Part shown: positions 1 through 64,000 of the stretch, in pieces
Layout of the letters: each line of letters begins with the position of its first letter
How positions within the stretch are numbered: position 1 is the first letter of the stretch
Assembly: GCF_002215215.1 (NCBI RefSeq)
Contig: NZ_CP018632.1
Coordinates: forward strand, 2,104,501 to 2,168,500
Length of the DNA: 64,000 nt
Source: Granulosicoccus antarcticus IMCC3135
GTDB lineage: Bacteria > Pseudomonadota > Gammaproteobacteria > Granulosicoccales > Granulosicoccaceae
Direction of reading: 5' to 3'
Program-made: the position numbers and the translations under genes
Notes under the pieces: model-generated
Told to the model about the DNA's origin: nothing
Databases searched by the model: none
The model's input: only the letters and a program-made list of their open reading frames with translations

Positions 1-366
1 ATGCTCTCTGGCGCTGTCTTCAGCACTGATTCTGGTGATCAGGGGAAAGCAGACTCTGGGCGTTGTCTCCGTATTGATATTGGAAGCGGGGGCGCTGTGC
101 AGGTAGCCAATACGCAGCAGTGATTTACCGGTGTACCGGTACAAGAGAATCGAATACACGGCTTGACAGACTACTTCAGGCGATACGTTACATTGAGTCG
201 CAATTTGATCAATCAGTTTGATTGAGCGGGTGAAGGGCACCTCGACATTTGCTGTTGTCAGATTGTCTGAGATTTTGAGGCGAGGTCGGTCGCAGGGAAT
301 CTCCAGCGGGTCTATCTGCTGGCTTGTCGCAGTTGCCCAAAAGGACAACGCAGAGGAGCTTTCCAT
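1..366 (-). CDS. NRPS-like condensation-domain protein, N-terminal part (runs off window)
   Basis: All 122 codons from an ATG at 366 to the window edge are open on the minus strand, so the gene is cut by position 1. The start reads MESSSALSFW, followed by LEIPCDRPR at residues 21-29, then a helical stretch ending LYRYTG near residues 77-82. This order (FW, then LP-DRPRP, then a helix ending in LLxRYTG) is what is seen at the condensation-domain C-lobe that opens many nonribosomal peptide synthetases. It is known from that family; the adenylation and carrier domains would lie outside the window. A TATAAT box lies about 15 bp upstream. It could also be a stand-alone condensation-like acyltransferase. 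Confidence 0.7.
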   Translation of the reverse strand, partial: MESSSALSFWATATSQQIDPLEIPCDRPRLKISDNLTTANVEVPFTRSIKLIDQIATQCNVSPEVVCQAVYSILLYRYTGKSLLRIGYLHSAPASNINTETTPRVCFPLITRISAEDSAREH

Positions 367-380
367 ACGATGACACTCTA

Positions 381-386
381 ATTATA
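381..386 (-). promoter_or_regulatory. -10 box for the NRPS-like gene
   Basis: TATAAT on the minus strand, about 15 bases before the ATG at 366. No good -35 box is visible 17 bases further up, so the promoter may be weak or activated. Confidence 0.35.
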
Positions 387-531
387 CATAACGTAATTGA
401 AGGGGCGATCTTAGCGTTTTTCGCTATTCCCAACAAGACAGTGGTGGAGGCATTTGTCGTGAAATTTTGTGTACTGCGTGCTGAGGGCCGCCTGAGTACA
501 GCACCTCATAGGGTGTTCTCCATCAGGAGTC

Positions 532-609
532 CGTCGGTGCGCTGAAGTCAAAGGTGAGCGGGTAGAAAAATGATAGCGACTGCTTTGATGGTCATTTTTC
601 GCACCGACG
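532..609. repeat. Nested perfect inverted repeats
   Basis: CGTCGGTGCG at 532-541 pairs perfectly with CGCACCGACG at 600-609. Inside it GAAAAATGA at 565-573 pairs perfectly with TCATTTTTC at 592-600. The two stems abut on the right side and leave a 23-base bulge on the left. Transcribed, this could be a two-part hairpin; as DNA it could be a cruciform or operator. Function unknown. Confidence 0.6.
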
Positions 610-754
610 CTTGACCTTTCAAGCCAATAGCTTAAAACTCCGTCAATGGGAATTTTATCCCGACAACAACAGTGCTGTTTATGTGTTGTGCCGTCAAGGC
701 ATTGCTGCACTTGAGGTAGTGTATTTTGTGTGGCCCCTTCATTTTTTCTAGACC

Positions 755-1603
755 ATGAGCGAGACTCTCAAGTTATCGCTGGCTAAGTCTGTGGTCAGTA
801 TTCTGCGCCCGATGATTCGGTTGCTCATACGATTCGAGGTTACTCACCTTGAACTCAGTGAGCTGGTTCGCCAAACCTATGTAGAAGTGGCCGACAGGGA
901 CTTCGCCATAGAAGGCGAGGAGATGACGATATCAAGGGTTGCTGTGCTGACCGGATTGAGCCGCAAGGAAGTGGTGCGATTGCGCAATCTGCTCGATGAA
1001 AGCACTACCAGTCTCAAGCAGAAGCCTAATCGCGCGCAAAGAGTGGTGCAAGGCTGGTTGGCTGACAAGGAATTTCTGGACCGGAAGCGTAATCCCAGGG
1101 TTTTACCTATCAAAGGACATAAATCCAGTTTTGTGACGTTGGTCAAACGCTACAGTGGCGATATAACTTATGGTGCAGTGCTCGAAGAGCTGAACCGGTC
1201 TGGCGTCACCAGTCAGCCTGATGAATACAGCGTAGCGCTGGTGAATCCAGCCTATATTCCTCACGCGGATGATCTGGATCAGGTGAGAATACTGTCCATG
1301 TGCGTTGCCGATTTGTTCTGGACAGGGGTGTCCAATGTTGATGCCGACCCGGGTGACAAAATGTTTCAACGACAAGTCACTTATAACTTGCTGGATGAGT
1401 GCAGCGCGCACGATTTCAAGGTGTACTCTACAGAGAAGGCGGCTGAGCTCATCGCGGATTTGAACAAGTTTCTGGCGAAGAAGCGTGAACAGGCCGGGAA
1501 AAAAACTTACGGAAAGTCGAAGCGGGTTGGTATGGGAATCTACTATCTTGAAGAAACCCAAATGTCGATGAACGACAGTAACAAGGATAAAGAAGAGCGG
1601 TGA
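755..1603 (+). CDS. DUF6502 family protein
   Basis: A 282-residue protein of the uncharacterised DUF6502 family, recognised from its N-terminal pattern (LRPMIRLLIRFEVTHLELSELV, residues about 18-40, broken here only for description) and a helix-turn-helix-like stretch TISRVAVLTGLSRKEVVRLR at about 58-77. The turn and the basic C-terminus suggest nucleic-acid binding, but no function is established for the family. No signal peptide or membrane segment. The start ATG has no strong ribosome site. It ends inside a GTGA overlap with the following lipoprotein gene, so the two are probably translated together. Confidence 0.75.
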   Translation: MSETLKLSLAKSVVSILRPMIRLLIRFEVTHLELSELVRQTYVEVADRDFAIEGEEMTISRVAVLTGLSRKEVVRLRNLLDESTTSLKQKPNRAQRVVQGWLADKEFLDRKRNPRVLPIKGHKSSFVTLVKRYSGDITYGAVLEELNRSGVTSQPDEYSVALVNPAYIPHADDLDQVRILSMCVADLFWTGVSNVDADPGDKMFQRQVTYNLLDECSAHDFKVYSTEKAAELIADLNKFLAKKREQAGKKTYGKSKRVGMGIYYLEETQMSMNDSNKDKEER

Positions 1604-4053
1604 AAGGTATTACCCGAAACAGGCATGGAAACCATCCTCTCATGAAATTATTCGCAAGGCTGTTGTTGCTTCTGGCTATGGCGTCGCTGGTAGGCTGTAA
1701 TTTCGAGGAACCATCGGATGAGTCTGGCGTGGTCGGTACCGGTATCACTTTTCGCGGTACGATCAGTGAACAGCAGCAGCTTGCCGACAATGAAATTGAA
1801 ATCAGAGCGCAGTCAGGTGAACGAACAACAGCAATAATTGGCAATGACGGGCAATACTCTGCTGAGGGGGCACTCGGTTCAGGGCCCTGGCTGATCAGAA
1901 GTAGTCTGGGCAATGACAACTACCACTATGGTGTTGCGTATCCTGAGGCCATTGCGCACATCCACAGCTATACCGACGTGGTGCTTCGCAGCTGGTTTCT
2001 CGGGCGCTACGATATCAGTGATATCGATGCCGCTTTTGAATCCGCTGACACACTGCCGGAGTTGCCGTCAGCCGATCAATTCACGGACTTGGCCGGGCTG
2101 TACCTTCGCCTTGTGGAGTTTGTGCTTGAAGACTATGGCTTGACTGGCAAACAATTGTTGTCCGAGCCATTCCGTGCGGATGATACCGGTGTTGATCTGT
2201 TTCTGGATCTGAACCCCGTGTTTGTTGATGAAAATGGCGGAAGACAAATCACTATTGTGATAACTGACCCTGCCAGCAAGATTCAGACGTCAACCAATGC
2301 AGACATATTGCTAGGTGTCGTGGAGGGGGTAAGTGACACACAGCCGCCATCCATGCCATCAGATCTAAGAGTATTGAATGGTGTTTCCGGTGAGCCAGTG
2401 CTCGTTTGGGAGCCGTCTACAGATAACACCGTAGTTATTGGCTATGATGTTTTGCGAGACGGTCAACTCATAGCAACGACGCCTTACCCTGTCTATACGG
2501 ACACTGGGGCATCTGCAGCCGCATTTCACTTCTATGAAGTGCAATCCATAGACACTGCCGGCAACCGATCGGCAGCGGCTCAAGTCAGCACCGACAGTGT
2601 TGTCGATGGGGGTGGTGAAGCTCTGTCAACACCTGTCAATGTTGTTTCAGTGGTGTCGACTACGCAACGTGTAGAGCTGAGTTGGACTCAGGATAGGATC
2701 GATGTTGTGGCTGGGTTCAATATCTATCGAGGACCCAGCGTCGATACGCTGTCCTCGTTACCACTGGTGAGGGTAAGCAGCACCAGTGTGACTGACGCTA
2801 CGATATCAGCTGGTCAAGAGTACTGGTATGCGGTAACTGCTGTTGACGCTCGTGGTAACGAATCCCCGCAAAGTGAGCCGCTGCGTGTATTGACCACAGG
2901 CATTGCACTTACTCCACCGGAGTCTTCACCGCAAACGGTACCTGCGTTAGCGGGATTGAATGTTCCCGATACGGAGGCGATGAGTTGCGACGCTGTTTTT
3001 CCGACTTATAACATCGATACTGAGCTGACGCCTGCAGCTGGTTGCTACCAGGTTGAAGGCGATATTGTTGTAGACAACTTTGGCGTGCTGAAGCTTCAGC
3101 CAGGTGTTGTTCTCAAATTTGCAGCAGGCAGCAAATTACTCATCGGAACCCATGGCCGCCTGGTATCGGAAGGTTCTGATGACAATCCTGTTGTTTTGAC
3201 AGGTCAGCGTCTTGTCGAAGGGTGGTGGTGGGGTGTCGAGTTCAACCACAGTGATGACTCTAGAAATATAATCAGTCGCACCGTCATCGAATATCATGGC
3301 AGCAACACCGAAGCGGCGGCAGGCATAGCTCTGGTTTCCTCGACAAATGACTCTTCACGGCTACGTGTGGAAAATTCATTGATTCGTTACGGCGGATGGA
3401 GTGGTATTGATATCTCGGGGCTGGATGCAAAGCTGGATTCATTCAAAGGCAATCTTGTCACCCAGAATCGCCGTGCTGCAACTACCGACTACACCTCTCT
3501 GTCGGCGTTTAATGATGATAGTAGTTTTATAGATAACGACCTTAACCGGCTAGTCGTTGTAGGTGCTTCGATTGATGAGGATGTTGTTTTTGACGATATT
3601 GGACTTCCGCTACAAATAGGTGCTATCAATCAGGTACGCGGTACCATCATTATCAATGCGGGTGTGAAGATGTATTTTATTGGGGGGGATGTGTTTATCG
3701 TGCGTGGGAATCTTGCAATAAGAGGCACTGCCAATAATCCCGTGGTGTTGACGTCAATAAATGAAACACCAGGTAGCTGGAAAGGCTTGCAGCTTGTCGA
3801 AGGTGCAAACGCAGAAATCAGTAATGTCATCATCGAAAATGGTGGCATGATCGGTAGTAGAAGTCCGGAAGGGTCCAACCTGTTCGCCAACGATGCCAGA
3901 ATGTCTCTTGAAAACGTGACGCTGCGTTCAAGCTCATCGTATGGGTATCATGAAACAGGGAATCAAGTGACGATAGACAGGGCTGATAATATCAATATTG
4001 TCGACAATGCAAGGGTAGATGTCGTGAGTCTCGTTGAGCGTAATGGTTCATGA
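1600..4053 (+). CDS. Lipoprotein with two FN3 domains and a beta-helix-like region
   Basis: An 817-residue exported protein. The GTG start at 1600 overlaps the previous stop (GTGA) and has a strong AAGAAGAG ribosome site; an inner ATG at 1642 is an alternative but lacks one. The signal peptide ends at a lipobox ASLVGC with Cys33, so the protein should be lipid-anchored. Two fibronectin type III domains lie at about residues 246-330 and 340-430, each ending in the typical Y-V-x-A-x-D-x-x-GN-S pattern. From about 490 to 800 the sequence has repeated blocks such as LQPGVVLKFAAGSKLLIGTH followed by NPVVLTG, which look like turns of a right-handed parallel beta-helix. Likely a surface adhesin or carbohydrate-binding lipoprotein; no catalytic motif seen. 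Confidence 0.75.
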   Translation: MKGITRNRHGNHPLMKLFARLLLLLAMASLVGCNFEEPSDESGVVGTGITFRGTISEQQQLADNEIEIRAQSGERTTAIIGNDGQYSAEGALGSGPWLIRSSLGNDNYHYGVAYPEAIAHIHSYTDVVLRSWFLGRYDISDIDAAFESADTLPELPSADQFTDLAGLYLRLVEFVLEDYGLTGKQLLSEPFRADDTGVDLFLDLNPVFVDENGGRQITIVITDPASKIQTSTNADILLGVVEGVSDTQPPSMPSDLRVLNGVSGEPVLVWEPSTDNTVVIGYDVLRDGQLIATTPYPVYTDTGASAAAFHFYEVQSIDTAGNRSAAAQVSTDSVVDGGGEALSTPVNVVSVVSTTQRVELSWTQDRIDVVAGFNIYRGPSVDTLSSLPLVRVSSTSVTDATISAGQEYWYAVTAVDARGNESPQSEPLRVLTTGIALTPPESSPQTVPALAGLNVPDTEAMSCDAVFPTYNIDTELTPAAGCYQVEGDIVVDNFGVLKLQPGVVLKFAAGSKLLIGTHGRLVSEGSDDNPVVLTGQRLVEGWWWGVEFNHSDDSRNIISRTVIEYHGSNTEAAAGIALVSSTNDSSRLRVENSLIRYGGWSGIDISGLDAKLDSFKGNLVTQNRRAATTDYTSLSAFNDDSSFIDNDLNRLVVVGASIDEDVVFDDIGLPLQIGAINQVRGTIIINAGVKMYFIGGDVFIVRGNLAIRGTANNPVVLTSINETPGSWKGLQLVEGANAEISNVIIENGGMIGSRSPEGSNLFANDARMSLENVTLRSSSSYGYHETGNQVTIDRADNINIVDNARVDVVSLVERNGS

Positions 4054-4108
4054 CAAGCTGTACGAGTCAGCGTCATCAGCGCGTTTAGTCAAACGAAGGA
4101 GATAGACA

Positions 4109-5053
4109 GTGGCCGATAAGTGCGAAATAATCATCGATACCGATCCTGGGCAAGATGATGCAATTGCTATCTTGTTGGCTTTGGCAAGCCCCGAACTTGA
4201 TGTGCTTGGCATTACAGCCGTTGCGGGTAATGTGCCACTGACGTTGACAACCAGCAACATTTGCAAAGTGTGCGAACTGGCGAGTAGGTCGAACACCAAG
4301 GTGTACGTTGGTTCAGACCGACCGATCAAGCGCGAACTATTTACCGCTGAGTATGTGCACGGTGCTACGGGATTAAATGGTACTCAACTGCCTGAGCCCA
4401 GCATGGCATTACAAGAGCAGCACGCGGTTGACTTCATTATAGAAACCATACTGTCTCGGCCGAACAAGTCAGTGACTCTTTGCACGCTTGGGCCATTGAC
4501 GAATATAGGCAAAGCGCTCTCCAAGGCGCCTGAAATTGCCCCTCGTATTAAAGAGTTAGTGATGATGGGTGGCGGCTTGTTTGAAGGTGGCAACGTGACG
4601 CCTGTTGCTGAGTTCAATATCTACGTAGATCCTGAGGCGGCCAAGCTGACCTTTGATGCCGGAATTCCTATCGTAGTGATGCCATTGGATGTCACGCACA
4701 AGACGTTAACTACAAAGTCACGAATCGATGCATTTCGGGCGCTAGGAACCAAAGTGGGAACAGCCTCTGCCGAATGGTTGGATTTTTTCGAGCGATTTGA
4801 TGAGGAAAAGTACGGTACCGATGGTGGACCGCTTCATGATCCTAATGTCATTGCCTATCTTTTGAAGCCTGAGCTATATTCTGGTCGCCACATCAATGTG
4901 GAAATCGAGACTGAATCTGCATTGACCGTTGGTATGACCGTAGCGGACTATTGGCGTGTTACCGACAGGCCTCGAAACGCGATCTGGATGACTGAGGTGG
5001 ATAGCGATGGTTTTTTCGATTTGATTTTAGAGCGTCTTGCGGTGTTTGCATAG
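4109..5053 (+). CDS. Nucleoside hydrolase, IunH/RihA type
   Basis: A 314-residue cytoplasmic enzyme that should split the N-glycosidic bond of nucleosides into base and ribose. The calcium-binding motif DTDPGQDDA is at residues 10-18, the central MMGGG motif near 151-156 and the catalytic HDP motif (GPLHDPN) near 246, all as in the inosine-uridine nucleoside hydrolase family. Length is normal. The GTG start at 4109 has AAGGAGA seven bases upstream. Base preference cannot be told. It is a single gene, convergent with the oxidoreductase downstream. Confidence 0.9.
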   Translation: MADKCEIIIDTDPGQDDAIAILLALASPELDVLGITAVAGNVPLTLTTSNICKVCELASRSNTKVYVGSDRPIKRELFTAEYVHGATGLNGTQLPEPSMALQEQHAVDFIIETILSRPNKSVTLCTLGPLTNIGKALSKAPEIAPRIKELVMMGGGLFEGGNVTPVAEFNIYVDPEAAKLTFDAGIPIVVMPLDVTHKTLTTKSRIDAFRALGTKVGTASAEWLDFFERFDEEKYGTDGGPLHDPNVIAYLLKPELYSGRHINVEIETESALTVGMTVADYWRVTDRPRNAIWMTEVDSDGFFDLILERLAVFA

Positions 5054-5221
5054 ACCGGCAGAGTTCATGGATCACCGCCTCTACACGTTGCTGTGATAGC
5101 CATTGGCTATAACTGTCAGGCATGCGTAGATAGGGTATCTCCGGTCAGCACCGCTACATAGTCTGGAGGTGGGTTCTAGGCTGGGTATCAGTGTGTCATT
5201 GAGCCAGGTGAAGTGTTCAGA

Positions 5222-6442
5222 CTATCGAAGAGATTTCAGGGCGATACTCGGATCACAAAGAGCATCCTTTGAAATCGGAACAGCTTTTTCGATCAGCTTT
5301 GTGGCCAGGCGTATATCCTTTGCAATCTTGAGCCCTGGAGCAATTCCGCAGGCATAGCCTAATGTTCCATCGGTGTTCAGACCGAACGTGATGTGGTGAG
5401 TCTCATCGTAGGATCTTTGTACAAGTTGCATTTGGGTGGAGGGCAGTCCGGCTACCTGTAATACGTGATCATATTGTTCAGACCAGAACCACGGGGACTT
5501 GATGTAACTGCGGGCAGTCTGTGCAACCATATTGTGGCCGGCGATTTCGCCCTGATCTCCGGCGGCCTGCCAGGACTCCAGTCGGGTTGCCTGGCCACCG
5601 GGGCCATAGAGTGGAAAAGCACAGCAGTCGCCTGCGGCATATATATCAGGATCGCTACTGCGCAAGTGCGAATCAACAACAATTCCATTGGATACCGCCA
5701 GGCCTGCCTGCTGCGCCAATTCGGTTGAAGCGAGTGAGCCGATACCCGCGATAATCATGTCTGTTGTGATTGTCGTGCCATTGCTCAGCTTTACAGTACA
5801 AGGCTGACTCATGATCTCTTCTATCGCTACATCAAAGCTGAACTGTACTTCATGCCGCTGGTGAATCTGTTGAACAATGCGGGACACTTCCATGCTTACG
5901 GCACGTGATAATAGTCTGTCCGCTGCTTCTACGACATGCACAGCCACACCTGCTGCTCGCAGGCTGGCGGCCAGTTCCAGGCCGATGAATCCGCCACCGA
6001 TGATGACGGCCTGCCTGGCGACACTGGCAGCCTGTTTCAGTTTTACGGTATCGGCGATATCGCGTAGATAATGTATAGCTGTGTCACCGTTTGTTGCTGG
6101 CGGAAGTTGACGGGCGTTAGCGCCGGTTGCGAGCAATAGTTTTGAATAGGCCCATTGGCTACCGTCGCTCAGGACAAGTTGCTTGTTGCCAGTGTCCAGG
6201 CTGATCACTTTTCCGGCGATGCGCTCTACGTTGGCGGCATTCAACTGTTCTATCGGGACGATAGGCAGAGCGCAGGTAACGGCATCGTCAGACCACTTGG
6301 ACAGAGGTGGACGTTCATAGGGTAGCTCAGAGCCCTCATCTGCAATAATCGTTACGGGCCCTTCATGGCCAGCCTCCCGGATCGCAAGAGCCGCTCTGAT
6401 GGCTGCGTGTCCCGCACCGATTATCAGGATTCTGTTAGTCAT
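5222..6442 (-). CDS. FAD-dependent ferredoxin reductase
   Basis: A 406-residue pyridine-nucleotide-disulfide type oxidoreductase, of the class that reduces ferredoxin or rubredoxin for oxygenases (BenC/ThcD/MocF-like). The FAD-binding IGAGHAA is at residues 7-13, the NAD(P)H-binding IIGGGFIGLELA near 145-156, the second FAD motif DIYAAGDCC near 262-270. No redox-active CxxxxC pair, which fits the ferredoxin reductase class. It is on the same strand as the membrane hydroxylase at 6569-7600 (126 bp apart), and a Rieske ferredoxin lies at 9393, so the three can form one electron chain (inference). Confidence 0.88.
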   Translation of the reverse strand: MTNRILIIGAGHAAIRAALAIREAGHEGPVTIIADEGSELPYERPPLSKWSDDAVTCALPIVPIEQLNAANVERIAGKVISLDTGNKQLVLSDGSQWAYSKLLLATGANARQLPPATNGDTAIHYLRDIADTVKLKQAASVARQAVIIGGGFIGLELAASLRAAGVAVHVVEAADRLLSRAVSMEVSRIVQQIHQRHEVQFSFDVAIEEIMSQPCTVKLSNGTTITTDMIIAGIGSLASTELAQQAGLAVSNGIVVDSHLRSSDPDIYAAGDCCAFPLYGPGGQATRLESWQAAGDQGEIAGHNMVAQTARSYIKSPWFWSEQYDHVLQVAGLPSTQMQLVQRSYDETHHITFGLNTDGTLGYACGIAPGLKIAKDIRLATKLIEKAVPISKDALCDPSIALKSLR

Positions 6443-6568
6443 GGTTTATACCAGCGGTTCGATTTTTGGTCATGGGGATAGCTGCCTATTAAATAGAGGT
6501 GCCCTCGGCAAAGGCCAGAGGGCAGGAGAAACTATTTTCTGAGGCAAATCTGGATGGCAGGAGCCAGT

Positions 6569-7600
6569 CTAGCTGGCGTCGACTTGTTGCCCTTGCACAC
6601 GTTTTTTGTGCACTTCACGAAAATGCAAATCAGACTCCGGTGAGCCATCGTGCAGACTGCCGAACCACTTGTCCAAAGGCACGTTGCTTTCGCCGAAATT
6701 TACATTGTGATAACGGTGATGCAGGTAGTGCATGTACCGATCATTGCGGACGGATTTTTCATCGCCGAAGACGATTTCGTCAAAACCGGAGTGACTGACA
6801 GCGGGGCCCAGCCCCGTCTGGAAGGCATTGAACATCATGTGTAATGGGTGACTGGGTACGACCACATGGATTAATACACAGCTGAAATACAACAGGTGTT
6901 CTACCGGATGCATGGCCATGCCCGACCAGGGGCCGACATTCACATTCTTGTGGTGCAGGTAGTGGACGCGATCATATAAAGGCTTCCAGTGGATCAGGCG
7001 ATGAATGCAGTAGAAGTGGAAGTTTCTCCAAAATGGCACGAGTGCCATGGCCAGGCAGAACCAGACAGGGTTGCTGGAAAAATCGATATAGGGCAACCAG
7101 TCGTTGGCGTAGGCCCACCACAGCCCGCACTCATACGCACTCCAGAACAGAGCACCACAGTATGACCAGAACATGTTGTCCCAGACCTGATCCTTGAACA
7201 GAAAGGTCGGGTTGTTTTTGGACATCCAGTTGGCATTGTATTTTTTCTGCCGACCCTGTTTGCGCCAGCGGTAGAACCACAGATGAAAAACACCATTCCA
7301 GAGCGTCAGCAGGATCACGTTGCGCGCTATGATTTCCAGGATCCAGTCAGCACTCAGGCTGCCCATGCGATCCAGAGAGGGGGTGAAGAAGGCATAGCTG
7401 ATGCCGATCACCAGCATGTAAATGGCAAACCAGGGTGCAAAAAAGCCTGGAAAACCGAAGAGCCATTTTGCTATGCCCTTCACATTGAGCGGGTCATTGA
7501 GCAAGGGCTCCAGATACACAGGCCTGCCGGAGCGCCATTCGCCACGACGGTCACGGGTTTGTCCGTGCTCGTCGATGGTCGTTTTCGGTTTTTTTGCCAT
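6569..7600 (-). CDS. Sterol desaturase / fatty acid hydroxylase family membrane enzyme
   Basis: A 343-residue membrane di-iron enzyme. The histidine boxes are present in order: HRLIH near residue 200, HYLHHKN then HPVEH about 15-35 residues later, and HYLHHRYHN near 290, matching the fatty acid hydroxylase superfamily. At least three hydrophobic segments precede and separate them. These enzymes hydroxylate or desaturate a substrate using O2 and reduced ferredoxin; both a reductase and a Rieske ferredoxin are encoded nearby. Divergent from the GntR gene, with a strong palindrome between them, so the regulator probably controls it. Substrate unknown. Confidence 0.87.
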   Translation of the reverse strand: MAKKPKTTIDEHGQTRDRRGEWRSGRPVYLEPLLNDPLNVKGIAKWLFGFPGFFAPWFAIYMLVIGISYAFFTPSLDRMGSLSADWILEIIARNVILLTLWNGVFHLWFYRWRKQGRQKKYNANWMSKNNPTFLFKDQVWDNMFWSYCGALFWSAYECGLWWAYANDWLPYIDFSSNPVWFCLAMALVPFWRNFHFYCIHRLIHWKPLYDRVHYLHHKNVNVGPWSGMAMHPVEHLLYFSCVLIHVVVPSHPLHMMFNAFQTGLGPAVSHSGFDEIVFGDEKSVRNDRYMHYLHHRYHNVNFGESNVPLDKWFGSLHDGSPESDLHFREVHKKRVQGQQVDAS

Positions 7601-7695
7601 GAACTTGACTCCTTGCTGGCGTTTGATCGAGATAGGTCAACAGTTTACTGTTGAACTTTTCTATAAAGTACGACATATTCTAGTATCATGCAATA

Positions 7696-7724
7696 TTCGA
7701 AAGTATTAAAACTTTCGAAAGTTT
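7696..7724. promoter_or_regulatory. Palindromic operator between hydroxylase and GntR regulator
   Basis: TTCGAAAGT at 7696-7704 and ACTTTCGAA at 7711-7719 form a 9-bp inverted repeat; the right arm also belongs to a perfect 16-bp palindrome AAACTTTCGAAAGTTT at 7709-7724. It sits about 30 bp before the GTG of the GntR gene and about 100 bp before the hydroxylase start. Confidence 0.65.
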
Positions 7725-7754
7725 GATTTTCTCACCCAAACGGATGAACACAAC

Positions 7755-8474
7755 GTGGCGACTGATAGCGAAGAGCTGTACGAAACATTGCGTCAGGGCC
7801 TGATCTACGGGCGCTGGAAGTCGGGTGAGCGATTAATTCCCCAACACCTCAAGGAAGAACTGAGCTGTACCAGTAGTGTGTTGCGCGAGGCTTTGCTGCG
7901 TCTGGCGGGTGAGGGCTTGATCGTCTCCGAGAAGAATCTTGGCTTTCGGGCGGTCACCCATTCGCAGAACACTTTTCGCGAAGCGGCGCATCTGCGATTG
8001 ATTCTGGAGCGCGAGGCGGCGGAGCTTTCACTCGAGCGCGGCGACTTCAACTGGGAGCTGGCCTTGACAGCTGCCTATCAGAAACTTGCCTATGTAGAGC
8101 GACAGATGATCGATAGCGGTGATGTTGAGCAGCTGGTTCAGCACTGGTCTTTGCAGGACTGGAATTTTCATTACACCCTGATGTCAGCCTGCGACTCGGC
8201 GCTGCTGATGCGTGCCTACAAGACGGCTTTTGACACATTCCGGATGTATGCCGTGGCACAGATACCTGAATTCGGATTTGGTCGCGAAGTGACGATGAGC
8301 GAGCACAAGGCCATCTACGAGGCTGCCATCAACCGGGATGTCGCCGGTTGCCTGGCTGCCATAGAAACGCATGTGACGGTCTATCAGAACAAGAACCGAT
8401 CCGAGACCCCGTTGCCTTTGAAGGGGCAGCCTGCAGCACGATTGCACTTGACGGGCGGCACGCGCAAAGCCTGA
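7755..8474 (+). CDS. GntR-family (FadR/FCD) transcriptional regulator
   Basis: A 239-residue regulator. The N-terminal winged helix covers residues about 5-70, with GERLIPQHLKEELSCTSSVL typical of GntR; the C-terminal half is an all-helical FCD ligand-binding domain with the metal-binding histidine pattern (HYTL, EH near 180, ETH near 207). The GTG start at 7755 follows the palindrome directly. It heads a run with the PanB-like enzyme (8523) and Rieske ferredoxin (9393). It probably represses the oxygenase genes until a pathway intermediate binds (inference). Confidence 0.88.
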   Translation: MATDSEELYETLRQGLIYGRWKSGERLIPQHLKEELSCTSSVLREALLRLAGEGLIVSEKNLGFRAVTHSQNTFREAAHLRLILEREAAELSLERGDFNWELALTAAYQKLAYVERQMIDSGDVEQLVQHWSLQDWNFHYTLMSACDSALLMRAYKTAFDTFRMYAVAQIPEFGFGREVTMSEHKAIYEAAINRDVAGCLAAIETHVTVYQNKNRSETPLPLKGQPAARLHLTGGTRKA

Positions 8475-8522
8475 GTATCAACGGGCTTTGTGCCTCGTTC
8501 TAGCATTTATGGAGTATTACCA

Positions 8523-9362
8523 GTGAAACACATCTATACCGCAGCGGGGCAACCTGCCAGTCGTACCGTCACAATCGCCGACATGCGCTCTGCGAAAGGT
8601 CAGCGCAAGCTGGTTCAGGTGACGGCCAATACCGCCGATGAGGCCATGGCTGTTCAGGAAGCGGGCATTGACATGATGATCTGCGATGCTGCCAATGCTC
8701 ATATTGTTCGTGCGGCGAATCCGACAACGTTCTGTACCGCGGCGGTCAAGCTGACGGAGCACGCCACCACCGATGACATCATGCGCGAGGCGTACAGAGT
8801 GATGCATCTGGGTGTTGATGCCATCATCACGCCACGCAGTTTCAAGACGGTCGAGATACTGGCTCGCGAGGATATTCCAGTTATGGGGCATCTGGGTCTG
8901 GTGCCGCGCAAGAGTATCTGGCTGGGTGGTTTGCGCGCTGTGGGCAAGACGGCAACAGAGGCGCAGAGATTGTTTCGTGATTTCAAGAGTCTTGAGGACG
9001 CGGGGGCATTTGCGGTCGAATCCGAAGTCATTGCCGGCCCTGTCATGGCGGAGATAGCCCCCAGAACCAGTCTGATCTGTGTTTCCCTGGGTTCCGGCAG
9101 TGGCGGTGATGTGACCTTTCTGTTCATGAACGATCTGTGTGGAGAAACCGCCAATCCGCCGCGTCACGCCCGTGCATTCGGTAATCTGGCCGCACTGCAT
9201 GAGGCTCTCTACAAGGCAAGAGTGCAGGCACTTAATGATTTCAGAGTTGCAGCGCTTGAGGGTGAATTTCCAACTGTCGCCCAGACGCCTACGCTCGACG
9301 ATAACGAGCTTGCAATCTTTCGCAAGGCTCTGCAAAGCGAACAGACCCCTACAGCCGGGTAA
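8523..9362 (+). CDS. PanB-like (ketopantoate hydroxymethyltransferase / PEP mutase superfamily) enzyme
   Basis: A 279-residue TIM-barrel enzyme. GKxRKLVQVTA at the N-terminus and VMGHLGLVPR near residue 126 align with PanB. However the metal-binding GDS of true PanB reads CDA here, and the catalytic VLEC segment reads VESE, so ketopantoate synthesis is not assured. The GTG start at 8523 is preferred over an upstream ATG at 8490 because a TGGAG ribosome site lies before it and the PanB-like sequence starts there. It is encoded between a GntR regulator and a Rieske ferredoxin, which points to a catabolic aldolase/hydroxymethyltransferase role rather than pantothenate synthesis (inference). Confidence 0.75.
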   Translation: MKHIYTAAGQPASRTVTIADMRSAKGQRKLVQVTANTADEAMAVQEAGIDMMICDAANAHIVRAANPTTFCTAAVKLTEHATTDDIMREAYRVMHLGVDAIITPRSFKTVEILAREDIPVMGHLGLVPRKSIWLGGLRAVGKTATEAQRLFRDFKSLEDAGAFAVESEVIAGPVMAEIAPRTSLICVSLGSGSGGDVTFLFMNDLCGETANPPRHARAFGNLAALHEALYKARVQALNDFRVAALEGEFPTVAQTPTLDDNELAIFRKALQSEQTPTAG

Positions 9363-9392
9363 AACCCCCAACATTCAAGTGAGGATAAATCG

Positions 9393-9707
9393 ATGTCTCA
9401 ACTCGTACGTGCCTGCGGTACTGATGAAATCGAAGAAGAGGAAGTACTCCGGTTCGATCACGAAGGTAATACCTTTGCGCTTTATCATGGCCCTGATGGG
9501 AACTTTTACGCTACTGATGGCTACTGCACTCATGCCAAGGCGCATCTGGGTGATGGCATTGTTGATGAATTCGAAATCGAATGCCCGCTGCATTTCGGCG
9601 CTTTTGACTATCGCACCGGCGATGCAACGGTGGCACCTGCCTGTCAGAAGTTGAAAACCTACCCGGTGAGCATTCAGGAAGGTGCGGTGTTCATCGATAT
9701 CAGCTAG
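9393..9707 (+). CDS. Rieske [2Fe-2S] ferredoxin, MocE-like
   Basis: A 104-residue soluble electron carrier. Both cluster-binding motifs are intact: CTH at residues 45-47 and CPLH at 64-67, spaced as in Rieske-type ferredoxins of bacterial oxygenases. It starts 30 bases after the PanB-like gene with a GAGGA ribosome site. It can pass electrons from the FAD reductase (5222-6442) to the membrane hydroxylase (6569-7600); the same three-part set is known as MocD-MocE-MocF in rhizopine breakdown. Confidence 0.92.
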   Translation: MSQLVRACGTDEIEEEEVLRFDHEGNTFALYHGPDGNFYATDGYCTHAKAHLGDGIVDEFEIECPLHFGAFDYRTGDATVAPACQKLKTYPVSIQEGAVFIDIS

Positions 9708-9767
9708 TGGGGTGATGAGCATCACGAATAGTTGATGCCCATCACCTATCAGCTGTACCTGTCACGC

Positions 9768-10784
9768 TCAGGTAGTGGTGCCTTGTACCAACGTAAGATC
9801 GATAGTCAGATCAGGGGCAGCGTCGAGACCCTGGAGCAGATCCACAATGGATTGAGCGGCTTCGCGTCCTATTTCACTGCGGGGCACATCCAGAGTTGTC
9901 AATCTCGTCTGGATGGTCTGCTCCAGAGATGTCCCATTGAAGCCTGCGACTGCAATCTGTGAGGGGCATTGATAGCCCTTGTCACTGAGCCAGCGAAGGC
10001 CGCCAATGGCCATAGCATCGTTGAGGTAGAAGATCGAAGTAACCTCGGGATGTTGCTGTATGAGTTGTTCGGTCAGTGTGTTGCCGGAGCTGGATTGGCG
10101 CGGCAGATCTTCGGATATAACCGATTTTAGCGAGTGTCCGTGTTGTTCCAGGTGGCGTCTGAATCCGTCGAACCGGTGTCTGGCACAGACATCCAGGTGC
10201 AATTGGGAGCCGATATAGGCCGGCTGCCGGTAGCCTCGTTGCAACAGATGCTCGGCCATCATCTTGCCCGCGGCATAGTGAGATACGCCGATTGTTCTGT
10301 CTCCAAAGCTGGCGTCGGCATCCCACACGGACACCAGCGGGCAGCGACGCATCTCGAGCAAGGACAGTGTATCGTCCAGTTTCTCGGTGCCGCCACTGAT
10401 GATCAGGCCGGCGGGCTGCATGGAGAGCAGGCTGGACAGAGTATCGCGCTCCAGTGATGGACTGAACAAGGACTCGGCGATCAGCATGGACAAGCCTTGT
10501 GGGCGGATTACGGTGTTGATACCGCTGAGCATCTGGGCGAAGATGACATCGGAGACCGACGGGATGACCACCCCGATGGTGGTGGATTTGCGGGAGCTCA
10601 ATTGACCTGCCAGAGTATTCTTCACATAGCCCAGTTCTCCGACTGCTGCCAGCACACGCTCACGGGTTTGCGGCGAAATACTACCGGTATCTCTCAGTAC
10701 TTTTGACACGGTCATGCTACTGACGCCGGCGCGATCAGCGACATCGGCCAGAGTCACGCTTCGGTCTCTGGAAGTCCACCGCAT
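9768..10784 (-). CDS. LacI-family transcriptional regulator (GntR/IdnR-like)
   Basis: A 338-residue repressor. Residues about 10-55 hold the LacI helix-turn-helix with VTLADVADRAGVSSMTVSKV, followed by the hinge helix and a periplasmic-binding-protein-like sensor domain. The ATG at 10784 has AGAGG ten bases upstream; a GTG at 10835 would add 17 residues without a ribosome site. Divergent from the TRAP genes, with an inverted repeat in between that resembles gluconate-repressor sites, so it probably controls the transporter. Confidence 0.88.
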   Translation of the reverse strand: MRWTSRDRSVTLADVADRAGVSSMTVSKVLRDTGSISPQTRERVLAAVGELGYVKNTLAGQLSSRKSTTIGVVIPSVSDVIFAQMLSGINTVIRPQGLSMLIAESLFSPSLERDTLSSLLSMQPAGLIISGGTEKLDDTLSLLEMRRCPLVSVWDADASFGDRTIGVSHYAAGKMMAEHLLQRGYRQPAYIGSQLHLDVCARHRFDGFRRHLEQHGHSLKSVISEDLPRQSSSGNTLTEQLIQQHPEVTSIFYLNDAMAIGGLRWLSDKGYQCPSQIAVAGFNGTSLEQTIQTRLTTLDVPRSEIGREAAQSIVDLLQGLDAAPDLTIDLTLVQGTTT

Positions 10785-10859
10785 GGTGTTTTCTACCTCT
10801 GAATAATGGAGTTTTGACGAGGGCTCATTTTGCACTTGCGCCCGTGATTTCGGTCTGTT

Positions 10860-10888
10860 AGGTTAGCGATAACCTTGTACAAGTACAA
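10860..10888. promoter_or_regulatory. Operator region for the TRAP operon
   Basis: AGGTTA-GCGA-TAACCT at 10860-10875 is a 6+6 inverted repeat like LacI/GntR operators. TTGTAC-AA-GTACAA at 10875-10888 directly follows as a second perfect inverted repeat. Both lie 20-50 bp before the dctQ start. Confidence 0.5.
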
Positions 10889-10909
10889 CCCCCTAATATT
10901 CTGGTATCC

Positions 10910-11404
10910 ATGATGTCTTCGTTTGATCGTTTCCTGCACCTGTTCTGGCGCTCGATAGATACCCTCATGGCATTTCTGTTGGCCATGATGGTGGTATTGG
11001 TGTTCGCCAATGTCGTCCTGCGTTACGGATTTTCATCCGGCATACGTTCCTCGGTCGAACTGTCGCGCCTGGGCTTTGTCTGGATCGTGATGCTGGGCGC
11101 CGCCGTCACGCTCAGGCACGGTGAGCATCTGAGTATCAACGATGTTGCCGAAGCGCTGCTTCCAAAGCTGGTGCCGTTTTTCAGGCGTGTTAGCGGAATC
11201 GTCATTCTGGTGTCGGTATCCATGCTGTTCTGGGGCTCAACCAAACAGGTACTGGCGAACTGGAACAACATCTCTCAGCTCACAGGTTTACCCAAAAGCC
11301 TGCTTTATGTACCTGCCAGTTTCTCCGGGTTGCTGATGGGCCTCATTACCTTGCGACAGTTACTGTCGCTCGACACGACGAAACAAAGAGAGTCTGACTC
11401 ATGA
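10910..11404 (+). CDS. TRAP transporter small permease, DctQ type
   Basis: A 164-residue inner-membrane protein with four predicted membrane segments and the DctQ-typical block SVELSRLGFVWIVMLGAAVT around residues 45-65. It forms the permease with the DctM protein encoded next, overlapping by four bases (ATGA). Substrate cannot be told; the family imports organic acids and sugar acids by sodium gradient. Confidence 0.88.
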   Translation: MMSSFDRFLHLFWRSIDTLMAFLLAMMVVLVFANVVLRYGFSSGIRSSVELSRLGFVWIVMLGAAVTLRHGEHLSINDVAEALLPKLVPFFRRVSGIVILVSVSMLFWGSTKQVLANWNNISQLTGLPKSLLYVPASFSGLLMGLITLRQLLSLDTTKQRESDS

Positions 11405-12681
11405 CGCTGGTTCTGTTTCTTGGCGTTCTGCTCCTGGGTATTCTTATTGGAATCCCGGTCGCATTTTCGCTCTTGCTGAGTGCCATGGTCCTGATGGCAT
11501 ACCTGGACCTGTTCAGTGCGGACATTCTGGCGCAGGCGTTGGTCAATGGTGTCGACAGCTTTCCGTTGCTGGCCATACCGTTCTTTCTGATTGCCGGGGA
11601 GGTCATGGCATCAGGCGGACTGGCACGTCGTATCGTGACGCTGGCAAGCAGTCTTCTGGGGCACAGAAAAGGTGGCTTGGGCTATGTCGTGATCTTCACC
11701 TCCGTATTGCTGGCAGGCTTGTCTGGTTCGGCGGTTGCCGATGCAGCGGCCTTGTCCAGCATGTTGTTTCCCATGATGGCCAAAGCGAACTACCCACATG
11801 GGCGCTCTGCCGGGTTGCTGGCTTCGGGCGGCATCATCGCACCCGTCATCCCTCCCTCCTTGCCGCTCATCCTGATTGGGGTGGCCGGTAATATCTCTAT
11901 CGCCAAATTGTTTGTAGCAGGACTGGTGCCCGGATTGATGATGGGGGTCGTACTTGTGGTTGTCTGGTCGCTGCTGGTGCGCAAGGAAGATCTACCCGTG
12001 CAGGAGCCGGCTTCTGGCGCAGAGCGCTTTGACGCGCTGAAGGGGGCGTTCTTTGCACTGCTGCTACCGGTGATCATCATCGGTGGTATTCGAACCGGTA
12101 TCTTCACGCCCACCGAAGCTGCCGTGGTCGCTGCGGTCTATGCCATTTTCATATCCTCGGTGATCTATCGCGAGATGACCTGGCGCAGTCTGTACGAGGT
12201 GCTGGTGCGTGCATCCAGAGCGACTGGCATGGTCATGTTTCTGGTCGGCTGTGCCATGGTGGCGGCCTGGGTCGTGACGGTTGCCCAGATTCCGCAGCAG
12301 CTGGTTCTGCTGCTGGGACCGTTGGTGGACAACCCACGTTTGTTGATGGCGGTCATCATGCTCATCGTATTCTTTGTTGGCATGGTCATGGACCTGGGGC
12401 CATCGGTTCTGATCCTTGCTCCACTGTTCATGCCGGTCATCAAAGAGGCGGGCATCGAGCCGGTCTATTTCGGAGTCATGTTCATCATCAACGCATCAAT
12501 CGGTCTGATTACACCACCAGTGGGCAATGTGCTCAATGTCGTGTGCGGTGTGTCTTCGGTTTCCATGACAGAGGCGGTCAAGGGCGTCTATCCATTCGTG
12601 CTTGCCTACCTGGCGCTGCTTGCGGTCTTTGTCGCTTTTCCTAATGTCATCATCATTCCGATGCAATTGCTCATCGGTTAA
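11401..12681 (+). CDS. TRAP transporter large permease, DctM type
   Basis: A 426-residue, very hydrophobic protein with about 12 membrane segments. Family blocks are visible: GSAVADAAALSSMLFPMM near residue 103, SGGIIAPVIPPSLPLILIG near 142, and the C-terminal NASIGLITPPVGNVLNVVCG near 364. Coupled to dctQ by ATGA overlap and followed after 19 bp by the binding protein. Confidence 0.93.
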   Translation: MTLVLFLGVLLLGILIGIPVAFSLLLSAMVLMAYLDLFSADILAQALVNGVDSFPLLAIPFFLIAGEVMASGGLARRIVTLASSLLGHRKGGLGYVVIFTSVLLAGLSGSAVADAAALSSMLFPMMAKANYPHGRSAGLLASGGIIAPVIPPSLPLILIGVAGNISIAKLFVAGLVPGLMMGVVLVVVWSLLVRKEDLPVQEPASGAERFDALKGAFFALLLPVIIIGGIRTGIFTPTEAAVVAAVYAIFISSVIYREMTWRSLYEVLVRASRATGMVMFLVGCAMVAAWVVTVAQIPQQLVLLLGPLVDNPRLLMAVIMLIVFFVGMVMDLGPSVLILAPLFMPVIKEAGIEPVYFGVMFIINASIGLITPPVGNVLNVVCGVSSVSMTEAVKGVYPFVLAYLALLAVFVAFPNVIIIPMQLLIG

Positions 12682-12700
12682 CCACAGGAGAGATTCAATA

Positions 12701-13678
12701 ATGAAACATATCTTAAAGGCTGTGACGGTTGCAGCTTCACTGGCCATTCTGGCTACCCCGGCGCTGTCGGCAACACGCTTGAAGTTTGCCCATCCGGCAC
12801 CCGACACCGATCTGTCCCACAAGATGGCCTTGCAGTTTGCCGAGCAGGTAAAAACAGGCACAAATGGCTCGGTCGTCGTGGATGTATTCCCGAATGGGCA
12901 ACTGGGTACCGATGAGCAGATGATTGACGGCGTTCGTTCGGGCATCATCAGTTTCACGCTGGTCGGCCTGAACAATTTCTCTGGCATGTTGCCGGCGTCG
13001 GGTTCCTTTTCACTACCATTCATGTTCCCTGATCGTGCGACAGCTTATAAAGTGCTGGACGGTGCACCGGGTCAGTCAGTGGCCGCTGACATGGAAGAGT
13101 TCGGCATGAAGAGCATGGGCTTTCCTGACAATGGTTACCGCAATATCACTAACAATCGCGGACCCATTCGAGTGCCTGCCGACTTGTCTGGTCTGCGTAT
13201 GCGAGTCAACAATTCAAAAGCCTTGAATGACCTGTTCCAGGCACTGGATGCCAACCCGCAACAGATCCCCGTAGCCGAGCTGTACACGGCGCTGGAAACT
13301 GGCGTGGTTGATGCGCAGGATCATCCTATCTGGGTTGTTGAAGCCTTCAAGTTCTTCGAAGTTCAGAAGTACCTGAGCCTGTCTCAGCATGCCTACTCGG
13401 CACTGGCTCTGGTCATGAATCTGGAGAGCTTCGAGTCACTGACCGCTGACGAGAAAACTGTTCTGGTTCAGGCCGCGGCTGATGCAGTTGCCTTTCAGCG
13501 TGAAGGTAACGAGGCCGCCGAAGAGAAGCAGATCGAATTCCTGATCTCCGAAGGCATGGAAGTGAACCGGGATGTGGATTCTGCAGCCTTTCAGGAAGCG
13601 TCCAAGCCGGTTTGGGACAAGTTCATCGAAGACAATGGCAGTGACATGATCGATGCCATTCAGGAAGCATCGAAGTAG
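12701..13678 (+). CDS. TRAP transporter solute-binding protein, DctP type
   Basis: A 325-residue periplasmic protein. The ATG at 12701 has AGGAG 11 bases upstream and gives a clear signal peptide ending LSA near residue 24; longer upstream readings overlap dctM and are not used. The binding core shows LRMRVNNSKALNDLFQALDA near 165-185, with the conserved Arg that binds the ligand carboxylate, then PVAELYTALETGVVDAQDHP. This suggests an acidic substrate. Last gene of the dctQMP operon. Confidence 0.93.
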   Translation: MKHILKAVTVAASLAILATPALSATRLKFAHPAPDTDLSHKMALQFAEQVKTGTNGSVVVDVFPNGQLGTDEQMIDGVRSGIISFTLVGLNNFSGMLPASGSFSLPFMFPDRATAYKVLDGAPGQSVAADMEEFGMKSMGFPDNGYRNITNNRGPIRVPADLSGLRMRVNNSKALNDLFQALDANPQQIPVAELYTALETGVVDAQDHPIWVVEAFKFFEVQKYLSLSQHAYSALALVMNLESFESLTADEKTVLVQAAADAVAFQREGNEAAEEKQIEFLISEGMEVNRDVDSAAFQEASKPVWDKFIEDNGSDMIDAIQEASK

Positions 13679-13693
13679 ATTTTCAAGTTTGTG

Positions 13694-13723
13694 AGCACGG
13701 AGCCGTGGTGCTGGCTCCGTGCT
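13694..13723 (+). terminator. Hairpin after dctP
   Basis: AGCACGGAGCC (13694-13704) pairs perfectly with GGCTCCGTGCT (13713-13723), loop of eight. Only two T residues follow, so it may need Rho or serve as an RNA-stabilising stem. Confidence 0.5.
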
Positions 13724-13862
13724 TCAGCTCGTCGCCAAGCTGGTAGGCGAGTACGGCAGTCTGACGAATCGCACCGATCAGATCAGACATTGATTTGAGT
13801 ACCTGTCGCGCTCTGACTTCACGACGCATGACTTCAGGTTGGATTGCGCAACCTGCGTCTAC

Positions 13863-14252
13863 TTAGAGACTGTCACCCGGCAATGCGCTCAGAGCCGACT
13901 CGTTGTCGATACGAACAGCGGTGCCATTGGCAGTAGGTGCCGCCCAGGACCACATGCTCATCATCCTGCCACCCTCCACACCGACTACCGCGTTCGCGCC
14001 TAGTGCTCGAGCTTCGTCTGCAAGCAGTGGATAAAGTCTCTCAACATTGCCATAACCAGCGCGCGCATTGGCTTTCACAGTACCTAGCACCGTGTGGCTA
14101 GTGCCCTCGGGCAGCTCAGACTGCGTCACCAGCACCTTGCCTGCATAGCTAGACCCCGATTCTGCAGTGGGTACGGATGAGGATACAGATGCACAGGAGG
14201 CCAGTGTGAGTGATAGAAAGGCGACTGTAGCGAAGCGATAGATTGACTGCAT
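13863..14252 (-). CDS. Small lipoprotein with YbjQ/RcsF-like domain
   Basis: A 129-residue exported protein. The ATG at 14252 has AAGGAG seven bases upstream; the longer reading to 14399 has no such site. A short signal peptide ends at the lipobox LASCAS. The rest contains a block LLADEARALGANAVVGVEGG, which matches the LGANAVVGV signature of YbjQ/heavy-metal-binding and RcsF-like domains. The function of these domains is poorly known; an envelope role is likely. The reading frame stays open for about 60 codons after its TAA. Confidence 0.6.
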   Translation of the reverse strand: MQSIYRFATVAFLSLTLASCASVSSSVPTAESGSSYAGKVLVTQSELPEGTSHTVLGTVKANARAGYGNVERLYPLLADEARALGANAVVGVEGGRMMSMWSWAAPTANGTAVRIDNESALSALPGDSL

Positions 14253-14494
14253 GGACAAACTCCTTGATTGATGTGTCCCTTGAAGAATAGACGATGTTTT
14301 CACCTTTCGTCCAGGATTCAATCCGATTGCCAACGGCCTTATCGAAAGAAGGGGGGCCAGCTGGGTATTATTCACTTTCCCTTCGAGATCCATTGCCAAT
14401 TTCTGACTGTCGTTGCTTGCACACTGAACCCTCCTAAGCCAAAGAGGTTCACGCCATGAAACATCTGCAATAACTCTCTCGTCTCAATCACGCA

Positions 14495-15709
14495 TTGGCA
14501 GGCACAACACTGCTATCTGCGGCTGTCGTCGCTTTTTCAGGGGGTGTACAGGCACAGTCCGAAATCCCCAAGGGGCTCGAATCGCTGTCCATCATCAAAT
14601 ATGCACGTTCTGCCAACAATCCATCCGGTGGTTATGGAGATATCAGGGAGATAGACCGAGAGAAACGCGAACCTGTGGATACCGCGAATCTGGACATGAG
14701 TCTGCCCAAATCGCAACGCGAGAAGCCGGAGGAGTACAAAGGTGAAAAAATACCTGACATCAATGATCTCAACGGCAAGAGTCAATTCGAGTTCTTTGAC
14801 ATTGAAAGTGGTCGTAGCTTTCAGTTCTCGATAGAGCGTAGTACATTGGCCAAGCTATCCCGACAGGTGGCTGATACAGCCAACGAGCACAACGGTGATC
14901 GCAAGCCGGCAACGAAGGATGAAATACGAGCTGAGTCCCGGTTTGACAAATCCTGGAGTTGGGCCAATGACAGTCGCAGCCGACGCGGGATACAAGATGG
15001 CTATTCTGATACCAATACGATCTATCAGAATCTTGCAAACTATGGTGGTTGTTCAGCCACGGTCCTGTCTGCCAATAGCGAACAAATGGTGGCTCTGACT
15101 GCGGCACATTGTATCTATCGACCAGGAAATCAGTATTCGTATTCCAACATTGAGCCTCGCAAGAATGGAGTGGCGTCACCTACCTGGGGAACATGGAGTC
15201 CGGTAGCTTTCGGGTTCTACCCCTCATTCATTGATAACGATTGTGAGGACAACTGGAACGGCAGTGTCTGCATTAAATACGACATTGCCCTGGTTATCGC
15301 AAGACCCGATGCCGGTGCAACGCCTCCCAGAGGTATGGGATGGGGATATCGCAATAAGACCTCCATCGATACGTTCAGCAAATACCGCCGCGGTTATCCC
15401 GGTTGTGGTGCAGGTCATAGTCCAATGCCTTGCTCCGGAGATTACCTTTATGGTGATGGACAGTTGAACCTGGGTAACTATGCCAATACCGATTCAGACA
15501 ATTGGTACCGTCGTGTCAAGTTCTCATCCGATCTGAATCCTGGAGACAGTGGGTCAGGCTTGTATTACTATCGAGATGGCAACCCGTATGTATTCGCGGT
15601 TACCTCTGCCGAAGATACTTGTTATACGGCCTGCTGGTACTCACGACCAAACCATGCTCGACGGATAACACCTGAGTGGTACGATTTCATCAACTCGGTT
15701 GTCTTCTGA
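14495..15709 (+). CDS. Trypsin-like serine protease; signal peptide interrupted by an in-frame stop
   Basis: From a TTG at 14495 the frame gives 404 residues: the tail of a signal peptide ending VQAQS, a propeptide-like segment, and a chymotrypsin-fold protease domain with the catalytic His in LTAAHC (near 206), Asp in YDIALVIA (near 267) and Ser in LNPGDSGSG (near 350). The only ATG with a ribosome site (AAGAGG) is at 14456, in the same frame, but codon 6 is TAA (14471-14473). Read through it, the N-terminus would be a normal signal peptide. So this is either a recent nonsense allele (CAA to TAA), a sequencing error, or a gene that restarts at TTG. The rest of the frame is intact. Confidence 0.7.
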   Translation: MAGTTLLSAAVVAFSGGVQAQSEIPKGLESLSIIKYARSANNPSGGYGDIREIDREKREPVDTANLDMSLPKSQREKPEEYKGEKIPDINDLNGKSQFEFFDIESGRSFQFSIERSTLAKLSRQVADTANEHNGDRKPATKDEIRAESRFDKSWSWANDSRSRRGIQDGYSDTNTIYQNLANYGGCSATVLSANSEQMVALTAAHCIYRPGNQYSYSNIEPRKNGVASPTWGTWSPVAFGFYPSFIDNDCEDNWNGSVCIKYDIALVIARPDAGATPPRGMGWGYRNKTSIDTFSKYRRGYPGCGAGHSPMPCSGDYLYGDGQLNLGNYANTDSDNWYRRVKFSSDLNPGDSGSGLYYYRDGNPYVFAVTSAEDTCYTACWYSRPNHARRITPEWYDFINSVVF

Positions 15710-15729
15710 AGCAGATTGACTAACTTAGT

Positions 15730-15766
15730 GCAGGTAAACCAGCATTGCCGGTTTACCTGCATTTTT
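15730..15766 (+). terminator. Rho-independent terminator between the two protease genes
   Basis: GCAGGTAAACC (15730-15740) pairs perfectly with GGTTTACCTGC (15750-15760), loop of nine, followed by ATTTTT. It ends transcription of the first protease gene. Confidence 0.85.
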
Positions 15767-15794
15767 CGTGGGGATTGTGATATCAACTGACACA

Positions 15795-16583
15795 ATGAAA
15801 ATGTCTTCAAACATCCATATTCACCCCAGTCAGAAACGTTTTTTTCAGATTCGTATCTGCCTGCAGCTGCTCGCAAGCTGCGCATTGTACTTACTGATAA
15901 CAACTATGAGTAAAGCAGGGGGCGAAAGTAGTCAATCATCCGCATTCCACTACGGGCTCGACAGTCAATTCACTACCCCGCATTGCGTAGCAACAAAACT
16001 TAAGTCATCAGCCAGCAGGGTTCGCTCGTTAGAACAGAAACCTGATGTGATGTCCCGGCAAGTTGTCCATGCCTTGACAGCGGCACATTGTTTTCGAAAT
16101 ACGGTTGAATCCATTAATATCGGTTGCCGTGATAGTTCAACCGTTGAAGCCCTGATCACGGCTTTTTATTGGCATCCGACACATGACGTCGTTCTCATGA
16201 AGCTGCTTGTCAATGAAGCATGCCTGGGCAAGGGGGTCTCATTAAGGCATCAAGAACTGGATAAACACCATCAGAATAAGCAACTTGTCATTCCAGGTAC
16301 AGTGCAACCACAGAGCATGACATTTGGAGAAAGCAGGGCATTCGAGCCAGCTACACCGTCCAGTGAGTTTGTCAGAGTTGCAGAAATTCTTTCGGTAGAT
16401 CAGGAAACCCTGAGACTGTCAGATCAGGTTGTCTGTCTCAAAGCAGGTGATTCAGGTTATCCATTGCTTATGAATGGTGAAATTGCAGGCATGTTAATTT
16501 CTGGACTGGAAGGGTGCCCAACTGAACAGATAGCCATACGCACCGATAGAATCGCTAATTGGATCAGCCGTCATATGGAGTAG
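15795..16583 (+). CDS. Second trypsin-like serine protease
   Basis: A 262-residue protein from the ATG at 15795 (GTG codons at 15768 and 15777 are alternatives; none has a strong ribosome site). A hydrophobic segment near residues 25-38 is a signal peptide or anchor. The triad is visible: His in ALTAAHCF, Asp in HDVVLMKL, Ser in KAGDSGYP. It is shorter and more divergent than the protease encoded just upstream; the pair may be an old tandem duplication. Separated from it by a strong terminator, so it needs its own promoter. Confidence 0.7.
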   Translation: MKMSSNIHIHPSQKRFFQIRICLQLLASCALYLLITTMSKAGGESSQSSAFHYGLDSQFTTPHCVATKLKSSASRVRSLEQKPDVMSRQVVHALTAAHCFRNTVESINIGCRDSSTVEALITAFYWHPTHDVVLMKLLVNEACLGKGVSLRHQELDKHHQNKQLVIPGTVQPQSMTFGESRAFEPATPSSEFVRVAEILSVDQETLRLSDQVVCLKAGDSGYPLLMNGEIAGMLISGLEGCPTEQIAIRTDRIANWISRHME

Positions 16584-16621
16584 GAGCAACTACGCAGTTG
16601 GATCTATTGACCGGTTTTGTG

Positions 16622-16790
16622 TCATGCCAACTCAATTTTCTCGACAGCAAGTTCGAACTCTTCAATGCTGGCTCTGATGCTCATACTATCCAGCACGAAT
16701 CGAATGGTAAGTCGACATAGACGTCCTGTGCATCTGTCAGCTTGATATTGTTGCCGGCATTGTCAATGGTGTTTTTTCTGGACGTGTGAT
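16622..16790 (-). pseudogene. Possible gene relic with a frameshift
   Basis: On the minus strand one frame reads TIDNAGNNIKLTDAQDVYVD and then hits a stop; a second frame from the same point reads FVLDSMSIRASIEEFELAV and ends at TGA (16622-16624). Joined by a one-base shift they would make one plausible protein tail. No start or homologue recognised, so this is weak. Confidence 0.25.
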
Positions 16791-17141
16791 TGGATTTTTA
16801 TTGCCGCTCATTGCACAGCAGTCTAGCAAACTCGTTGTATGAGCCACTCGTTATTAGCCTATACGTAGGTGTAGTTCGAGATTGATATGGACTGCGGTAC
16901 CAACTCTGTTATTTATTTAAATGCTCATGAAAAAATACAACTCAAGTGGATGCATGCGCAGTGCTTGAAGTTTAAGTGTTTTAAGCTGGAGTGTCTTGTT
17001 TTATAGGATAAAGTGAACGATGAATAGGGCTTTAGGAGAATTATGCCAACGTACCAGTAGTGCCAGGATAATAAAAATACATATCATTTATGTCTGTGTG
17101 TTTTGTGTCGACGGCCACAGAGTTAATATCTCCTGTGATGC

Positions 17142-17170
17142 TTGACAGGTACTACTTGGTGCTATTTACT
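17142..17170 (+). promoter_or_regulatory. Candidate sigma-70 promoter of the 17-28 kb operon
   Basis: TTGACA at 17142-17147 is a perfect -35 box; TATTTA at 17163-17168 or TTTACT at 17165-17170 can be the -10 box with 15-17 bp spacing. It lies about 35 bp before the first start codon. Confidence 0.45.
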
Positions 17171-17204
17171 GATTTTAATACCGTATTAAAATGGAAGAGA
17201 ATCT

Positions 17205-18200
17205 GTGGCGAAAATCGCGTTTGACGCGCAATCAGACTTGATTCCGGAATGCCGAATTGTGATTAATGGACTTGGCAGATCTGGTGGCGCTCGGTGGGTG
17301 AGTGCTTTACAACATGTCCGCGCGGGTAGCGATGATGAGCTCGCACGACTTCTATTTCAGGCGCCCTCGGTATTGGTCGATCAGATTGCCACGGAGGCAG
17401 GAACGCAACTCGTCGACGTCTTGTCTGAAGGTGGAATAGATGTCGAACTGCAACCAATTACTGCGCCTTTCGAACCAGGCTGCGGAGAGTTCGATATCGC
17501 CGTATTCGTTGAAGATCCATCAGCGCTTCCGTTAGCGGTCAATGAACTGGCTCACCTTCTCGGGGTCGGAGCGGAACACGCAGTGCAACTGCTTTCAGGA
17601 CAACCACCCATTGTCATGGGCAACGTTTCTTCTGCGACGGTTAATGCGCTGACTGAACGAGTTTCCGAACAACCGATCTCGGTCGTGTCATCCAGAACCG
17701 TGAAGGCCGTTTATGACGTCTACATGACTCCGGATACCGGTGCCACCGTTCGTCATCGAGTGGTCGGGCGCTTGCGAGGGCTGGGACTCAACGTTGATGA
17801 TCCGGCTGTACCAACGGCCGACGAAGGCATGGTCGTGCTCGGCCTCGATGCTGAACAAGCAAGAGAGATTTGGAATGCGGTCGGGCGCCGCACGAGTGGC
17901 GTCAAGATTGTTGATCGCGCATTCCAGCGTTATGACATTTTGCTGGAAGCATTGGACCCAAGCGCCGAGGCGATGGCGACTCTGGTGGAGTTGACAGGCA
18001 TGCCCGCCAGTCTGGCCCCCAAGGTGTTCGCTAATCTGCCGATTGTCGTGGCTCAAAATCAAACCCATGGCGAGATGACGTCAGCAATGCAGGCGTTGGG
18101 AGCAGTCGGCGCGGTAGCCGTATCCGAACTCACCACGTTTCGATCCAGCAAGCAGGGCAGCGCCTCTCCAAAATCAGCGCTGGCAAACGAGAGAACCTGA
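17205..18200 (+). CDS. Protein with L7/L12-C-terminal-domain-like modules
   Basis: A 331-residue protein without signal peptide or membrane segment; not a known named gene. At least two, perhaps three, stretches follow the pattern of the ribosomal protein L7/L12 C-terminal domain (helix, LxGM/VG, A-xxL, P-V-V, then GA-V): about residues 98-162 (ELAHLLGVGAEHAVQLLSGQ) and 245-312 (ATLVELTGMPASLAPKVFAN, then ALGAVGAVAVS), and less clearly residues 18-85. In the ribosome this fold docks translation GTPases; here it is more likely an oligomerisation or docking part. GTG start with GGAAGAGA upstream. First gene of the operon, 16 bp before the TPR gene. Confidence 0.6.
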   Translation: MAKIAFDAQSDLIPECRIVINGLGRSGGARWVSALQHVRAGSDDELARLLFQAPSVLVDQIATEAGTQLVDVLSEGGIDVELQPITAPFEPGCGEFDIAVFVEDPSALPLAVNELAHLLGVGAEHAVQLLSGQPPIVMGNVSSATVNALTERVSEQPISVVSSRTVKAVYDVYMTPDTGATVRHRVVGRLRGLGLNVDDPAVPTADEGMVVLGLDAEQAREIWNAVGRRTSGVKIVDRAFQRYDILLEALDPSAEAMATLVELTGMPASLAPKVFANLPIVVAQNQTHGEMTSAMQALGAVGAVAVSELTTFRSSKQGSASPKSALANERT

Positions 18201-18216
18201 TGGAGAAGACATTCAG

Positions 18217-18816
18217 ATGATTCCCGAGAGCCGCGTTGACAGCAATCCATCAGGCAGAGGACTGCACCCTAACATTGCTGAGTACGGCAAAGTGCTTGCA
18301 CTGCAAGGGGACCATGAGTCAGCGCTGATGCATTATAGAGAGGCGATGCGGCTAGCTGTCGACGAAGCAGCGCCAGAGGCGTTCTTTCGCCATTACCTCG
18401 AATGTTCGATGGAGTCCATCGAGATGCTTGGAGCATATGAGGACGTTATCGAGTACTGCGAACGCGTCGACCAGCACTACGATCAAGTCACACCGACTGA
18501 CGAGTTGCAGACCCGATTCATAAGTCTCGACCGAGCAACGAACTTTCAGCGAATGGGTAGTAACCTGCTCAAACTGGGCCGCTCCGAGGAGGCGCTCAGT
18601 GCCCTTGGCCAAGCCAATCAGCTAGCGCTCGAAAATGGCACAAACCTTCCGCTGGCCTCAGCCCTTATCGGCTGGCTGCAGCGCAGATTGACGGTCGACA
18701 CGAACCGAATACAGGCCGAACAACGACGGCTTGGGTACTTCGCCGTAACGCATGAAACGGTCGACCCCAAAAAGGCGGTGCCGTTGCCTGACACTCTAAC
18801 TAAACTTCGAAGGTGA
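18217..18816 (+). CDS. TPR-like helical protein
   Basis: A 199-residue soluble protein with tetratricopeptide-like helix pairs: YGKVLALQGDHESALMHYRE near residues 23-42, a second pair around 70-95, and GSNLLKLGRSEEALSALGQA near 112-131. TPRs bind partner proteins; here the partners are probably the other operon products. ATG with GGAGAAG upstream; six bases before the next gene. Confidence 0.7.
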   Translation: MIPESRVDSNPSGRGLHPNIAEYGKVLALQGDHESALMHYREAMRLAVDEAAPEAFFRHYLECSMESIEMLGAYEDVIEYCERVDQHYDQVTPTDELQTRFISLDRATNFQRMGSNLLKLGRSEEALSALGQANQLALENGTNLPLASALIGWLQRRLTVDTNRIQAEQRRLGYFAVTHETVDPKKAVPLPDTLTKLRR

Positions 18817-18822
18817 TAAGCA

Positions 18823-19368
18823 ATGGCTGATGCAGGCAAGACCCTCGCAAGTGCGCCGGTAAGCGAAATTATCAAGTCGATGGCGATGTCGATAGCTGAC
18901 GCCCAAGCCGCGCTAGACGCCGCTTCGCGCAAGACCGCAGTTGCGCTCGCCCAAGAAACGTTTACATTCAAAGATGCCAATGGTGACGACGTTGAGCGCA
19001 GCCTTTTGGCTCTTGGTTTCACCCCAACCTTCTACAGCTTTGTTGCTGTCGATCTTGAGTTAAGGCTGGAGACTCGCATCACAGAGTCCACTGACGTCGG
19101 CGGCGAAGTGACTGCCAAAGCCAATACCGAACAAACAGGAACCGCAGGGGGGACGGCAGGAGAAACTGGCGATGGCTCGGAGGCGGAGCCAGCGGGTGAG
19201 CCGCCAACACGGACGACGTCGATGGGCATGACGATGAGCGCTAATTTCCAGCGCAAGTTCGGCGTAGAAACCAGTGGTCATACCCAAGTTACCGCTCAGC
19301 TGGTCGCATTGCCCCCGCCAGCTGCGTTTATGGACTTCATTTCCGGCCTATCCGAGAATGGTAACTGA
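18823..19368 (+). CDS. Paralogue A of the operon's repeated family
   Basis: A 181-residue protein, the most divergent of seven related ones in this operon. It keeps the N-terminal helix (SIADAQAALDAAS, residues 23-35), the core LLALGFTPTFYSF (near 60-72) and a C-terminal LVALPPP. Between them is a low-complexity insert rich in T, G and E (about 98-130). No signal peptide. Function unknown. Two bases separate it from paralogue B. Confidence 0.65.
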   Translation: MADAGKTLASAPVSEIIKSMAMSIADAQAALDAASRKTAVALAQETFTFKDANGDDVERSLLALGFTPTFYSFVAVDLELRLETRITESTDVGGEVTAKANTEQTGTAGGTAGETGDGSEAEPAGEPPTRTTSMGMTMSANFQRKFGVETSGHTQVTAQLVALPPPAAFMDFISGLSENGN

Positions 19369-19370
19369 AC

Positions 19371-19799
19371 ATGGACGTCTCAATGTTGCAGAGTTCGCTT
19401 CCCCAATTGTTGCAATCACTGGGCACTTCAATTGCGGAAGCACAGTACGCGATGGACCGAACATCGGTCGACATCGCCTCTCGTATGGGTGAGACGATGA
19501 TCATCGTCGGTGACGGTGGAGAGCGTTCGTTATTGGAGCTCGGTTTTGTGCCCTCGTTCTATCACCTCTCCACTGCGACCATCGAAGCCCGGGTGGCCTT
19601 TAGCACCACCGAAACAACCGAGATTGGCGTATCCGCCTCAATCGGTGGCTCGTTCAAACTGTTCTCGGCGTCAGTCAACGCGTCGTACTCGAATAAATAC
19701 AGCTTTTCATCAGAAGGGGCAAGCACGCTCGTCGCCAACTTTGTTTCAGTTCCTGCTCCTGACGGACTGCGTGATTTGATGGCCGCCCAAACGTTGTAG
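19371..19799 (+). CDS. Paralogue B of the repeated family (shortest)
   Basis: A 142-residue protein with the family features: SIAEAQYAMDRTS near residues 20-32, LLELGFVPSFYHL near 54-66, then SNKYSFSSEGASTLVANFVS near 106-125 and VPAPDGL. The middle and tail are predicted beta strands. It lacks the longer insert and the LEERIRA end found in C, D and G, so it is the minimal form of the family. Function unknown. Confidence 0.68.
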   Translation: MDVSMLQSSLPQLLQSLGTSIAEAQYAMDRTSVDIASRMGETMIIVGDGGERSLLELGFVPSFYHLSTATIEARVAFSTTETTEIGVSASIGGSFKLFSASVNASYSNKYSFSSEGASTLVANFVSVPAPDGLRDLMAAQTL

Positions 19800-19809
19800 T
19801 TCAAAGGCG

Positions 19810-19821
19810 TGCGCGCGCACA
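19810..19821 (+). other. Palindrome inside the operon
   Basis: GTGCGCGCGCAC, a perfect 12-bp palindrome followed by ATTTTG, in the only larger gap (86 bp) in the first half of the operon. It could be a partial terminator or RNA-processing site that sets the ratio of upstream to downstream genes. Confidence 0.35.
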
Positions 19822-19885
19822 TTTTGTAAGCCAGCAAGTTTTGTAACGCCACAATTTCGTGACCAGCTAACCAAGGAGTATCCCG

Positions 19886-20515
19886 ATGGCTATGGACTCA
19901 GGCATAGGAGAAGCACTCTCCAATTTGCCGATAGGACAACTGATCAAGAACGTTGCGCTCGGCATAGCCGAGGGGCAGACCGCAGTCGATGTTGAGTCGA
20001 TCCGTACGGCCCAGATGATGAGCGGTTACGGGCCGAACAAGATTGATGGCGAAAAAATGCAAATGGAAGATTATCGGGTCGCTTTCGGTCGGGATGCAAA
20101 TGGTAAACCCGAGCTGGTCTCTATGATGGAACTTGGATTTACGCCGGTTTTCTACCAGTTCATCGACACGTTAATCGAAGTGAAGATGGCGATCACGGTT
20201 ACCCGCAACAACGACAATGTGGTCAAGAACAAGGGCACTGAAACCAGCGTCAGTGCGAACAGCAACCGGTACTTCGGATGGTTTAGATCCTCGTCGGTTA
20301 CGGTGCGCAGCACCCCTGTCGATGCAACCTATGCGAGCAAGTACAGCTACACAGCGGAAGGTTCAAGTCTGGTGCGTACCAAGATGGTGCCGGTGCCACC
20401 ACCAGCGATCCTGGAAGAGCGAATCCGGGCTGTAATTGCAGAGGAATCGATCAGAACTGGCCCAAACAAGGCGAAGCCAGCTGGCACGACTAACCTTCTC
20501 TCAGGAAGTAACTGA
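19886..20515 (+). CDS. Paralogue C of the repeated family
   Basis: A 209-residue protein with all family parts: GIAEGQTAVD near residues 28-37, MMELGFTPVFYQFIDT near 77-92, then after a variable segment KYSYTAEGSSLVRTKMVPVP near 151-170, and LEERIRAVIAEES. Closest to paralogue D. AAGGAG ribosome site before the ATG; one base separates its stop from the start of D. No signal peptide; function unknown. Confidence 0.7.
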   Translation: MAMDSGIGEALSNLPIGQLIKNVALGIAEGQTAVDVESIRTAQMMSGYGPNKIDGEKMQMEDYRVAFGRDANGKPELVSMMELGFTPVFYQFIDTLIEVKMAITVTRNNDNVVKNKGTETSVSANSNRYFGWFRSSSVTVRSTPVDATYASKYSYTAEGSSLVRTKMVPVPPPAILEERIRAVIAEESIRTGPNKAKPAGTTNLLSGSN

Positions 20516-20516
20516 T

Positions 20517-21050
20517 ATGGCCAGCATAGGACAGCAACTACTTGACGTACCGTTCGGCGAGATGGTCACTTCGCTGGCACTGTCGATCGCTGAGGCCCAG
20601 TATGAGTTGGACTTGGTCGGCGTCGAGATCGCGCAGATGATGGCGGGCGAAGAGGTCGTGCCTGACCCTGATGATCCAGAGAAAAAGATTGCAGTCACTG
20701 TCGACTTTGGCGACCAAAAGGGTCTGAGTCTGCTTGAGCTTGGGTTCACCCCGAGTTTCTATCAGTTCGTTGATACGGTGATTGAGGTCAAAGTCTCGAT
20801 CAACATGACGAGCTCTCAGGAGTTCAAGACAGCGAGTTCGACCAAGTCGGTCTCTGCCGGTGGAGTCTTCTTCGGCTTCGGTGGCACCGCGAAGGCAACG
20901 GCCACATCGGTCAGCGCAAGTTATGCGTCGAAGTATAGCTACTCAGCAGAAGGGTCGAGTCTTATCCGTACGAAGCTGGTCCCGGTTCCACCTCCCACCG
21001 TTCTGGAAGAGCGCATCCGAGCGCTACTGGCGTCCAGGGAGGAAGAATGA
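20517..21050 (+). CDS. Paralogue D of the repeated family
   Basis: A 177-residue protein. SIAEAQYELD near residues 22-31, LLELGFTPSFYQFVDT near 76-91, KYSYSAEGSSLIRTKLVPVP near 143-162, and the ending LEERIRALLASREEE. The ATG at 20517 (AGGAAG upstream) is chosen; an upstream ATG at 20436 would overlap paralogue C by 80 bases and adds no family sequence. Its stop overlaps the next start (ATGA). Confidence 0.72.
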   Translation: MASIGQQLLDVPFGEMVTSLALSIAEAQYELDLVGVEIAQMMAGEEVVPDPDDPEKKIAVTVDFGDQKGLSLLELGFTPSFYQFVDTVIEVKVSINMTSSQEFKTASSTKSVSAGGVFFGFGGTAKATATSVSASYASKYSYSAEGSSLIRTKLVPVPPPTVLEERIRALLASREEE

Positions 21051-21946
21051 CCCAGACTGGGCACCAGTATCGGACCTGGCAGGATCTGGCTGACGAGCCT
21101 GTCGAAATTGGTGGTAATTCAAGTACCACGGACCCCTGCGCGGTACCAATTGAACCGGCACCTCCTGCTCTTTCTGTCGCGCCTTCGGTATCGGCAGGTG
21201 GGATTATGGCCCCGGCCGGAATGCGGCTCGATGATTTGAACCTACCGGGCGAGCTCAATGAACTGCTGAGAGAATATCAGGCGCTCGAAGCAAAGATGCG
21301 CAATCTGGCCGGCGAAAGTTCTGCAGAGGAAATTGATAAAAGGGACGCGGCGCGATTTCCCATCAAGACACACACCGTTGAGTCTCGTATAGAGGATCGT
21401 CGTCTGGCTCGACACGACGAGGGCGCGAGTCTTCAGAAGAAGGCCGCTTTGGAAGAGGCGACGATCAAACAGCGTCTCGAGAGCAGGCGAGAAAATATGC
21501 GCCAGCACACCAGGCTGGCCGCGATCAGTGCTGGCAGAGAGCAGGAACAACAAGAGCATCTGGAGCGGGCCAAGGCTGTGAAACACGTGGTCGAGATGCG
21601 AGCTGCAACAACTGAGGGTGAACGTCGGGAAACTACTGCGCGCGAAGCCACGAATCGTTCTTTGCTGGCCGTCCAGCGCAAGCGACGTTTGGAACAGGCT
21701 CATATGGCTGAGACCGGTGAACGTGCTCGGGCAACGCTGGTGTCGCGTCGCAGCAAGGAACGTGACATCAACCGTCGCCGTGAGCTGATCGATAAACAGC
21801 AGACATCAGCAAGCGTTGAGAGGCGACGAGACGCACACAGAGACGAAGCCCGGCGGGATGCTGCTCGGGCCCGATTGATCGAACAACGCCGAGAGGCGAA
21901 ACAAGACGAAGCCGCACTCGACCGTCGTAGGAGCAACTGTGGCTGA
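21047..21946 (+). CDS. Charged long-helix protein
   Basis: A 299-residue protein. The first 80 residues are proline- and serine-rich; from about 85 to the end the sequence is almost only E, R, K, A, Q, D with no proline or glycine breaks of note, as in a coiled coil or single long alpha-helix, and is strongly arginine-rich. Such a part often serves as a rod, tether or scaffold. It overlaps paralogue D (ATGA) and paralogue E (8 bases), so it is firmly part of the operon. No homologue recognised. Confidence 0.65.
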   Translation: MTQTGHQYRTWQDLADEPVEIGGNSSTTDPCAVPIEPAPPALSVAPSVSAGGIMAPAGMRLDDLNLPGELNELLREYQALEAKMRNLAGESSAEEIDKRDAARFPIKTHTVESRIEDRRLARHDEGASLQKKAALEEATIKQRLESRRENMRQHTRLAAISAGREQEQQEHLERAKAVKHVVEMRAATTEGERRETTAREATNRSLLAVQRKRRLEQAHMAETGERARATLVSRRSKERDINRRRELIDKQQTSASVERRRDAHRDEARRDAARARLIEQRREAKQDEAALDRRRSNCG

Positions 21947-22610
21947 TAAAACCGAAGAGTTATTGACCGGCTCGGTAGATGAGTATCTTCTCAGCCTTGC
22001 GTGGAGTCTGCAGCAGGCTCAGCGCCAGCTTTCCCAACTCTCAGCACCGGGACCCACGGGAGAGTTTCCTGTCACCTATCAGATCCCGGAGATGGAATTC
22101 GAGCTGAAGATGTCGTTGGAGCTTCGTCAATCGTCTGTTATCGATGCGGCAGGTGGCGCAACGGCAGGCGCTAAAGTCCTGCGAGGTACCGTATTGAGCG
22201 GCTCGTCAAGTGACGCCAGCAAGTCGTTGGCGGCAAGCACCATCAAAGGTCGATTTGTGGCGGTGCCCAGCCGTGGGGGTAATCCGCCACCGGTGCTGAC
22301 TGTCACGATGACACGGCCCGGACGAACAAGTGTGCTGGGTCTGGCGGTGCGGGTGTCATCAGTCAGCGGAGAGCCACTTGCTGACGTGCCAGTGCACTTC
22401 AACGTGGACCGGGATCTGACCAATCGACTCAATACTCTGCCCGCATCGGAAGAGTCCCGGCCTATGGCTGGTGTGGTCAGAACCAATGCAGAAGGCGTTG
22501 CCGTTACCGAGGTTGAGGCTGCCGAAAAAGACTTTGAGAAGAGGATTGCCATCGTGATCGACGCGCTTGGAAAGACGGAGACCATCGTGTTCAAGGGTGG
22601 TGCATCGTGA
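21939..22610 (+). CDS. Paralogue E, family core plus Ig-like domain
   Basis: A 223-residue protein. Residues 1-105 are a reduced version of the repeated family (LSLAWSLQQAQRQL, then PVTYQIPEMEFELKMSLEL, then KGRFVAVPS). Residues about 110-220 form a bacterial Ig-like (Big_1 type) domain: VSSVSGEPLADVPVHFNVDR and later VVRTNAEGVAVTEVEA. GTG start inside the previous gene. GTGA overlap with the LamG gene. The fusion to an Ig-like domain suggests an outward-facing role within an assembly (inference). Confidence 0.6.
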   Translation: MADKTEELLTGSVDEYLLSLAWSLQQAQRQLSQLSAPGPTGEFPVTYQIPEMEFELKMSLELRQSSVIDAAGGATAGAKVLRGTVLSGSSSDASKSLAASTIKGRFVAVPSRGGNPPPVLTVTMTRPGRTSVLGLAVRVSSVSGEPLADVPVHFNVDRDLTNRLNTLPASEESRPMAGVVRTNAEGVAVTEVEAAEKDFEKRIAIVIDALGKTETIVFKGGAS

Positions 22611-24634
22611 GCGGAGCTCTCCACATTGGTGATGACAATCAGTGGGTGACTCTCGGCTCGGCTCCTCGGCTGGGGTTTGGCACGCAGGGATTCACGATTG
22701 AGATGTGGGTCAGGCTGGATGAGCTCAAGTCCAACTCAATCCATTTGCTTGGCAGCACGAACTTTACGTACCCGGACTCGTTCAACCTGCTGATAGGAAG
22801 CGACGGCAAGCCGTGGGTGGGGCACGAGTCCAACTATCTCAACGCTCGTAAACCGGTGACAGCAGGACACTGGTTTCATCTGGCTTACCGGTATGACGGA
22901 AGTGGTGATGGTCCCAATGGCGGCCAACTCCTGATCAATGGCGTCATCGATGTCTCCAGTAACTTTGAAATGAAAGGGCAGGTCAAAGCCGATCTCTTCC
23001 TCGGACCCGGACCTCTGGCCCTGGGCTCGGTGAGCGGAGGGTTTGACATCACGGAGCTACGGTTCTGGCCCGGTCCGCGTAGTGATGGCAAAATTCGCGA
23101 GCAGATGTTCTCCCGGTGGGATAGTCGGGACAGGGGGATTGCCGCTTACTGGCCGTTGGATAGTGAAAACCGGTTTGAAAGTCCGATGCAATCCGGAGTG
23201 GTGGTACCGTCCACCGAATTCGGCTTCATCGAGGACGATTCTGTTCCGGTGGATCTTGACCGAGACGCGGTAACGCAAGGATTACTCAAGGGGGAATCCT
23301 CGGTCACGCTTGATGAGAATCGCGACCTTATAGGTCTGGATATCTTTACTGCCGAGGTGTGGGTTTTTGGAGATCAGAAGCCAGATGAACTCTACAATTC
23401 TCCGGTACTGAGCCAGCACGGTGCCCCGACCGGTTGGGAGCTTCGAGCCGCAGCTGGGATGGCCGAATTCTTGATCACGATCAACGGCGAGCACCTGACT
23501 GTTGGCTGGAGTGCAGACCCGACGCCCGGATGGTTTCATGTGGCCGGCGTTTACGACAAATCACAGATTCGCCTGGTTATCAACGGTATCGTCGTGAGCA
23601 GACTGAGCGTTACGGGAGAACTTGCGCACTACGAGAGGCCTGTTACCGTCGGCCGGAATCGCAATTGGCCGGCACGAGCATTCCAGGGGGCGCTGGCTGA
23701 GGCCCGTATCTGGAAGACAGCCAGAACCGATGCCCAGATCTGGTCGCAGCTCTTCACTCGAGCTGGGGGAAATGAGCCGGGCCTCGTTGCCGTTCTGCCT
23801 CTCGATGATTGGCCGACGGGCAGTGTGCGTGATCTGGTATCCGAGACTTCCCACCCGGTGGACAACCCCCTGGCCAGTGTACGGCGGGCTCCGCCGCTTG
23901 AAGCCATCGCCGATGCAGACCCCGAAACGAATGAACCAACCGAAACGGAGCAGCTTGAGAATCTCCGGACCGAACGAATAGAGCTTCTCAGACGAGTTGA
24001 ACGCGCTGAGATCCTCCTGGGCGAAATGGACGAGCTTGAGGAGTTGGCTGAAAAGGGCCGTCAGGCGCAATCAGAGGTGCAAGAGCTCCGTACTCAGGTT
24101 GCAGAGCTTCAAAATGCTCAGCCCGATGAGATCACATCGCCCGATAGAGAATTGGAGCCCGGCGAGACCACGCTTCAGAGTTTGATCAACCAGACCAGGG
24201 CCCAGATCGAGGCGGCTAGAGTCGCGGTAAATCAGGGGGGTGGTGTCTATCGTCTTCGAGATGTCACAATGGATTTGCGGGTAATTCCTGCAGCTGGCGG
24301 CGAGACGGTGATTATCCCCGATCGTAAAGAGTTGGTTGATTTGTCAGGCGGTGAACTCAGCCACCTGCGCCTGGACTTTTCATCGACTGACATCGGCCAG
24401 GCCGAACCTGTTCTTGTCAAGGTTCCTGACGTGTCTGGCTACACGCAGGTGTTGGCCAGGCGCAAGCTCTCAGAGGTCGGCCTGCTCACAGAGGTCATGC
24501 TGGAAGCGCTTTCTGAAGACAGGAAGTCGCAGGCGCGTCGTGTTGTCGATCAGCTTCCCCAGGCTGGAACCGACGTGTCGCCGCAATCGACCGTCACGAT
24601 CTTTGTCGGCCGACTTGCAACGTCGAGCACATGA
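22607..24634 (+). CDS. LamG-LamG-coiled coil-PASTA protein without signal peptide
   Basis: A 675-residue protein. Two concanavalin-A-like LamG domains lie at about 1-170 and 205-410 (FTIEMWVRLDELK; FTAEVWVFGDQ; GWFHVAGVYDKSQIRLVING; AEARIWKTARTDAQIW). A coiled coil follows at about 445-510, and a PASTA domain at about 604-674 (VPDVSGYTQVLARRKLSEVG, then VVDQLPQAGTDV). LamG binds glycans or proteins and is normally exported; no signal peptide is present here, so the product is cytoplasmic or leaves by a non-Sec route. Coupled by GTGA to paralogue E. Confidence 0.75.
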   Translation: MSGALHIGDDNQWVTLGSAPRLGFGTQGFTIEMWVRLDELKSNSIHLLGSTNFTYPDSFNLLIGSDGKPWVGHESNYLNARKPVTAGHWFHLAYRYDGSGDGPNGGQLLINGVIDVSSNFEMKGQVKADLFLGPGPLALGSVSGGFDITELRFWPGPRSDGKIREQMFSRWDSRDRGIAAYWPLDSENRFESPMQSGVVVPSTEFGFIEDDSVPVDLDRDAVTQGLLKGESSVTLDENRDLIGLDIFTAEVWVFGDQKPDELYNSPVLSQHGAPTGWELRAAAGMAEFLITINGEHLTVGWSADPTPGWFHVAGVYDKSQIRLVINGIVVSRLSVTGELAHYERPVTVGRNRNWPARAFQGALAEARIWKTARTDAQIWSQLFTRAGGNEPGLVAVLPLDDWPTGSVRDLVSETSHPVDNPLASVRRAPPLEAIADADPETNEPTETEQLENLRTERIELLRRVERAEILLGEMDELEELAEKGRQAQSEVQELRTQVAELQNAQPDEITSPDRELEPGETTLQSLINQTRAQIEAARVAVNQGGGVYRLRDVTMDLRVIPAAGGETVIIPDRKELVDLSGGELSHLRLDFSSTDIGQAEPVLVKVPDVSGYTQVLARRKLSEVGLLTEVMLEALSEDRKSQARRVVDQLPQAGTDVSPQSTVTIFVGRLATSST

Positions 24635-24686
24635 TGAAACGCCGTTTTCACTCCCACCAATTAATCAACGAGTCGAGGGCAGTACC

Positions 24687-25298
24687 ATGGATGACCAAAC
24701 ACTCCCGCAACTGCTAGACGACGTTCCTGCTGCGCTGGGTGAGCTGATCGGAGCGGTTGGGCGAGGTGTCGCCGATGCGCAACAAGCTCTGGACCGATCG
24801 ACAATCGAACAGATCGCTCGAATCTACAGCGACCTTGATGACGACACACAGGCCCACCTCAGGGCGATCGGATATCAACCGACCTGGTACAAGATACCGG
24901 AAGCCACTGCAGAGTTGATGGTGACGTTAAGCGTTGCCGGTGGCGACGGGGTTCAGCATCGGTCGGATACCGGGGTGCGCCTCCACGCCACGCCAGTGGA
25001 CGCCAACTACGCAAACAAGTACAGCTTTAATCTGCAGGCGGCCAGCAAGGTGACGTTCAAGATCGTGCCCGTTCCGCCAACAGCGCAGGCCGAGGAAATA
25101 CGGGTGGTGCCACACCTTGATGGCAGAGCTTCGACCGAAGCTGCGCAGATTCTGGACCGTCTCGGAATTCGTCACAATCTTGATGATGACGCGGAAGGTG
25201 AGGTGGATTCGACTAGCCCGTCCGCCGGATCAATGCTCGGTCCCGATGATGTCCTCACGATCAAGACCCGAACCGCAAACGCTCCCGGAGCTAGTTGA
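24687..25298 (+). CDS. Paralogue F, family core plus PASTA-like tail
   Basis: A 203-residue protein from the ATG at 24687; the frame is open further up to 24336 but that part is antiphase to the LamG gene and is not used. Core features: VADAQQALDRST near residues 30-41, LRAIGYQPTWYKIPEA near 55-70, ANKYSFNLQAASKVTFKIVP near 111-130. Residues about 140-197 look like one PASTA domain (AAQILDRLGIRHNL, then SAGSMLGPDDVLTI). Domain tails of this kind normally bind peptidoglycan-like or penicillin-like ligands, but this protein has no export signal. Confidence 0.65.
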   Translation: MDDQTLPQLLDDVPAALGELIGAVGRGVADAQQALDRSTIEQIARIYSDLDDDTQAHLRAIGYQPTWYKIPEATAELMVTLSVAGGDGVQHRSDTGVRLHATPVDANYANKYSFNLQAASKVTFKIVPVPPTAQAEEIRVVPHLDGRASTEAAQILDRLGIRHNLDDDAEGEVDSTSPSAGSMLGPDDVLTIKTRTANAPGAS

Positions 25299-25299
25299 G

Positions 25300-26019
25300 A
25301 TGGCAAACCCCATTGGCATCGGTGACATCGATTTGAACCATACCTCAATGGCGGAGGTTATTCACAGTGTTGCGTTGGCCATCGCCCACGCCCAGTTTGA
25401 ACTTGACCGGTCAAGTATCGTGGCAGCGGCTGCCTTGGCTGGAGCCACGACGGATGGCGAAGCGGCGTCGGCCATGGTCCCCTTCGGTCGAGAAGTCAAC
25501 GCCGGTCAGCTTGAGCCCAGATACGTGTCCATGGTTGAGCTTGGCTTCGTGCCGACTTTTTACCAGTTCGTCGACACAGTCATCGATATGAAGTTGTCGA
25601 TCTCGTTGCGGCGAACCCGGTGGGATGGTGGACGGACCGGTCAAAAATACAGCAGCGGTACTCTTGGTGTCACCGCGAAACCGGTAGATGCCAACTTCTC
25701 ATCGACTTACAACTATCGAGCTGATCTTGCGTCTTCAGTTCGTACCAAGTTGGTGCCGATTCCTCCACCGCCTGCGCTAGAGGAGCGTATTAACGCCCAA
25801 TATGCTCGACCAGACCCTGTCGTTGCGCAGGGCCCCAACGGTCTTGTTGACCTCAATGCGGCTGACCAGTCAGAGCTCATCACACTCGAAGGAATTGGTA
25901 AGGCGTTAGCTGGTCGTATTGTCGATGCCCGCCCGTTTGACTCGCTTGATGAGCTTGAGGATATCAAGGGCATCGACGATCAGATCATAGAGGGTATCCG
26001 ACCCTCGTCCCGAGTTTGA
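25300..26019 (+). CDS. Paralogue G, family core plus helix-hairpin-helix tail
   Basis: A 239-residue protein; ATG at 25300, one base after the stop of F. Core: AIAHAQFELDRSS near residues 27-39, MVELGFVPTFYQFVDTVID near 80-98, VRTKLVPIPPPPALEERINA near 148-167. Residues about 184-235 (LVDLNAADQSELITLEGIGK, then FDSLDELEDIKGI) form a ComEA/T2SK-type helix-hairpin-helix pair, which usually binds DNA or mediates protein contacts. The fusion of this to the family core is unusual. Its stop overlaps the next start (TTGA). Confidence 0.68.
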   Translation: MANPIGIGDIDLNHTSMAEVIHSVALAIAHAQFELDRSSIVAAAALAGATTDGEAASAMVPFGREVNAGQLEPRYVSMVELGFVPTFYQFVDTVIDMKLSISLRRTRWDGGRTGQKYSSGTLGVTAKPVDANFSSTYNYRADLASSVRTKLVPIPPPPALEERINAQYARPDPVVAQGPNGLVDLNAADQSELITLEGIGKALAGRIVDARPFDSLDELEDIKGIDDQIIEGIRPSSRV

Positions 26020-27959
26020 CGCGGGATGCCCTTGTGCTTCGAACCAAGCGACAAGGAAGGCGAGTCAGAGAGGAGGCCAAGGAGCGACGTCTGCAACTTG
26101 TGGAATTCATTGCTAAAGCCAATTCGCTGATTACAGGTCAGGGAACGGTCTCGATTCTGACGGTTGCCCACGATTGGAACGGGCCTCTGGTTAACGTTGC
26201 ACCGCACTTCGTCGACGAACGGCGCGCGGTGGCGAGCCGACTAGTGAAAGAGCTTCGTAGCAAGCAACGGGAATGGCTTGGCCAGGTGAATCCGGAGGAC
26301 TTACAGGCACTGAAGGAGGCCATCACGCTCGTGCTAGTCAAGCCGGTTTTTGGACCGTTGATTCAAGTTCAGGGTGCTGGACCCAAGCCAGAGGCTGCGT
26401 TCGGTGCAGCTGGCCTCGATCTTGATCGAAAGACTCCACCTCAAGCTATCAACATCGGGTTTGAGATCGAATGTGGCGATTTCGAACTGGAAGGGCGACA
26501 TAAAACAGGCCCTGGTGACGCTGTCATGCGCCTCCTCATCAAGTGCATGATGGAACAACACCCGCAGCAGCGGGCCCAAGGATTCAGCGTACAGTCAGAC
26601 GGCGGGCATATTGAGCTTGTCAGTGATCCGCCTCGGCAGCCGCTCGATCCCGTCAAGACAGTCGCAGCGATGGCAAAGTATGTGGGTGATCTTCATACTC
26701 GCTTGCTGTCGCTCCAGAAGAGCACATCGATACGAAGTCGCGCGTGGCGACCTGCTCGGTCGGTGGTGCCTCCGTCCTACGATCTGCACAAGGTAGTCTT
26801 GAAGGATGGAAGCAGTTCCGGGCTTGAAGTGCGCTTCAAGGCCTCGGGTCTTGAGGGTAAGGAGATTCCGGGAATGTTCCACGTCACGACAGGCATTCAC
26901 CTGAGCGCAATACCATGGCTGTTTTCCAGTATTTCCGGACGACTACAGGATGTCCCGGATTTTCCACTGCCGGGCAGGGGGTTCTTGCATGATCGGGTGC
27001 GCAAGACAGTGCTGGACCAGTTGCATGAGCTGCGCAAGGCAGCGATTGCTCAGCCTCAGCGCTGGTTGATTTCTCCTCAATTCGAGGGACTCGCCTTCTT
27101 GATTCTCACCTACGTGGCAACAGCTCAACACCTTGTTCCTCAGCAGCACAGGGTGAAAGTGCTGAGTCCAAAGCAGCTCTTCCTCGTTCTGGCCAGAACA
27201 GATTTCGCGACGATGCTCAAATTGTGTCCGGAATTCACCAGGCTCGGAACAGGTAGTAGCTCCCGCCGACTATTGAAAGCCTATCGAGAGCTGTTGCTAA
27301 GTGTCATGGCGTCAGGCGACACCAGGCTTTTCATAAGTCCGTTCGGGCGTACCGTACACCCGAATCAACTTGCTATCGCGGACCCTTCCGATCTTGATGT
27401 TCACGAGCTGCAAATGACCCCCAAACAATGGCTGAAGGAGCTATTCAAGTTGTCAGGCCCGGTTGACATCTTGACTCCACAATATCAGAGCAAACTTGCG
27501 AACGAGCTGCCGAAAGATCTGTTTCGAGGAATGGGCGAACTTGGAGCCAAGGTCGATCAAATTCCCGGACCCGAATCCAATACGCCGGTTTCTGCTCCAA
27601 TCTTCGAACTGCGTCAACTCACGATTAGTAATAAGGATAATTCTAAGTGGAAGGCGTTCGCCGAACATCTTGTGGGTGTTGTCTCGGAGCTTAATTGCCC
27701 GGCATACGAATCGGACATTAAATCGGCGGGCGAGGAGCTCGAATGGCTTCGTCTTGCAGGCAGGCTGCGAGTCCTGAACCCTGGGCAAAATAGCTCGGTA
27801 GTGCGTCCCACCAAGGCTGAAGAATTGACCGTCGATCTGAAGTGTGCGGAATACAGTCATCGGATGAGCGAGGCGACAATGCGCGCGGATCTCTGGACTT
27901 TACTTGATCAGGCGAGATCACACATCGAAGCTCAACCACGCGCCAGGAAGAAAAATTAG
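26016..27959 (+). CDS. Large protein with amidoligase-like motifs
   Basis: A 647-residue soluble protein, last gene of the operon. IGFEIECGDFEL (near residues 146-157), SDGGHIELVSDP (near 194-205) and FHVTTGIHLS (near 288-297) match, in order, the core of the glutamine-synthetase-fold amidoligases: the GxExE strand, the D-G-x-x-E(I/L)VS-P strand and the H-V-(H/T)-x-G strand. Known members of that superfamily form amide bonds on peptides or small molecules using ATP. The rest is helical and unassigned. Start uncertain: TTG at 26016 overlaps the previous stop; GTG at 26034 is an alternative. The assignment rests on three motifs only. Confidence 0.5.
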   Translation: MTRDALVLRTKRQGRRVREEAKERRLQLVEFIAKANSLITGQGTVSILTVAHDWNGPLVNVAPHFVDERRAVASRLVKELRSKQREWLGQVNPEDLQALKEAITLVLVKPVFGPLIQVQGAGPKPEAAFGAAGLDLDRKTPPQAINIGFEIECGDFELEGRHKTGPGDAVMRLLIKCMMEQHPQQRAQGFSVQSDGGHIELVSDPPRQPLDPVKTVAAMAKYVGDLHTRLLSLQKSTSIRSRAWRPARSVVPPSYDLHKVVLKDGSSSGLEVRFKASGLEGKEIPGMFHVTTGIHLSAIPWLFSSISGRLQDVPDFPLPGRGFLHDRVRKTVLDQLHELRKAAIAQPQRWLISPQFEGLAFLILTYVATAQHLVPQQHRVKVLSPKQLFLVLARTDFATMLKLCPEFTRLGTGSSSRRLLKAYRELLLSVMASGDTRLFISPFGRTVHPNQLAIADPSDLDVHELQMTPKQWLKELFKLSGPVDILTPQYQSKLANELPKDLFRGMGELGAKVDQIPGPESNTPVSAPIFELRQLTISNKDNSKWKAFAEHLVGVVSELNCPAYESDIKSAGEELEWLRLAGRLRVLNPGQNSSVVRPTKAEELTVDLKCAEYSHRMSEATMRADLWTLLDQARSHIEAQPRARKKN

Positions 27960-28012
27960 CTCGCCTGATCATAAATACCCTACAAGCCCTGTCCGACTAA
28001 CCAAGGATAGAA

Positions 28013-28408
28013 CTACAGTTTAGCTGAACCCAGCGATACGCTGAATTTTTCGCACCAGATATAGATTTCGTTGAAATCACTGATGTTGACAGAGGCGGGT
28101 AACAGATAGGTTTGCTCGCCCGACAATGACTTCAATTTTGCGATGTCTAGCAAAAATTCCCCATCCTTACCCAAGCCCACAGATGGGTAAGGTGCGTTGT
28201 CCAGCGAGAAGTCTGCTCCCAGAACAATGCTCATACCTTCGTCGGTTTTCACCAAGCTTACCTGGCCTGTCGTAACGTGCTTGTTGTCACCCGAAAAAGT
28301 ACCAGTTGCAGATACGTCTTGCGATTGAACTTGCAACGATGCAAACAGCAGTGGCAGGGCAATCAGGAGGACGGGTAAATATTTGCTTTTCATTCTAGGC
28401 TTGCTCAT
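28013..28408 (-). CDS. DM13-domain exported protein
   Basis: A 131-residue protein. A signal peptide (PVLLIALPLLFASLQVQS) is followed by one DM13 domain: GTFSGDNKHVTTGQVSLV, ADFSLDNAPYPSVGLG, LKSLSGEQTYLLPASVNI and the end IYIWCEKFSVSLGSAKL. DM13 is predicted to carry a redox-active Cys; a single Cys is present in the WC motif. Start at 28408 or 28393 (both ATG) cannot be decided. Divergent from a TetR gene with two operators between, so it is probably its target. Confidence 0.82.
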   Translation of the reverse strand: MSKPRMKSKYLPVLLIALPLLFASLQVQSQDVSATGTFSGDNKHVTTGQVSLVKTDEGMSIVLGADFSLDNAPYPSVGLGKDGEFLLDIAKLKSLSGEQTYLLPASVNISDFNEIYIWCEKFSVSLGSAKL

Positions 28409-28463
28409 GTTGTGACATATAATTGTCGCTAAGAAGTACTCTGTTGGTCTGTTTGGTGTAGTA

Positions 28464-28481
28464 ATTGACCGAACAGTCAAT
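28464..28481. promoter_or_regulatory. TetR operator 1
   Basis: ATTGACCGAACAGTCAAT: TTGAC and GTCAA arms around a 6-base centre, upstream of the DM13 gene. Matches operator 2 in arms and centre size. Confidence 0.7.
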
Positions 28482-28498
28482 AACAATATAGCCATAAA

Positions 28499-28512
28499 TG
28501 ACTGATCAGTCA
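28499..28512. promoter_or_regulatory. TetR operator 2
   Basis: TGACTGATCAGTCA, a perfect 14-bp palindrome, followed by AA as in operator 1. Centres of the two operators are 33 bp apart, about three helix turns, so two dimers can bind on one face. Confidence 0.72.
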
Positions 28513-28581
28513 ATAACTGTTTGAAAGAGGCAGAGATGTGGTTCCCATTTATGAATTTTCACTGCGAGCAACTGATCAATC

Positions 28582-29160
28582 ATGGCTAGACCTAGAAAAT
28601 TTGATCGAGAAGACATCCTTAACAGGATGAAGTTGGCGTTTTGGGAAAATGGCTATAACGACATTTCCATGGACGACGTTGGCCGAATCACCAATTTGAA
28701 CAGAGGTAGCATCTACAACGCGTTCGGCGACAAGCGTGCCTTGTACCTGGAAGCGCTGGAGCTTTATGGGCAGCAGCATTACGGTGCCGCTGTTGAGCTG
28801 ATACAGCAAGCAGACAATACGCCAACTGCGGTACAACAACTTTACGAAGGCGCCTTTAAAAGCATGAAAGACGATCAGGCACGATGGGGTTGCTTCATGT
28901 GCAATGCGGCAGTGGAAGTTGCCCCTGCGGACCCAGAGGTGGCCATCATTGTGAAAAAATACATAGCCACTCTATCCAAAGCATTCCTGCATTCACTTCA
29001 GAAAAGCTACCCCACAGCTAACACGATCAAATACCCGAAAAATATTGCCGAACAACTGACCTCCAGCTATATCGGTTTCAACGTCATGGCCAGAACCGGA
29101 ATGACTATCGCCTCTTTGCGACGAATTTCAGATGCCTCCGTCGAAGTGGTAACTGCTTGA
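28582..29160 (+). CDS. TetR-family transcriptional regulator
   Basis: A 192-residue repressor of the AcrR/YcdC-like group. The helix-turn-helix at about 20-48 reads DISMDDVGRITNLNRGSIYN, followed by AFGDKRALYLEALELY. The C-terminal ligand domain has GCFMCNAAVEVAP near 99-111, typical of TetR_C_16-like members that sense reactive compounds. Two operator-like palindromes lie 70-120 bp upstream, pointing to autoregulation and control of the divergent DM13 gene. Confidence 0.9.
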   Translation: MARPRKFDREDILNRMKLAFWENGYNDISMDDVGRITNLNRGSIYNAFGDKRALYLEALELYGQQHYGAAVELIQQADNTPTAVQQLYEGAFKSMKDDQARWGCFMCNAAVEVAPADPEVAIIVKKYIATLSKAFLHSLQKSYPTANTIKYPKNIAEQLTSSYIGFNVMARTGMTIASLRRISDASVEVVTA

Positions 29161-29426
29161 TTGTCAGGGATATTACTTGAGGCTGAGGTTCTCGAACTAA
29201 CATGGAGGGCAGGCAGTCACCAAGGAGAAAATGCCGGTGAGTTGCGATGTGATATACACTATTCTCAGGTGAATCGTGAACTATCATCAATTGGCTTTGA
29301 AACTGGAATCTTTGCCTCGATTCAAAGTCCATACTGTCTGTAAATCGCATCCCGAGTTTCGTTGGAGAAGCTCACTGAAAATGTATCCAATGCTTTACGC
29401 ACTCACGATTTTACCCAGGCTTGTTC

Positions 29427-29708
29427 ATGAAATTTGAAAACCTGAAGCTTTGGCTTTCACTACCGTTGGTATTGTTTCAATACCGCCGTGACGTCAATAA
29501 AAGGTATCCAGAAGAGAGAACGTCTAAACGTTGTCGGTATTGTGTGGCATCGGTTTGCGCGGTAGCCATCGCGATTGGTTTTTTTCTCTACAAGGGCGGT
29601 CTGCCTCAAGCCGTCATTTCTCAGTTGTCGGTATTTGCCGCAGATGCGCCTGAGTCTTTGTCTGCCTCTGCTCCGACAAGGAATGTCCTTGTCGAAAGCA
29701 ACCCCTGA
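29427..29708 (+). CDS. Small protein with one or two membrane segments
   Basis: A 93-residue reading frame from an ATG at 29427. A weak hydrophobic stretch LWLSLPLVLF lies near residue 9 and a clear one (ASVCAVAIAIGFFLY) near 42-57, flanked by basic residues, then a Ser/Ala-rich tail. No homologue recognised and no strong ribosome site; it may not be a gene. Confidence 0.35.
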   Translation: MKFENLKLWLSLPLVLFQYRRDVNKRYPEERTSKRCRYCVASVCAVAIAIGFFLYKGGLPQAVISQLSVFAADAPESLSASAPTRNVLVESNP

Positions 29709-29750
29709 CAGATTCCAGGTTACGAACTCCTTAGAGGCATCTGACCTGAC

Positions 29751-30626
29751 TTAGGTCCCTGAAATCCATTTTTGCAGAACTATCGTTGCAAGAAACCCGG
29801 CGATGCAGAATACGACCCATGCCAGACTGCCGGTGGTGGCAATGAACACAGCATCCATCAGTGAGATTCCCGCGATCATGCTAACGACGGCCCGCGGTAT
29901 ATCTCCCGGACCTCTGCGTCTGAGAAATCGCATGACCACAAGAAGCCAGGCGACGAGTAGCAGCAATGGCAGAAAGACCAGCTTGTCTGCCGACAAGCCA
30001 TAGAGTCCGAATATGATTGGGGTAAGCAGAAACAGCAGGGGCCACATGTTCCGAACCTCACCCAGACTTTCCTGCTTTGCCGTGTAGGTCAGTCCGATCA
30101 GATAACACAAGGATATTGCAGCTCCAAGGTAGAGCAGAGAGTCAGGAGTGCTGGTATAGCTCAAGCCCGCAGTGATATACACCAGTAGGCGACAAGCCCC
30201 CATGATGACAGGGCCCAGAGTATTTCCTTTGTGCCATGCGTTATAGAGCGTGATCGTTGCACACAAGGCAATAGACGCCATTACTGCTTTCCAACCACCC
30301 CCATTTGTCGAAAGTGCACATATAGCTACCAGGAAGACAGATACTGCAAGCATGGAGAAGCCTGACAGAAACACGCTGCTCTTGCTTACACTGCCTGAGG
30401 GGATCGGGCGTTCGGGGCGTTGTCGTGAATCTATCTCGGCATCAAAAGCATCATTCAGAAACATACCTCCGGTATAGGCCGATGTCATGGCAAGCAGCAG
30501 CACGGGAAAGCGCCAGTCAGCCATAGCAGCACCTGACAGCAACATGCCGGCTGCTGTGTTGGTCCAGGCGGTCGGCAGATTGGATACGCGACCGAGTTCA
30601 AAAGCAGTTTTTGCCGTCCAGCTCAA
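29751..30626 (-). CDS. eboC: UbiA-family prenyltransferase, EboC
   Basis: A 291-residue integral membrane protein. The first Asp-rich motif NDAFDAEIDSRQRPERPIPS lies near residues 59-78 as in UbiA enzymes, which move an isoprenyl chain to an acceptor; eight or so membrane segments follow. It overlaps eboE by TTGA, and the other ebo genes are nearby, which sets it as EboC. The second Asp-rich motif is weak (YTAKQESLGEVRN), as far as can be read, so activity may differ from UbiA. The ebo set is linked in cyanobacteria to moving a scytonemin precursor to the periplasm. Confidence 0.82.
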   Translation of the reverse strand: MSWTAKTAFELGRVSNLPTAWTNTAAGMLLSGAAMADWRFPVLLLAMTSAYTGGMFLNDAFDAEIDSRQRPERPIPSGSVSKSSVFLSGFSMLAVSVFLVAICALSTNGGGWKAVMASIALCATITLYNAWHKGNTLGPVIMGACRLLVYITAGLSYTSTPDSLLYLGAAISLCYLIGLTYTAKQESLGEVRNMWPLLFLLTPIIFGLYGLSADKLVFLPLLLLVAWLLVVMRFLRRRGPGDIPRAVVSMIAGISLMDAVFIATTGSLAWVVFCIAGFLATIVLQKWISGT

Positions 30627-31825
30627 GACAAGGCCTCCAGAACCCAGCGCATCTCGCGAACAATCGCCTGGTCAACGGATTGGGTACGCAATTCAGCTGG
30701 AAGTACGTCCCAGGTGTAGGTCTCGACTTCAAGGTGATCACTGATCGGCTTTTTCTTGTGCCGGCTTAGCATGGCTGCAACAAATGACTGTGTGGATGAA
30801 AAATCTGCGAGCTCTTCAAGAAAAATCGGAACATGAAAATGTACTCGCCATTCCCGACTTTCCTGACTGTTACCCAGATGTTCGATGGCTTCGGGCAAGT
30901 CGGTAAAGCGGTTGAGGGTGCCATTATGGCGCTCGACCACCTGATGCAGATAGACTTTGTCGATAAATGGCTCAAGGCTGTCCACTGTCGAGGCGCTGAC
31001 ATCCTTTAGTCGAAGACCGGAGCTGATTTGCAGTTTTCCCACAGTAATGCCCGCAGCTTCAAGTTTGGCCAGGCATTCATCGGGATCTTCAAACTCTACA
31101 GCTGCATGGCACAAGTCAAGGCACAGAGTCAGGTGTTTGCGTAGCAGCTCGCGAGCGCTGTCCACGTCGGTATGCGTCAGGCTTGCCATCAAATCAGTTG
31201 ATGCATCACCGAAAAGCTCCTGGCTGAAAAAATGAACGCTCTCATCAATGGTTTCCAGGAAGCAGCAAGGCTCGGGCTCCAGTGCCAGAGTAATGAATTT
31301 GCCTGTGTTCTGATGCAGCTGCGCAAGGTGAGCGGCGTGTCTGACCATGTTGTCTGCCATCTGTCGAATATCATCGGAACCGGCAACCCGCTCCTTGAAG
31401 GCACCGGGTACCGTGCTGATACTGCCATTTTGCTCGTCAGGCAGAATGCTTGCAAAGACATCGGCCAGCTGGTTGGTATAACGCAGTCTTTCTTCATCCA
31501 TCCAATCAGGTAGATAGACGTCTTCTTTCACTCGCGTGCCGTGGAAGGGGCCGTAGGGGAAGCCGTTGATGGTGAAAACATAAAGATTGTTCTGAGCGAG
31601 AAACTGACGGAATTCCTGCAGAGCTTCGGCCTGAGCCAGATCATTGACAGCTGCCGCTGAGAGTCTCAGACCGATCCCGAATTCTTCACCCGGCACCAGT
31701 GCATCCCTGATACCCGGAATGTAGCGTTGCAGATTCTCTCGCACTGCCTGCCAGCTTTCACCAGCATGAATGTTCGAGCAATAACTGAGATGGCTCAGGC
31801 TGCCTGATGAGTGAACGAGTTTCAC
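30623..31825 (-). CDS. eboE: EboE, sugar-phosphate-isomerase-like TIM-barrel protein
   Basis: A 400-residue protein with the xylose-isomerase-like pattern: HLSYCSNIHAGESW at the N-terminus, FTINGFPYGPFHG near 95-107, ALEPEPCCFLET near 205-216, and LCLDLCHAAVEFEDP near 263-277 that carries likely metal ligands. These match EboE ("metabolite traffic protein"). GTG start. It probably binds or epimerises a small metabolite in the ebo pathway; its reaction is not known. Co-transcribed with eboC, divergent from eboF. Confidence 0.85.
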   Translation of the reverse strand: MKLVHSSGSLSHLSYCSNIHAGESWQAVRENLQRYIPGIRDALVPGEEFGIGLRLSAAAVNDLAQAEALQEFRQFLAQNNLYVFTINGFPYGPFHGTRVKEDVYLPDWMDEERLRYTNQLADVFASILPDEQNGSISTVPGAFKERVAGSDDIRQMADNMVRHAAHLAQLHQNTGKFITLALEPEPCCFLETIDESVHFFSQELFGDASTDLMASLTHTDVDSARELLRKHLTLCLDLCHAAVEFEDPDECLAKLEAAGITVGKLQISSGLRLKDVSASTVDSLEPFIDKVYLHQVVERHNGTLNRFTDLPEAIEHLGNSQESREWRVHFHVPIFLEELADFSSTQSFVAAMLSRHKKKPISDHLEVETYTWDVLPAELRTQSVDQAIVREMRWVLEALS

Positions 31826-31912
31826 AGAAGGTTCAGTTCCAGCGTCGATGGGGTAGACAACTAGAACATAAATACTATTGGAATAAAACCATCACTTGAG
31901 TATTATCCTGCC

Positions 31913-33301
31913 ATGAACAAGACACTAGTGATATTGGTTGTTGGTTTGAGTCCTGGCCTCGTTGGCGAGCACACACCCCATCTTTCGGCGCTTGCAAAGC
32001 GCGGTGGCCTGAGGTCACTCAAGGCTGTGACCCCGGCGGTTACCTGTTCAGCGCAGAGCACGCTGGTCACTGGCAAGCTGCCTGCAGAGCACGGTATCGT
32101 TGGCAATGGGTGGTATTTTCGTGATCTTTCCGAAGTCTGGCTCTGGCGTCAGTCAAACAAGCTGGTCGAAGGTGACAAGATCTGGGATACCGCTCGTCAG
32201 AGAGACAGTGACTTTACCTGCGCGAAGATGTTCTGGTGGTACAACATGTACTCCACGGCAGACTGGAGCGCGACTCCACGTCCGATGTATCCGGCCGATG
32301 GGCGCAAGATTCCTGATCATTACGCCTATCCCCCTGAGTTACATGATGAGCTGGATGAGAAGTTCGGGCAATTTCCACTGTTCAAGTTCTGGGGGCCGGC
32401 TGCAGATATAACGTCAAGTAAATGGATCAGCGATGCGACGCGGCATGTCATGGATACGCGCAGTCCGACTCTGACACTGACTTATCTGCCTCATCTGGAT
32501 TACAACCTGCAGCGATTGGGGCCGGATCTTGATCATCCTCTGATCCAGAAGGATCTGACGGAGGTCGATGCCCTGTGCGGCGAGTTGATCGAGACGGCGG
32601 ACAAGCAGAATCAGAACATCATCGTGGTGTCCGAATACGGAATCACCCCCGTAACAGATGCTGTGCACATCAATCGTGAGTTGCGGCGAGCGGGGCTGGT
32701 AAGGGTGCGTAATGAGAAGGGGCGAGAGCAGTTCGATGCAGGTGCATCCGACGCCTTTGCCGTCGCTGATCATCAGATCGCACATGTGTATGTCAATAAT
32801 CCGGATGTGCTGGAGAAAACCAAAGCACTGCTTGAAAGCCTGGATGGTATCGAGCATGTTCTGGATGAGGAGGGGAAGAAAGCATGGGGGCTGGACCACG
32901 AACGTTCAGGTGAGCTGGTTGCGATCTCGAAGGCAGACCGTTGGTTCAGCTACTACTACTGGCTGGATGACGAGTGCGCACCGGACTACGCACGTACCGT
33001 CGACATTCATCGCAAGCCGGGCTACGACCCTGTCGAGCTGTTCGTAGACCCTGAAATCAAGTCTCCCAAGGCGGCGATCATCTCTCGCCTGGCAAGGAAG
33101 AAGCTGGGTTTCCGGACCTTGCTGGATGTGATCTCTCTGAAGGAGACGACACTGGTCAAAGGATCGCATGGCCGACCAACCGATGACCCGGAGCATGGGC
33201 CGTTGGTGATCAGTTCAAATTCGCATCTACTGCCTGATGGCGAGGTGAATTCAGTGGATTTCAAGGAGCTGGTCTTGCAACATATTTTCGCACAGAAGTA
33301 A
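31913..33301 (+). CDS. eboF: EboF, alkaline-phosphatase-fold phosphodiesterase/pyrophosphatase
   Basis: A 462-residue protein of the type I phosphodiesterase/nucleotide pyrophosphatase group. AVTCSAQSTLVTGKLPAEHG near residues 42-61 is the nucleophile loop, YLPHLDYNLQRLGPD near 188-202 and VVSEYGITPVTDAVH near 237-251 carry metal ligands, and KGSHGRPTDDPEHGP near 417-431 the last His. This is the usual EboF form. No signal peptide is evident. Its place with eboC/eboE supports the name. Confidence 0.83.
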   Translation: MNKTLVILVVGLSPGLVGEHTPHLSALAKRGGLRSLKAVTPAVTCSAQSTLVTGKLPAEHGIVGNGWYFRDLSEVWLWRQSNKLVEGDKIWDTARQRDSDFTCAKMFWWYNMYSTADWSATPRPMYPADGRKIPDHYAYPPELHDELDEKFGQFPLFKFWGPAADITSSKWISDATRHVMDTRSPTLTLTYLPHLDYNLQRLGPDLDHPLIQKDLTEVDALCGELIETADKQNQNIIVVSEYGITPVTDAVHINRELRRAGLVRVRNEKGREQFDAGASDAFAVADHQIAHVYVNNPDVLEKTKALLESLDGIEHVLDEEGKKAWGLDHERSGELVAISKADRWFSYYYWLDDECAPDYARTVDIHRKPGYDPVELFVDPEIKSPKAAIISRLARKKLGFRTLLDVISLKETTLVKGSHGRPTDDPEHGPLVISSNSHLLPDGEVNSVDFKELVLQHIFAQK

Positions 33302-33530
33302 AATATGGTCGCACCAAACAAAGTGTAGTACTTGAATAAACTGAATTGTTGAGAGATCTATGTATTGAGACTTGAGTAGGTCGCTCTTTTGTTAATTACT
33401 CGTATTGCAGTGCAATACGGGTGTTTGAGACAAAATGTCGCTGAGTGTGATTATTTTCTCGATTTTGTTTGTCGTACCAAACTGCCAGTGGTAGCCTCGA
33501 TGGTTCGATTCACACCACGAGAAGAAGAGG

Positions 33531-34940
33531 ATGAAACGATTACCTGTCGCCATGGCCTGTGCCGCGCTACTGACTACGTCGGCGGCATTCGCCAAAGAGG
33601 TCCCTACAAGTATCGATGATGTTGCTCAACCCGGTGGAACACTTCCCGGTAACCCACAAATTGCATTTGTTCAGGTAGCCACAGGCTTTCTGGACCCGGT
33701 CAATGTCGCCAATGCCGGTGACGGTACGGGTCGTATCTTTGTTGTTGAACGAGCTGGACGTATCCAGATCGTTGGTAAGGATGGGGCTGTCAACGACGAG
33801 CCATTTCTTGATCTGACCTCCATCAATCCACTGGGTAGTGATGTCCAGACTGGCTTTGTCGAGCAGGGCTTGTATTCAGTCGCCTTTCATCCTGACTTTG
33901 CAAGTAACGGTTATTTCTACGTTCACTATGCTTCTCTGCCATTCAACGGCGACGGTATGATCGTACGTTTTACTGTTGACCCTGAAAGCCCCGATGTCGT
34001 GGATGCTGATCGTGCCAATGGGACAGCCAAGGTCATCATGCGAATAGAGCAACCTTGGTACAACCACAACGGTGGTCAAATAGAATTCGGCCCGGATGGC
34101 ATGTTGTATATTGGTTCTGGTGACGGCGGCTGGGAGGGGGATCCCTACGAAGCGGGTCAGGATCTGTCGACATTGCTGGCCAAGATTCTACGCATTGATG
34201 TGAATACGGATGATGATCTGGTTCCATACAAGATTCCGGCAGACAACCCGTTTGCCAGTGCCTCCAGTGAACGCTTGATGTCCTTGTTTGGTATCACTGA
34301 AGAGCAGTTCTCAAAGATCAAGACGCGTTCTCGTCCAGAGATCTGGTCTTATGGCGTGCGAAACCCCTATGAGTTTTCCTTCGACCAGAAGACCGGTGAT
34401 CTGTTCATCGCAGATGTCGGACAGAATCACTGGGAAGAAGTAATCTTCGAAAAAGCGGGTAATGGCGGTATGAACTACGGCTGGCCGCGTATGGAAGCCT
34501 CCTATTGCCATCCGATGACAGGGGACCCTGCTGAGTCCGATTGCGCTGTTGTCGGTTCATTGCCTGTTGCTCAATATCCTCACTCAGCACCTTTTCCCGG
34601 TGCACCCGAAGATGCTAGCGGTGGTTGTTCCATTCAGGGTTTTGGTGTCGTCAACTATGGCGGCATGGAAGGTGTCTACATGGTGGGAGACTGGTGCTCG
34701 GGTCGTGTCTTTGGAGTTGGTCACGATGGTGAGAACTGGCAGCTGCAGGACATGATGCAGACAACCATGCAGTTCACAGCGGGCGGTTATGACGAAGAGG
34801 GAATGGTAATGGTGGTCAACGCCAATAACTTCTATCTGGCTGACCAAGGCCCGGATACCAACCCTCCCGGAGCCCTGTGGCGCATCATGCCGGTTGCTGA
34901 TGTACCCGAGGGTGCAGTTGTCGCTGACTCAGTGCAATAG
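33531..34940 (+). CDS. PQQ-dependent sugar dehydrogenase (GSDH family)
   Basis: A 469-residue exported protein. Signal peptide MKRLPVAMACAALLTTSAAF at residues 1-20; strong AGAAGAGG ribosome site. The six-bladed beta-propeller of glucose/sorbosone dehydrogenases is visible as VANAGDGTGRIFVVERAGRI, GLYSVAFHPDF, GGQIEFGPDGMLYIGSGDGG and RPEIWSYGVRNPYEFSFD. It should oxidise a sugar in the periplasm with PQQ and hand electrons to a cytochrome; a cytochrome c gene follows 79 bp later. Its link to the ebo genes around it is by position only. Confidence 0.88.
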   Translation: MKRLPVAMACAALLTTSAAFAKEVPTSIDDVAQPGGTLPGNPQIAFVQVATGFLDPVNVANAGDGTGRIFVVERAGRIQIVGKDGAVNDEPFLDLTSINPLGSDVQTGFVEQGLYSVAFHPDFASNGYFYVHYASLPFNGDGMIVRFTVDPESPDVVDADRANGTAKVIMRIEQPWYNHNGGQIEFGPDGMLYIGSGDGGWEGDPYEAGQDLSTLLAKILRIDVNTDDDLVPYKIPADNPFASASSERLMSLFGITEEQFSKIKTRSRPEIWSYGVRNPYEFSFDQKTGDLFIADVGQNHWEEVIFEKAGNGGMNYGWPRMEASYCHPMTGDPAESDCAVVGSLPVAQYPHSAPFPGAPEDASGGCSIQGFGVVNYGGMEGVYMVGDWCSGRVFGVGHDGENWQLQDMMQTTMQFTAGGYDEEGMVMVVNANNFYLADQGPDTNPPGALWRIMPVADVPEGAVVADSVQ

Positions 34941-35019
34941 TCAATTGCCAGAGGTCTGACTGGTCGCCGGGGCAGCACGCCTCGGTGACTTCAAAAAATA
35001 CACGGATAATTGTTGAACT

Positions 35020-35529
35020 ATGAGTAAGTTTCGTCACCTGCTGCCAATCTGTTTGATGTTGGCAGTACCTGCTATCGATGCTGCTGAGCCAGCGAAATCA
35101 TCAGACGCAGTTGAGAAGTCACCTGATACTGAACAAGTACAGGAATCAGGAGCTCTGGAATTCCTGCATGCCCTGACCAACAAGCCACTGGACATGAACA
35201 TGCGGCCTGAACAGGTCCTGACTCCTGCGGTGCTCGAGTTTCATGAAACAGGTGAAAATCCCTATTCCGGAAATGCCGAGCGTATTGCTGCTGGTGAAAA
35301 GCTTTACAAGAAGCAGTGTCAGGCTTGTCATTTGAAGGATGGGAAAGGGCGTATCGGTCCCAATCTGACAGACGACACCTGGACTCGATCCAGAACTGAC
35401 ACAGAATTGGGGCGTTTCGAAGTTGTCTATGGTGGCGGTGCGGGAGCCATGCAGGCATTTGGACTTCGAATGGACCAGGACGGTATTCTGGAAGTTCTGG
35501 CCTTTATCGAGACATTTCGAGCGCAATGA
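35020..35529 (+). CDS. Exported mono-haem cytochrome c
   Basis: A 169-residue periplasmic protein with an N-terminal signal peptide (cleavage near AIDA, residue 22), about 75 residues without motif, and one haem site CQACH at residues 100-104. GAGAMQAFGLRM near 146-157 offers a Met axial ligand. Likely electron acceptor of the upstream sugar dehydrogenase. Followed by a strong terminator. Confidence 0.88.
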   Translation: MSKFRHLLPICLMLAVPAIDAAEPAKSSDAVEKSPDTEQVQESGALEFLHALTNKPLDMNMRPEQVLTPAVLEFHETGENPYSGNAERIAAGEKLYKKQCQACHLKDGKGRIGPNLTDDTWTRSRTDTELGRFEVVYGGGAGAMQAFGLRMDQDGILEVLAFIETFRAQ

Positions 35530-35577
35530 CAGGAAGACCTGAATAGCAGGTCATCTTGACGAATTTGTTTGAATCGT

Positions 35578-35609
35578 GACAGCGCGCTTGTAGCAAGTGC
35601 GCTGTCTTT
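35578..35609 (+). terminator. Terminator after cytochrome c gene
   Basis: GACAGCGCGCTTG (35578-35590) pairs with CAAGTGCGCTGTC (35594-35606) with one G-T wobble, 3-base loop, then TTT. It sits 20 bp before the convergent idi stop. Confidence 0.72.
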
Positions 35610-35628
35610 GCGTAAGACTTAGAGCCTT

Positions 35629-36207
35629 TCAGTTCATATCACCATAAAGTAGTGCATCGATCATCTGCCGGTGTTTGGTCATGTAGATCTTGAACCACTG
35701 GGTATAGTTTTCCGGGTATTGCTCGATCTGCAGAATGGCTTCAGGAATGGTCAGCCATTTGACTTCGCAGACTTCATCCCGGTTGTACTGCTCTACATCA
35801 ATACTTTCGTCGAACTGACCGTAGAAACAGTGCACGAATTCGTTTTCGAACAATTCCCCGACTCGTGCCTGATACGAGATTTCACCAAATTTCCTGACTG
35901 GAACCTGCCAGCCCAATTCCTCTTCCTGACGTCTGCCCGCACAGGCTGAAAAGCTCTCCATCCAGCGGGGGTGAGAGCAGACGGTGTTGGCCCACAGGCC
36001 TCCAGAATGGTATTTCGTTTCCGCCCGTTTCTGCAGCAGCATTCGAGAGCCGTTGAACACGAATATCGAAATGGCGGCATGTCGGATATTGTTGAGGTGC
36101 GCATCCAGCTTTTTGACGGGATAAGCAGCAGAATCATCATCGACATTGATTGCCGTGATCAGGTCATTCAGGTTGTTATCGATGACGTGTGGGTTCAACA
36201 TGGACAT
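35629..36207 (-). CDS. idi: Isopentenyl-diphosphate delta-isomerase, type 1
   Basis: A 192-residue NUDIX-fold enzyme that interconverts IPP and DMAPP. The active-site Cys lies in LWANTVCSHP (near 72-81) and the NUDIX-like metal site in RRQEEELGW (near 92-100); SYQARVGELFENEFVH carries the Tyr/Glu pair. Nine bases after eboB on the same strand, so it is part of the eboDAB unit. An isomerase inside an ebo operon suggests the pathway needs prenyl donor for the UbiA-type EboC (inference). Confidence 0.88.
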   Translation of the reverse strand: MSMLNPHVIDNNLNDLITAINVDDDSAAYPVKKLDAHLNNIRHAAISIFVFNGSRMLLQKRAETKYHSGGLWANTVCSHPRWMESFSACAGRRQEEELGWQVPVRKFGEISYQARVGELFENEFVHCFYGQFDESIDVEQYNRDEVCEVKWLTIPEAILQIEQYPENYTQWFKIYMTKHRQMIDALLYGDMN

Positions 36208-36215
36208 TATTGCCG

Positions 36216-37142
36216 CTATTCGATGATGAGGTTATTCAGTGTGCGCTTGTCCGTATCATCTTCAATGAGCGGTTCCCTCCCACCTCGCAGTACCGAGTTA
36301 CCTTCGTAAAGCCCACGTTGGTCGACAGGTGGTGGATTCAACCAGTCTTCTTCCTTCATTTGACCGCTCTGCCCGTAGGCATCAAGAGCGTTCTGGTAAC
36401 AGACCAGTCTGACATTTTCCTCCGGTATGCCACGTTCGAGAGCCAGCGCGGCAGTCTTGGCAACACCCAGTGGTTCAGAGATTCCCCAGTCGCAGGCGGA
36501 ATCGACCATGATGCGTTCGGCACCGTATTCAGCCAGAATGTCGACCATACGGCTGTTGCCCATCTTGGTCGATGGGTAGATGGAAAACGCTGCCCAGAAG
36601 CCGCGATCAAGTACTTCGCGCACCGTTTCTTCGTTGTTGTGATCCACAATGATTTTAGATGGATCCATACCGTGTTCGATACACACGTCCATGGATCGCG
36701 AGGTTCCTCGCTTCTTGTCTCTGTGGGGGGTATGAATCATCACTGGCAGGTCCAGTTCCTTGGCAAGCTCCAGCTGTGCCCTGAAATACTTGTCTTCCAG
36801 CTCTGTTTGCTCGTCATAGCCAATTTCGCCGATGGCTACAACGCCTTCTTTCAGCGCAAACTGCGGCAATATCTCCATGACCGCCTCAGCCAGTTCTTCG
36901 TTGTTGGCTTCCTTGGAGTTGAGCCCGATCGTGCAGTAGTGTCGAATGCCAAACTGGCCGGCTCGAAAACGTTCGAAACCGATGATCGAAGACAGGTAGT
37001 CGATATAGGTGGCGACATGGGTGCGTGGTTGGCCCAGCCAGAAAGCGGGTTCAATGACAGCGACAACACCCGCTTTGGCCATTGCTTCATAATCGTCTGT
37101 GACGCGCGAAATCATGTGCGCGTGCGGGTCAATAAACATCAT
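36216..37142 (-). CDS. eboB: EboB, TatD-like metal-dependent hydrolase
   Basis: A 308-residue amidohydrolase-fold protein. FIDPHAHMI at the N-terminus holds the first metal His pair, AIGEIGYDEQ near 115-124 the Glu, PVMIHTPHRD near 144-153 and IIVDHNNEET near 175-184 further His, and MVDSACDWG near 238-246 the Asp. This is the EboB form of the TatD family. Reaction in the ebo pathway unknown. Between eboA and idi with short gaps. Confidence 0.85.
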   Translation of the reverse strand: MMFIDPHAHMISRVTDDYEAMAKAGVVAVIEPAFWLGQPRTHVATYIDYLSSIIGFERFRAGQFGIRHYCTIGLNSKEANNEELAEAVMEILPQFALKEGVVAIGEIGYDEQTELEDKYFRAQLELAKELDLPVMIHTPHRDKKRGTSRSMDVCIEHGMDPSKIIVDHNNEETVREVLDRGFWAAFSIYPSTKMGNSRMVDILAEYGAERIMVDSACDWGISEPLGVAKTAALALERGIPEENVRLVCYQNALDAYGQSGQMKEEDWLNPPPVDQRGLYEGNSVLRGGREPLIEDDTDKRTLNNLIIE

Positions 37143-37193
37143 CTGCTGATTTCCTGACTAATGCTCGATGTCAACGGGGACGGGGCGAGCTGG

Positions 37194-38078
37194 TTATGCA
37201 AGTTGATTGATTTGTCTGGCAACAGAGTCCCACGACAGTTCTCCGTTAGCAACCTTTCGTGTCTGTTCAGGGTAATTCTCGAGCAGTTTTTCTGCACGCG
37301 GGTCCGGGCAGCCACTCAGGGCGAGTAAGGCTCCTTGTTGTTCCACCGATACATCCGATTCCAGTGCTCTTTGCAGGTCGTCGATCATGTTGTCACTGGC
37401 GAATGGACCTACGCAGCGCCATAGCTCCGGCGTTACAGCACGGTTGGCTGACCAGCGTTCATGTGCATAATCGCAAAGTATGCGAGCCAGCTCCGGGTTG
37501 CACCTTTCTTCAAGGCCCTGAATCGGATACAGAGTGCTGTCGACGAACAAGGCTTTGAGAACCATGTGATTCCAGCGTAGCTCAGAGAAATGAGTCGCAG
37601 GGTAGGGGTTGTTATGTGCAATCGCTTCAAATACTGCACGCATATTGGTTCTCAGGCCTTCGCCAATCTGTTTGTCCAGTTCTTCTGACTGAGGGTAGAG
37701 GGCTATTCCCCGGTACAGTGAAATGGTTTCTCCAAGGTCCGCCGTCTGACACATGGATTTGAACAGCTTGGCGAAGTCGCGATTGGTCTGTTGAGCAATC
37801 GTGCAGAGCAGCATGACTCTGGCAGTCATGTCGATGCTCCAGTCCGAGAGTTTCCAGCCCTTGACGAGTGAATCTGCCGTTGCACTTTCTTCGCTGGTGG
37901 CCGCCAGGTCCTGTCGACCCAGGCGTCTGGGTATGAGGCCGTAGGTTATGTGGATATTGCGCAGGCTGTCTTCGTTGTTCAGCAGAGCCAGTCGCTCCAG
38001 TAGCCAGGTGTACTGATCGGCGGGCAGGCGTTCTTTCAATATGGTATCGAGAAAACCGGTGGCTGTGGTCTTGTTCAT
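37194..38078 (-). CDS. eboA: EboA domain protein
   Basis: A 294-residue all-helical protein matching EboA, with RLPADQYTWLLERLALL near residue 16 and FSELRWNHMVLKALFVDSTL near 168-187. The ATG at 38078 is chosen; an ATG at 38150 would add 24 Ser/Thr-rich residues and overlap eboD. No catalytic motif; probably a scaffold or helical-repeat protein. Located between eboD and eboB on one strand. Confidence 0.78.
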   Translation of the reverse strand: MNKTTATGFLDTILKERLPADQYTWLLERLALLNNEDSLRNIHITYGLIPRRLGRQDLAATSEESATADSLVKGWKLSDWSIDMTARVMLLCTIAQQTNRDFAKLFKSMCQTADLGETISLYRGIALYPQSEELDKQIGEGLRTNMRAVFEAIAHNNPYPATHFSELRWNHMVLKALFVDSTLYPIQGLEERCNPELARILCDYAHERWSANRAVTPELWRCVGPFASDNMIDDLQRALESDVSVEQQGALLALSGCPDPRAEKLLENYPEQTRKVANGELSWDSVARQINQLA

Positions 38079-38112
38079 TGCTGGCGTCGAGGTGTCAGTG
38101 AGGCGGTGGGAG

Positions 38113-39312
38113 TTATTTGCTGTAGCGTTGCTTGAGCCACTGGATAGCATTTGTTACCAGTGCATTGTCCATTTCGTGAACCTCGATGCCGGTACCCAGT
38201 GCTGTCAACAGTGTGATGGTCAATTCTCCCCCAAGGTGTTCGCGGAAATCGGTTAACCCTTGGATGAGTTCCAGGTTACCGGCGCTGTTTTTTGTTTCCA
38301 GAGCGGGATGCCATAGTTTGAACCCGAAATGTTCCAGCAGAAAACAGACACGCTCCTCGCTGCCTTCGGGTAGAAGTCCTTTCAATACAGAGTAGCGTGT
38401 ATCCAGAGCAATGCCGATGGCGACCGCCTCTCCGTGGCGCAGATGATAACGAGTCAGCGTTTCCAGGCGATGTGCTGACCAGTGTCCAAAATCCAGAGGC
38501 CGCGCGCTACCAGTTTCAAAGGGATCTCCGCCCTGGCCGATCTGAGCCATATGCAGTTCGGCGCAACGCCTGATCATGTATTGCATGGCGACAGCGTCAA
38601 AAGTTGCCAGGCGATCAGCGTTTTCTTCCAGCCAGCAATAGAAGAGAGGGTCTCGTATCAGTGCAACCTTGACGGCCTCAGCCATGCCAGCCACCTTGTC
38701 CCTGTAGGGTAGTTGCTCTATGAATTTGTAATCATTGAGTACGGCAAATGGCGGACAGAAGGTACCAATGTAATTTTTCTGACCAAACAGGTTTACGCCG
38801 TTCTTGACACCGACTCCCGAATCATTCTGCGACAGCACTGTGCTGGGGATTCGTATATGCCGTATACCGCGATGCGAGGTGGCCGCTACCAGTCCAACAG
38901 CATCAAGCAGTGCACCGCCACCAATGCCCACGACGTAGGAGTGTCTATCAATGTGATGTTCAACGATTACCTTCTGCATCTTTTCCACAAAATGCAAATC
39001 AGACTTGATGGTTTCCCCACCGGGGACCGTCGTGGGCTTGCCAGCTAGCTCCAGGTGCTGACTATGAGCCTTGGCGTATTGTTCTATGCTGGCAATCAGT
39101 TGTGGTTGTGCTTCTGCCAGACCTTCATCGACAAATACCACGAAACGATGGCGTTTCTGTGGTTCCAGCTGGCGCAGGGTATCTGTAAACAAGGCGTTGT
39201 CAGGATTGAACAGATCTTGCGTGAAAGACACCGGGAAACGGTAGGGCACACTGAATTCTTGCCAGGAGGTTGAAGTCTGGGTCGGGTGGGCCTGTCGGAG
39301 TTCTTCAGTCAT
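38113..39312 (-). CDS. eboD: EboD, 3-dehydroquinate-synthase-like enzyme
   Basis: A 399-residue protein of the dehydroquinate synthase/sugar-phosphate cyclase superfamily. VVGIGGGALLDAVGLVAATS near residues 128-147 binds NAD; RIPSTVLSQNDSGVGVKNGVN near 156-175 and GMAEAVKVALI near 210-220 and the metal His in FGHWSAHRLE and HLRHGEAVAIG are present. Hence probably catalytically active as a cyclase. First gene of the eboD-eboA-eboB-idi unit. Confidence 0.87.
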   Translation of the reverse strand: MTEELRQAHPTQTSTSWQEFSVPYRFPVSFTQDLFNPDNALFTDTLRQLEPQKRHRFVVFVDEGLAEAQPQLIASIEQYAKAHSQHLELAGKPTTVPGGETIKSDLHFVEKMQKVIVEHHIDRHSYVVGIGGGALLDAVGLVAATSHRGIRHIRIPSTVLSQNDSGVGVKNGVNLFGQKNYIGTFCPPFAVLNDYKFIEQLPYRDKVAGMAEAVKVALIRDPLFYCWLEENADRLATFDAVAMQYMIRRCAELHMAQIGQGGDPFETGSARPLDFGHWSAHRLETLTRYHLRHGEAVAIGIALDTRYSVLKGLLPEGSEERVCFLLEHFGFKLWHPALETKNSAGNLELIQGLTDFREHLGGELTITLLTALGTGIEVHEMDNALVTNAIQWLKQRYSK

Positions 39313-39500
39313 CAGTACTGCCTGTCAAGTGTCGGAAGAGTTTGCCGTCGGAAAGTGTCGTAACCGGCAGCCAGAGAAGGTTGTTGTTAATCATAGCCTT
39401 GAACATGGAATAGGCATAGATATCTTGGACTACCAGCAAGAGGTGCGCCGTGAAACTGTGACAATTTGTCTTGCTTGTTGTAAGTTTGTTGCAATCAATA

Positions 39501-39860
39501 GTGGATGAAACGACATTGAAGTATATCAACCTTGTTATCTGTATCCTGATGCTGTTGTTCATCGGCGTCCAGTACAACGATCCTGATGGGCCGATGTGGA
39601 TGGCAATTTACGCAGTTCCCGCTCTTTGGGCTGGTCTGGCCTTCTTCAACAATCGTTCATTTCAGGTGTTGCTGGGGAAAAGACTGATGCTTGTCTCGCT
39701 GGTTGCAGCTGTTGCAGGTATGGCCTATTTCTGGCCGACTACATCACACTGGTGGGCATCGGAAGTCTGGTGGGAAACCGAGACGGCACGAGAAGGCATG
39801 GGCATGATGGTTGCCACAGTGGCCCTGCTGATAACCTGGGTAGTCGGTCGGCAACAGTAG
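39501..39860 (+). CDS. TMEM220-like membrane protein
   Basis: A small membrane protein (119 residues from GTG 39501; the frame is open from a TTG at 39471) with four hydrophobic segments. FIGVQYNDPDGPMWMAIYAV near residues 20-40 matches the QxNDPD signature of the TMEM220 family, whose function is unknown. It is divergent from eboD. Start codon uncertain as no ribosome site is clear. Confidence 0.65.
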   Translation: MDETTLKYINLVICILMLLFIGVQYNDPDGPMWMAIYAVPALWAGLAFFNNRSFQVLLGKRLMLVSLVAAVAGMAYFWPTTSHWWASEVWWETETAREGMGMMVATVALLITWVVGRQQ

Positions 39861-40168
39861 TTTCGGGTTGTCTTGCTGTGGGCAATAATGCTTATGTCAC
39901 TCATCTGGAGCTGACAAATCAGGTGTCAATGCTCCATTGCATTTCGTATTGTCCTGCAAATATGAAAGCCATCTGACAATAGCGACTGCAATCTTCAGAA
40001 CTAAAGAAAATCTACATGAATTTGAGAGCTGCCTAATAAAAGTAAAACTGTAACCCTTCAACATGCACTCTTTTGGACCGCTAGAGCATGCACGAATGCG
40101 TTGATCTTTTAGATCGTTCTAGCCTTGCTTGATCAACATGAAACGTCCATTGATGTAACCGATTGCTA
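39861..40168 (+). other. Intergenic region before the chemoreceptor gene
   Basis: A 308-bp gap without a gene. It contains an inverted repeat GTTGATC (40100-40106) / GATCAAC (40131-40137) with a smaller GATC-TTTTA-GATC inside, 30-70 bp before the chemoreceptor start. I see no clear sigma-28 or sigma-54 promoter. Confidence 0.4.
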
Positions 40169-42502
40169 ATGAAACTCAACACGATCTCTACGACCTATTT
40201 TGTTATCAATAGCGTACTGATGATTTCTATTCTGGGTACGGTCATTTCAATGCTGGGTTATCAAAAAAAGCTGATCGACAGCCAGACGATTCGCTACCAA
40301 TCAATGCTTACTGCAGACGAATTACGCCAAAGCTCAGACGATCTGACTCGCCTGGCACGTACGTTCTCCTCCACCGGAGACAGTCGCTACGAGCAGCAAT
40401 ACTGGGACGTTCTCGCCATTCGCAACGGCGAGAAACCTCGTCCACTCAATTACGAAAGAATTTACTGGGACTTTATTGCCGCTGGCGAAGACCCCGGAGT
40501 CTACGGGAAAACCATATCCTTAATAAATAAAATGCGTGCCCTGGGCTTTTCCGAAGAAGAATTGGGGAAATTGACTCAAGCACAAAAAAATTCTGACGGA
40601 TTAGTCAAGTTGGAAACAACTGCCATGAATGCGGTTAAAGGACTATTCGAAGATAATCAAGGTGGCTTCACCCGCAAGGGGCTGCCTGACCTGAAGCTGG
40701 CTACCCAGCTGATGTACTCAGATCAATACCATCAGCTGAAGGCTCAGATCATGAGGCCGGTCAACGATTTCTTTATATTGCTGGACAAACGCACTGAAAA
40801 GGTGGTGACAGATAATATAACAGGCATGCAGATATACTTCGGTATTCTGCTGGCTCTGATCGCAGTGGCAGTCACGTCAGCGGCGCTCAGCTATTGGTCT
40901 TTCAGGGTGAAATTCATGCAACCCATGATTACACTGGGCAGTGCATTGAAACAGATCGCACAGGGTGCACTGTCAAACAACACTCGTCTCGATGATAGTG
41001 AAACCAATGAAATTGGCGATATAGCCCGTTATTTCAATCAAGCCTCCGATCGATTTGACAATATCGTCAAGACTATCAAAGATGACACAACGACCGCTCT
41101 TCGGCTACAGCAAGCACTGGATAATAGTTCGGCCAATATAGCAGTCGCCGACGACACCGACAAAATAATCTACTGTAATCCAGCCGCCAATGCATCTTTG
41201 TACCGTATCAACAAAGACGTGAACAATACGCCCTCGAGCAAGCGATTCGAGCCTTTAGGAGCTCCTTGGTTCAACCTGCATCCGGAGCCTGAAAAACGCT
41301 CAAAACTTCGTGGCCTCAGAAGCCACTATGAAGAGACGGTCACTCATAAGGAGCGCTCATTCTCCATGGTAGCTAATCCGATCAATGACGAATCCGGAGA
41401 GTTTCTTGGCACCATCATTGAGTGGAAGGACGTCACACTAAACGTGGAGGCTCAACATGCTCAAAGGATCAAGAATGAGCTCAGTGAGGCCAAGGCGCTG
41501 AATTCCCAGGTTGACGTTCTACTGGAAATTGTAAACAGTGCCATTCAAGGCGATCTGACTCGAAAAGTCACCATCACCGGTGATGATATTGTTGGCCGAA
41601 TGGGGCGCGGGATTGAGACATTACTGGATGTACTCAGATCCAACCTGACCCATATCCGCGAGAGTGCATTTGCTCTTACAGCCTCCTCTGAAACTCTAGC
41701 CAGCACCAGTGGTGAGATCGGCAGTATGGCCGTCAATGCATCGAGTGAGATGGGCACTGTCAAATCAACCTCAATCACGATGAGAAACGAAATAGATTCG
41801 GTGGCAGCTGCCTTGGAAGAAATGTCGGCATCCATCAAACAGATTGCACTTAATGCCGGCGAAGCCACCCTGGTTGCCAGGCAAGCCGTCAGTATCGCCA
41901 AGGATACGGATTCGACAGTACGACAGTTGTCGGAATCATCGATCAGCATCGGCCACGTACTCAAAGTCATCACCTCCATTGCCGAACAAACCAATTTACT
42001 GGCCTTGAATGCCACCATTGAGGCTGCCAGGGCTGGCGATGCAGGCAAGGGATTTGCCGTGGTTGCCAATGAGGTAAAAGAGCTGGCTAAGGAAACTGCC
42101 CGCGCAACCGAAGAGATTGGCAATAGCATAGAAACAATTCAGACCAACAGTGGTAACGCGGTCAAAGCCATTACGACCATTGGCGATACCATCAACCGGA
42201 TCAACGATATTCAGAACACCATCACCATCGCCATGGAAGAGCAGACCGCCACAGCGATTGAAATATCAAAAAGCGTGCAAAGTACTGCACTCAATAGCGA
42301 GAGTATTTCCCAGAATATCGGCAATGTTGCTACGGGCATAGATCAGACGCAAAACGGGGTGGTTCGCTTGCAAGCTGCCTCTCACGAAATTGCCAATATG
42401 GCTGTTGAGCTTCGTCGACGTGTGGATAATTTTGAGCTCAATGATTCCTTATCTTCAAACCCTGTCACTGCCTTTTCGCAAGTACATCATAAGCTGCCGT
42501 AG
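40169..42502 (+). CDS. Methyl-accepting chemotaxis protein with HAMP and PAS domains
   Basis: A 777-residue inner-membrane receptor. TM1 at about 9-31, a periplasmic sensor of about 190 residues, TM2 at about 222-245, HAMP to about 300, a PAS-like domain at about 315-425, then the long signalling helix pair. The hairpin tip [18 protein letters not shown] near 610-627 is the invariant contact for CheA/CheW. No C-terminal pentapeptide for CheR/CheB docking. It should signal to flagellar motion; ligand unknown. Single gene. Confidence 0.92.
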
Positions 42503-42625
42503 TGAAGTGGGGAGGATGCAGAGAGCCTGCACCCGGAACCTGTGTACCGCTGCCAGAGGTTTGATCGTAGGTACCTTCAGACCTTAAATCCTTGTTTGTT
42601 GCCAGAGAGATTTGAATTGTTTTGA

Positions 42626-42640
42626 ATAATTAAAAACATT
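42626..42640. promoter_or_regulatory. Shared regulatory element 1
   Basis: ATAATTAAAAACATT, within the inverted repeat TGTTTT-N9-AAAACA, ten bases before the start of the tagaturonate reductase-like gene. The same 15-mer occurs at 45765-45779 before the GntR gene. Confidence 0.55.
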
Positions 42641-42649
42641 AGGTGTAAG

Positions 42650-43801
42650 ATGTCGAACCGTCCATTGGCACCAAGGGAAAGGCATCACGTGCAACACACA
42701 CCTATTCTTCAGTTCGGCACCAGCCGGTTTCTGCAAGCACACGCTGACCTGTTTCTGTCACAGGCCATGGAGGGCGGACAAGAAGTAGGGCCCATAACCA
42801 TCGTGCAAAGCTCGGGCGATCCGAGTCGCGCAAAGCGCCTTGCGGGCCTGGTCGGATCCTACCCGGTACGCATCGAAGGGCTGGTTGATGGGCAACGGCT
42901 GCAGGAAACACTGTTGGTGAAGAGCGTCGCACGCACACTGTCGACGGCAAGTGATTGGACCGAGATTTCCCGTATTTTCGTGGAAGAGGTGCAAATTGTT
43001 CTATCCAATACCGGCGATGCGGGCTTCACACCCAATGTATGTGATGAAACAACTCACTATGATCAGCGCATGTCTTATCCGGCTAAGCTGACTCACCTGT
43101 TGCGGCTTCGTTTTTCCAGCACAGCTGCCCCCATTCAGATCATGCCGATGGAATTGATTGCCGAAAACGGTGCGGTGTTGAAACAACGCGTCATGGAGCT
43201 TGCGCAGAATGACTCGCTTGAATTTCGGAATTATCTTGAAAGCGACGTGCTTTGGGTGAATTCTCTGGTGGACCGAATCGTATCGCAGCCGTTGGAACCG
43301 GCTGGTGCTGTGGCGGAACCGTATGCGCTTTGGGCCATAGAGGACCAGCCGGGACTGCTGCTACCCTGTCTGCACCCTTCGGTTCAGGTTGTGCCGTCGT
43401 TGGTTGAAATTGAGACCTTGAAGCTTTTTGTTCTCAACCTGGGTCATACGTTTCTTGCGGACCGTTGGCGTATGGCAAAGGGGGGGGATGATGTGCTTGT
43501 CAGGCATTTGCTGAGCGATGCAGTCGAATCAGAGGCCCTAACCACGATTCTGCAAGTCGAGGTGCGGCCTGCCTTTGAGGCGGCAGGTCTTGCCGAGCAA
43601 TTTGATGCTTACCTCAACACCACTCTTGAGCGATTTGCCAATCCGTTCCTGGATCACCGGATCATGGATATTGCGCAAAACCATGCTCAGAAAGTCAGCC
43701 GCAGAATTGCGCCATTGATGGGCTGGGCCAAGGCTCAAGGGGATCGCAATGCCAAACCGATCCTGTCCGAGATCATTGCGCGCAATAACGGACAAATCTG
43801 A
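42650..43801 (+). CDS. Mannitol dehydrogenase-family, tagaturonate reductase-like (UxaB type)
   Basis: A 383-residue NAD-dependent polyol/hexuronate dehydrogenase. ILQFGTSRFLQAHADLF near residues 19-35 is the family's nucleotide-binding start, QIVLSNTGDAGF near 119-130 and PMELIAENGAVLKQ near 165-178 hold the core, and LNLGHTFLADRW near 263-274 the catalytic region. Closest by pattern to altronate oxidoreductase (UxaB), which turns D-tagaturonate into D-altronate. First gene of a sugar-acid unit, overlapping the next gene by one base. Confidence 0.75.
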   Translation: MSNRPLAPRERHHVQHTPILQFGTSRFLQAHADLFLSQAMEGGQEVGPITIVQSSGDPSRAKRLAGLVGSYPVRIEGLVDGQRLQETLLVKSVARTLSTASDWTEISRIFVEEVQIVLSNTGDAGFTPNVCDETTHYDQRMSYPAKLTHLLRLRFSSTAAPIQIMPMELIAENGAVLKQRVMELAQNDSLEFRNYLESDVLWVNSLVDRIVSQPLEPAGAVAEPYALWAIEDQPGLLLPCLHPSVQVVPSLVEIETLKLFVLNLGHTFLADRWRMAKGGDDVLVRHLLSDAVESEALTTILQVEVRPAFEAAGLAEQFDAYLNTTLERFANPFLDHRIMDIAQNHAQKVSRRIAPLMGWAKAQGDRNAKPILSEIIARNNGQI

Positions 43802-44778
43802 TGCCCTTAAAGAAAAATCGAGTCGGACAGACCAATCTATCTGTTACCTCCTTGTCACTGGGAGGTTCCAGTCTGGGCAACCTGGGCGGCATTGTCAGCG
43901 ATGCTGACGCGGCAGCTTTGCTACAACACGCCTGGAACGCAGGGATACGCTACTTCGATACAGCCCCGCATTACGGGCGCGGTCTGTCAGAGCAGAGAAT
44001 GGGTGCATATTTCAAGGGCAGGGCGCGTGATTCCTATGTACTGTCCAGCAAAGTGGGGAGAGTCCTGTCCCCGGGTAGTGCGATGGACGAGGCCGATGGA
44101 TTCGTGCAGCCATTGCCCAATGCGGTGCACTACGATTATTCGGCTGATGGCATCCATGAGAGCTTTGAAAGTAGCTGTGAACGTCTCGGCACATCGCAGA
44201 TCGATATCCTCTTTGTCCATGATATTGGCGATCAAACCCATGGTGTACTCGAAGGAGCACGTCATATGGAAGATCTTCTGGGGTCTGGTATGGAGGCTCT
44301 CCACGATCTCAAACAAGCCGGGCGCATCCGGGCGATTGGTCTTGGCGTTAACGAAAGCCAGGTGTGCATTGATGTGATGAAGCAGACACCGCTTGATGTT
44401 ATCTTGCTTGCCGGACGCCTTACCCTGCTGGATCGTGAGGCAGAAGCAGGATTGGTTGAACTATGTGCCTTGCACGGAACCAGTCTTGTATTAGGAGGTA
44501 TTTTCAATTCGGGAATATTGGCAACAGGGCCGGTACCCGGTGCGTGGTTTGATTATGCGCCAGCCTCGCAAGAGGTCCTGGATCGTGTCGCGAACCTGGA
44601 ATCGAAAGCTGAAGCCGTCAACTTAACCTTGGCACAAGCTGCCTTGCAATTCGCAATGCATCATCCATCCGCCTGTTCGGTGCTGTTGGGCACTGGCAAG
44701 GTTCGCTCGTTGCAACGCAATCTTGATGCAGCAGATATCACCCTGAGTGAGTCGGCAAAAGCCTTTGTTACAGCATGA
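43801..44778 (+). CDS. Aldo/keto reductase, aldose 1-dehydrogenase type
   Basis: A 325-residue AKR of the L-fucose/L-galactose dehydrogenase group (D-threo-aldose 1-dehydrogenase). GIRYFDTAPHYGRGLSEQRM near residues 42-61 carries the catalytic Asp and Tyr, SSKVGRVL the Lys, DILFVHDIGDQTHG near 139-152 the His. These enzymes oxidise an aldose at C1 to a lactone. Its stop faces the GntR gene. Context with a UxaB-like and an LgoD-like enzyme points to L-galactose (inference). Confidence 0.82.
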   Translation: MPLKKNRVGQTNLSVTSLSLGGSSLGNLGGIVSDADAAALLQHAWNAGIRYFDTAPHYGRGLSEQRMGAYFKGRARDSYVLSSKVGRVLSPGSAMDEADGFVQPLPNAVHYDYSADGIHESFESSCERLGTSQIDILFVHDIGDQTHGVLEGARHMEDLLGSGMEALHDLKQAGRIRAIGLGVNESQVCIDVMKQTPLDVILLAGRLTLLDREAEAGLVELCALHGTSLVLGGIFNSGILATGPVPGAWFDYAPASQEVLDRVANLESKAEAVNLTLAQAALQFAMHHPSACSVLLGTGKVRSLQRNLDAADITLSESAKAFVTA

Positions 44779-44800
44779 ATCGCGTGAATACGAGGCCAGC

Positions 44801-45706
44801 TTAAGTAGCGTGGTTGTTGGCTTTGAGGGATGTCAGCAAGGTCTGCTTTGACGTTGAAAGATGGCAGCTGGCCGCAGCCTCTGCAAGGTTGATATCACGG
44901 CTACGCAGGGCCCCGATGTAGTCAAGATGCTCCTGAATGGCAGCCTCATTGCGTACCCGTTCGTCCGACTTGTTCCACTGATAATGATAGTGGAAAACAA
45001 GCGATATGATTTTTTGAAACTCTTGAATGAAACGGTTGCTGACTACGTTGTTGATCACCGTGTGAAAGTTTTCATCCAATCGCGAGAAGTCGTGATAATC
45101 CGTTTCAATTCTATCCAGCAGAGCCAGGTGCTCCTGTTCCAGGGTGTCAAGTTGCGACCATATTTCATGGGTTGCTGGTAGAGCGACCAGCTGGCGCACC
45201 GAATTCATTTCCAGCACCGTGCGAAAGTCCGACAATTCCACCGCGTAGTCGACGGTAAACCCGTTCAGAACCCAACCGCCTCGCGGACGCCTGACAACGA
45301 TGCCAAAACGACTGAGGGAAGAGAAAAATTCCTGCAAGGTGTGGGTCGCTACGGAAAATTCCTGAGAGAGATGAGCCACATTCAGCGCCGTCCCAGGTAG
45401 CACATCCATACGCAGGATCCAATCGAGAAATCGTCCCTCAAGCTCTTCAATCGTCAACAGCACCGGGGGGCCTTCCAGAATATCCGAGGCATGAGATCGG
45501 CTTTTGATGATTTTATCCCGGCCAACCAACGTGATGATCGATTGTTCATCAAGCCGTGCCAGTACCCCTCGGACAACCGTACGACTGACCTCGAGTTGTG
45601 CTGCCAAGGCATTCTCGGAAGGCAATGCGCTGCCAATATCCATTTTATCGCAGAGTGCAACAAGTCGATTGTGCGCTTCAACAAAGCGTGCATTCGTTCG
45701 GGCCAT
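44801..45706 (-). CDS. GntR-family regulator with a second winged helix and FCD domain
   Basis: A 301-residue regulator. Residues about 5-68 form a GntR winged helix (SALPSENALAAQLEVSRTVV). A second winged-helix-like stretch lies at about 85-145 (AHLSQEFSVATHTLQEFFSS), then an FCD-like helical sensor. Two DNA-binding-type domains in one GntR protein are uncommon. It lies between the two halves of the sugar-acid cluster, and the same 15-mer stands before both it and the UxaB-like gene, so it probably controls both and itself. Confidence 0.83.
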   Translation of the reverse strand: MARTNARFVEAHNRLVALCDKMDIGSALPSENALAAQLEVSRTVVRGVLARLDEQSIITLVGRDKIIKSRSHASDILEGPPVLLTIEELEGRFLDWILRMDVLPGTALNVAHLSQEFSVATHTLQEFFSSLSRFGIVVRRPRGGWVLNGFTVDYAVELSDFRTVLEMNSVRQLVALPATHEIWSQLDTLEQEHLALLDRIETDYHDFSRLDENFHTVINNVVSNRFIQEFQKIISLVFHYHYQWNKSDERVRNEAAIQEHLDYIGALRSRDINLAEAAASCHLSTSKQTLLTSLKANNHAT

Positions 45707-45764
45707 TTAGATTTTGTCTCTTCACAGGTGGGTGTCACTCTAGCTGTTTTTTCAATGTACAAAT

Positions 45765-45779
45765 ATAATTAAAAACATT
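45765..45779. promoter_or_regulatory. Shared regulatory element 2
   Basis: ATAATTAAAAACATT, identical to 42626-42640, about 60 bp before the GntR start and 77-91 bp before the permease ATG. Flanked on the left by TGTTTT and AATGT, which can pair with AAAACA/ACATT. Confidence 0.55.
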
Positions 45780-45855
45780 TGACGCTACTTTGGAAACACA
45801 TTATGGTTCTTTATTATTAAATACATCACGTACTTCCGGAAGAGGAAATCAGAGA

Positions 45856-46869
45856 ATGCAAGCCCATTCAGGCAAATCAAAACTGCAGTTTCTGCCGAGC
45901 GGCTCGACGTTACATAAAGTGTCGGCATTGCTGACTCTCATCTTGCTCATTGCTGCATTCTCCTTCACGAGCCCGGCGTTTCTGTCGGTTAACAATGGCC
46001 TGACAGTGTTGCTTCAAACCTCTGTCATTGGACTGCTGGCCATTGGCATGACCATGGTTATCATCACCGGCGGCATTGATCTGAGCGTTGGCTCTGTTCT
46101 GGCGCTATCAGGCGTCGTTGCCGGCCTCACGATCAAAGCTGGTATTCCGGTCATACCCGCCATGATATTAGGTGTTTTCGCGGGAGCCTTTTGTGGCTTT
46201 GTGAATGGACTAGTGATCACCAGGCTGCGCATCACCCCCTTTGTGGCAACTTTGGGAATGATGATGATTGCACGAGGTATCGCCCTGCAATTGACCGGGG
46301 CCACACCAATCAGTCGTCTGGGCGACACCTTCGCCACTCTGGGGAATGGATCGTTTTATCGTGTGGTTGAAATGCAGGCCAATGGTTTTCCGAAGGTCAT
46401 TTTCCCCGGTATCCCTTACCCGGCTGTACTACTGCTTGTCATCGCTGTGCTCGGGGCTTTTTTACTGAAACGACGCCAGATAGGTCGGCATATCTTCTCT
46501 GTCGGATCAAACGAGGAGGCGGCACGTCTGTCCGGCGTGGACGTCGTTCGTACGAAAATCTGGGCTTATACCGCATCAGGCGCCTTAGCTGGTCTCGCGG
46601 GCATGGTGCTGATGTCACGCCTTGTCACGGTCCAGCCGAATGAGGGTGTGATGTACGAACTGGATGCGATTGCAGCTTCCGTGATCGGTGGAGCATCCTT
46701 GATGGGCGGTATCGGCAGCATCTCCGGCAGCATGATTGGCGCCTTTATCATCGGCGTATTAAGAAACGGCCTGAATATGGCCGGAACATCGGCTTTCATC
46801 CAGCAGATCATCATCGGCATTGTTGTCATCGGTGCGGTCTACATCGATCAGATTCGTAATCAACGCTAA
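45856..46869 (+). CDS. Sugar ABC transporter permease, RbsC/FrcC type
   Basis: A 337-residue inner-membrane protein with about ten membrane segments. GMTMVIITGGIDLSVGSVLA near residues 62-81, FVNGLVITRLRITPFVATLG near 114-133 and the coupling region VGSNEEAARLSGVDV near 215-229 are typical of RbsC-like permeases. ATG at 45856 has a GGAAGAGG ribosome site; a frame to 45790 adds 22 residues without one. Works with the binding protein and ATPase that follow. Confidence 0.9.
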   Translation: MQAHSGKSKLQFLPSGSTLHKVSALLTLILLIAAFSFTSPAFLSVNNGLTVLLQTSVIGLLAIGMTMVIITGGIDLSVGSVLALSGVVAGLTIKAGIPVIPAMILGVFAGAFCGFVNGLVITRLRITPFVATLGMMMIARGIALQLTGATPISRLGDTFATLGNGSFYRVVEMQANGFPKVIFPGIPYPAVLLLVIAVLGAFLLKRRQIGRHIFSVGSNEEAARLSGVDVVRTKIWAYTASGALAGLAGMVLMSRLVTVQPNEGVMYELDAIAASVIGGASLMGGIGSISGSMIGAFIIGVLRNGLNMAGTSAFIQQIIIGIVVIGAVYIDQIRNQR

Positions 46870-46871
46870 TC

Positions 46872-46919
46872 ACACCAACACCAACACCAACACCCACACC
46901 AACACCAACACCAACACCA
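46872..46919 (+). repeat. Hexanucleotide tandem repeat (ACACCA)8
   Basis: Eight units of ACACCA, the fourth changed to ACACCC, fill the gap between the permease stop and the binding-protein ribosome site. It is outside any gene. The purine-free strand cannot form hairpins; length change would alter spacing of the two genes. Confidence 0.9.
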
Positions 46920-46974
46920 GACTCATCCCCTGAAGATGAGAAAACCATGCAGAAAACCAACGAGGAATACGACC

Positions 46975-47916
46975 ATGAATAAACTACTAACTACAGCTCT
47001 GGCAACAGGCGTTCTGGCAGCGGCTACATCCATCGCATCGGCGGGCGAGATCGCGGTCATCGTCAAAACCACAAACTCCAGCTTTTGGCAGAACGTCAAT
47101 AAGGGAGCAACAGCAGCCATTGCCAATCATGGTGATCACACCATGACGTTTAACGGGCCTGCCTCTGAATCTGCCATTGCCGATCAGGTATCGCTCGTTG
47201 AAAATGCGATCAATCGTGGTGTTGCCGGGATTGTTCTGGCACCCTCCGATCCAGAAGCGTTGGCGCCCGTCGTCAAGCGAGCGTTTGAATCCGGTATCCC
47301 GGTCGCCATCATCGACAGCGGCCTGGCAGAAGGCAATCAGGAATACTACCAAACCTTCTTGTCCACAGATAACTGCGCTGCAGGTGAGCAGGCTGCCCAG
47401 ATGATGATCGACTCTGCTGGCAGCACCGGTAAAGTTGCAGTCATGTCTTATGTGGCTGGTGTCGGATCTGAGGTTGGCCGCGTTGGTTGCTTTGTCAAAT
47501 ACCTGGGAGACAACTCTACGATCGAAATTGTCGGCCCGTTTTATTCGCAGTCACAGATGGCAACGGCGCTGAACCAGACCACGGATATTCTCGCCTCGAA
47601 TAGCGATTTGGTGGGCATCTTTGGCGCCAATGAGCCAACCGCCATCGGTATGGGCCGCGCTATCGAGCAGGCAGGTAAAGCCGGCCAGTTGACAGCCATT
47701 GGCTTTGATGGAAACGCAGACCTTCAAGACATGGTTAAAAGCGGCACACTGTTGTCGACAGCCGTACAGGGCTCATTCCAGATGGGTGAGTATGGTGTGG
47801 ATGCCGTGGCAAACATTCTTGCTGGCGATGAAGTCACTGACTTCATCGATACAGGTGTCGTGATGGTGACAAAGGAGAACATCGATACACCAGTCGCACA
47901 ACACGTTCTTTATTGA
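46975..47916 (+). CDS. Sugar ABC transporter substrate-binding protein, RbsB/FrcB type
   Basis: A 313-residue periplasmic binding protein. The ATG at 46975 has GAGG nine bases upstream and a signal peptide ending SIASAGE near residue 23. The mature protein starts IAVIVKTTNSSFWQNVNKGA, as in ribose/fructose-type binding proteins; FGANEPTAIGMGRAIEQAG and AIGFDGNADLQDMVKSG hold the second lobe. Sugar unknown; L-galactose is the guess from context. Confidence 0.9.
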   Translation: MNKLLTTALATGVLAAATSIASAGEIAVIVKTTNSSFWQNVNKGATAAIANHGDHTMTFNGPASESAIADQVSLVENAINRGVAGIVLAPSDPEALAPVVKRAFESGIPVAIIDSGLAEGNQEYYQTFLSTDNCAAGEQAAQMMIDSAGSTGKVAVMSYVAGVGSEVGRVGCFVKYLGDNSTIEIVGPFYSQSQMATALNQTTDILASNSDLVGIFGANEPTAIGMGRAIEQAGKAGQLTAIGFDGNADLQDMVKSGTLLSTAVQGSFQMGEYGVDAVANILAGDEVTDFIDTGVVMVTKENIDTPVAQHVLY

Positions 47917-47984
47917 TTGTTCGTGGACTGGCGACGAGTAATCATCCTTCGCCAGCCCAACTTTAAACCTGATTAGGACGCATC

Positions 47985-48770
47985 ATGTTGGACACAACTT
48001 CCAGAGACACACCTCTGGTTCAAATGGCAGAGATCTACAAGCATTTTGGTGGCGTGCACGCCGTTGAAAGCGTTTCCATTGATCTTTATCCTGGCGAAGT
48101 CGTCGGTGTACTGGGACACAACGGTGCCGGCAAATCCTGCCTGATGAGCATCCTGTCAGGGGCTACGACGCCAAGCGGCGGTCAGATATATGTGAACGGC
48201 GAGCAGGTCGATTTAAAAACTCCGCAAGAGGCAAAAAAATACGGCATTGAAACCATTTATCAAACACTGGCGCTAGCCAATCATCTCGATGCTGCAGCCA
48301 ACCTGTTTTTAGGACGCGAACTCAAGACCCGATTTGGAAATCTGGATGACACACGGATGTTCAACGAGACCCAAGAGGCGCTCCAACAGCTCAACCCAAA
48401 CTTCAAGAATTTGAAAGACCCAGTTGCACGATTGTCAGGAGGGCAAAGGCAGGTGATCGCAATTGCACGTGCAATCTATTTTCAGGCCAAGGTTCTTATC
48501 ATGGACGAGCCGACGGCGGCCCTTGGGCCTTCGGAAACCGCCATGGTTGCGGATCTGACACGACACTTGAAAAAGGAAGGACTGGGGATTTTGCTGATCA
48601 GCCATGACATGAATGATGTGTTTGAACTCTGCGACCGTGTGATGGTGATGAACAAAGGCAGAAATGTAGGTGCTTTCAATATCGAGGATGTTAACAAGGA
48701 CGACATCCTCAGCCTGATAATCAAAGGTACATTGCCCGCTGGTTGGGCACCAAGAGGTCATAACTCATGA
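47985..48770 (+). CDS. Sugar ABC transporter ATPase, single-domain FrcA type
   Basis: A 261-residue ATPase with Walker A GHNGAGKS at residues 44-51, signature LSGGQRQ near 149-155, Walker [11 protein letters not shown] near 167-176 and the switch His in LLISHDMND. It has one ATPase domain, like FrcA, not two like RbsA, so it should work as a homodimer. Four-base ATGA overlap with the next gene. Confidence 0.92.
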
Positions 48771-49786
48771 ATAGTAATAATATGATGCAGGCGGGTGTCG
48801 TTGTCGAACCTGGAACATTTGCAGTACAGGATCGCCCTGTGCCTACGAGCACACCTGAAGGTTGGGTGATGATCAATATTTGTGCGGTAGGCCTGTGCGG
48901 TACGGACTATCACATACTGGATGGCAAACACCCGTTTCTCGAATACCCTCGAGTGATTGGTCATGAGCTGAGCGGTCGTATCGCCAGCGACGGCAATGGC
49001 TGGTCGGCTGGTGAACTGGTGGTGGTCAATCCCTATTTGTCCTGTGGGACTTGCCGTGCATGTCAACGAGGCAAACCTAATTGCTGCTATAAAATCGAAG
49101 TGCTGGGCGTACACCGCGATGGTGGACTTGTACCCCAGTTGGCAGTGCCTGCAGAGAATCTTTATCCGGCAGACGGCCTGACCTCACTACAAGCCGCAAT
49201 GGTCGAGTTTCTGGCAATTGGCGCTCACGCTGTGAATCGCTCAGGCGTCTGTGTAGGCGACAATGTGTTAGTGACGGGTGTCGGCCCGATTGGTATTGGT
49301 ACGGCCCTGTTTGCACGTCTCAAGGGGGCGACTGTGACGTTACTGGACCTTAGCCCCGAGCGCCTTGCCATGGCGGAGAAACGATTTGGCTTTACCCAAA
49401 GCTGCGTCAGCATGGACGCCGCGATTGAGGCGACTGATGGTGAGGGCTATGACACGGTGTTTGATGCAACGGGACACGGCGGCGCCATTGAAGCTGGGTT
49501 TCCAGCTGTCGCACATGGAGGGTCCTACGTATTGGTCAGTGTCGTCAAAGATAACATCAGCTTCAGTGATCCAGAATTTCACAAGCGTGAGATGCGCCTA
49601 ATTGGAAGTCGAAACGCGCTCAAGGCTGACTTTGATTGGGTTATGTCTGCTTTTCAGGACAAGCTGATTGATGCAGACGCCTTATGCTCAAGTATTCTGT
49701 CCATGGATGAGCTGGCAGCGACGTTCAACGACCTGGCTGCTGAGCGCGCCAATCTGATTAAAGTCATTGTTCGGTTGCAGGAATAA
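48767..49786 (+). CDS. Zinc alcohol dehydrogenase, L-galactonate dehydrogenase-like
   Basis: A 339-residue medium-chain dehydrogenase. The catalytic zinc site reads CGTDYH (near 43-48) and GHELSG (near 65-70), the structural zinc Cys are in [15 protein letters not shown] (near 96-110), and the NAD-binding motif is GVGPIGIG (near 170-177). Size and pattern fit the sugar-acid group with LgoD, which oxidises L-galactonate to D-tagaturonate. Together with the UxaB-like enzyme this would lead to D-altronate. Last gene of the transporter unit. Confidence 0.78.
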
Positions 49787-49970
49787 TTTGCATCGACAAT
49801 CAGGCTTGCAATATTATCGATGGAACATTACCGGGCTAAAGTGGCACGGCACTGAGCCTGCTCCGGGGCGTTGCTGTTAAAATGATGGGAAGTGATCAGT
49901 GTTGCAATGGCGTACGCCTGGCTGACATTTTTGCTTCAAGCGTTGAGGCACAACCAGAGATACCGGAGAT

Positions 49971-51029
49971 ATGGAGCACAACCCTACATCCAGTAATGAG
50001 CCGCTGCAGCAATGTGCAGCGGCCTGTAGAAACAGTGAGCAACAGAGTTCGTCAAAGCTCACTGAGAGCCGGATCGACAGCGGTTCGGGGTACACCTGCT
50101 GCGCTCCGGTGAGAGATGAGCCACTGACTGACGGTAGTCTGTCAGAAAAGATCGCTAATCTGCGTTGCAAGGAATCGCTCAGACCCGAAAGCAGGCTCAT
50201 TCCCGGTGGCAGTGCCTATGTCGGTACCAAAGAGCCGGGAATTCGTGATGATGGCGAGACTCCCTTGCGTCGTGTTCGTGTGAAGCCATTTCGTATAAGC
50301 CAGACCGCGATAAGCAATGCCGAGTTTCAGCAATTTGTCGAAGAAACCGGCTTTGTTACCGAGGCCGAACGTTTTGGCTGGTCGTTTGTTTTCTGGGATC
50401 AAGTGCCCAGCAATATTGCAACTACCGAAGGGGTGGTCGGTATCGAATGGTGGCGTCGCGTTCATGGAGCCAACTGGCGAGAAGTGAATGGGCCCGGCAC
50501 GCACAGTCTTGCCTGTCATCCCGACCATCCAGTCGTGCATGTCTCCTGGAACGATGCAACGGCGTATGCCAGGTGGGCAGGCGGGCGCCTGGCGAGCGAG
50601 GTGGAATGGGAGCACGCAGCACGTGGCGGACTTGGTGATGTCAAATTCTCCTGGGGAAATGACGAACCCGATGACACGGAAACGCTGCCCTGCAACATCT
50701 GGCAGGGTGTTTTTCCACATACCAATACCGGTGCTGATGGCTTTCGAGCAACGGCTCCTGCTCGCTCATTCGAAGCCAATGGGTACGAGCTATTTAATAT
50801 GTGCGGCAATGTCTGGGAATGGACGGCCGAGGATTACAGCAATAACTCGAAGAACCCGAAGGCACGTTCACGTATACGCAGCATGAAAGGTTACAAGTTA
50901 TCCAAAGGCGGATCATTTCTTTGCCACAAGAGCTATTGCTACCGCTACCGAATTGCCGCAAGGACCGGTTCAACGCCTGACAGTTCCACCACGCATCAGA
51001 GCTTCAGGGTTGTTTGGGACGAGGCCTGA
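49971..51029 (+). CDS. Formylglycine-generating enzyme (sulfatase-maturating)
   Basis: A 352-residue enzyme that oxidises the sulfatase active-site Cys to formylglycine. The C-terminal core LCHKSYCYRYR (near 320-330) has both copper-binding Cys, spaced as in true FGEs; SWNDATAYARWAGGRLASE and FNMCGNVWEWTAEDY are the usual fold blocks. The first about 65 residues are polar and probably disordered; a start further in (near ESRLIPGGSAYVG) is possible. Convergent with the sulfatase gene it probably serves. Confidence 0.9.
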   Translation: MEHNPTSSNEPLQQCAAACRNSEQQSSSKLTESRIDSGSGYTCCAPVRDEPLTDGSLSEKIANLRCKESLRPESRLIPGGSAYVGTKEPGIRDDGETPLRRVRVKPFRISQTAISNAEFQQFVEETGFVTEAERFGWSFVFWDQVPSNIATTEGVVGIEWWRRVHGANWREVNGPGTHSLACHPDHPVVHVSWNDATAYARWAGGRLASEVEWEHAARGGLGDVKFSWGNDEPDDTETLPCNIWQGVFPHTNTGADGFRATAPARSFEANGYELFNMCGNVWEWTAEDYSNNSKNPKARSRIRSMKGYKLSKGGSFLCHKSYCYRYRIAARTGSTPDSSTTHQSFRVVWDEA

Positions 51030-51111
51030 TATTGCTGTACTGGAAGGTGATGATGACCATTTCAGATCTAGTGGCTGCCTGACAAGGGCCTGTCATACAA
51101 GCAATCAAGCC

Positions 51112-51141
51112 GGCCCGGATTGTTCATGAGTCGTCCGGGCC
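51112..51141. terminator. Hairpin between FGE and sulfatase genes
   Basis: GGCCCGGA (51112-51119) pairs perfectly with TCCGGGCC (51134-51141) around 14 bases. No T-run on either side, so it may be a bidirectional stop helped by Rho. Confidence 0.45.
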
Positions 51142-51159
51142 AGCGTGTAGCGGCCTAGC

Positions 51160-52635
51160 TCAAGTGACTTGCATGCCCCGATGTTCCATGGGGCCGGTAT
51201 CGACAGCTCGACGCCTGGCGGCGCGTGTTTTTACGGATGTATCGATCAGCCATTCACGTATCACATCGAGAAGCTCTTGCTTCTTTGGTGCAGCGTCGGG
51301 CTTGTCCCACAAGTTGCGCTTCTCACCCGGGTCATTGACCAGGTCGAACAACTGTCCACAACTAAGCCCTTTGAAGTGCACCAGTTTGTGCGTGGTTGAG
51401 CGCACCATGGTCAGATACTCGGCACCGGTCAGGTTGACATCTCCACCCTGTTCGCAGAACACATGCGTACGCCCATCAAACGCTTTTTCCTCCAGTGCAG
51501 GATTGAGTGACTCTGCCTCGAAGCTGGGGTCGGGCGTCAGGCCTGCCCACTCGAGAATGGTCGGCCCCAGATCAAATAGCTGTACCAGTTGGTCGACATC
51601 ACGTCCTTCGGTAAATCGTCCCGGCGCTGATATGATCAACGGCACTCGGGTCACCTCGTCATACGGTGCCCATTTCTGGCTCAGGCCATGATCACCCAGG
51701 CAGTCGCCGTGATCCGATGCGAACACGATGATAGTGTTGTCCAGGCGACCACGTTCTTCCAGAGTATCGAGAATCTGGCCGACTTCCCGATCAATCATCT
51801 CGACATTGGCGCAGTAGTAAGCACGCATACGGTGCAACTGCTCGCGCGTGGGGTTGAGGCTCCAGGCCACTGAATCGTGATCGACTTCGACATCATGCAG
51901 TCGCTTCTCGGTAAATACCGGTGGCAGATTGGCAAGATCTTCCTCGCTCACTTCCGGCAGAGGTATGTCTCGGTCCATATAGCGTTCGATGTATTCAGGC
52001 GTCGGATCGTAAGGTGGGTGAGGCCCTGGAAAACCCACCACCATGAACAAGGGCTTTTCGACCGGTTTGCTCGAAAGCCACCAGCGTGCCATACGACCGA
52101 CAAAGACATCGGAGTGCAGCTCTTCTGGCAACTCCCACGGAAAGGCACCGAGACATTCGCGGTAGTCATCACGCTTGCGGTATTCCTCGCGCTGTTGCTT
52201 TTTCAGGCCGTGCGATGCCAGTGCCTTGTCCCATTCATCGAAGAAGTAGCGTCCTTCAAGGAAGCGATCCTTGTTCTCAACGATGTAGCGCTCGTCAAAG
52301 CCTGCCGGAGCGTCGTAGGGGATGGTGTGCATCTTGCCGATATTGACGGTCTGGTAACCGGATTCCTGCAAGAGTGACACCCAGGTTTTGTTCCAGGCCT
52401 GGCCATTGGCGTGCACGCCATTGCTGTGCGGATAGTAGCCGGTGAACAAGCTGGCTCGACAGGGTACACAACTGGGTGCGGTGACATGGCATTGGGAGAA
52501 GTTCACACCACGATTGACCAGACGATCAAGGTTCGGGGTATCCACATGATGGGCACCCAACGCGTTGATGGTGTCGTAGCGCTGCTGGTCGGTCATGATG
52601 ACCACGATATCGGGTTTTTCTGTTTTGTCAGTCAT
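51160..52635 (-). CDS. Type I sulfatase, cytoplasmic form
   Basis: A 491-residue sulfatase. The formylglycine motif CVPCR is at residues 56-60 within APSCVPCRASLFTGYYPHSN; VIMTDQQRYD near 12-21 and FASDHGDCLGDHG near 309-321 carry the calcium ligands. There is no signal peptide, so it acts on an imported sulfate ester. It is the last gene of the tctCBA-gntR unit, 27 bp after gntR, which suggests the Tct system brings in its substrate or that both answer to one signal. Exact substrate unknown. Confidence 0.9.
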   Translation of the reverse strand: MTDKTEKPDIVVIMTDQQRYDTINALGAHHVDTPNLDRLVNRGVNFSQCHVTAPSCVPCRASLFTGYYPHSNGVHANGQAWNKTWVSLLQESGYQTVNIGKMHTIPYDAPAGFDERYIVENKDRFLEGRYFFDEWDKALASHGLKKQQREEYRKRDDYRECLGAFPWELPEELHSDVFVGRMARWWLSSKPVEKPLFMVVGFPGPHPPYDPTPEYIERYMDRDIPLPEVSEEDLANLPPVFTEKRLHDVEVDHDSVAWSLNPTREQLHRMRAYYCANVEMIDREVGQILDTLEERGRLDNTIIVFASDHGDCLGDHGLSQKWAPYDEVTRVPLIISAPGRFTEGRDVDQLVQLFDLGPTILEWAGLTPDPSFEAESLNPALEEKAFDGRTHVFCEQGGDVNLTGAEYLTMVRSTTHKLVHFKGLSCGQLFDLVNDPGEKRNLWDKPDAAPKKQELLDVIREWLIDTSVKTRAARRRAVDTGPMEHRGMQVT

Positions 52636-52662
52636 GTTGTTGCTTGGGGTTGGGGGAGATAA

Positions 52663-53385
52663 TCAGAGTTGCAAGTCGAAGAAGCGCTCTTCCATCACAT
52701 CGATGTGGCCTTGCATGGCGGTGGATGCGGCTTCGGGCAGTCGTCTTTCCAGAGCACGATGAATGACACGATGATCGCTGATGGAGCGTCGGCGATTGGC
52801 GGTGCTGCGGGTCTGGTCATACCAGCGAATCCACATCGTGGTATTGCGTTGCTGCCAGAGGTGGCCGACGAACTGCTCCAGTAGGCGATTGCCAGATGCC
52901 TTGGCTATCAGGTGATGAAACTCGGCGTCAGCACGGTCGAAGTGCGGGACGTCATCGAGTGTTGATTCCATCGTCTCGATACAGCGACCGATCTGCAATA
53001 TCTGGGCATCACTGGCACGAGTCGCGGCCAGAAAAGCTGTCTGTGCTTCGATCAGTCGGCGTGATTCGAGAATCTCCGAAGGGCTGGTTTCATCAGCGGC
53101 GGGTGTGGTGTTGGTGGCGTGCTGACGTACATTGTCGCCCAGGACGAAAACACCAGAGCCGACTCGAATTTCTACCAGCCCCATGAGTTCCAGCGCCAGC
53201 ACGGCTTCTCGAACCGTGGTTCGACTGACACTGAGAGTCGAGGCCAGCTCCCGTTCAGGGGGCAGGCGCTGACCGGCGCCGTACTCTCCCTCGGCAATAC
53301 GTTTTGCCAGATCTCGTGCAATCTGGACATAACGTCGTTCGTCAGGTTCTGCTTTGCTCAATACAATGCTGGAGGCTGGTTTCAT
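52663..53385 (-). CDS. GntR-family (FadR/FCD) regulator
   Basis: A 240-residue regulator from the ATG at 53385, which overlaps the tctA stop as ATGA. A much longer reading (to 54111) only reads antisense-like sequence within tctA and is rejected. Winged helix at about 15-78 (GQRLPPERELASTLSVSRTT), FCD domain with DAEFHHLIAKASGNRLLEQF near 153-172. It is co-transcribed with tctCBA and the sulfatase, so likely autoregulated. Confidence 0.9.
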   Translation of the reverse strand: MKPASSIVLSKAEPDERRYVQIARDLAKRIAEGEYGAGQRLPPERELASTLSVSRTTVREAVLALELMGLVEIRVGSGVFVLGDNVRQHATNTTPAADETSPSEILESRRLIEAQTAFLAATRASDAQILQIGRCIETMESTLDDVPHFDRADAEFHHLIAKASGNRLLEQFVGHLWQQRNTTMWIRWYDQTRSTANRRRSISDHRVIHRALERRLPEAASTAMQGHIDVMEERFFDLQL

Positions 53386-54878
53386 GAACTGAGTTCCGGT
53401 CTTTTTGTGTGCCGACGACGGGCAATATGCCCCATGATCAGCGGCCATAATAGAGTGAGAAGAGCAACCATCAGAAATGACATGGCATAGGGGCGGCCCA
53501 GAATTTCTGCGACATTGCCATCGGACATCATCAGGGAGCCGCGCAATTGCTCTTCGGCAATGGGGCTCAGTACGAAACCGATGACAAATGGCCCGAGCGG
53601 TACCTTGGCCAACTCCAGGCCGAGGCCGATGATGCCAAAGGCGATCATGACCCAGACATCGGTGAAGTTGTTGTTGACGGCGTAGGAGCCGACGACGCAG
53701 AACACAAGAATGGTGCTGAGCAACCAGGCGCGCGGCACTTGGGAGATGGCGGCGATGTAGCGCACTGCATTCCACATCAGGAACAGCATGATGATATTGG
53801 CAAGCAGATAAGCGGCAATAATGCCGTAGGCTACTTCCGGGGCGTTCTGAAAAAGCAGGGGCCCGGGTTGCAGACTGTGAATCGTCAGAGCACCGATCAG
53901 GATCGCCTCCGTGACACTGCCGGGAATACCCATGGTTATCAACGGAATGAGAGCACCGCCAATGGAGGCGTTGTTGGCTGTTTCTCCGGCAACCACACCG
54001 GGTTCGTGACCGGTGCCGAACTTCTCTGGTGTGCGTGACAGCTGGCGAGTCGTGGTGTACGAGACGAGAGCGGCGATATTGGCACCAATGCCTGGTAACA
54101 GGCCAATCCAAGTGCCGATGACGGAGGAGCGCAGCATGTTCGGACCGAAGTTTTTCAGATCCTTCATCTGTAAGGGCAACTTCTTTTTGGGAAGATTGAT
54201 CGGTTTCGGTGCCTGGATGGGAGCTGCGGATTCGCGCAGTATCTGACTGATCGCAAATGCGCCGATCAGTACGGGTAGCAGACCGAAACCAGAGAGCAGT
54301 GCATCCAGGTCGAATGTCAGGCGAGCGCGTCCGATCGAGTTGTCGATACCCGGCATCGCAAAGGCCATTCCGAGAGCTGCCGCCATCAGACCCTTTACCA
54401 GAGAGCCTTGCGTCAGCGATGCCAGCATCACCAGTGCCATCATGACCAGTGCGAAGTATTCCCAGGGGCCGAACTGCAAGGCGAACTTTGCCAGAGTGGG
54501 TGACATGCCTGCCAGGAAGATCCAGGAAATGATGCCGCCCACCACCGATGCCATGATACCCAGTGCCAATGCGCGCTCGGGCTGGCCGTTCTGGGCCATC
54601 GGGTAGCCGTCAAACGTGGTGACGATGGAGGCGGGTGTGCCAGGCATGCGTAGCAGAATGGCCGTGATCAGGCCGCCGGATATGCCGCCGACATATTGAC
54701 CGATCAACAGCGTAATGGCGTTGACCGAATCCATATGGAAGGTCAGCGGTAGTGTCAGAGCAATCAGCATCGAGGCTGTTAGACCAGGTATGGCACCGAC
54801 TACGATTCCCAGTGCCGTTCCCAGAAACAGGAACAGCAGATTGTCAATCTGGAACAGAGTGATGAAGGCGTCAAGCAT
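53382..54878 (-). CDS. Tripartite tricarboxylate transporter, TctA permease
   Basis: A 498-residue protein with about 12 membrane segments. GIVVGAIPGLTASMLIALTL near 23-42, the two repeats with GGIISWIFLAG and GTGHEPGVVAGETANNASIG near 283-302 and ALIPLITMGIPGSVTEAILI are the TctA signature. It imports a carboxylate captured by TctC. Coupled by overlap to gntR. Confidence 0.94.
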   Translation of the reverse strand: MLDAFITLFQIDNLLFLFLGTALGIVVGAIPGLTASMLIALTLPLTFHMDSVNAITLLIGQYVGGISGGLITAILLRMPGTPASIVTTFDGYPMAQNGQPERALALGIMASVVGGIISWIFLAGMSPTLAKFALQFGPWEYFALVMMALVMLASLTQGSLVKGLMAAALGMAFAMPGIDNSIGRARLTFDLDALLSGFGLLPVLIGAFAISQILRESAAPIQAPKPINLPKKKLPLQMKDLKNFGPNMLRSSVIGTWIGLLPGIGANIAALVSYTTTRQLSRTPEKFGTGHEPGVVAGETANNASIGGALIPLITMGIPGSVTEAILIGALTIHSLQPGPLLFQNAPEVAYGIIAAYLLANIIMLFLMWNAVRYIAAISQVPRAWLLSTILVFCVVGSYAVNNNFTDVWVMIAFGIIGLGLELAKVPLGPFVIGFVLSPIAEEQLRGSLMMSDGNVAEILGRPYAMSFLMVALLTLLWPLIMGHIARRRHTKRPELSS

Positions 54879-54907
54879 GTTCTGAGGTCCGTAGGAAATT
54901 CATGGTG

Positions 54908-55432
54908 TCAGCCGAGATCCACATACAGAAAGCGTGTCATGACCATATAGAGGGCCGCACCCAGTAGCAGGCCAAACAAGGCAAATTTCCATGATGCCTG
55001 CCGTCGCTGGTGTGACAAGACTGTTCCGACAATCGTCACGAAAGCGGCTGTGACGGGAATGAAGGGCCACTGCAGAATATCCAGTGCAAACACATAGGTG
55101 ATCAGCGTTGCGAAAATGCAGAGGCCGCGCAATTGACCACTGAATGGGGATTCTTCAGCATCGACACCGGACGGTTTGCCAGGCGGAGTATCCGTTGCAG
55201 ATGAATCACAATCGTTGTTTTGCGATGTGTATCGGAGTTGTCGTATTGCTTTGACGGCGATGATCAATGCAAAGAAAATAAGCAAACCGCCGAGGATTCT
55301 TGGCAGAGCTGCTGAGCCCATGGGTTCGAAACGGGGTGGGGGTAGTGTCGAGGCCCCGACAAACAGTAGCCCGGCGCCCGTCAGAACGGCAAGCACCAGG
55401 GCCAGGTCCACCCATGCAGGATGCAGACGCAT
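54908..55432 (-). CDS. Tripartite tricarboxylate transporter, TctB subunit
   Basis: A 174-residue protein with four membrane segments (near 8-28, 40-60, 100-118, 125-170). It has the size, topology and position (between tctC and tctA) of TctB, a poorly conserved subunit. Its ATG follows the tctC stop directly. Confidence 0.88.
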   Translation of the reverse strand: MRLHPAWVDLALVLAVLTGAGLLFVGASTLPPPRFEPMGSAALPRILGGLLIFFALIIAVKAIRQLRYTSQNNDCDSSATDTPPGKPSGVDAEESPFSGQLRGLCIFATLITYVFALDILQWPFIPVTAAFVTIVGTVLSHQRRQASWKFALFGLLLGAALYMVMTRFLYVDLG

Positions 55433-56452
55433 TTACTTAATGCTATCCGCAACAGGCTTCAGCGCATTCAGTGTCTTCTGCGCATCGGCCATGGCTGATT
55501 CACCGTCCACCCAGTAGGCTTCCAGCGTGTTTTTCTGGAAGTACTCGATAATTTCAGGATCAGCAATGGCTTTTTCCAATGCTCCTGCCAGCTTGGCAAC
55601 AACATCATCCGGGGTATCAGCCGGTACCAGCCACCAGTTGGGGTTTGCCCAGCTCACATCCAGTCCCAGTTCGCTTGCCGTCGGTACGTCGGGCAGTTCT
55701 GGTAGCCGTTCCCGGCCAAAGTAGACCAATGCCTTCAAGCCTTTGCCTTGGCCGATGAATTCGGAGGCTGCAAACAGGGCTATGTCGGCATTGCCACCGA
55801 GTACCAGGCGCAGGCGGTCGGCACTACTTGGGGCGGTAACATAGCGCGTTTCAAAGCCGGCTTCATTAGCCAGCATGGCACCGACAAAATGAGGAATGGT
55901 GCCGATACCAACCGCTTCCACCAGGCTGCGTGGCTCCGCTTTTAAAGCGTCGATCAACTCTGGCAATGTGTTGTAAGGAGAATCCTCACGCACCACCCAG
56001 ACGGGGCTGCCACCACCGGTATAACCGACGGATTTGAAGTCATCGAGTGTGAAATCACCCAATTGCATGGCAATGGAAATCAATAACTGATGATGCCAAT
56101 GGACAGCGGTGTGGCCATCCGCATCACCACGTCGCATCTGGTTTACAGCATTAGCTCCGGCCCCGCCGTCGGCGTTGAGAACAACCATCGGCTGTGACAG
56201 CCAGCCCTTTTCCTGGATTTTCTCTCCCAGCAGACGGGCCACGGTATCGGTACGGCCACCGGGCTTGAACGGTACGATGACGCGTATTGGTTTGGTTGGG
56301 TAGTTGCCTTCATCCGCCAGCGCAAGTGTTGCAGTGCCGGAGATAGAGGTTGCCAGCAAAGCTCCAGCGGCAACTTTACAAGCGCTTCGGCACGCTCGGC
56401 TCAATACGCTGCGACGTCCTGCCGGGTCGGTTGTTCTTGTCTGTCGAATCAC
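55433..56452 (-). CDS. Tripartite tricarboxylate transporter, TctC binding protein (Bug family)
   Basis: A 339-residue periplasmic protein. The GTG at 56452 has AGGAGAGG ten bases upstream; longer readings carry no signal-like start. A long n-region with RRSV and a hydrophobic core end at LALA near residue 46. The mature part starts YPTKPIRVIVPFKPGGRTDT, the hallmark of Bug-type binding proteins, where the usual GG(x)D motif contacts the ligand. First gene of the unit. Confidence 0.9.
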   Translation of the reverse strand: MIRQTRTTDPAGRRSVLSRACRSACKVAAGALLATSISGTATLALADEGNYPTKPIRVIVPFKPGGRTDTVARLLGEKIQEKGWLSQPMVVLNADGGAGANAVNQMRRGDADGHTAVHWHHQLLISIAMQLGDFTLDDFKSVGYTGGGSPVWVVREDSPYNTLPELIDALKAEPRSLVEAVGIGTIPHFVGAMLANEAGFETRYVTAPSSADRLRLVLGGNADIALFAASEFIGQGKGLKALVYFGRERLPELPDVPTASELGLDVSWANPNWWLVPADTPDDVVAKLAGALEKAIADPEIIEYFQKNTLEAYWVDGESAMADAQKTLNALKPVADSIK

Positions 56453-56664
56453 GGTATGGGTACCTCTCCTCATAGTGGTAGGACCAAAATACCCATTGAT
56501 ATTGCAATTGTCTAGACCAATTTTGTTTTTCTTGAATAAAGTGAGGCCCAATGCAGTATCAGAAACAGATAGGCGTACCGACTGTTCGGAAAATCGCTGG
56601 CTACGGAGGGGAGGAAGGTGAGTGGCAGAACACGACAAAAGAGCAGGGCTGAGCTCCGTCGTCG

Positions 56665-57609
56665 TCATGTCCGATGAGCACAATCGTGATTGATCAGCCT
56701 GCTATGGTCATACATTGGCCATGACTCTACGAAGACAATCGCTGCACGTTTCCATTCACCAGAGTAGGGCGCAACTGCACCATTCTTGTTGCCGTCGATC
56801 CAGAAGCCTCCGTCACCTGCTATTTCAACGAGGCCCACCTGTGTGCCATTGCGCCAGACTTGTCCATTGGGTTCAATGGAGCCTGCATCGTTACCTCGTA
56901 CCCAGACTCTGCCGTCAGTTGTGATCGAGCCAACATCAGTACTTTCAATCACCACAGTTCCCTTGCTCGAAATCGAGCCGATGTAGCTACCACCGTGATA
57001 AAGCTCCTGCTCAATTCCTTGCAGAAATTCAGGTCTTTTGGGACGTTCTTTCTTGGGTGTTTTGGCCAATTCGTCCGCGGTCTGAGTAGCCTCTTTGCGC
57101 ATGATTTGAAAGCGTAGTGCCGCAGATTCAATGAGAGTCGCAGAGTCTTTGAGACTGGTGTCCGTCGTATCGGGAAAGTAGTTGGCAAGCAGTGTCATTT
57201 GCTCGTTGGCGCGAACACCTGCTGCCAATCGATTCTGATTATCGTCACCATTTTCGCCATAGGCAAAGTTGTAGATTCGCATCCGATCATCGTCTGAGAT
57301 GTCGAGTATCATTTCTGCCAGTATGTGAGCATCACGAAGGGTGCTTTGACGGGCGGTGATTTGACCGGAAATTCGATCATTGATTTGTTGCTGAAAATTT
57401 CCAGTTATCCAGCGTTTGACTCGGTTGGCATCTTGTGGGCCTACGGTTCCTGAATCCAGAACTTCAAGATCTGCCTGCAATTGTTCACCACGCAGCAACT
57501 GTAGAGCCTCAGCCCAGGTAGTCAGTTGTTCAGTCGAAGCATCGTCAGCTAGTGACGGTAGGGCATTTGCCTGATATCGAGCAAGAATGTCGTCTGTATT
57601 GCCAATCAT
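56665..57609 (-). CDS. Unknown protein with helical N-terminus and short glycine repeats
   Basis: A 314-residue protein from the ATG at 57609 (an upstream start at 57672 would add a Cys-rich stretch). Residues 1-200 are helical and charged. From about 205 on, short repeats of 10-13 residues recur: IGSISSKGTVVIES, VGSITTDGRVWVRG, AGSIEPNGQVWRNG, VGLVEIAGDGGFWIDG. This looks like a narrow beta-solenoid or bactofilin-like cap. No signal peptide. Function unknown; neighbours give no hint. Confidence 0.6.
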   Translation of the reverse strand: MIGNTDDILARYQANALPSLADDASTEQLTTWAEALQLLRGEQLQADLEVLDSGTVGPQDANRVKRWITGNFQQQINDRISGQITARQSTLRDAHILAEMILDISDDDRMRIYNFAYGENGDDNQNRLAAGVRANEQMTLLANYFPDTTDTSLKDSATLIESAALRFQIMRKEATQTADELAKTPKKERPKRPEFLQGIEQELYHGGSYIGSISSKGTVVIESTDVGSITTDGRVWVRGNDAGSIEPNGQVWRNGTQVGLVEIAGDGGFWIDGNKNGAVAPYSGEWKRAAIVFVESWPMYDHSRLINHDCAHRT

Positions 57610-58037
57610 TAAAATACCACAAGCGCCGCAGCAACTAATTCTGCAGCCCTTGTGGTTTCGTACCTGGGTCATGCAGAAGTGTATCTACCGATTGTTCGAT
57701 GCGCCAGATTCGGACCAGCATCATCAACATGTAGGTAGGACAGCAATTCGCCGGGAATCGCTGTCTTAAAGCAAATCGGTGAAATCCAATATCTCATTAG
57801 ATATTGGATTTTCCGCATTTTCATACCAAACATTAAATGATATGGATAAGTTTCATAGTCTCTTCGACCACTTCAACTGCAGTCAATATATGTTTGTCGA
57901 ATAAATTGAATCAACATGCTTGGCGTCAAGTAACAATTCATACTGGAGCTCAAGATTCTCTTTTAGTGAGCTTCTGGCCGTGTACGAATGCGCCTATTGG
58001 AGATGAACTAATTGCCTGAACTGACTGTGGAGTTAGC
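57610..58037. other. Gap of 428 bp with one strong hairpin
   Basis: No gene seen; short frames on the plus strand lack ribosome sites. It holds the hairpin at 57782-57811 and AT-rich flanks. Confidence 0.45.
57782..57811. terminator. Perfect 13-bp hairpin
   Basis: AAATCCAATATCT (57782-57794) pairs with AGATATTGGATTT (57799-57811) across CATT. The stem is AT-rich. It could stop transcripts from the LacI gene (about 230 bp away) or be a regulatory stem before the unknown gene at 56665. Confidence 0.45.
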
Positions 58038-59045
58038 TCAGGCCGTTGCGCGTCTGATCAGCTCAAACCCCAGATCGACGATCTGTCTGGTGTCGCTGTC
58101 TTCTGAATTCAGAAGAATATCAGCGGCCATCTCGCCGATTCGTTTGCCGGGGAATTCGATGGTCGTGAGGTTCAGTCCGGCGGGTTGAGAGAGTTCAAGG
58201 CCACCGAAGCCGGTCACTGCCAGGTCGGATGGTACATTGATTCCCTTTCTCGCGGCTTCGCACAAAGCGCCCATAGCGAGGGGGTCGCTGACACATATTA
58301 CGGCGTCAAGATCGGGCCAGCGCTCTAGCGCGCTGGAAATTCCCTGCGCGCCGGCTTCCACATCTGAAAGCTCTGGTGAAGGGCTGTCAATGAAAAGTGC
58401 AGCACCAAGTCCTGCTTCCAACAGAACATCCTGATAACCTTCGGCGCGCTGCTGTCCACGCACGTCGCCACTTCGATTTCCGCCGATAAAGGCGATCTTG
58501 CGATGCGAACGAGCAATCAGATATTCCGTGATTGCTCGCCCTGCCAATCGGTTGGAAAACCCCACGACATGGCCAATGGGGTTTTCCGGTAAATCCCAGA
58601 GCTCGACCACGGGGACATTGGAGCGGAGCAACAGCTCTCTCAATTGAGGTGTGTGCTGGGAACTGGTTAGTACCAGTCCATCTGGTCGGCGACTCAGCAG
58701 AGTACGAACAGCCGCATCTTCGAGCTCCGGTGCGTAGTCGGTATTGGCGAGCAACAGCTCGTAGTTTGAACGGCGAAGATTTCGTGACAGTCCTTCGATG
58801 GTCGAAGTAAATACTGAATCGGCGAGCGTGGACACCAGTGCTCCGACGATCTTGCTTCGGCTGGAGGACAAAGCGCCAGCCATTCCGTCCGGCACATAAC
58901 CCAAATCGCGAATCGCATCAAGTACACGTTGACGGGTTTTCTCCGCCACCTTTTCCGGTGTTCGTAGCACGCGAGATACCGTTATTTTCCCCACTTTTGC
59001 TCGAATAGCGACGTCGTGCATTGTTGTCCATTTGTGCTTACTCAT
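58038..59045 (-). CDS. LacI-family transcriptional regulator
   Basis: A 335-residue repressor. Helix-turn-helix TMHDVAIRAKVGKITVSRVL near residues 8-27, hinge DGMAGALSSSRS near 53-64, then the sensor domain with FIGGNRSGDVRGQQRAEGY near 189-207. Divergent from the PhyH-TRAP operon; two identical 18-bp palindromes lie between, 56-96 bp from its start. Hence the likely repressor of that operon. Confidence 0.92.
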   Translation of the reverse strand: MSKHKWTTMHDVAIRAKVGKITVSRVLRTPEKVAEKTRQRVLDAIRDLGYVPDGMAGALSSSRSKIVGALVSTLADSVFTSTIEGLSRNLRRSNYELLLANTDYAPELEDAAVRTLLSRRPDGLVLTSSQHTPQLRELLLRSNVPVVELWDLPENPIGHVVGFSNRLAGRAITEYLIARSHRKIAFIGGNRSGDVRGQQRAEGYQDVLLEAGLGAALFIDSPSPELSDVEAGAQGISSALERWPDLDAVICVSDPLAMGALCEAARKGINVPSDLAVTGFGGLELSQPAGLNLTTIEFPGKRIGEMAADILLNSEDSDTRQIVDLGFELIRRATA

Positions 59046-59100
59046 GCCTGTCGTTCATCAATATATTGTTAAGAATTCCGGAAAGTGTTGACATTCTACC

Positions 59101-59118
59101 AATGGTATCGATACCATT
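59101..59118. promoter_or_regulatory. LacI operator, copy 1
   Basis: AATGGTATCGATACCATT, a perfect 18-bp palindrome with the central CG typical of LacI-family sites. Confidence 0.85.
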
Positions 59119-59123
59119 TGGTC

Positions 59124-59141
59124 AATGGTATCGATACCATT
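59124..59141. promoter_or_regulatory. LacI operator, copy 2
   Basis: Second identical AATGGTATCGATACCATT; 23 bp from centre to centre of the first, about two helix turns. 53 bp before the chosen PhyH start. Confidence 0.85.
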
Positions 59142-59193
59142 ACGAAATCCAGCTGTTATGAGGGCGGTTGGGCCTAAGGTTGAGAGGACACAA

Positions 59194-60087
59194 ATGTTAT
59201 CCAAAGAGCAGATCGAATTCTATTTCGACCAAGGATATCTCTTGGTTGAAGAAGTACTTACACCCGAGGAGCTCGCTACGCTGCAGGAGCTCACGTATGG
59301 GCTGATCGACAAATCTCGAAGCGTTAGCGAAAGCAACGACGTTTATGATCTGGACAAGGGGCATTCTGCAGAGAATCCCAAATTGACGCGTGTGAAGTTA
59401 CCGCACAAGCAGCATCCCTATTTTTGGGAGATTATCAAGAATTCTCGAATGACCGAGGTTCTGCGACAGCTATTGGGTGCAAACGTATTGCTACAGACAT
59501 CCAAACTGAATGCAAAAGCGCCCGGCGGTGGTGCTGCGGTTGAGTGGCATCAGGATTGGGCGTTCTACCCGCATACCAACGACGATATCCTGGCCTTTGG
59601 TGTCCTGTTGGAGGATGTTGGCCCCAAGAACGGCCCACTACAGGTCATTCCCGAGTCGCATAAAGGCCCGATTCTGAGTCATAACAGCGAAAGCGGTGTA
59701 TTTTGCGGCGCTGTTGATCCGAATGACCCTGAGTTCCATCTGGACCAGGCGGTGACCCTGACCGGCAAGGCGGGCAGCATGACTATCCATCATGTTCGCA
59801 CCTTGCATGGTTCGGCACCTAATGTCAGCGATCGAGCGCGCCTGATGCTGTTTTATGAATGCAGTGCTGCCGATGCATGGCCGCTGATGGGAGCAGGCAA
59901 CTACATGCAGCGTCTGCCACAGGCTACGCAGTGGGCTGACGTGCTGGAGCGCCTTGTCACCGGTGAGGCTGTACTGGAGCCTCGGATGGAAAAAGTACCT
60001 GTCCGTCTGCCGCTTCCGCCAGCTTCCGATGTCAGTTCGATCTTTCAACTGCAAAAATCGGGTGGTGCGAAAAGCGCCTTCAACTGA
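59194..60087 (+). CDS. Phytanoyl-CoA dioxygenase (PhyH) family protein
   Basis: A 297-residue Fe(II)/2-oxoglutarate dioxygenase. The iron-binding HQD is at residues 119-121 (EWHQDW) and the distal His and 2-oxoglutarate-binding Arg are in HHVRTLHGSAP and DRARLMLFYE near 215-235. The ATG at 59194 has GAGAGG upstream; a start at 59125 would lie inside the second operator. First gene of a TRAP operon, so it probably hydroxylates the imported compound or its product (inference). Confidence 0.9.
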   Translation: MLSKEQIEFYFDQGYLLVEEVLTPEELATLQELTYGLIDKSRSVSESNDVYDLDKGHSAENPKLTRVKLPHKQHPYFWEIIKNSRMTEVLRQLLGANVLLQTSKLNAKAPGGGAAVEWHQDWAFYPHTNDDILAFGVLLEDVGPKNGPLQVIPESHKGPILSHNSESGVFCGAVDPNDPEFHLDQAVTLTGKAGSMTIHHVRTLHGSAPNVSDRARLMLFYECSAADAWPLMGAGNYMQRLPQATQWADVLERLVTGEAVLEPRMEKVPVRLPLPPASDVSSIFQLQKSGGAKSAFN

Positions 60088-60177
60088 TTTCCCGATCAAG
60101 TGCGGCCAGTCGCCAGAAGAGCGGCAGCCGCATGACAGAAGTGTCTGACCACACCACTATCCACCACGGAGATAACC

Positions 60178-61167
60178 ATGATGAATTTCAGAGTACTGGG
60201 TGCAGCAGCTGCATTGGGCCTTTTTTCATTCACTGCACAGGCTGATCAGATTGAACTGCACGGCGCGTCGCAGTTTGATGACAACCACCCCTACACCAAG
60301 GCCTTGTCGAAATTTGCAGAACTGCTGGATACGTATTACGAAGGCGAGCACGAACTGAGTTTCGTGCTGCACAAGAGTTTCGAACTCGGCAACGAAAAAG
60401 ACTATGTCGGGTTCATGAATCAGGGGATCTCGGTGGATTACGCTATCGTGTCGCCATCGCATATGTCCACTTTTTCGCGAGCTGTAACCATCGCTGATAT
60501 GCCTTTTCTGTTCCGCGATGTGCCTCATTTTGAAGCGTCTATTGCAGCCGATGTCTTCGCCCCGTTGGAAGAAGAGTTGAAAAACAAGGCAGGTCTGCTT
60601 CTACTGGGTTATGGCGGAGGGGAGAAAAGACACCTCTTTGGCACCAAGGATTTGGGATCCATGGAAAAGCTGAAAGGCTTTCGCATGCGAGTTCAGGGTT
60701 CGCCCATCCAGACGCGTATCTTCAGCGCCATTGGTGCTGCACCGCAGGTGATTGCCGGTGGAGAAGTCTACAGTGCTATCCAGACCGGCGTGATTGATGG
60801 TGGAGAAAATTCCGCCACTACGTTCGAATCATTGAAATGGTATGAGGTCGGACCCGAAGTCACGCTGACGACTGTGGCCATTACCGTGCGCCCGCTGGTC
60901 TTCTCCGGCAAGCGCTTCAATGAATTTGATGAAGAAGTTCAGCAAGCGATTGTCAAAGCGGGAGCAGAGGCCATGGCCTATGAGCGCGCCCTGGAAATCA
61001 ATGGGGACGACGCTAAGCTGCAGCAGCTTGTTGATGAAGAAAAACTGAGGACACACCCTTTCGAGGATCGTGCTGCCATGGTCGCTCTTGCTGAGCCGAT
61101 TAAGATCGAATGGGCCGCCGAAATAGGTGCCACCTCAATTCTCGAAGCAATAAACGCGGTCAAGTGA
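60178..61167 (+). CDS. TRAP transporter solute-binding protein, DctP type
   Basis: A 329-residue periplasmic protein; signal peptide ends FTAQADQ near residue 22. Core LKGFRMRVQGSPIQTRIFSA near 165-185 with the ligand-binding Arg, then GEVYSAIQTGVIDGGENSAT. GGAG ribosome site before the ATG. 90 bp after phyH. Confidence 0.93.
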   Translation: MMNFRVLGAAAALGLFSFTAQADQIELHGASQFDDNHPYTKALSKFAELLDTYYEGEHELSFVLHKSFELGNEKDYVGFMNQGISVDYAIVSPSHMSTFSRAVTIADMPFLFRDVPHFEASIAADVFAPLEEELKNKAGLLLLGYGGGEKRHLFGTKDLGSMEKLKGFRMRVQGSPIQTRIFSAIGAAPQVIAGGEVYSAIQTGVIDGGENSATTFESLKWYEVGPEVTLTTVAITVRPLVFSGKRFNEFDEEVQQAIVKAGAEAMAYERALEINGDDAKLQQLVDEEKLRTHPFEDRAAMVALAEPIKIEWAAEIGATSILEAINAVK

Positions 61168-61259
61168 TCCGTTGTTGTTCACGTGTGGCCGTATACGGGC
61201 CGCATGTGAGCAGTCCTTCGAAAACCAACACAAGCACATACCTGGAGGAAGGGAATCAC

Positions 61260-61748
61260 ATGCGATTCGTACTTGATTGGTATTACCGCATCTTGCAGTT
61301 TGCACTTACAACCATGCTTGTATTGTTGTTGGTGCCTGTCAGCATGCAGATTCTGGCGCGCTTCAGCGAATTCGTGCCGCGCTACATCTGGACCGAAGAA
61401 GTTTCCCGGTTTGCCTTTATCTGGATAATCATGTTGGGTGCAGTTGTTGCCATTCGAGATAAATCACATCTTGTTGTGGATGTGTTGCCGAAAATGCGCC
61501 CTGGAATCGAGAAGTGTCTGACAGTGCTGACATTGACAGCGATGTTCGTAGCGGGTTGTTTCTTTACCTATGGCGGTTATCATTTTTCTCGTTTCGGTGC
61601 ACTTCAGCACTCCGAGCTGGCCGGACTTCCAATGCTTGCCATCTACATCGCCTGGCCCTTCATGGGGGTAAGCTGGTTGGTCTTCACCATCGAACAGATT
61701 CACGATCACGTCACTGATAACAAGGAATGCAGACATGGGACCGTTTGA
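61260..61748 (+). CDS. TRAP transporter small permease, DctQ type
   Basis: A 162-residue four-segment membrane protein with IWTEEVSRFAFIWIIMLGAV near 44-63. The ATG at 61260 (AGGAAGG upstream) is chosen; longer frames overlap dctP. It overlaps dctM by 14 bases. Confidence 0.9.
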   Translation: MRFVLDWYYRILQFALTTMLVLLLVPVSMQILARFSEFVPRYIWTEEVSRFAFIWIIMLGAVVAIRDKSHLVVDVLPKMRPGIEKCLTVLTLTAMFVAGCFFTYGGYHFSRFGALQHSELAGLPMLAIYIAWPFMGVSWLVFTIEQIHDHVTDNKECRHGTV

Positions 61749-63036
61749 AGCAAGTATTCTGCTGTTTTCCGTCTTCCTTCTGCTGGTCGCGATACGTGTG
61801 CCAGTGTCGGTGGCGCTAGGTCTGGCAACCTTGCCGGTTTTCATTCTGCATGATCGGCTGACAATATCGCTCCTGTTTACGGAGATGTTCAAGGCTTACA
61901 ACTCCTTTCTATTATTGTCGGTGCCGTTTTTCCTGCTGGCTGCGAATTTGATGAATGCAGCGGGGATAACCGATCGTATGATACGGCTGTGCCGGGCGCT
62001 TGTCGGTTGGATGCCAGGCGGCCTTGGGCACGTCAATGTATCAGTTTCCATGCTGTTTGCAGGGATATCGGGATCGTCTACTGCGGATGCCGCGGGTATT
62101 GGATCATTGATGATTCCCGCCATGGAAAAGGAAGGGTATGACACCTCTGTATCCGTTGCGATTACTTCCTGTTCATCGGTAATGGGCGTCATCATTCCTC
62201 CGTCCGTGTTGATGATCATCTGGGGTGGCGTGATGTCGGTTTCCATCGGATCATTGTTTCTGGCAGGCGTTGTTCCCGGCATTCTGATAGGTGGCTCGAT
62301 GATGGTTGCCGTCTATCTTTATGCCCTGAAACGAGGCTATCCTCGCTATGCGTTCCCCAGCATGCGCGAACTGTCAGCGGCCTTTGCGTCAGCGTTCTTC
62401 GCACTGACGACACCAGTGGTCATTGTGGGAGGTATCGTCGCCGGATTTTTTACGCCTACCGAGGCCTCTGTCGTGGCAGTGCTTTACTCAATGCTACTCG
62501 GGCTATTTGTCTATCGAAGTCTGACGTTTCGTGAGTTGCCGAAAGTCTTTTATGATAGTGCACGGTTCGCCGCGATAGCCCTTTTTGCCGTCGGGACGGC
62601 TTCGGCGTTTTCTTTCCTGCTCGCCTATTTTCAGGTGCCGAAATCGCTAGTAGTCTTGTTCGCGGACATGCAGCTCGGACCGATTGCAACAGCGCTGATA
62701 GTCGTGGCGTGTTTCCTGGTCATCGGCATGTTCATTGACGCTATTCCCGCGATTATCATATTGGGTACGGTGCTCTGGCCAGTTGCAGAAACCTCGGGTA
62801 TGCATCCCATTCACTTTGCCATTCTGGGGGTGGTCTCTCTGGCTTTTGGGCTGGTGACGCCGCCCTATGGTTTGTGTTTGATGATTGCGTGCTCCATCGG
62901 AAAAATACGCGTTATCGACGCGCTGCGTGACACGTTGATAATTCTCGCTCCGATGCTGTTCATATTACTGTTGATCGCAGTACTGCCTGATCTGATCCTG
63001 TGGCTGCCACGACTTCTGATGCCAAAATTCATGTGA
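61735..63036 (+). CDS. TRAP transporter large permease, DctM type
   Basis: A 433-residue protein with about 12 membrane segments. Family blocks GISGSSTADAAGIGSLMIPA near 103-122, SSVMGVIIPPSVLMIIWGG near 144-162 and LAFGLVTPPYGLCLMIACS near 365-383. AAGGA ribosome site inside dctQ. Completes the DctPQM system of this operon. Confidence 0.94.
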   Translation: MGPFEASILLFSVFLLLVAIRVPVSVALGLATLPVFILHDRLTISLLFTEMFKAYNSFLLLSVPFFLLAANLMNAAGITDRMIRLCRALVGWMPGGLGHVNVSVSMLFAGISGSSTADAAGIGSLMIPAMEKEGYDTSVSVAITSCSSVMGVIIPPSVLMIIWGGVMSVSIGSLFLAGVVPGILIGGSMMVAVYLYALKRGYPRYAFPSMRELSAAFASAFFALTTPVVIVGGIVAGFFTPTEASVVAVLYSMLLGLFVYRSLTFRELPKVFYDSARFAAIALFAVGTASAFSFLLAYFQVPKSLVVLFADMQLGPIATALIVVACFLVIGMFIDAIPAIIILGTVLWPVAETSGMHPIHFAILGVVSLAFGLVTPPYGLCLMIACSIGKIRVIDALRDTLIILAPMLFILLLIAVLPDLILWLPRLLMPKFM

Positions 63037-63074
63037 TGAAACGCCGTCAAATTCCTTCGACAATGGAAAAAATC

Positions 63075-64000
63075 ATGAAAAAACCAATCGTGTTTACCGC
63101 TGTTCTGGGGTTTTCGACTGCATGCCTGGCAGTTGAAATTCCGGACTATCCAGCTCCAACCGGAGACACTACTATCGTATCTGCGGAGGCGCAGGTGGAG
63201 CTCGTGTTCAGTGGCGGTTGTGCCGTTGCTGAAGGGATTGCTGCGGGCCAGGACGGGATGATGTACTTCTCGGATGTGACTTTCACCGACTTCTGCAAGG
63301 ATGAGGCAGGTGTTTTTCCTCAAGGCGGTCATATCTGGCAATACGACCCAGCTACCGATACAAGCTCGATCTTTCTGTCGCCATCCAATATGTCCAACGG
63401 TATCGAATTCGATGCCACGGGCACAATGGTCTTCGTTCAGGGGCCTGACAGTGGTGGTCGGCGTGTCATGAAAAAGGACATGAATACAGGTCGAGGGTTC
63501 ATTCTCACTCATCTCTTTGAAGGGCGTGAATACAACGGACCCAATGACCTTACGATTGACGAAGCAGGTCGCATCTATTTCAGTGATCCGAAATACTTTG
63601 GATACGAGCCGATGGAACAAGCACAGCATTCTGTGTTCCGCATCGACCCGGATGGAGGTGTGACACGGTTGCTGTCAGATGCCGGTAAGGTCAATGGTGT
63701 GCTGGTGTCGCATGATCAAAAGACTCTTTATGTCGGTGCGTGGGATAACGGCACAATGGACTTCATTCGTATTCCTGAAGGCGAAGGTGCGATGCCTGCC
63801 TACATCAAGGCGACACAGGCCATCTATGCTTATGATCTCGCGCCGGATGGTAGCGTCGGAGCACGTCGCACTTTCCTGGAAATGCCGTTCGGTGCGCCGG
63901 ATGGTTTCGCTTCCGATGTCGACGGGAATCTTTATGTCACCGTTCGGCATGAGGATCCGGCCAAGCGGGGAGTCTATGTATATAGTCAAGAGGGCAAGGA
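63075..64000 (+). CDS. Exported SMP-30/gluconolactonase-like protein (runs off window)
   Basis: 308 codons are open from the ATG at 63075 to the window end, no stop. Signal peptide ending ACLAVE near residue 20 (a start at 63063 adds four residues). The beta-propeller pattern is clear: EGIAAGQDGMMYFSDVTF, NGIEFDATGTMVFVQG, NGPNDLTIDEAGRIYFSDPK and APDGFASDVDGNLYVTVR, where the Glu, Asn and Asp are the metal ligands of SMP-30/gluconolactonases. It may open a lactone in the periplasm. Follows dctM by 38 bp, likely same operon. Confidence 0.88.
   Translation, partial: MKKPIVFTAVLGFSTACLAVEIPDYPAPTGDTTIVSAEAQVELVFSGGCAVAEGIAAGQDGMMYFSDVTFTDFCKDEAGVFPQGGHIWQYDPATDTSSIFLSPSNMSNGIEFDATGTMVFVQGPDSGGRRVMKKDMNTGRGFILTHLFEGREYNGPNDLTIDEAGRIYFSDPKYFGYEPMEQAQHSVFRIDPDGGVTRLLSDAGKVNGVLVSHDQKTLYVGAWDNGTMDFIRIPEGEGAMPAYIKATQAIYAYDLAPDGSVGARRTFLEMPFGAPDGFASDVDGNLYVTVRHEDPAKRGVYVYSQEGK

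What the first reader, a model, noticed from the sequence alone, without database searches (positions are those of the whole stretch)
17205..27959. Undescribed signal-less multi-protein operon built around seven paralogues
Eleven genes on one strand, mostly overlapping or 1-16 bp apart, encode L7/L12-like, TPR, seven copies of one unnamed family, long-helix, LamG-PASTA and amidoligase-like proteins. None has a signal peptide or membrane segment. The mix (binding domains normally seen outside the cell, scaffold parts, one ligase-like enzyme) looks like a self-assembling particle or filament with a modifying enzyme. I see no terminase, portal, sheath, tube, ATPase or lysis gene that would make it a phage or contractile injection system.
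Basis: partly seen in the sequence, partly recalled or inferred. Interest (0 to 1): 0.9.

Follow-up and report, generated by a model that had tools for sequence, protein, structure and literature searches.

The report
Widespread uncharacterised beta-hairpin particle operon
This stretch carries a twelve-gene operon whose ten-gene core recurs in nearly the same order in bacteria of many phyla, and it probably makes a protein particle, possibly released when the cell bursts, that I could not find described.

Summary
The operon is real: 12 (not 11) same-strand genes at 17205-27959 without evident signal peptides or membrane segments. Seven paralogues hold up, g8 only by profile. It is not private: one scan of genome contigs found 133 relatives; of the 80 loci kept, 58 carry the whole core in one order (g1-g2-four paralogues-[g7]-g8-[g9]-g10), in nine named phyla, probably by horizontal transfer. 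Sequence searches found no phage or viral relative. The paralogue g6 is modelled as helix, very long beta-hairpin, helix, without a significant solved match. g1 is four L7/L12-CTD-like modules. Signal-less members carry wall- or glycan-binding domains (OmpA, PASTA, LamG). In 6 of 13 loci, chosen by eye, genes with peptidoglycan-degrading or -binding domains follow the core, once an endolysin with a GTA-type holin. Best reading: a hetero-oligomeric particle, not visibly homologous to phage tails, that acts outside the cell after lysis. Operon and paralogy are shown; assembly, release and action are inferred. The amidoligase label of g12 failed its tests. Six narrow paper searches found no description.

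The parts
17173..17191 (.). 19-base palindrome (one odd centre base) ending 13 bp before the g1 start; possible operator
   Evidence: 0 expected in shuffles; the only site in the genome with up to 3 mismatches. A promoter-like match overlaps it (17165-17192), but such matches are no commoner than chance here: 9 found, 6.1 expected
17205..18200 (+). g1: four tandem L7/L12-CTD-like modules
   Evidence: relatives in 72 of 80 loci
18217..18816 (+). g2: TPR protein
   Evidence: below Pfam's cut-off; relatives in 73 of 80 loci
18823..19368 (+). g3: P-family paralogue; many relatives have a version of about 560-700 aa, some with an OmpA domain
19371..19799 (+). g4: P-family paralogue
19886..20515 (+). 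g5: P-family paralogue
20517..21050 (+). g6: P-family paralogue, modelled as helix, long beta-hairpin, helix
21047..21946 (+). g7: long charged helix or coiled coil, fast-evolving
   Evidence: no Pfam; relatives by sequence in 18 of 80 loci; some gene at that position in 46 of the 64 loci with exactly six paralogues
21939..22610 (+). g8: divergent P-family paralogue, probably with an Ig-like C-terminal domain
   Evidence: family; Big_1 at E 0.18 in g8 itself, in 6 of 99 relatives at E <= 0.1
22607..24634 (+). g9: two LamG domains, coiled coil, PASTA
   Evidence: relatives in 43 of 80 loci by sequence, some gene at that position in 54 of 64
24687..25298 (+). g10: P-family paralogue with C-terminal PASTA
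25300..26019 (+). g11: extra P-family paralogue with helix-hairpin-helix tail; accessory by position
   Evidence: a paralogue after g10 also in L053 and L067, and in the rearranged L042 and L085, of 80 loci
26016..27959 (+). g12: orphan 647-aa protein, accessory, overlaps the g11 stop by 4 bp
   Evidence: no relative in 80 loci, 56 other genomes, plasmids or viral contigs; no Pfam

Best explanation
The operon encodes a hetero-oligomeric protein particle built mainly from six conserved paralogues (g3, g4, g5, g6, g8, g10). g6 is predicted as a helix, a beta-hairpin of about 30 residues per strand and a second helix; side-by-side hairpins would form stacked rings or a barrel-like tube. g1 (four L7/L12-CTD-like modules) and g2 (TPR) act in the cytoplasm as assembly adaptors, g7 is a rod or ruler, and g9, g10 and, in relatives, g3 present the binding domains (LamG, Ig, PASTA, OmpA) that grip glycans or peptidoglycan. 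With no signal peptide or membrane segment, the particle leaves the producer by lysis; one relative carries an endolysin and holin just downstream, others peptidoglycan hydrolases. It then engages the envelope of another cell, possibly delivering the product of the variable downstream gene. In the window that place holds an extra paralogue (g11) and the orphan g12. Shown: the operon, its conserved order, the paralogy, the domain content. Predicted: the hairpin fold of g6. Inferred: ring or tube assembly, roles of g1, g2 and g7, release by lysis, action outside, cargo.
For: Core order kept in 58 of 80 loci; 18 partial, 13 of them cut by a contig end; 4 rearranged. Paralogue types g4, g5, g6, g8 and g10 form nearly pure clades across phyla. 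Hairpin model, pLDDT 72.7; the weak Foldseek rows are led by pore stems and flagellar LP- and MS-ring proteins. Strand amphipathicity above the 95th percentile of shuffles in all five families tested. Of 99 P proteins scanned at E <= 0.1, PASTA in 18, OmpA in 6, Big_1 in 6. Downstream genes without an evident signal peptide (by eye): Amidase_2 in L014, L044, L062; M74 plus PG_binding_1 in L023; PG_binding_1 in L080; GH108 plus GTA_holin_3TM in L067, 16 bp after the last paralogue. P genes on one contig in 19 of 20 carrier genomes.
Against: No solved structure matches significantly (best E 0.18, TM about 0.2) and the hairpin tip has pLDDT below 50, so ring or tube assembly is a guess. Peptidoglycan-degrading or -binding genes were seen in 6 of 13 loci whose downstream proteins I scanned, and those loci were picked by spacing and by reading the sequences. 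40 of the 68 loci with at least 1 kb beyond the last recognised core gene have no same-strand gene within 100 bp; the window has no recognised lysis gene in the operon. PASTA, OmpA and LamG may bind something else here. An exact LexA box was in 0 of 70 upstream regions. In the paralogue tree the window's own g3 and g5 fall outside the best g3 and g5 clades.
Confidence: 0.5

Rival explanations
1. A purely intracellular structure (scaffold, compartment or filament) built from the same hairpin paralogues, with extracellular-type domains reused for contacts inside the cell.
For: No evident signal peptides or membrane segments; g1 and g2 look cytoplasmic; most loci show no lysis gene beside the core.
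Against: PASTA and OmpA domains in core proteins and peptidoglycan hydrolases, once with a holin, just downstream in some loci make little sense in the cytoplasm.
Confidence: 0.25
2. A pore-forming or translocation complex in which the long hairpins insert into a target membrane as a barrel and pass the downstream protein through.
For: Weak Foldseek rows led by pore stems; amphipathic strands; glycine-rich, often aromatic hairpin tips in the g6 alignment (by eye).
Against: No significant match; the same amphipathicity suits a soluble ring; tip pLDDT below 50; the g8 consensus has a much shorter hairpin region (by eye).
Confidence: 0.12
3. A highly diverged phage tail, tailocin or contractile injection system.
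For: GH108 endolysin and GTA-type holin at L067. Weak structural rows include the portal and tail of phage P68 (E 0.27) and lower collar proteins; one unnamed viral protein fits over full length at E 1.9e-4, TM 0.39, 17% identity. g9 hits PHROGs named virion structural protein and baseplate wedge subunit, in its LamG part. A tail-fibre-like repeat protein follows the P genes in L085 (by eye; no Pfam match).
Against: No tube, sheath or other tail profile in the other nine of ten proteins given to PHROGs; no sequence relative in phage records or confirmed in IMG/VR.
Confidence: 0.08

Closest known systems
Tailocins and extracellular contractile injection systems
   Same: Chromosomal structural operon, signal-less proteins, envelope-binding domains, lysis genes beside at least one copy, variable downstream genes
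   Different: No tube, sheath or spike family found in the proteins scanned and no AAA+ gene in the operon; the core is a different paralogue family
DUF2589 (Pfam PF11655)
   Same: Often tandem, similar length and order of motifs, Ig-like tails in some (by eye); remote profile similarity
   Different: P proteins score below Pfam's cut-off; the DUF2589 neighbourhoods read show no g1-g10 set (by eye, four stretches); function unknown
Long-hairpin ring and barrel proteins (binary-toxin pore stems, flagellar LP and MS rings)
   Same: Long beta-hairpin beside helical parts
   Different: No significant structural or sequence match
Ribosomal protein L7/L12 C-terminal domain (and ClpS)
   Same: Fold of the g1 module
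   Different: Four tandem modules in a non-ribosomal operon; the N-terminal part of L7/L12 is not among the matched parts

Membership tests
Tailocin or contractile injection system | Tube, sheath or baseplate homologues | tested here: not met
   PHROGs scan of 10 of 12 proteins: only g9 hits, in its LamG part, two of them to families named virion structural and baseplate wedge; Pfam of all 12
Tailocin or contractile injection system | Lysis cassette for release | tested here: inconclusive
   None recognised in the window's operon; endolysin plus holin in L067, peptidoglycan hydrolases in L014, L023, L044, L062, of 13 loci scanned
Phage or prophage | Relatives in phage or viral genomes | tested here: inconclusive
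   0 in 50,697 phage records with g6; none confirmed in IMG/VR with two patterns; but one viral protein fits structurally at E 1.9e-4
Gas vesicle | GvpA or other Gvp proteins | tested here: not met
   No Gvp family at E <= 1 in Pfam scans of the 12 proteins
DUF2589 (PF11655) | Score over the gathering threshold of 23 bits | tested here: not met
   Best 16.1 bits, g10; matched by 1 of 99 relatives at E <= 0.1
DUF2589 (PF11655) | Remote profile similarity | tested here: inconclusive
   hhalign 54%, score 40 over 35 columns, against at most 14.7 in 20 column shuffles
Amidoligase_2 (PF12224), for g12 | Profile match | tested here: not met
   No match in Pfam or in the own genome; hhalign 0.2% and no HMMER hit against eight true members, g12 being a single sequence
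L7/L12 CTD fold, for g1 | CTD sequence profile and fold | tested here: met
   E 1.2e-6 to 1ctf; Foldseek E 0.009, probability 1.00, TM 0.84-0.86 by target length
Pore-forming protein | Membrane insertion or channel activity | not testable with these tools
   Only weak structural resemblance

The most novel reading that the evidence does not exclude
A new class of bacterial nanomachine that evolved without phage tails: six paralogous long-hairpin proteins assemble into a hetero-oligomeric tube or barrel, are released by programmed lysis, dock on the cell wall of another cell through PASTA, OmpA or LamG domains, and deliver exchangeable cargo such as peptidoglycan hydrolases or membrane-active proteins.
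Probability: 0.25. Interest if true: 0.95.

Novelty: categorically new. Interest (0 to 1): 0.78.

Why it matters
A ten-gene module with a nearly invariant order, shared across nine named phyla and with no Pfam family for its central paralogues, points to a multi-protein machine in plain sight. If it is a lysis-released particle, it would be an independent answer to the problem that tailocins and injection systems solve. It makes testable predictions in named, cultured carriers (Amphritea, Neptuniibacter, Caulobacter, Halomonas).
Full report
THE OBSERVATION. The window lies at G000:C1:2104501-2168500 in a 7.78-Mb single-contig genome. At 17205-27959, + strand, there are twelve genes, g1-g12, with refined starts. 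Nine of eleven junctions lie between -8 and +16 bp; g4-g5 (86 bp) and g9-g10 (52 bp) are the exceptions. No protein has a 19-residue window above KD 1.45; this is a hydropathy test, not a signal-peptide predictor. Pfam finds TPR in g2 (below cut-off), two LamG and a PASTA in g9, PASTA in g10 and a helix-hairpin-helix in g11; nothing over a cut-off in g1, g3-g8 and g12. NCBIfam, PADLOC and PHROGs were given 10 of the 12 (not g2, g11): g9 hits by its PASTA, coiled-coil and LamG parts, including two PHROGs named virion structural protein (E 2.8e-9) and baseplate wedge subunit (E 2.9e-4); the other nine have nothing below E 0.1.

THE PARALOGUES. g3, g4, g5, g6, g10 and g11 match one another at E <= 5e-9; g8 matches none pairwise. 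By profile comparison with families built from the related loci, g8 joins at 95-98% probability (E 4e-14 to the g4 family), while g1, g2 and g7 do not (0.2-0.3%); g9 aligns with g10 (97%) over a stretch that includes their shared PASTA. So seven paralogues is right. All seven copies found in this genome are in this operon.

DISTRIBUTION. One scan of genome contigs with g5, g6 and g11 found 133 places that encode a relative; the best 80 were kept. In these 80, single-sequence search at E <= 1e-3 finds g1 in 72, g2 in 73, the P-family in 80, g8 in 72, g9 in 43, g7 in 18 and g12 in 0. Labels read in order show the full core g1-g2-P-P-P-P-(g7)-g8-(g9)-g10 on one strand in 58 of 80; 18 are partial, 13 of them cut by a contig end, and 4 are rearranged (L042, L066, L070, L085). 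In the 64 loci with exactly six paralogues, some gene sits between g6 and g8 in 46 and between g8 and g10 in 54. In a tree of 421 of 468 P sequences (71 rows without a positional label set aside in the purity count), positional types form nearly pure clades: g4 62 of 65 rows, g5 61 of 65, g6 64 of 65, g10 64 of 65, g8 24 of 25 (low support, 0.41); g3 only 44 of 64. The window's g4, g6, g8 and g10 fall in their clades; its g3 and g5 do not, and g11 falls in the g5 clade. The g6 tree (64 of 80 loci plus the window; 16 loci without exactly six paralogues dropped) names nine phyla; record titles add SAR324 and Planctomycetota. Phyla mix in places: a starred clade of seven holds five Halomonas rows with a Gemmatimonadota and a Latescibacterota row, both from MAGs, which may be mis-binned; the tool warns that such changes are no proof of transfer. 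With absence from 26 congeners, horizontal transfer is the likely explanation. The cluster is rare in any one group: only the window's genome among 398 of its phylum. No sequence relative was found in 50,697 phage records or confirmed in IMG/VR. One plasmid, in Sphaerotilus, holds a mini-version with two P genes, a short protein and a coiled-coil gene, all annotated 'hypothetical'. In 19 of 20 carrier genomes examined, P genes lie on one contig; G462 has two.

WHAT SURROUNDS THE CORE ELSEWHERE. Of 68 loci with at least 1 kb beyond the last recognised core gene, 28 have a same-strand gene within 100 bp by my gene selection. I scanned downstream proteins of 13 loci, chosen by spacing and by reading the sequences, so not a random sample. 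Peptidoglycan-degrading or -binding domains appear in 6: L014 (two Amidase_2, one just under the cut-off), L044 (Amidase_2), L062 (Amidase_2 plus SH3), L023 (M74 plus PG_binding_1, and a second PG_binding_1 protein), L080 (two PG_binding_1, one under the cut-off) and L067 (GH108 endolysin followed by GTA_holin_3TM). They start without an evident signal peptide (by eye). L069 has a second PASTA protein; L013, L018, L053 and L085 had no family over its cut-off; L046 and L057 look like unrelated host genes. Neptuniibacter and Amphritea loci (L010-L021 except L011 and L014) each carry a large downstream protein with 1 to 4 hydrophobic segments, in nine of ten behind a small one. Within the core, PASTA is in 18, OmpA in 6 and Big_1 in 6 of 99 P proteins at E <= 0.1.

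THE WINDOW'S OWN EXTRAS. A paralogue after g10, like g11, also occurs in L053 and L067 and in the rearranged L042 and L085. g12 is an orphan: none in the 80 loci, in 56 other genomes, in plasmids or viral contigs. The amidoligase idea was tested against eight true PF12224 proteins and failed (hhalign 0.2%, no HMMER hit), though g12 was a single sequence in that test. A 19-base palindrome ends 13 bp before g1 and is unique in the genome, which suggests a dedicated regulator.

MECHANISM. Shown: the conserved operon, the paralogy, the domain content, the lytic neighbours in some loci. Predicted: the hairpin fold of g6. Inferred: oligomerisation into rings or a tube; g1, g2 and g7 as assembly factors; release by lysis; action on another cell's envelope; cargo in the variable place. 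The lysis inference rests on the absence of any evident export signal together with wall-binding domains and, in L067, an adjacent endolysin and holin. Against it, most loci show no such gene beside the core; lysis genes elsewhere in the genome could serve, but that was not tested.

NOVELTY. No Pfam family covers the P core, nor does NCBIfam, PHROGs or PADLOC for the members given. Six narrow paper searches found no description; only open-licence papers are held. DUF2589 is a plausible distant relative of unknown function. I therefore rate the system categorically new as far as I could test, with the mechanism at even odds. On re-checking I mended counts and added the viral structural match and the PHROGs names; I left the odds as they were.

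Noticed in passing
window 17173-17191: 19-base palindrome just before g1, unique in the genome with up to 3 mismatches.
   Followed up: partly
window 14495-16583: Two trypsin-like serine protease genes (one below Pfam's cut-off) directly upstream of the operon; no relatives in the 80 loci.
   Followed up: partly
L067 15156-16096: GH108 endolysin and GTA-type holin directly after the last P-family gene in Pleionea sediminis.
   Followed up: yes
L145 11995-14425 (Sphaerotilus plasmid): Minimal version: two P-family genes, a short protein and a coiled-coil gene, without g1 and g2.
   Followed up: partly
L127-L139: DUF2589 proteins, often tandem, some with Ig-like tails by eye, in 6 of 50 carrier genomes; on other contigs than the P genes in the three genomes I can compare (G454, G456, G459).
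   Followed up: partly
L085 11815-12645: Tail-fibre-like repeat protein (by eye) right after P genes in Desulfonema magnum; no Pfam match.
   Followed up: no
L144 (G462:C45) and L062: Two copies of the operon in one Oceanospirillales MAG; could be two genomes in one bin.
   Followed up: no
model of g6, viral library (A0A516MP19): One unnamed viral protein matches the g6 model over its full length at E 1.9e-4.
   Followed up: no
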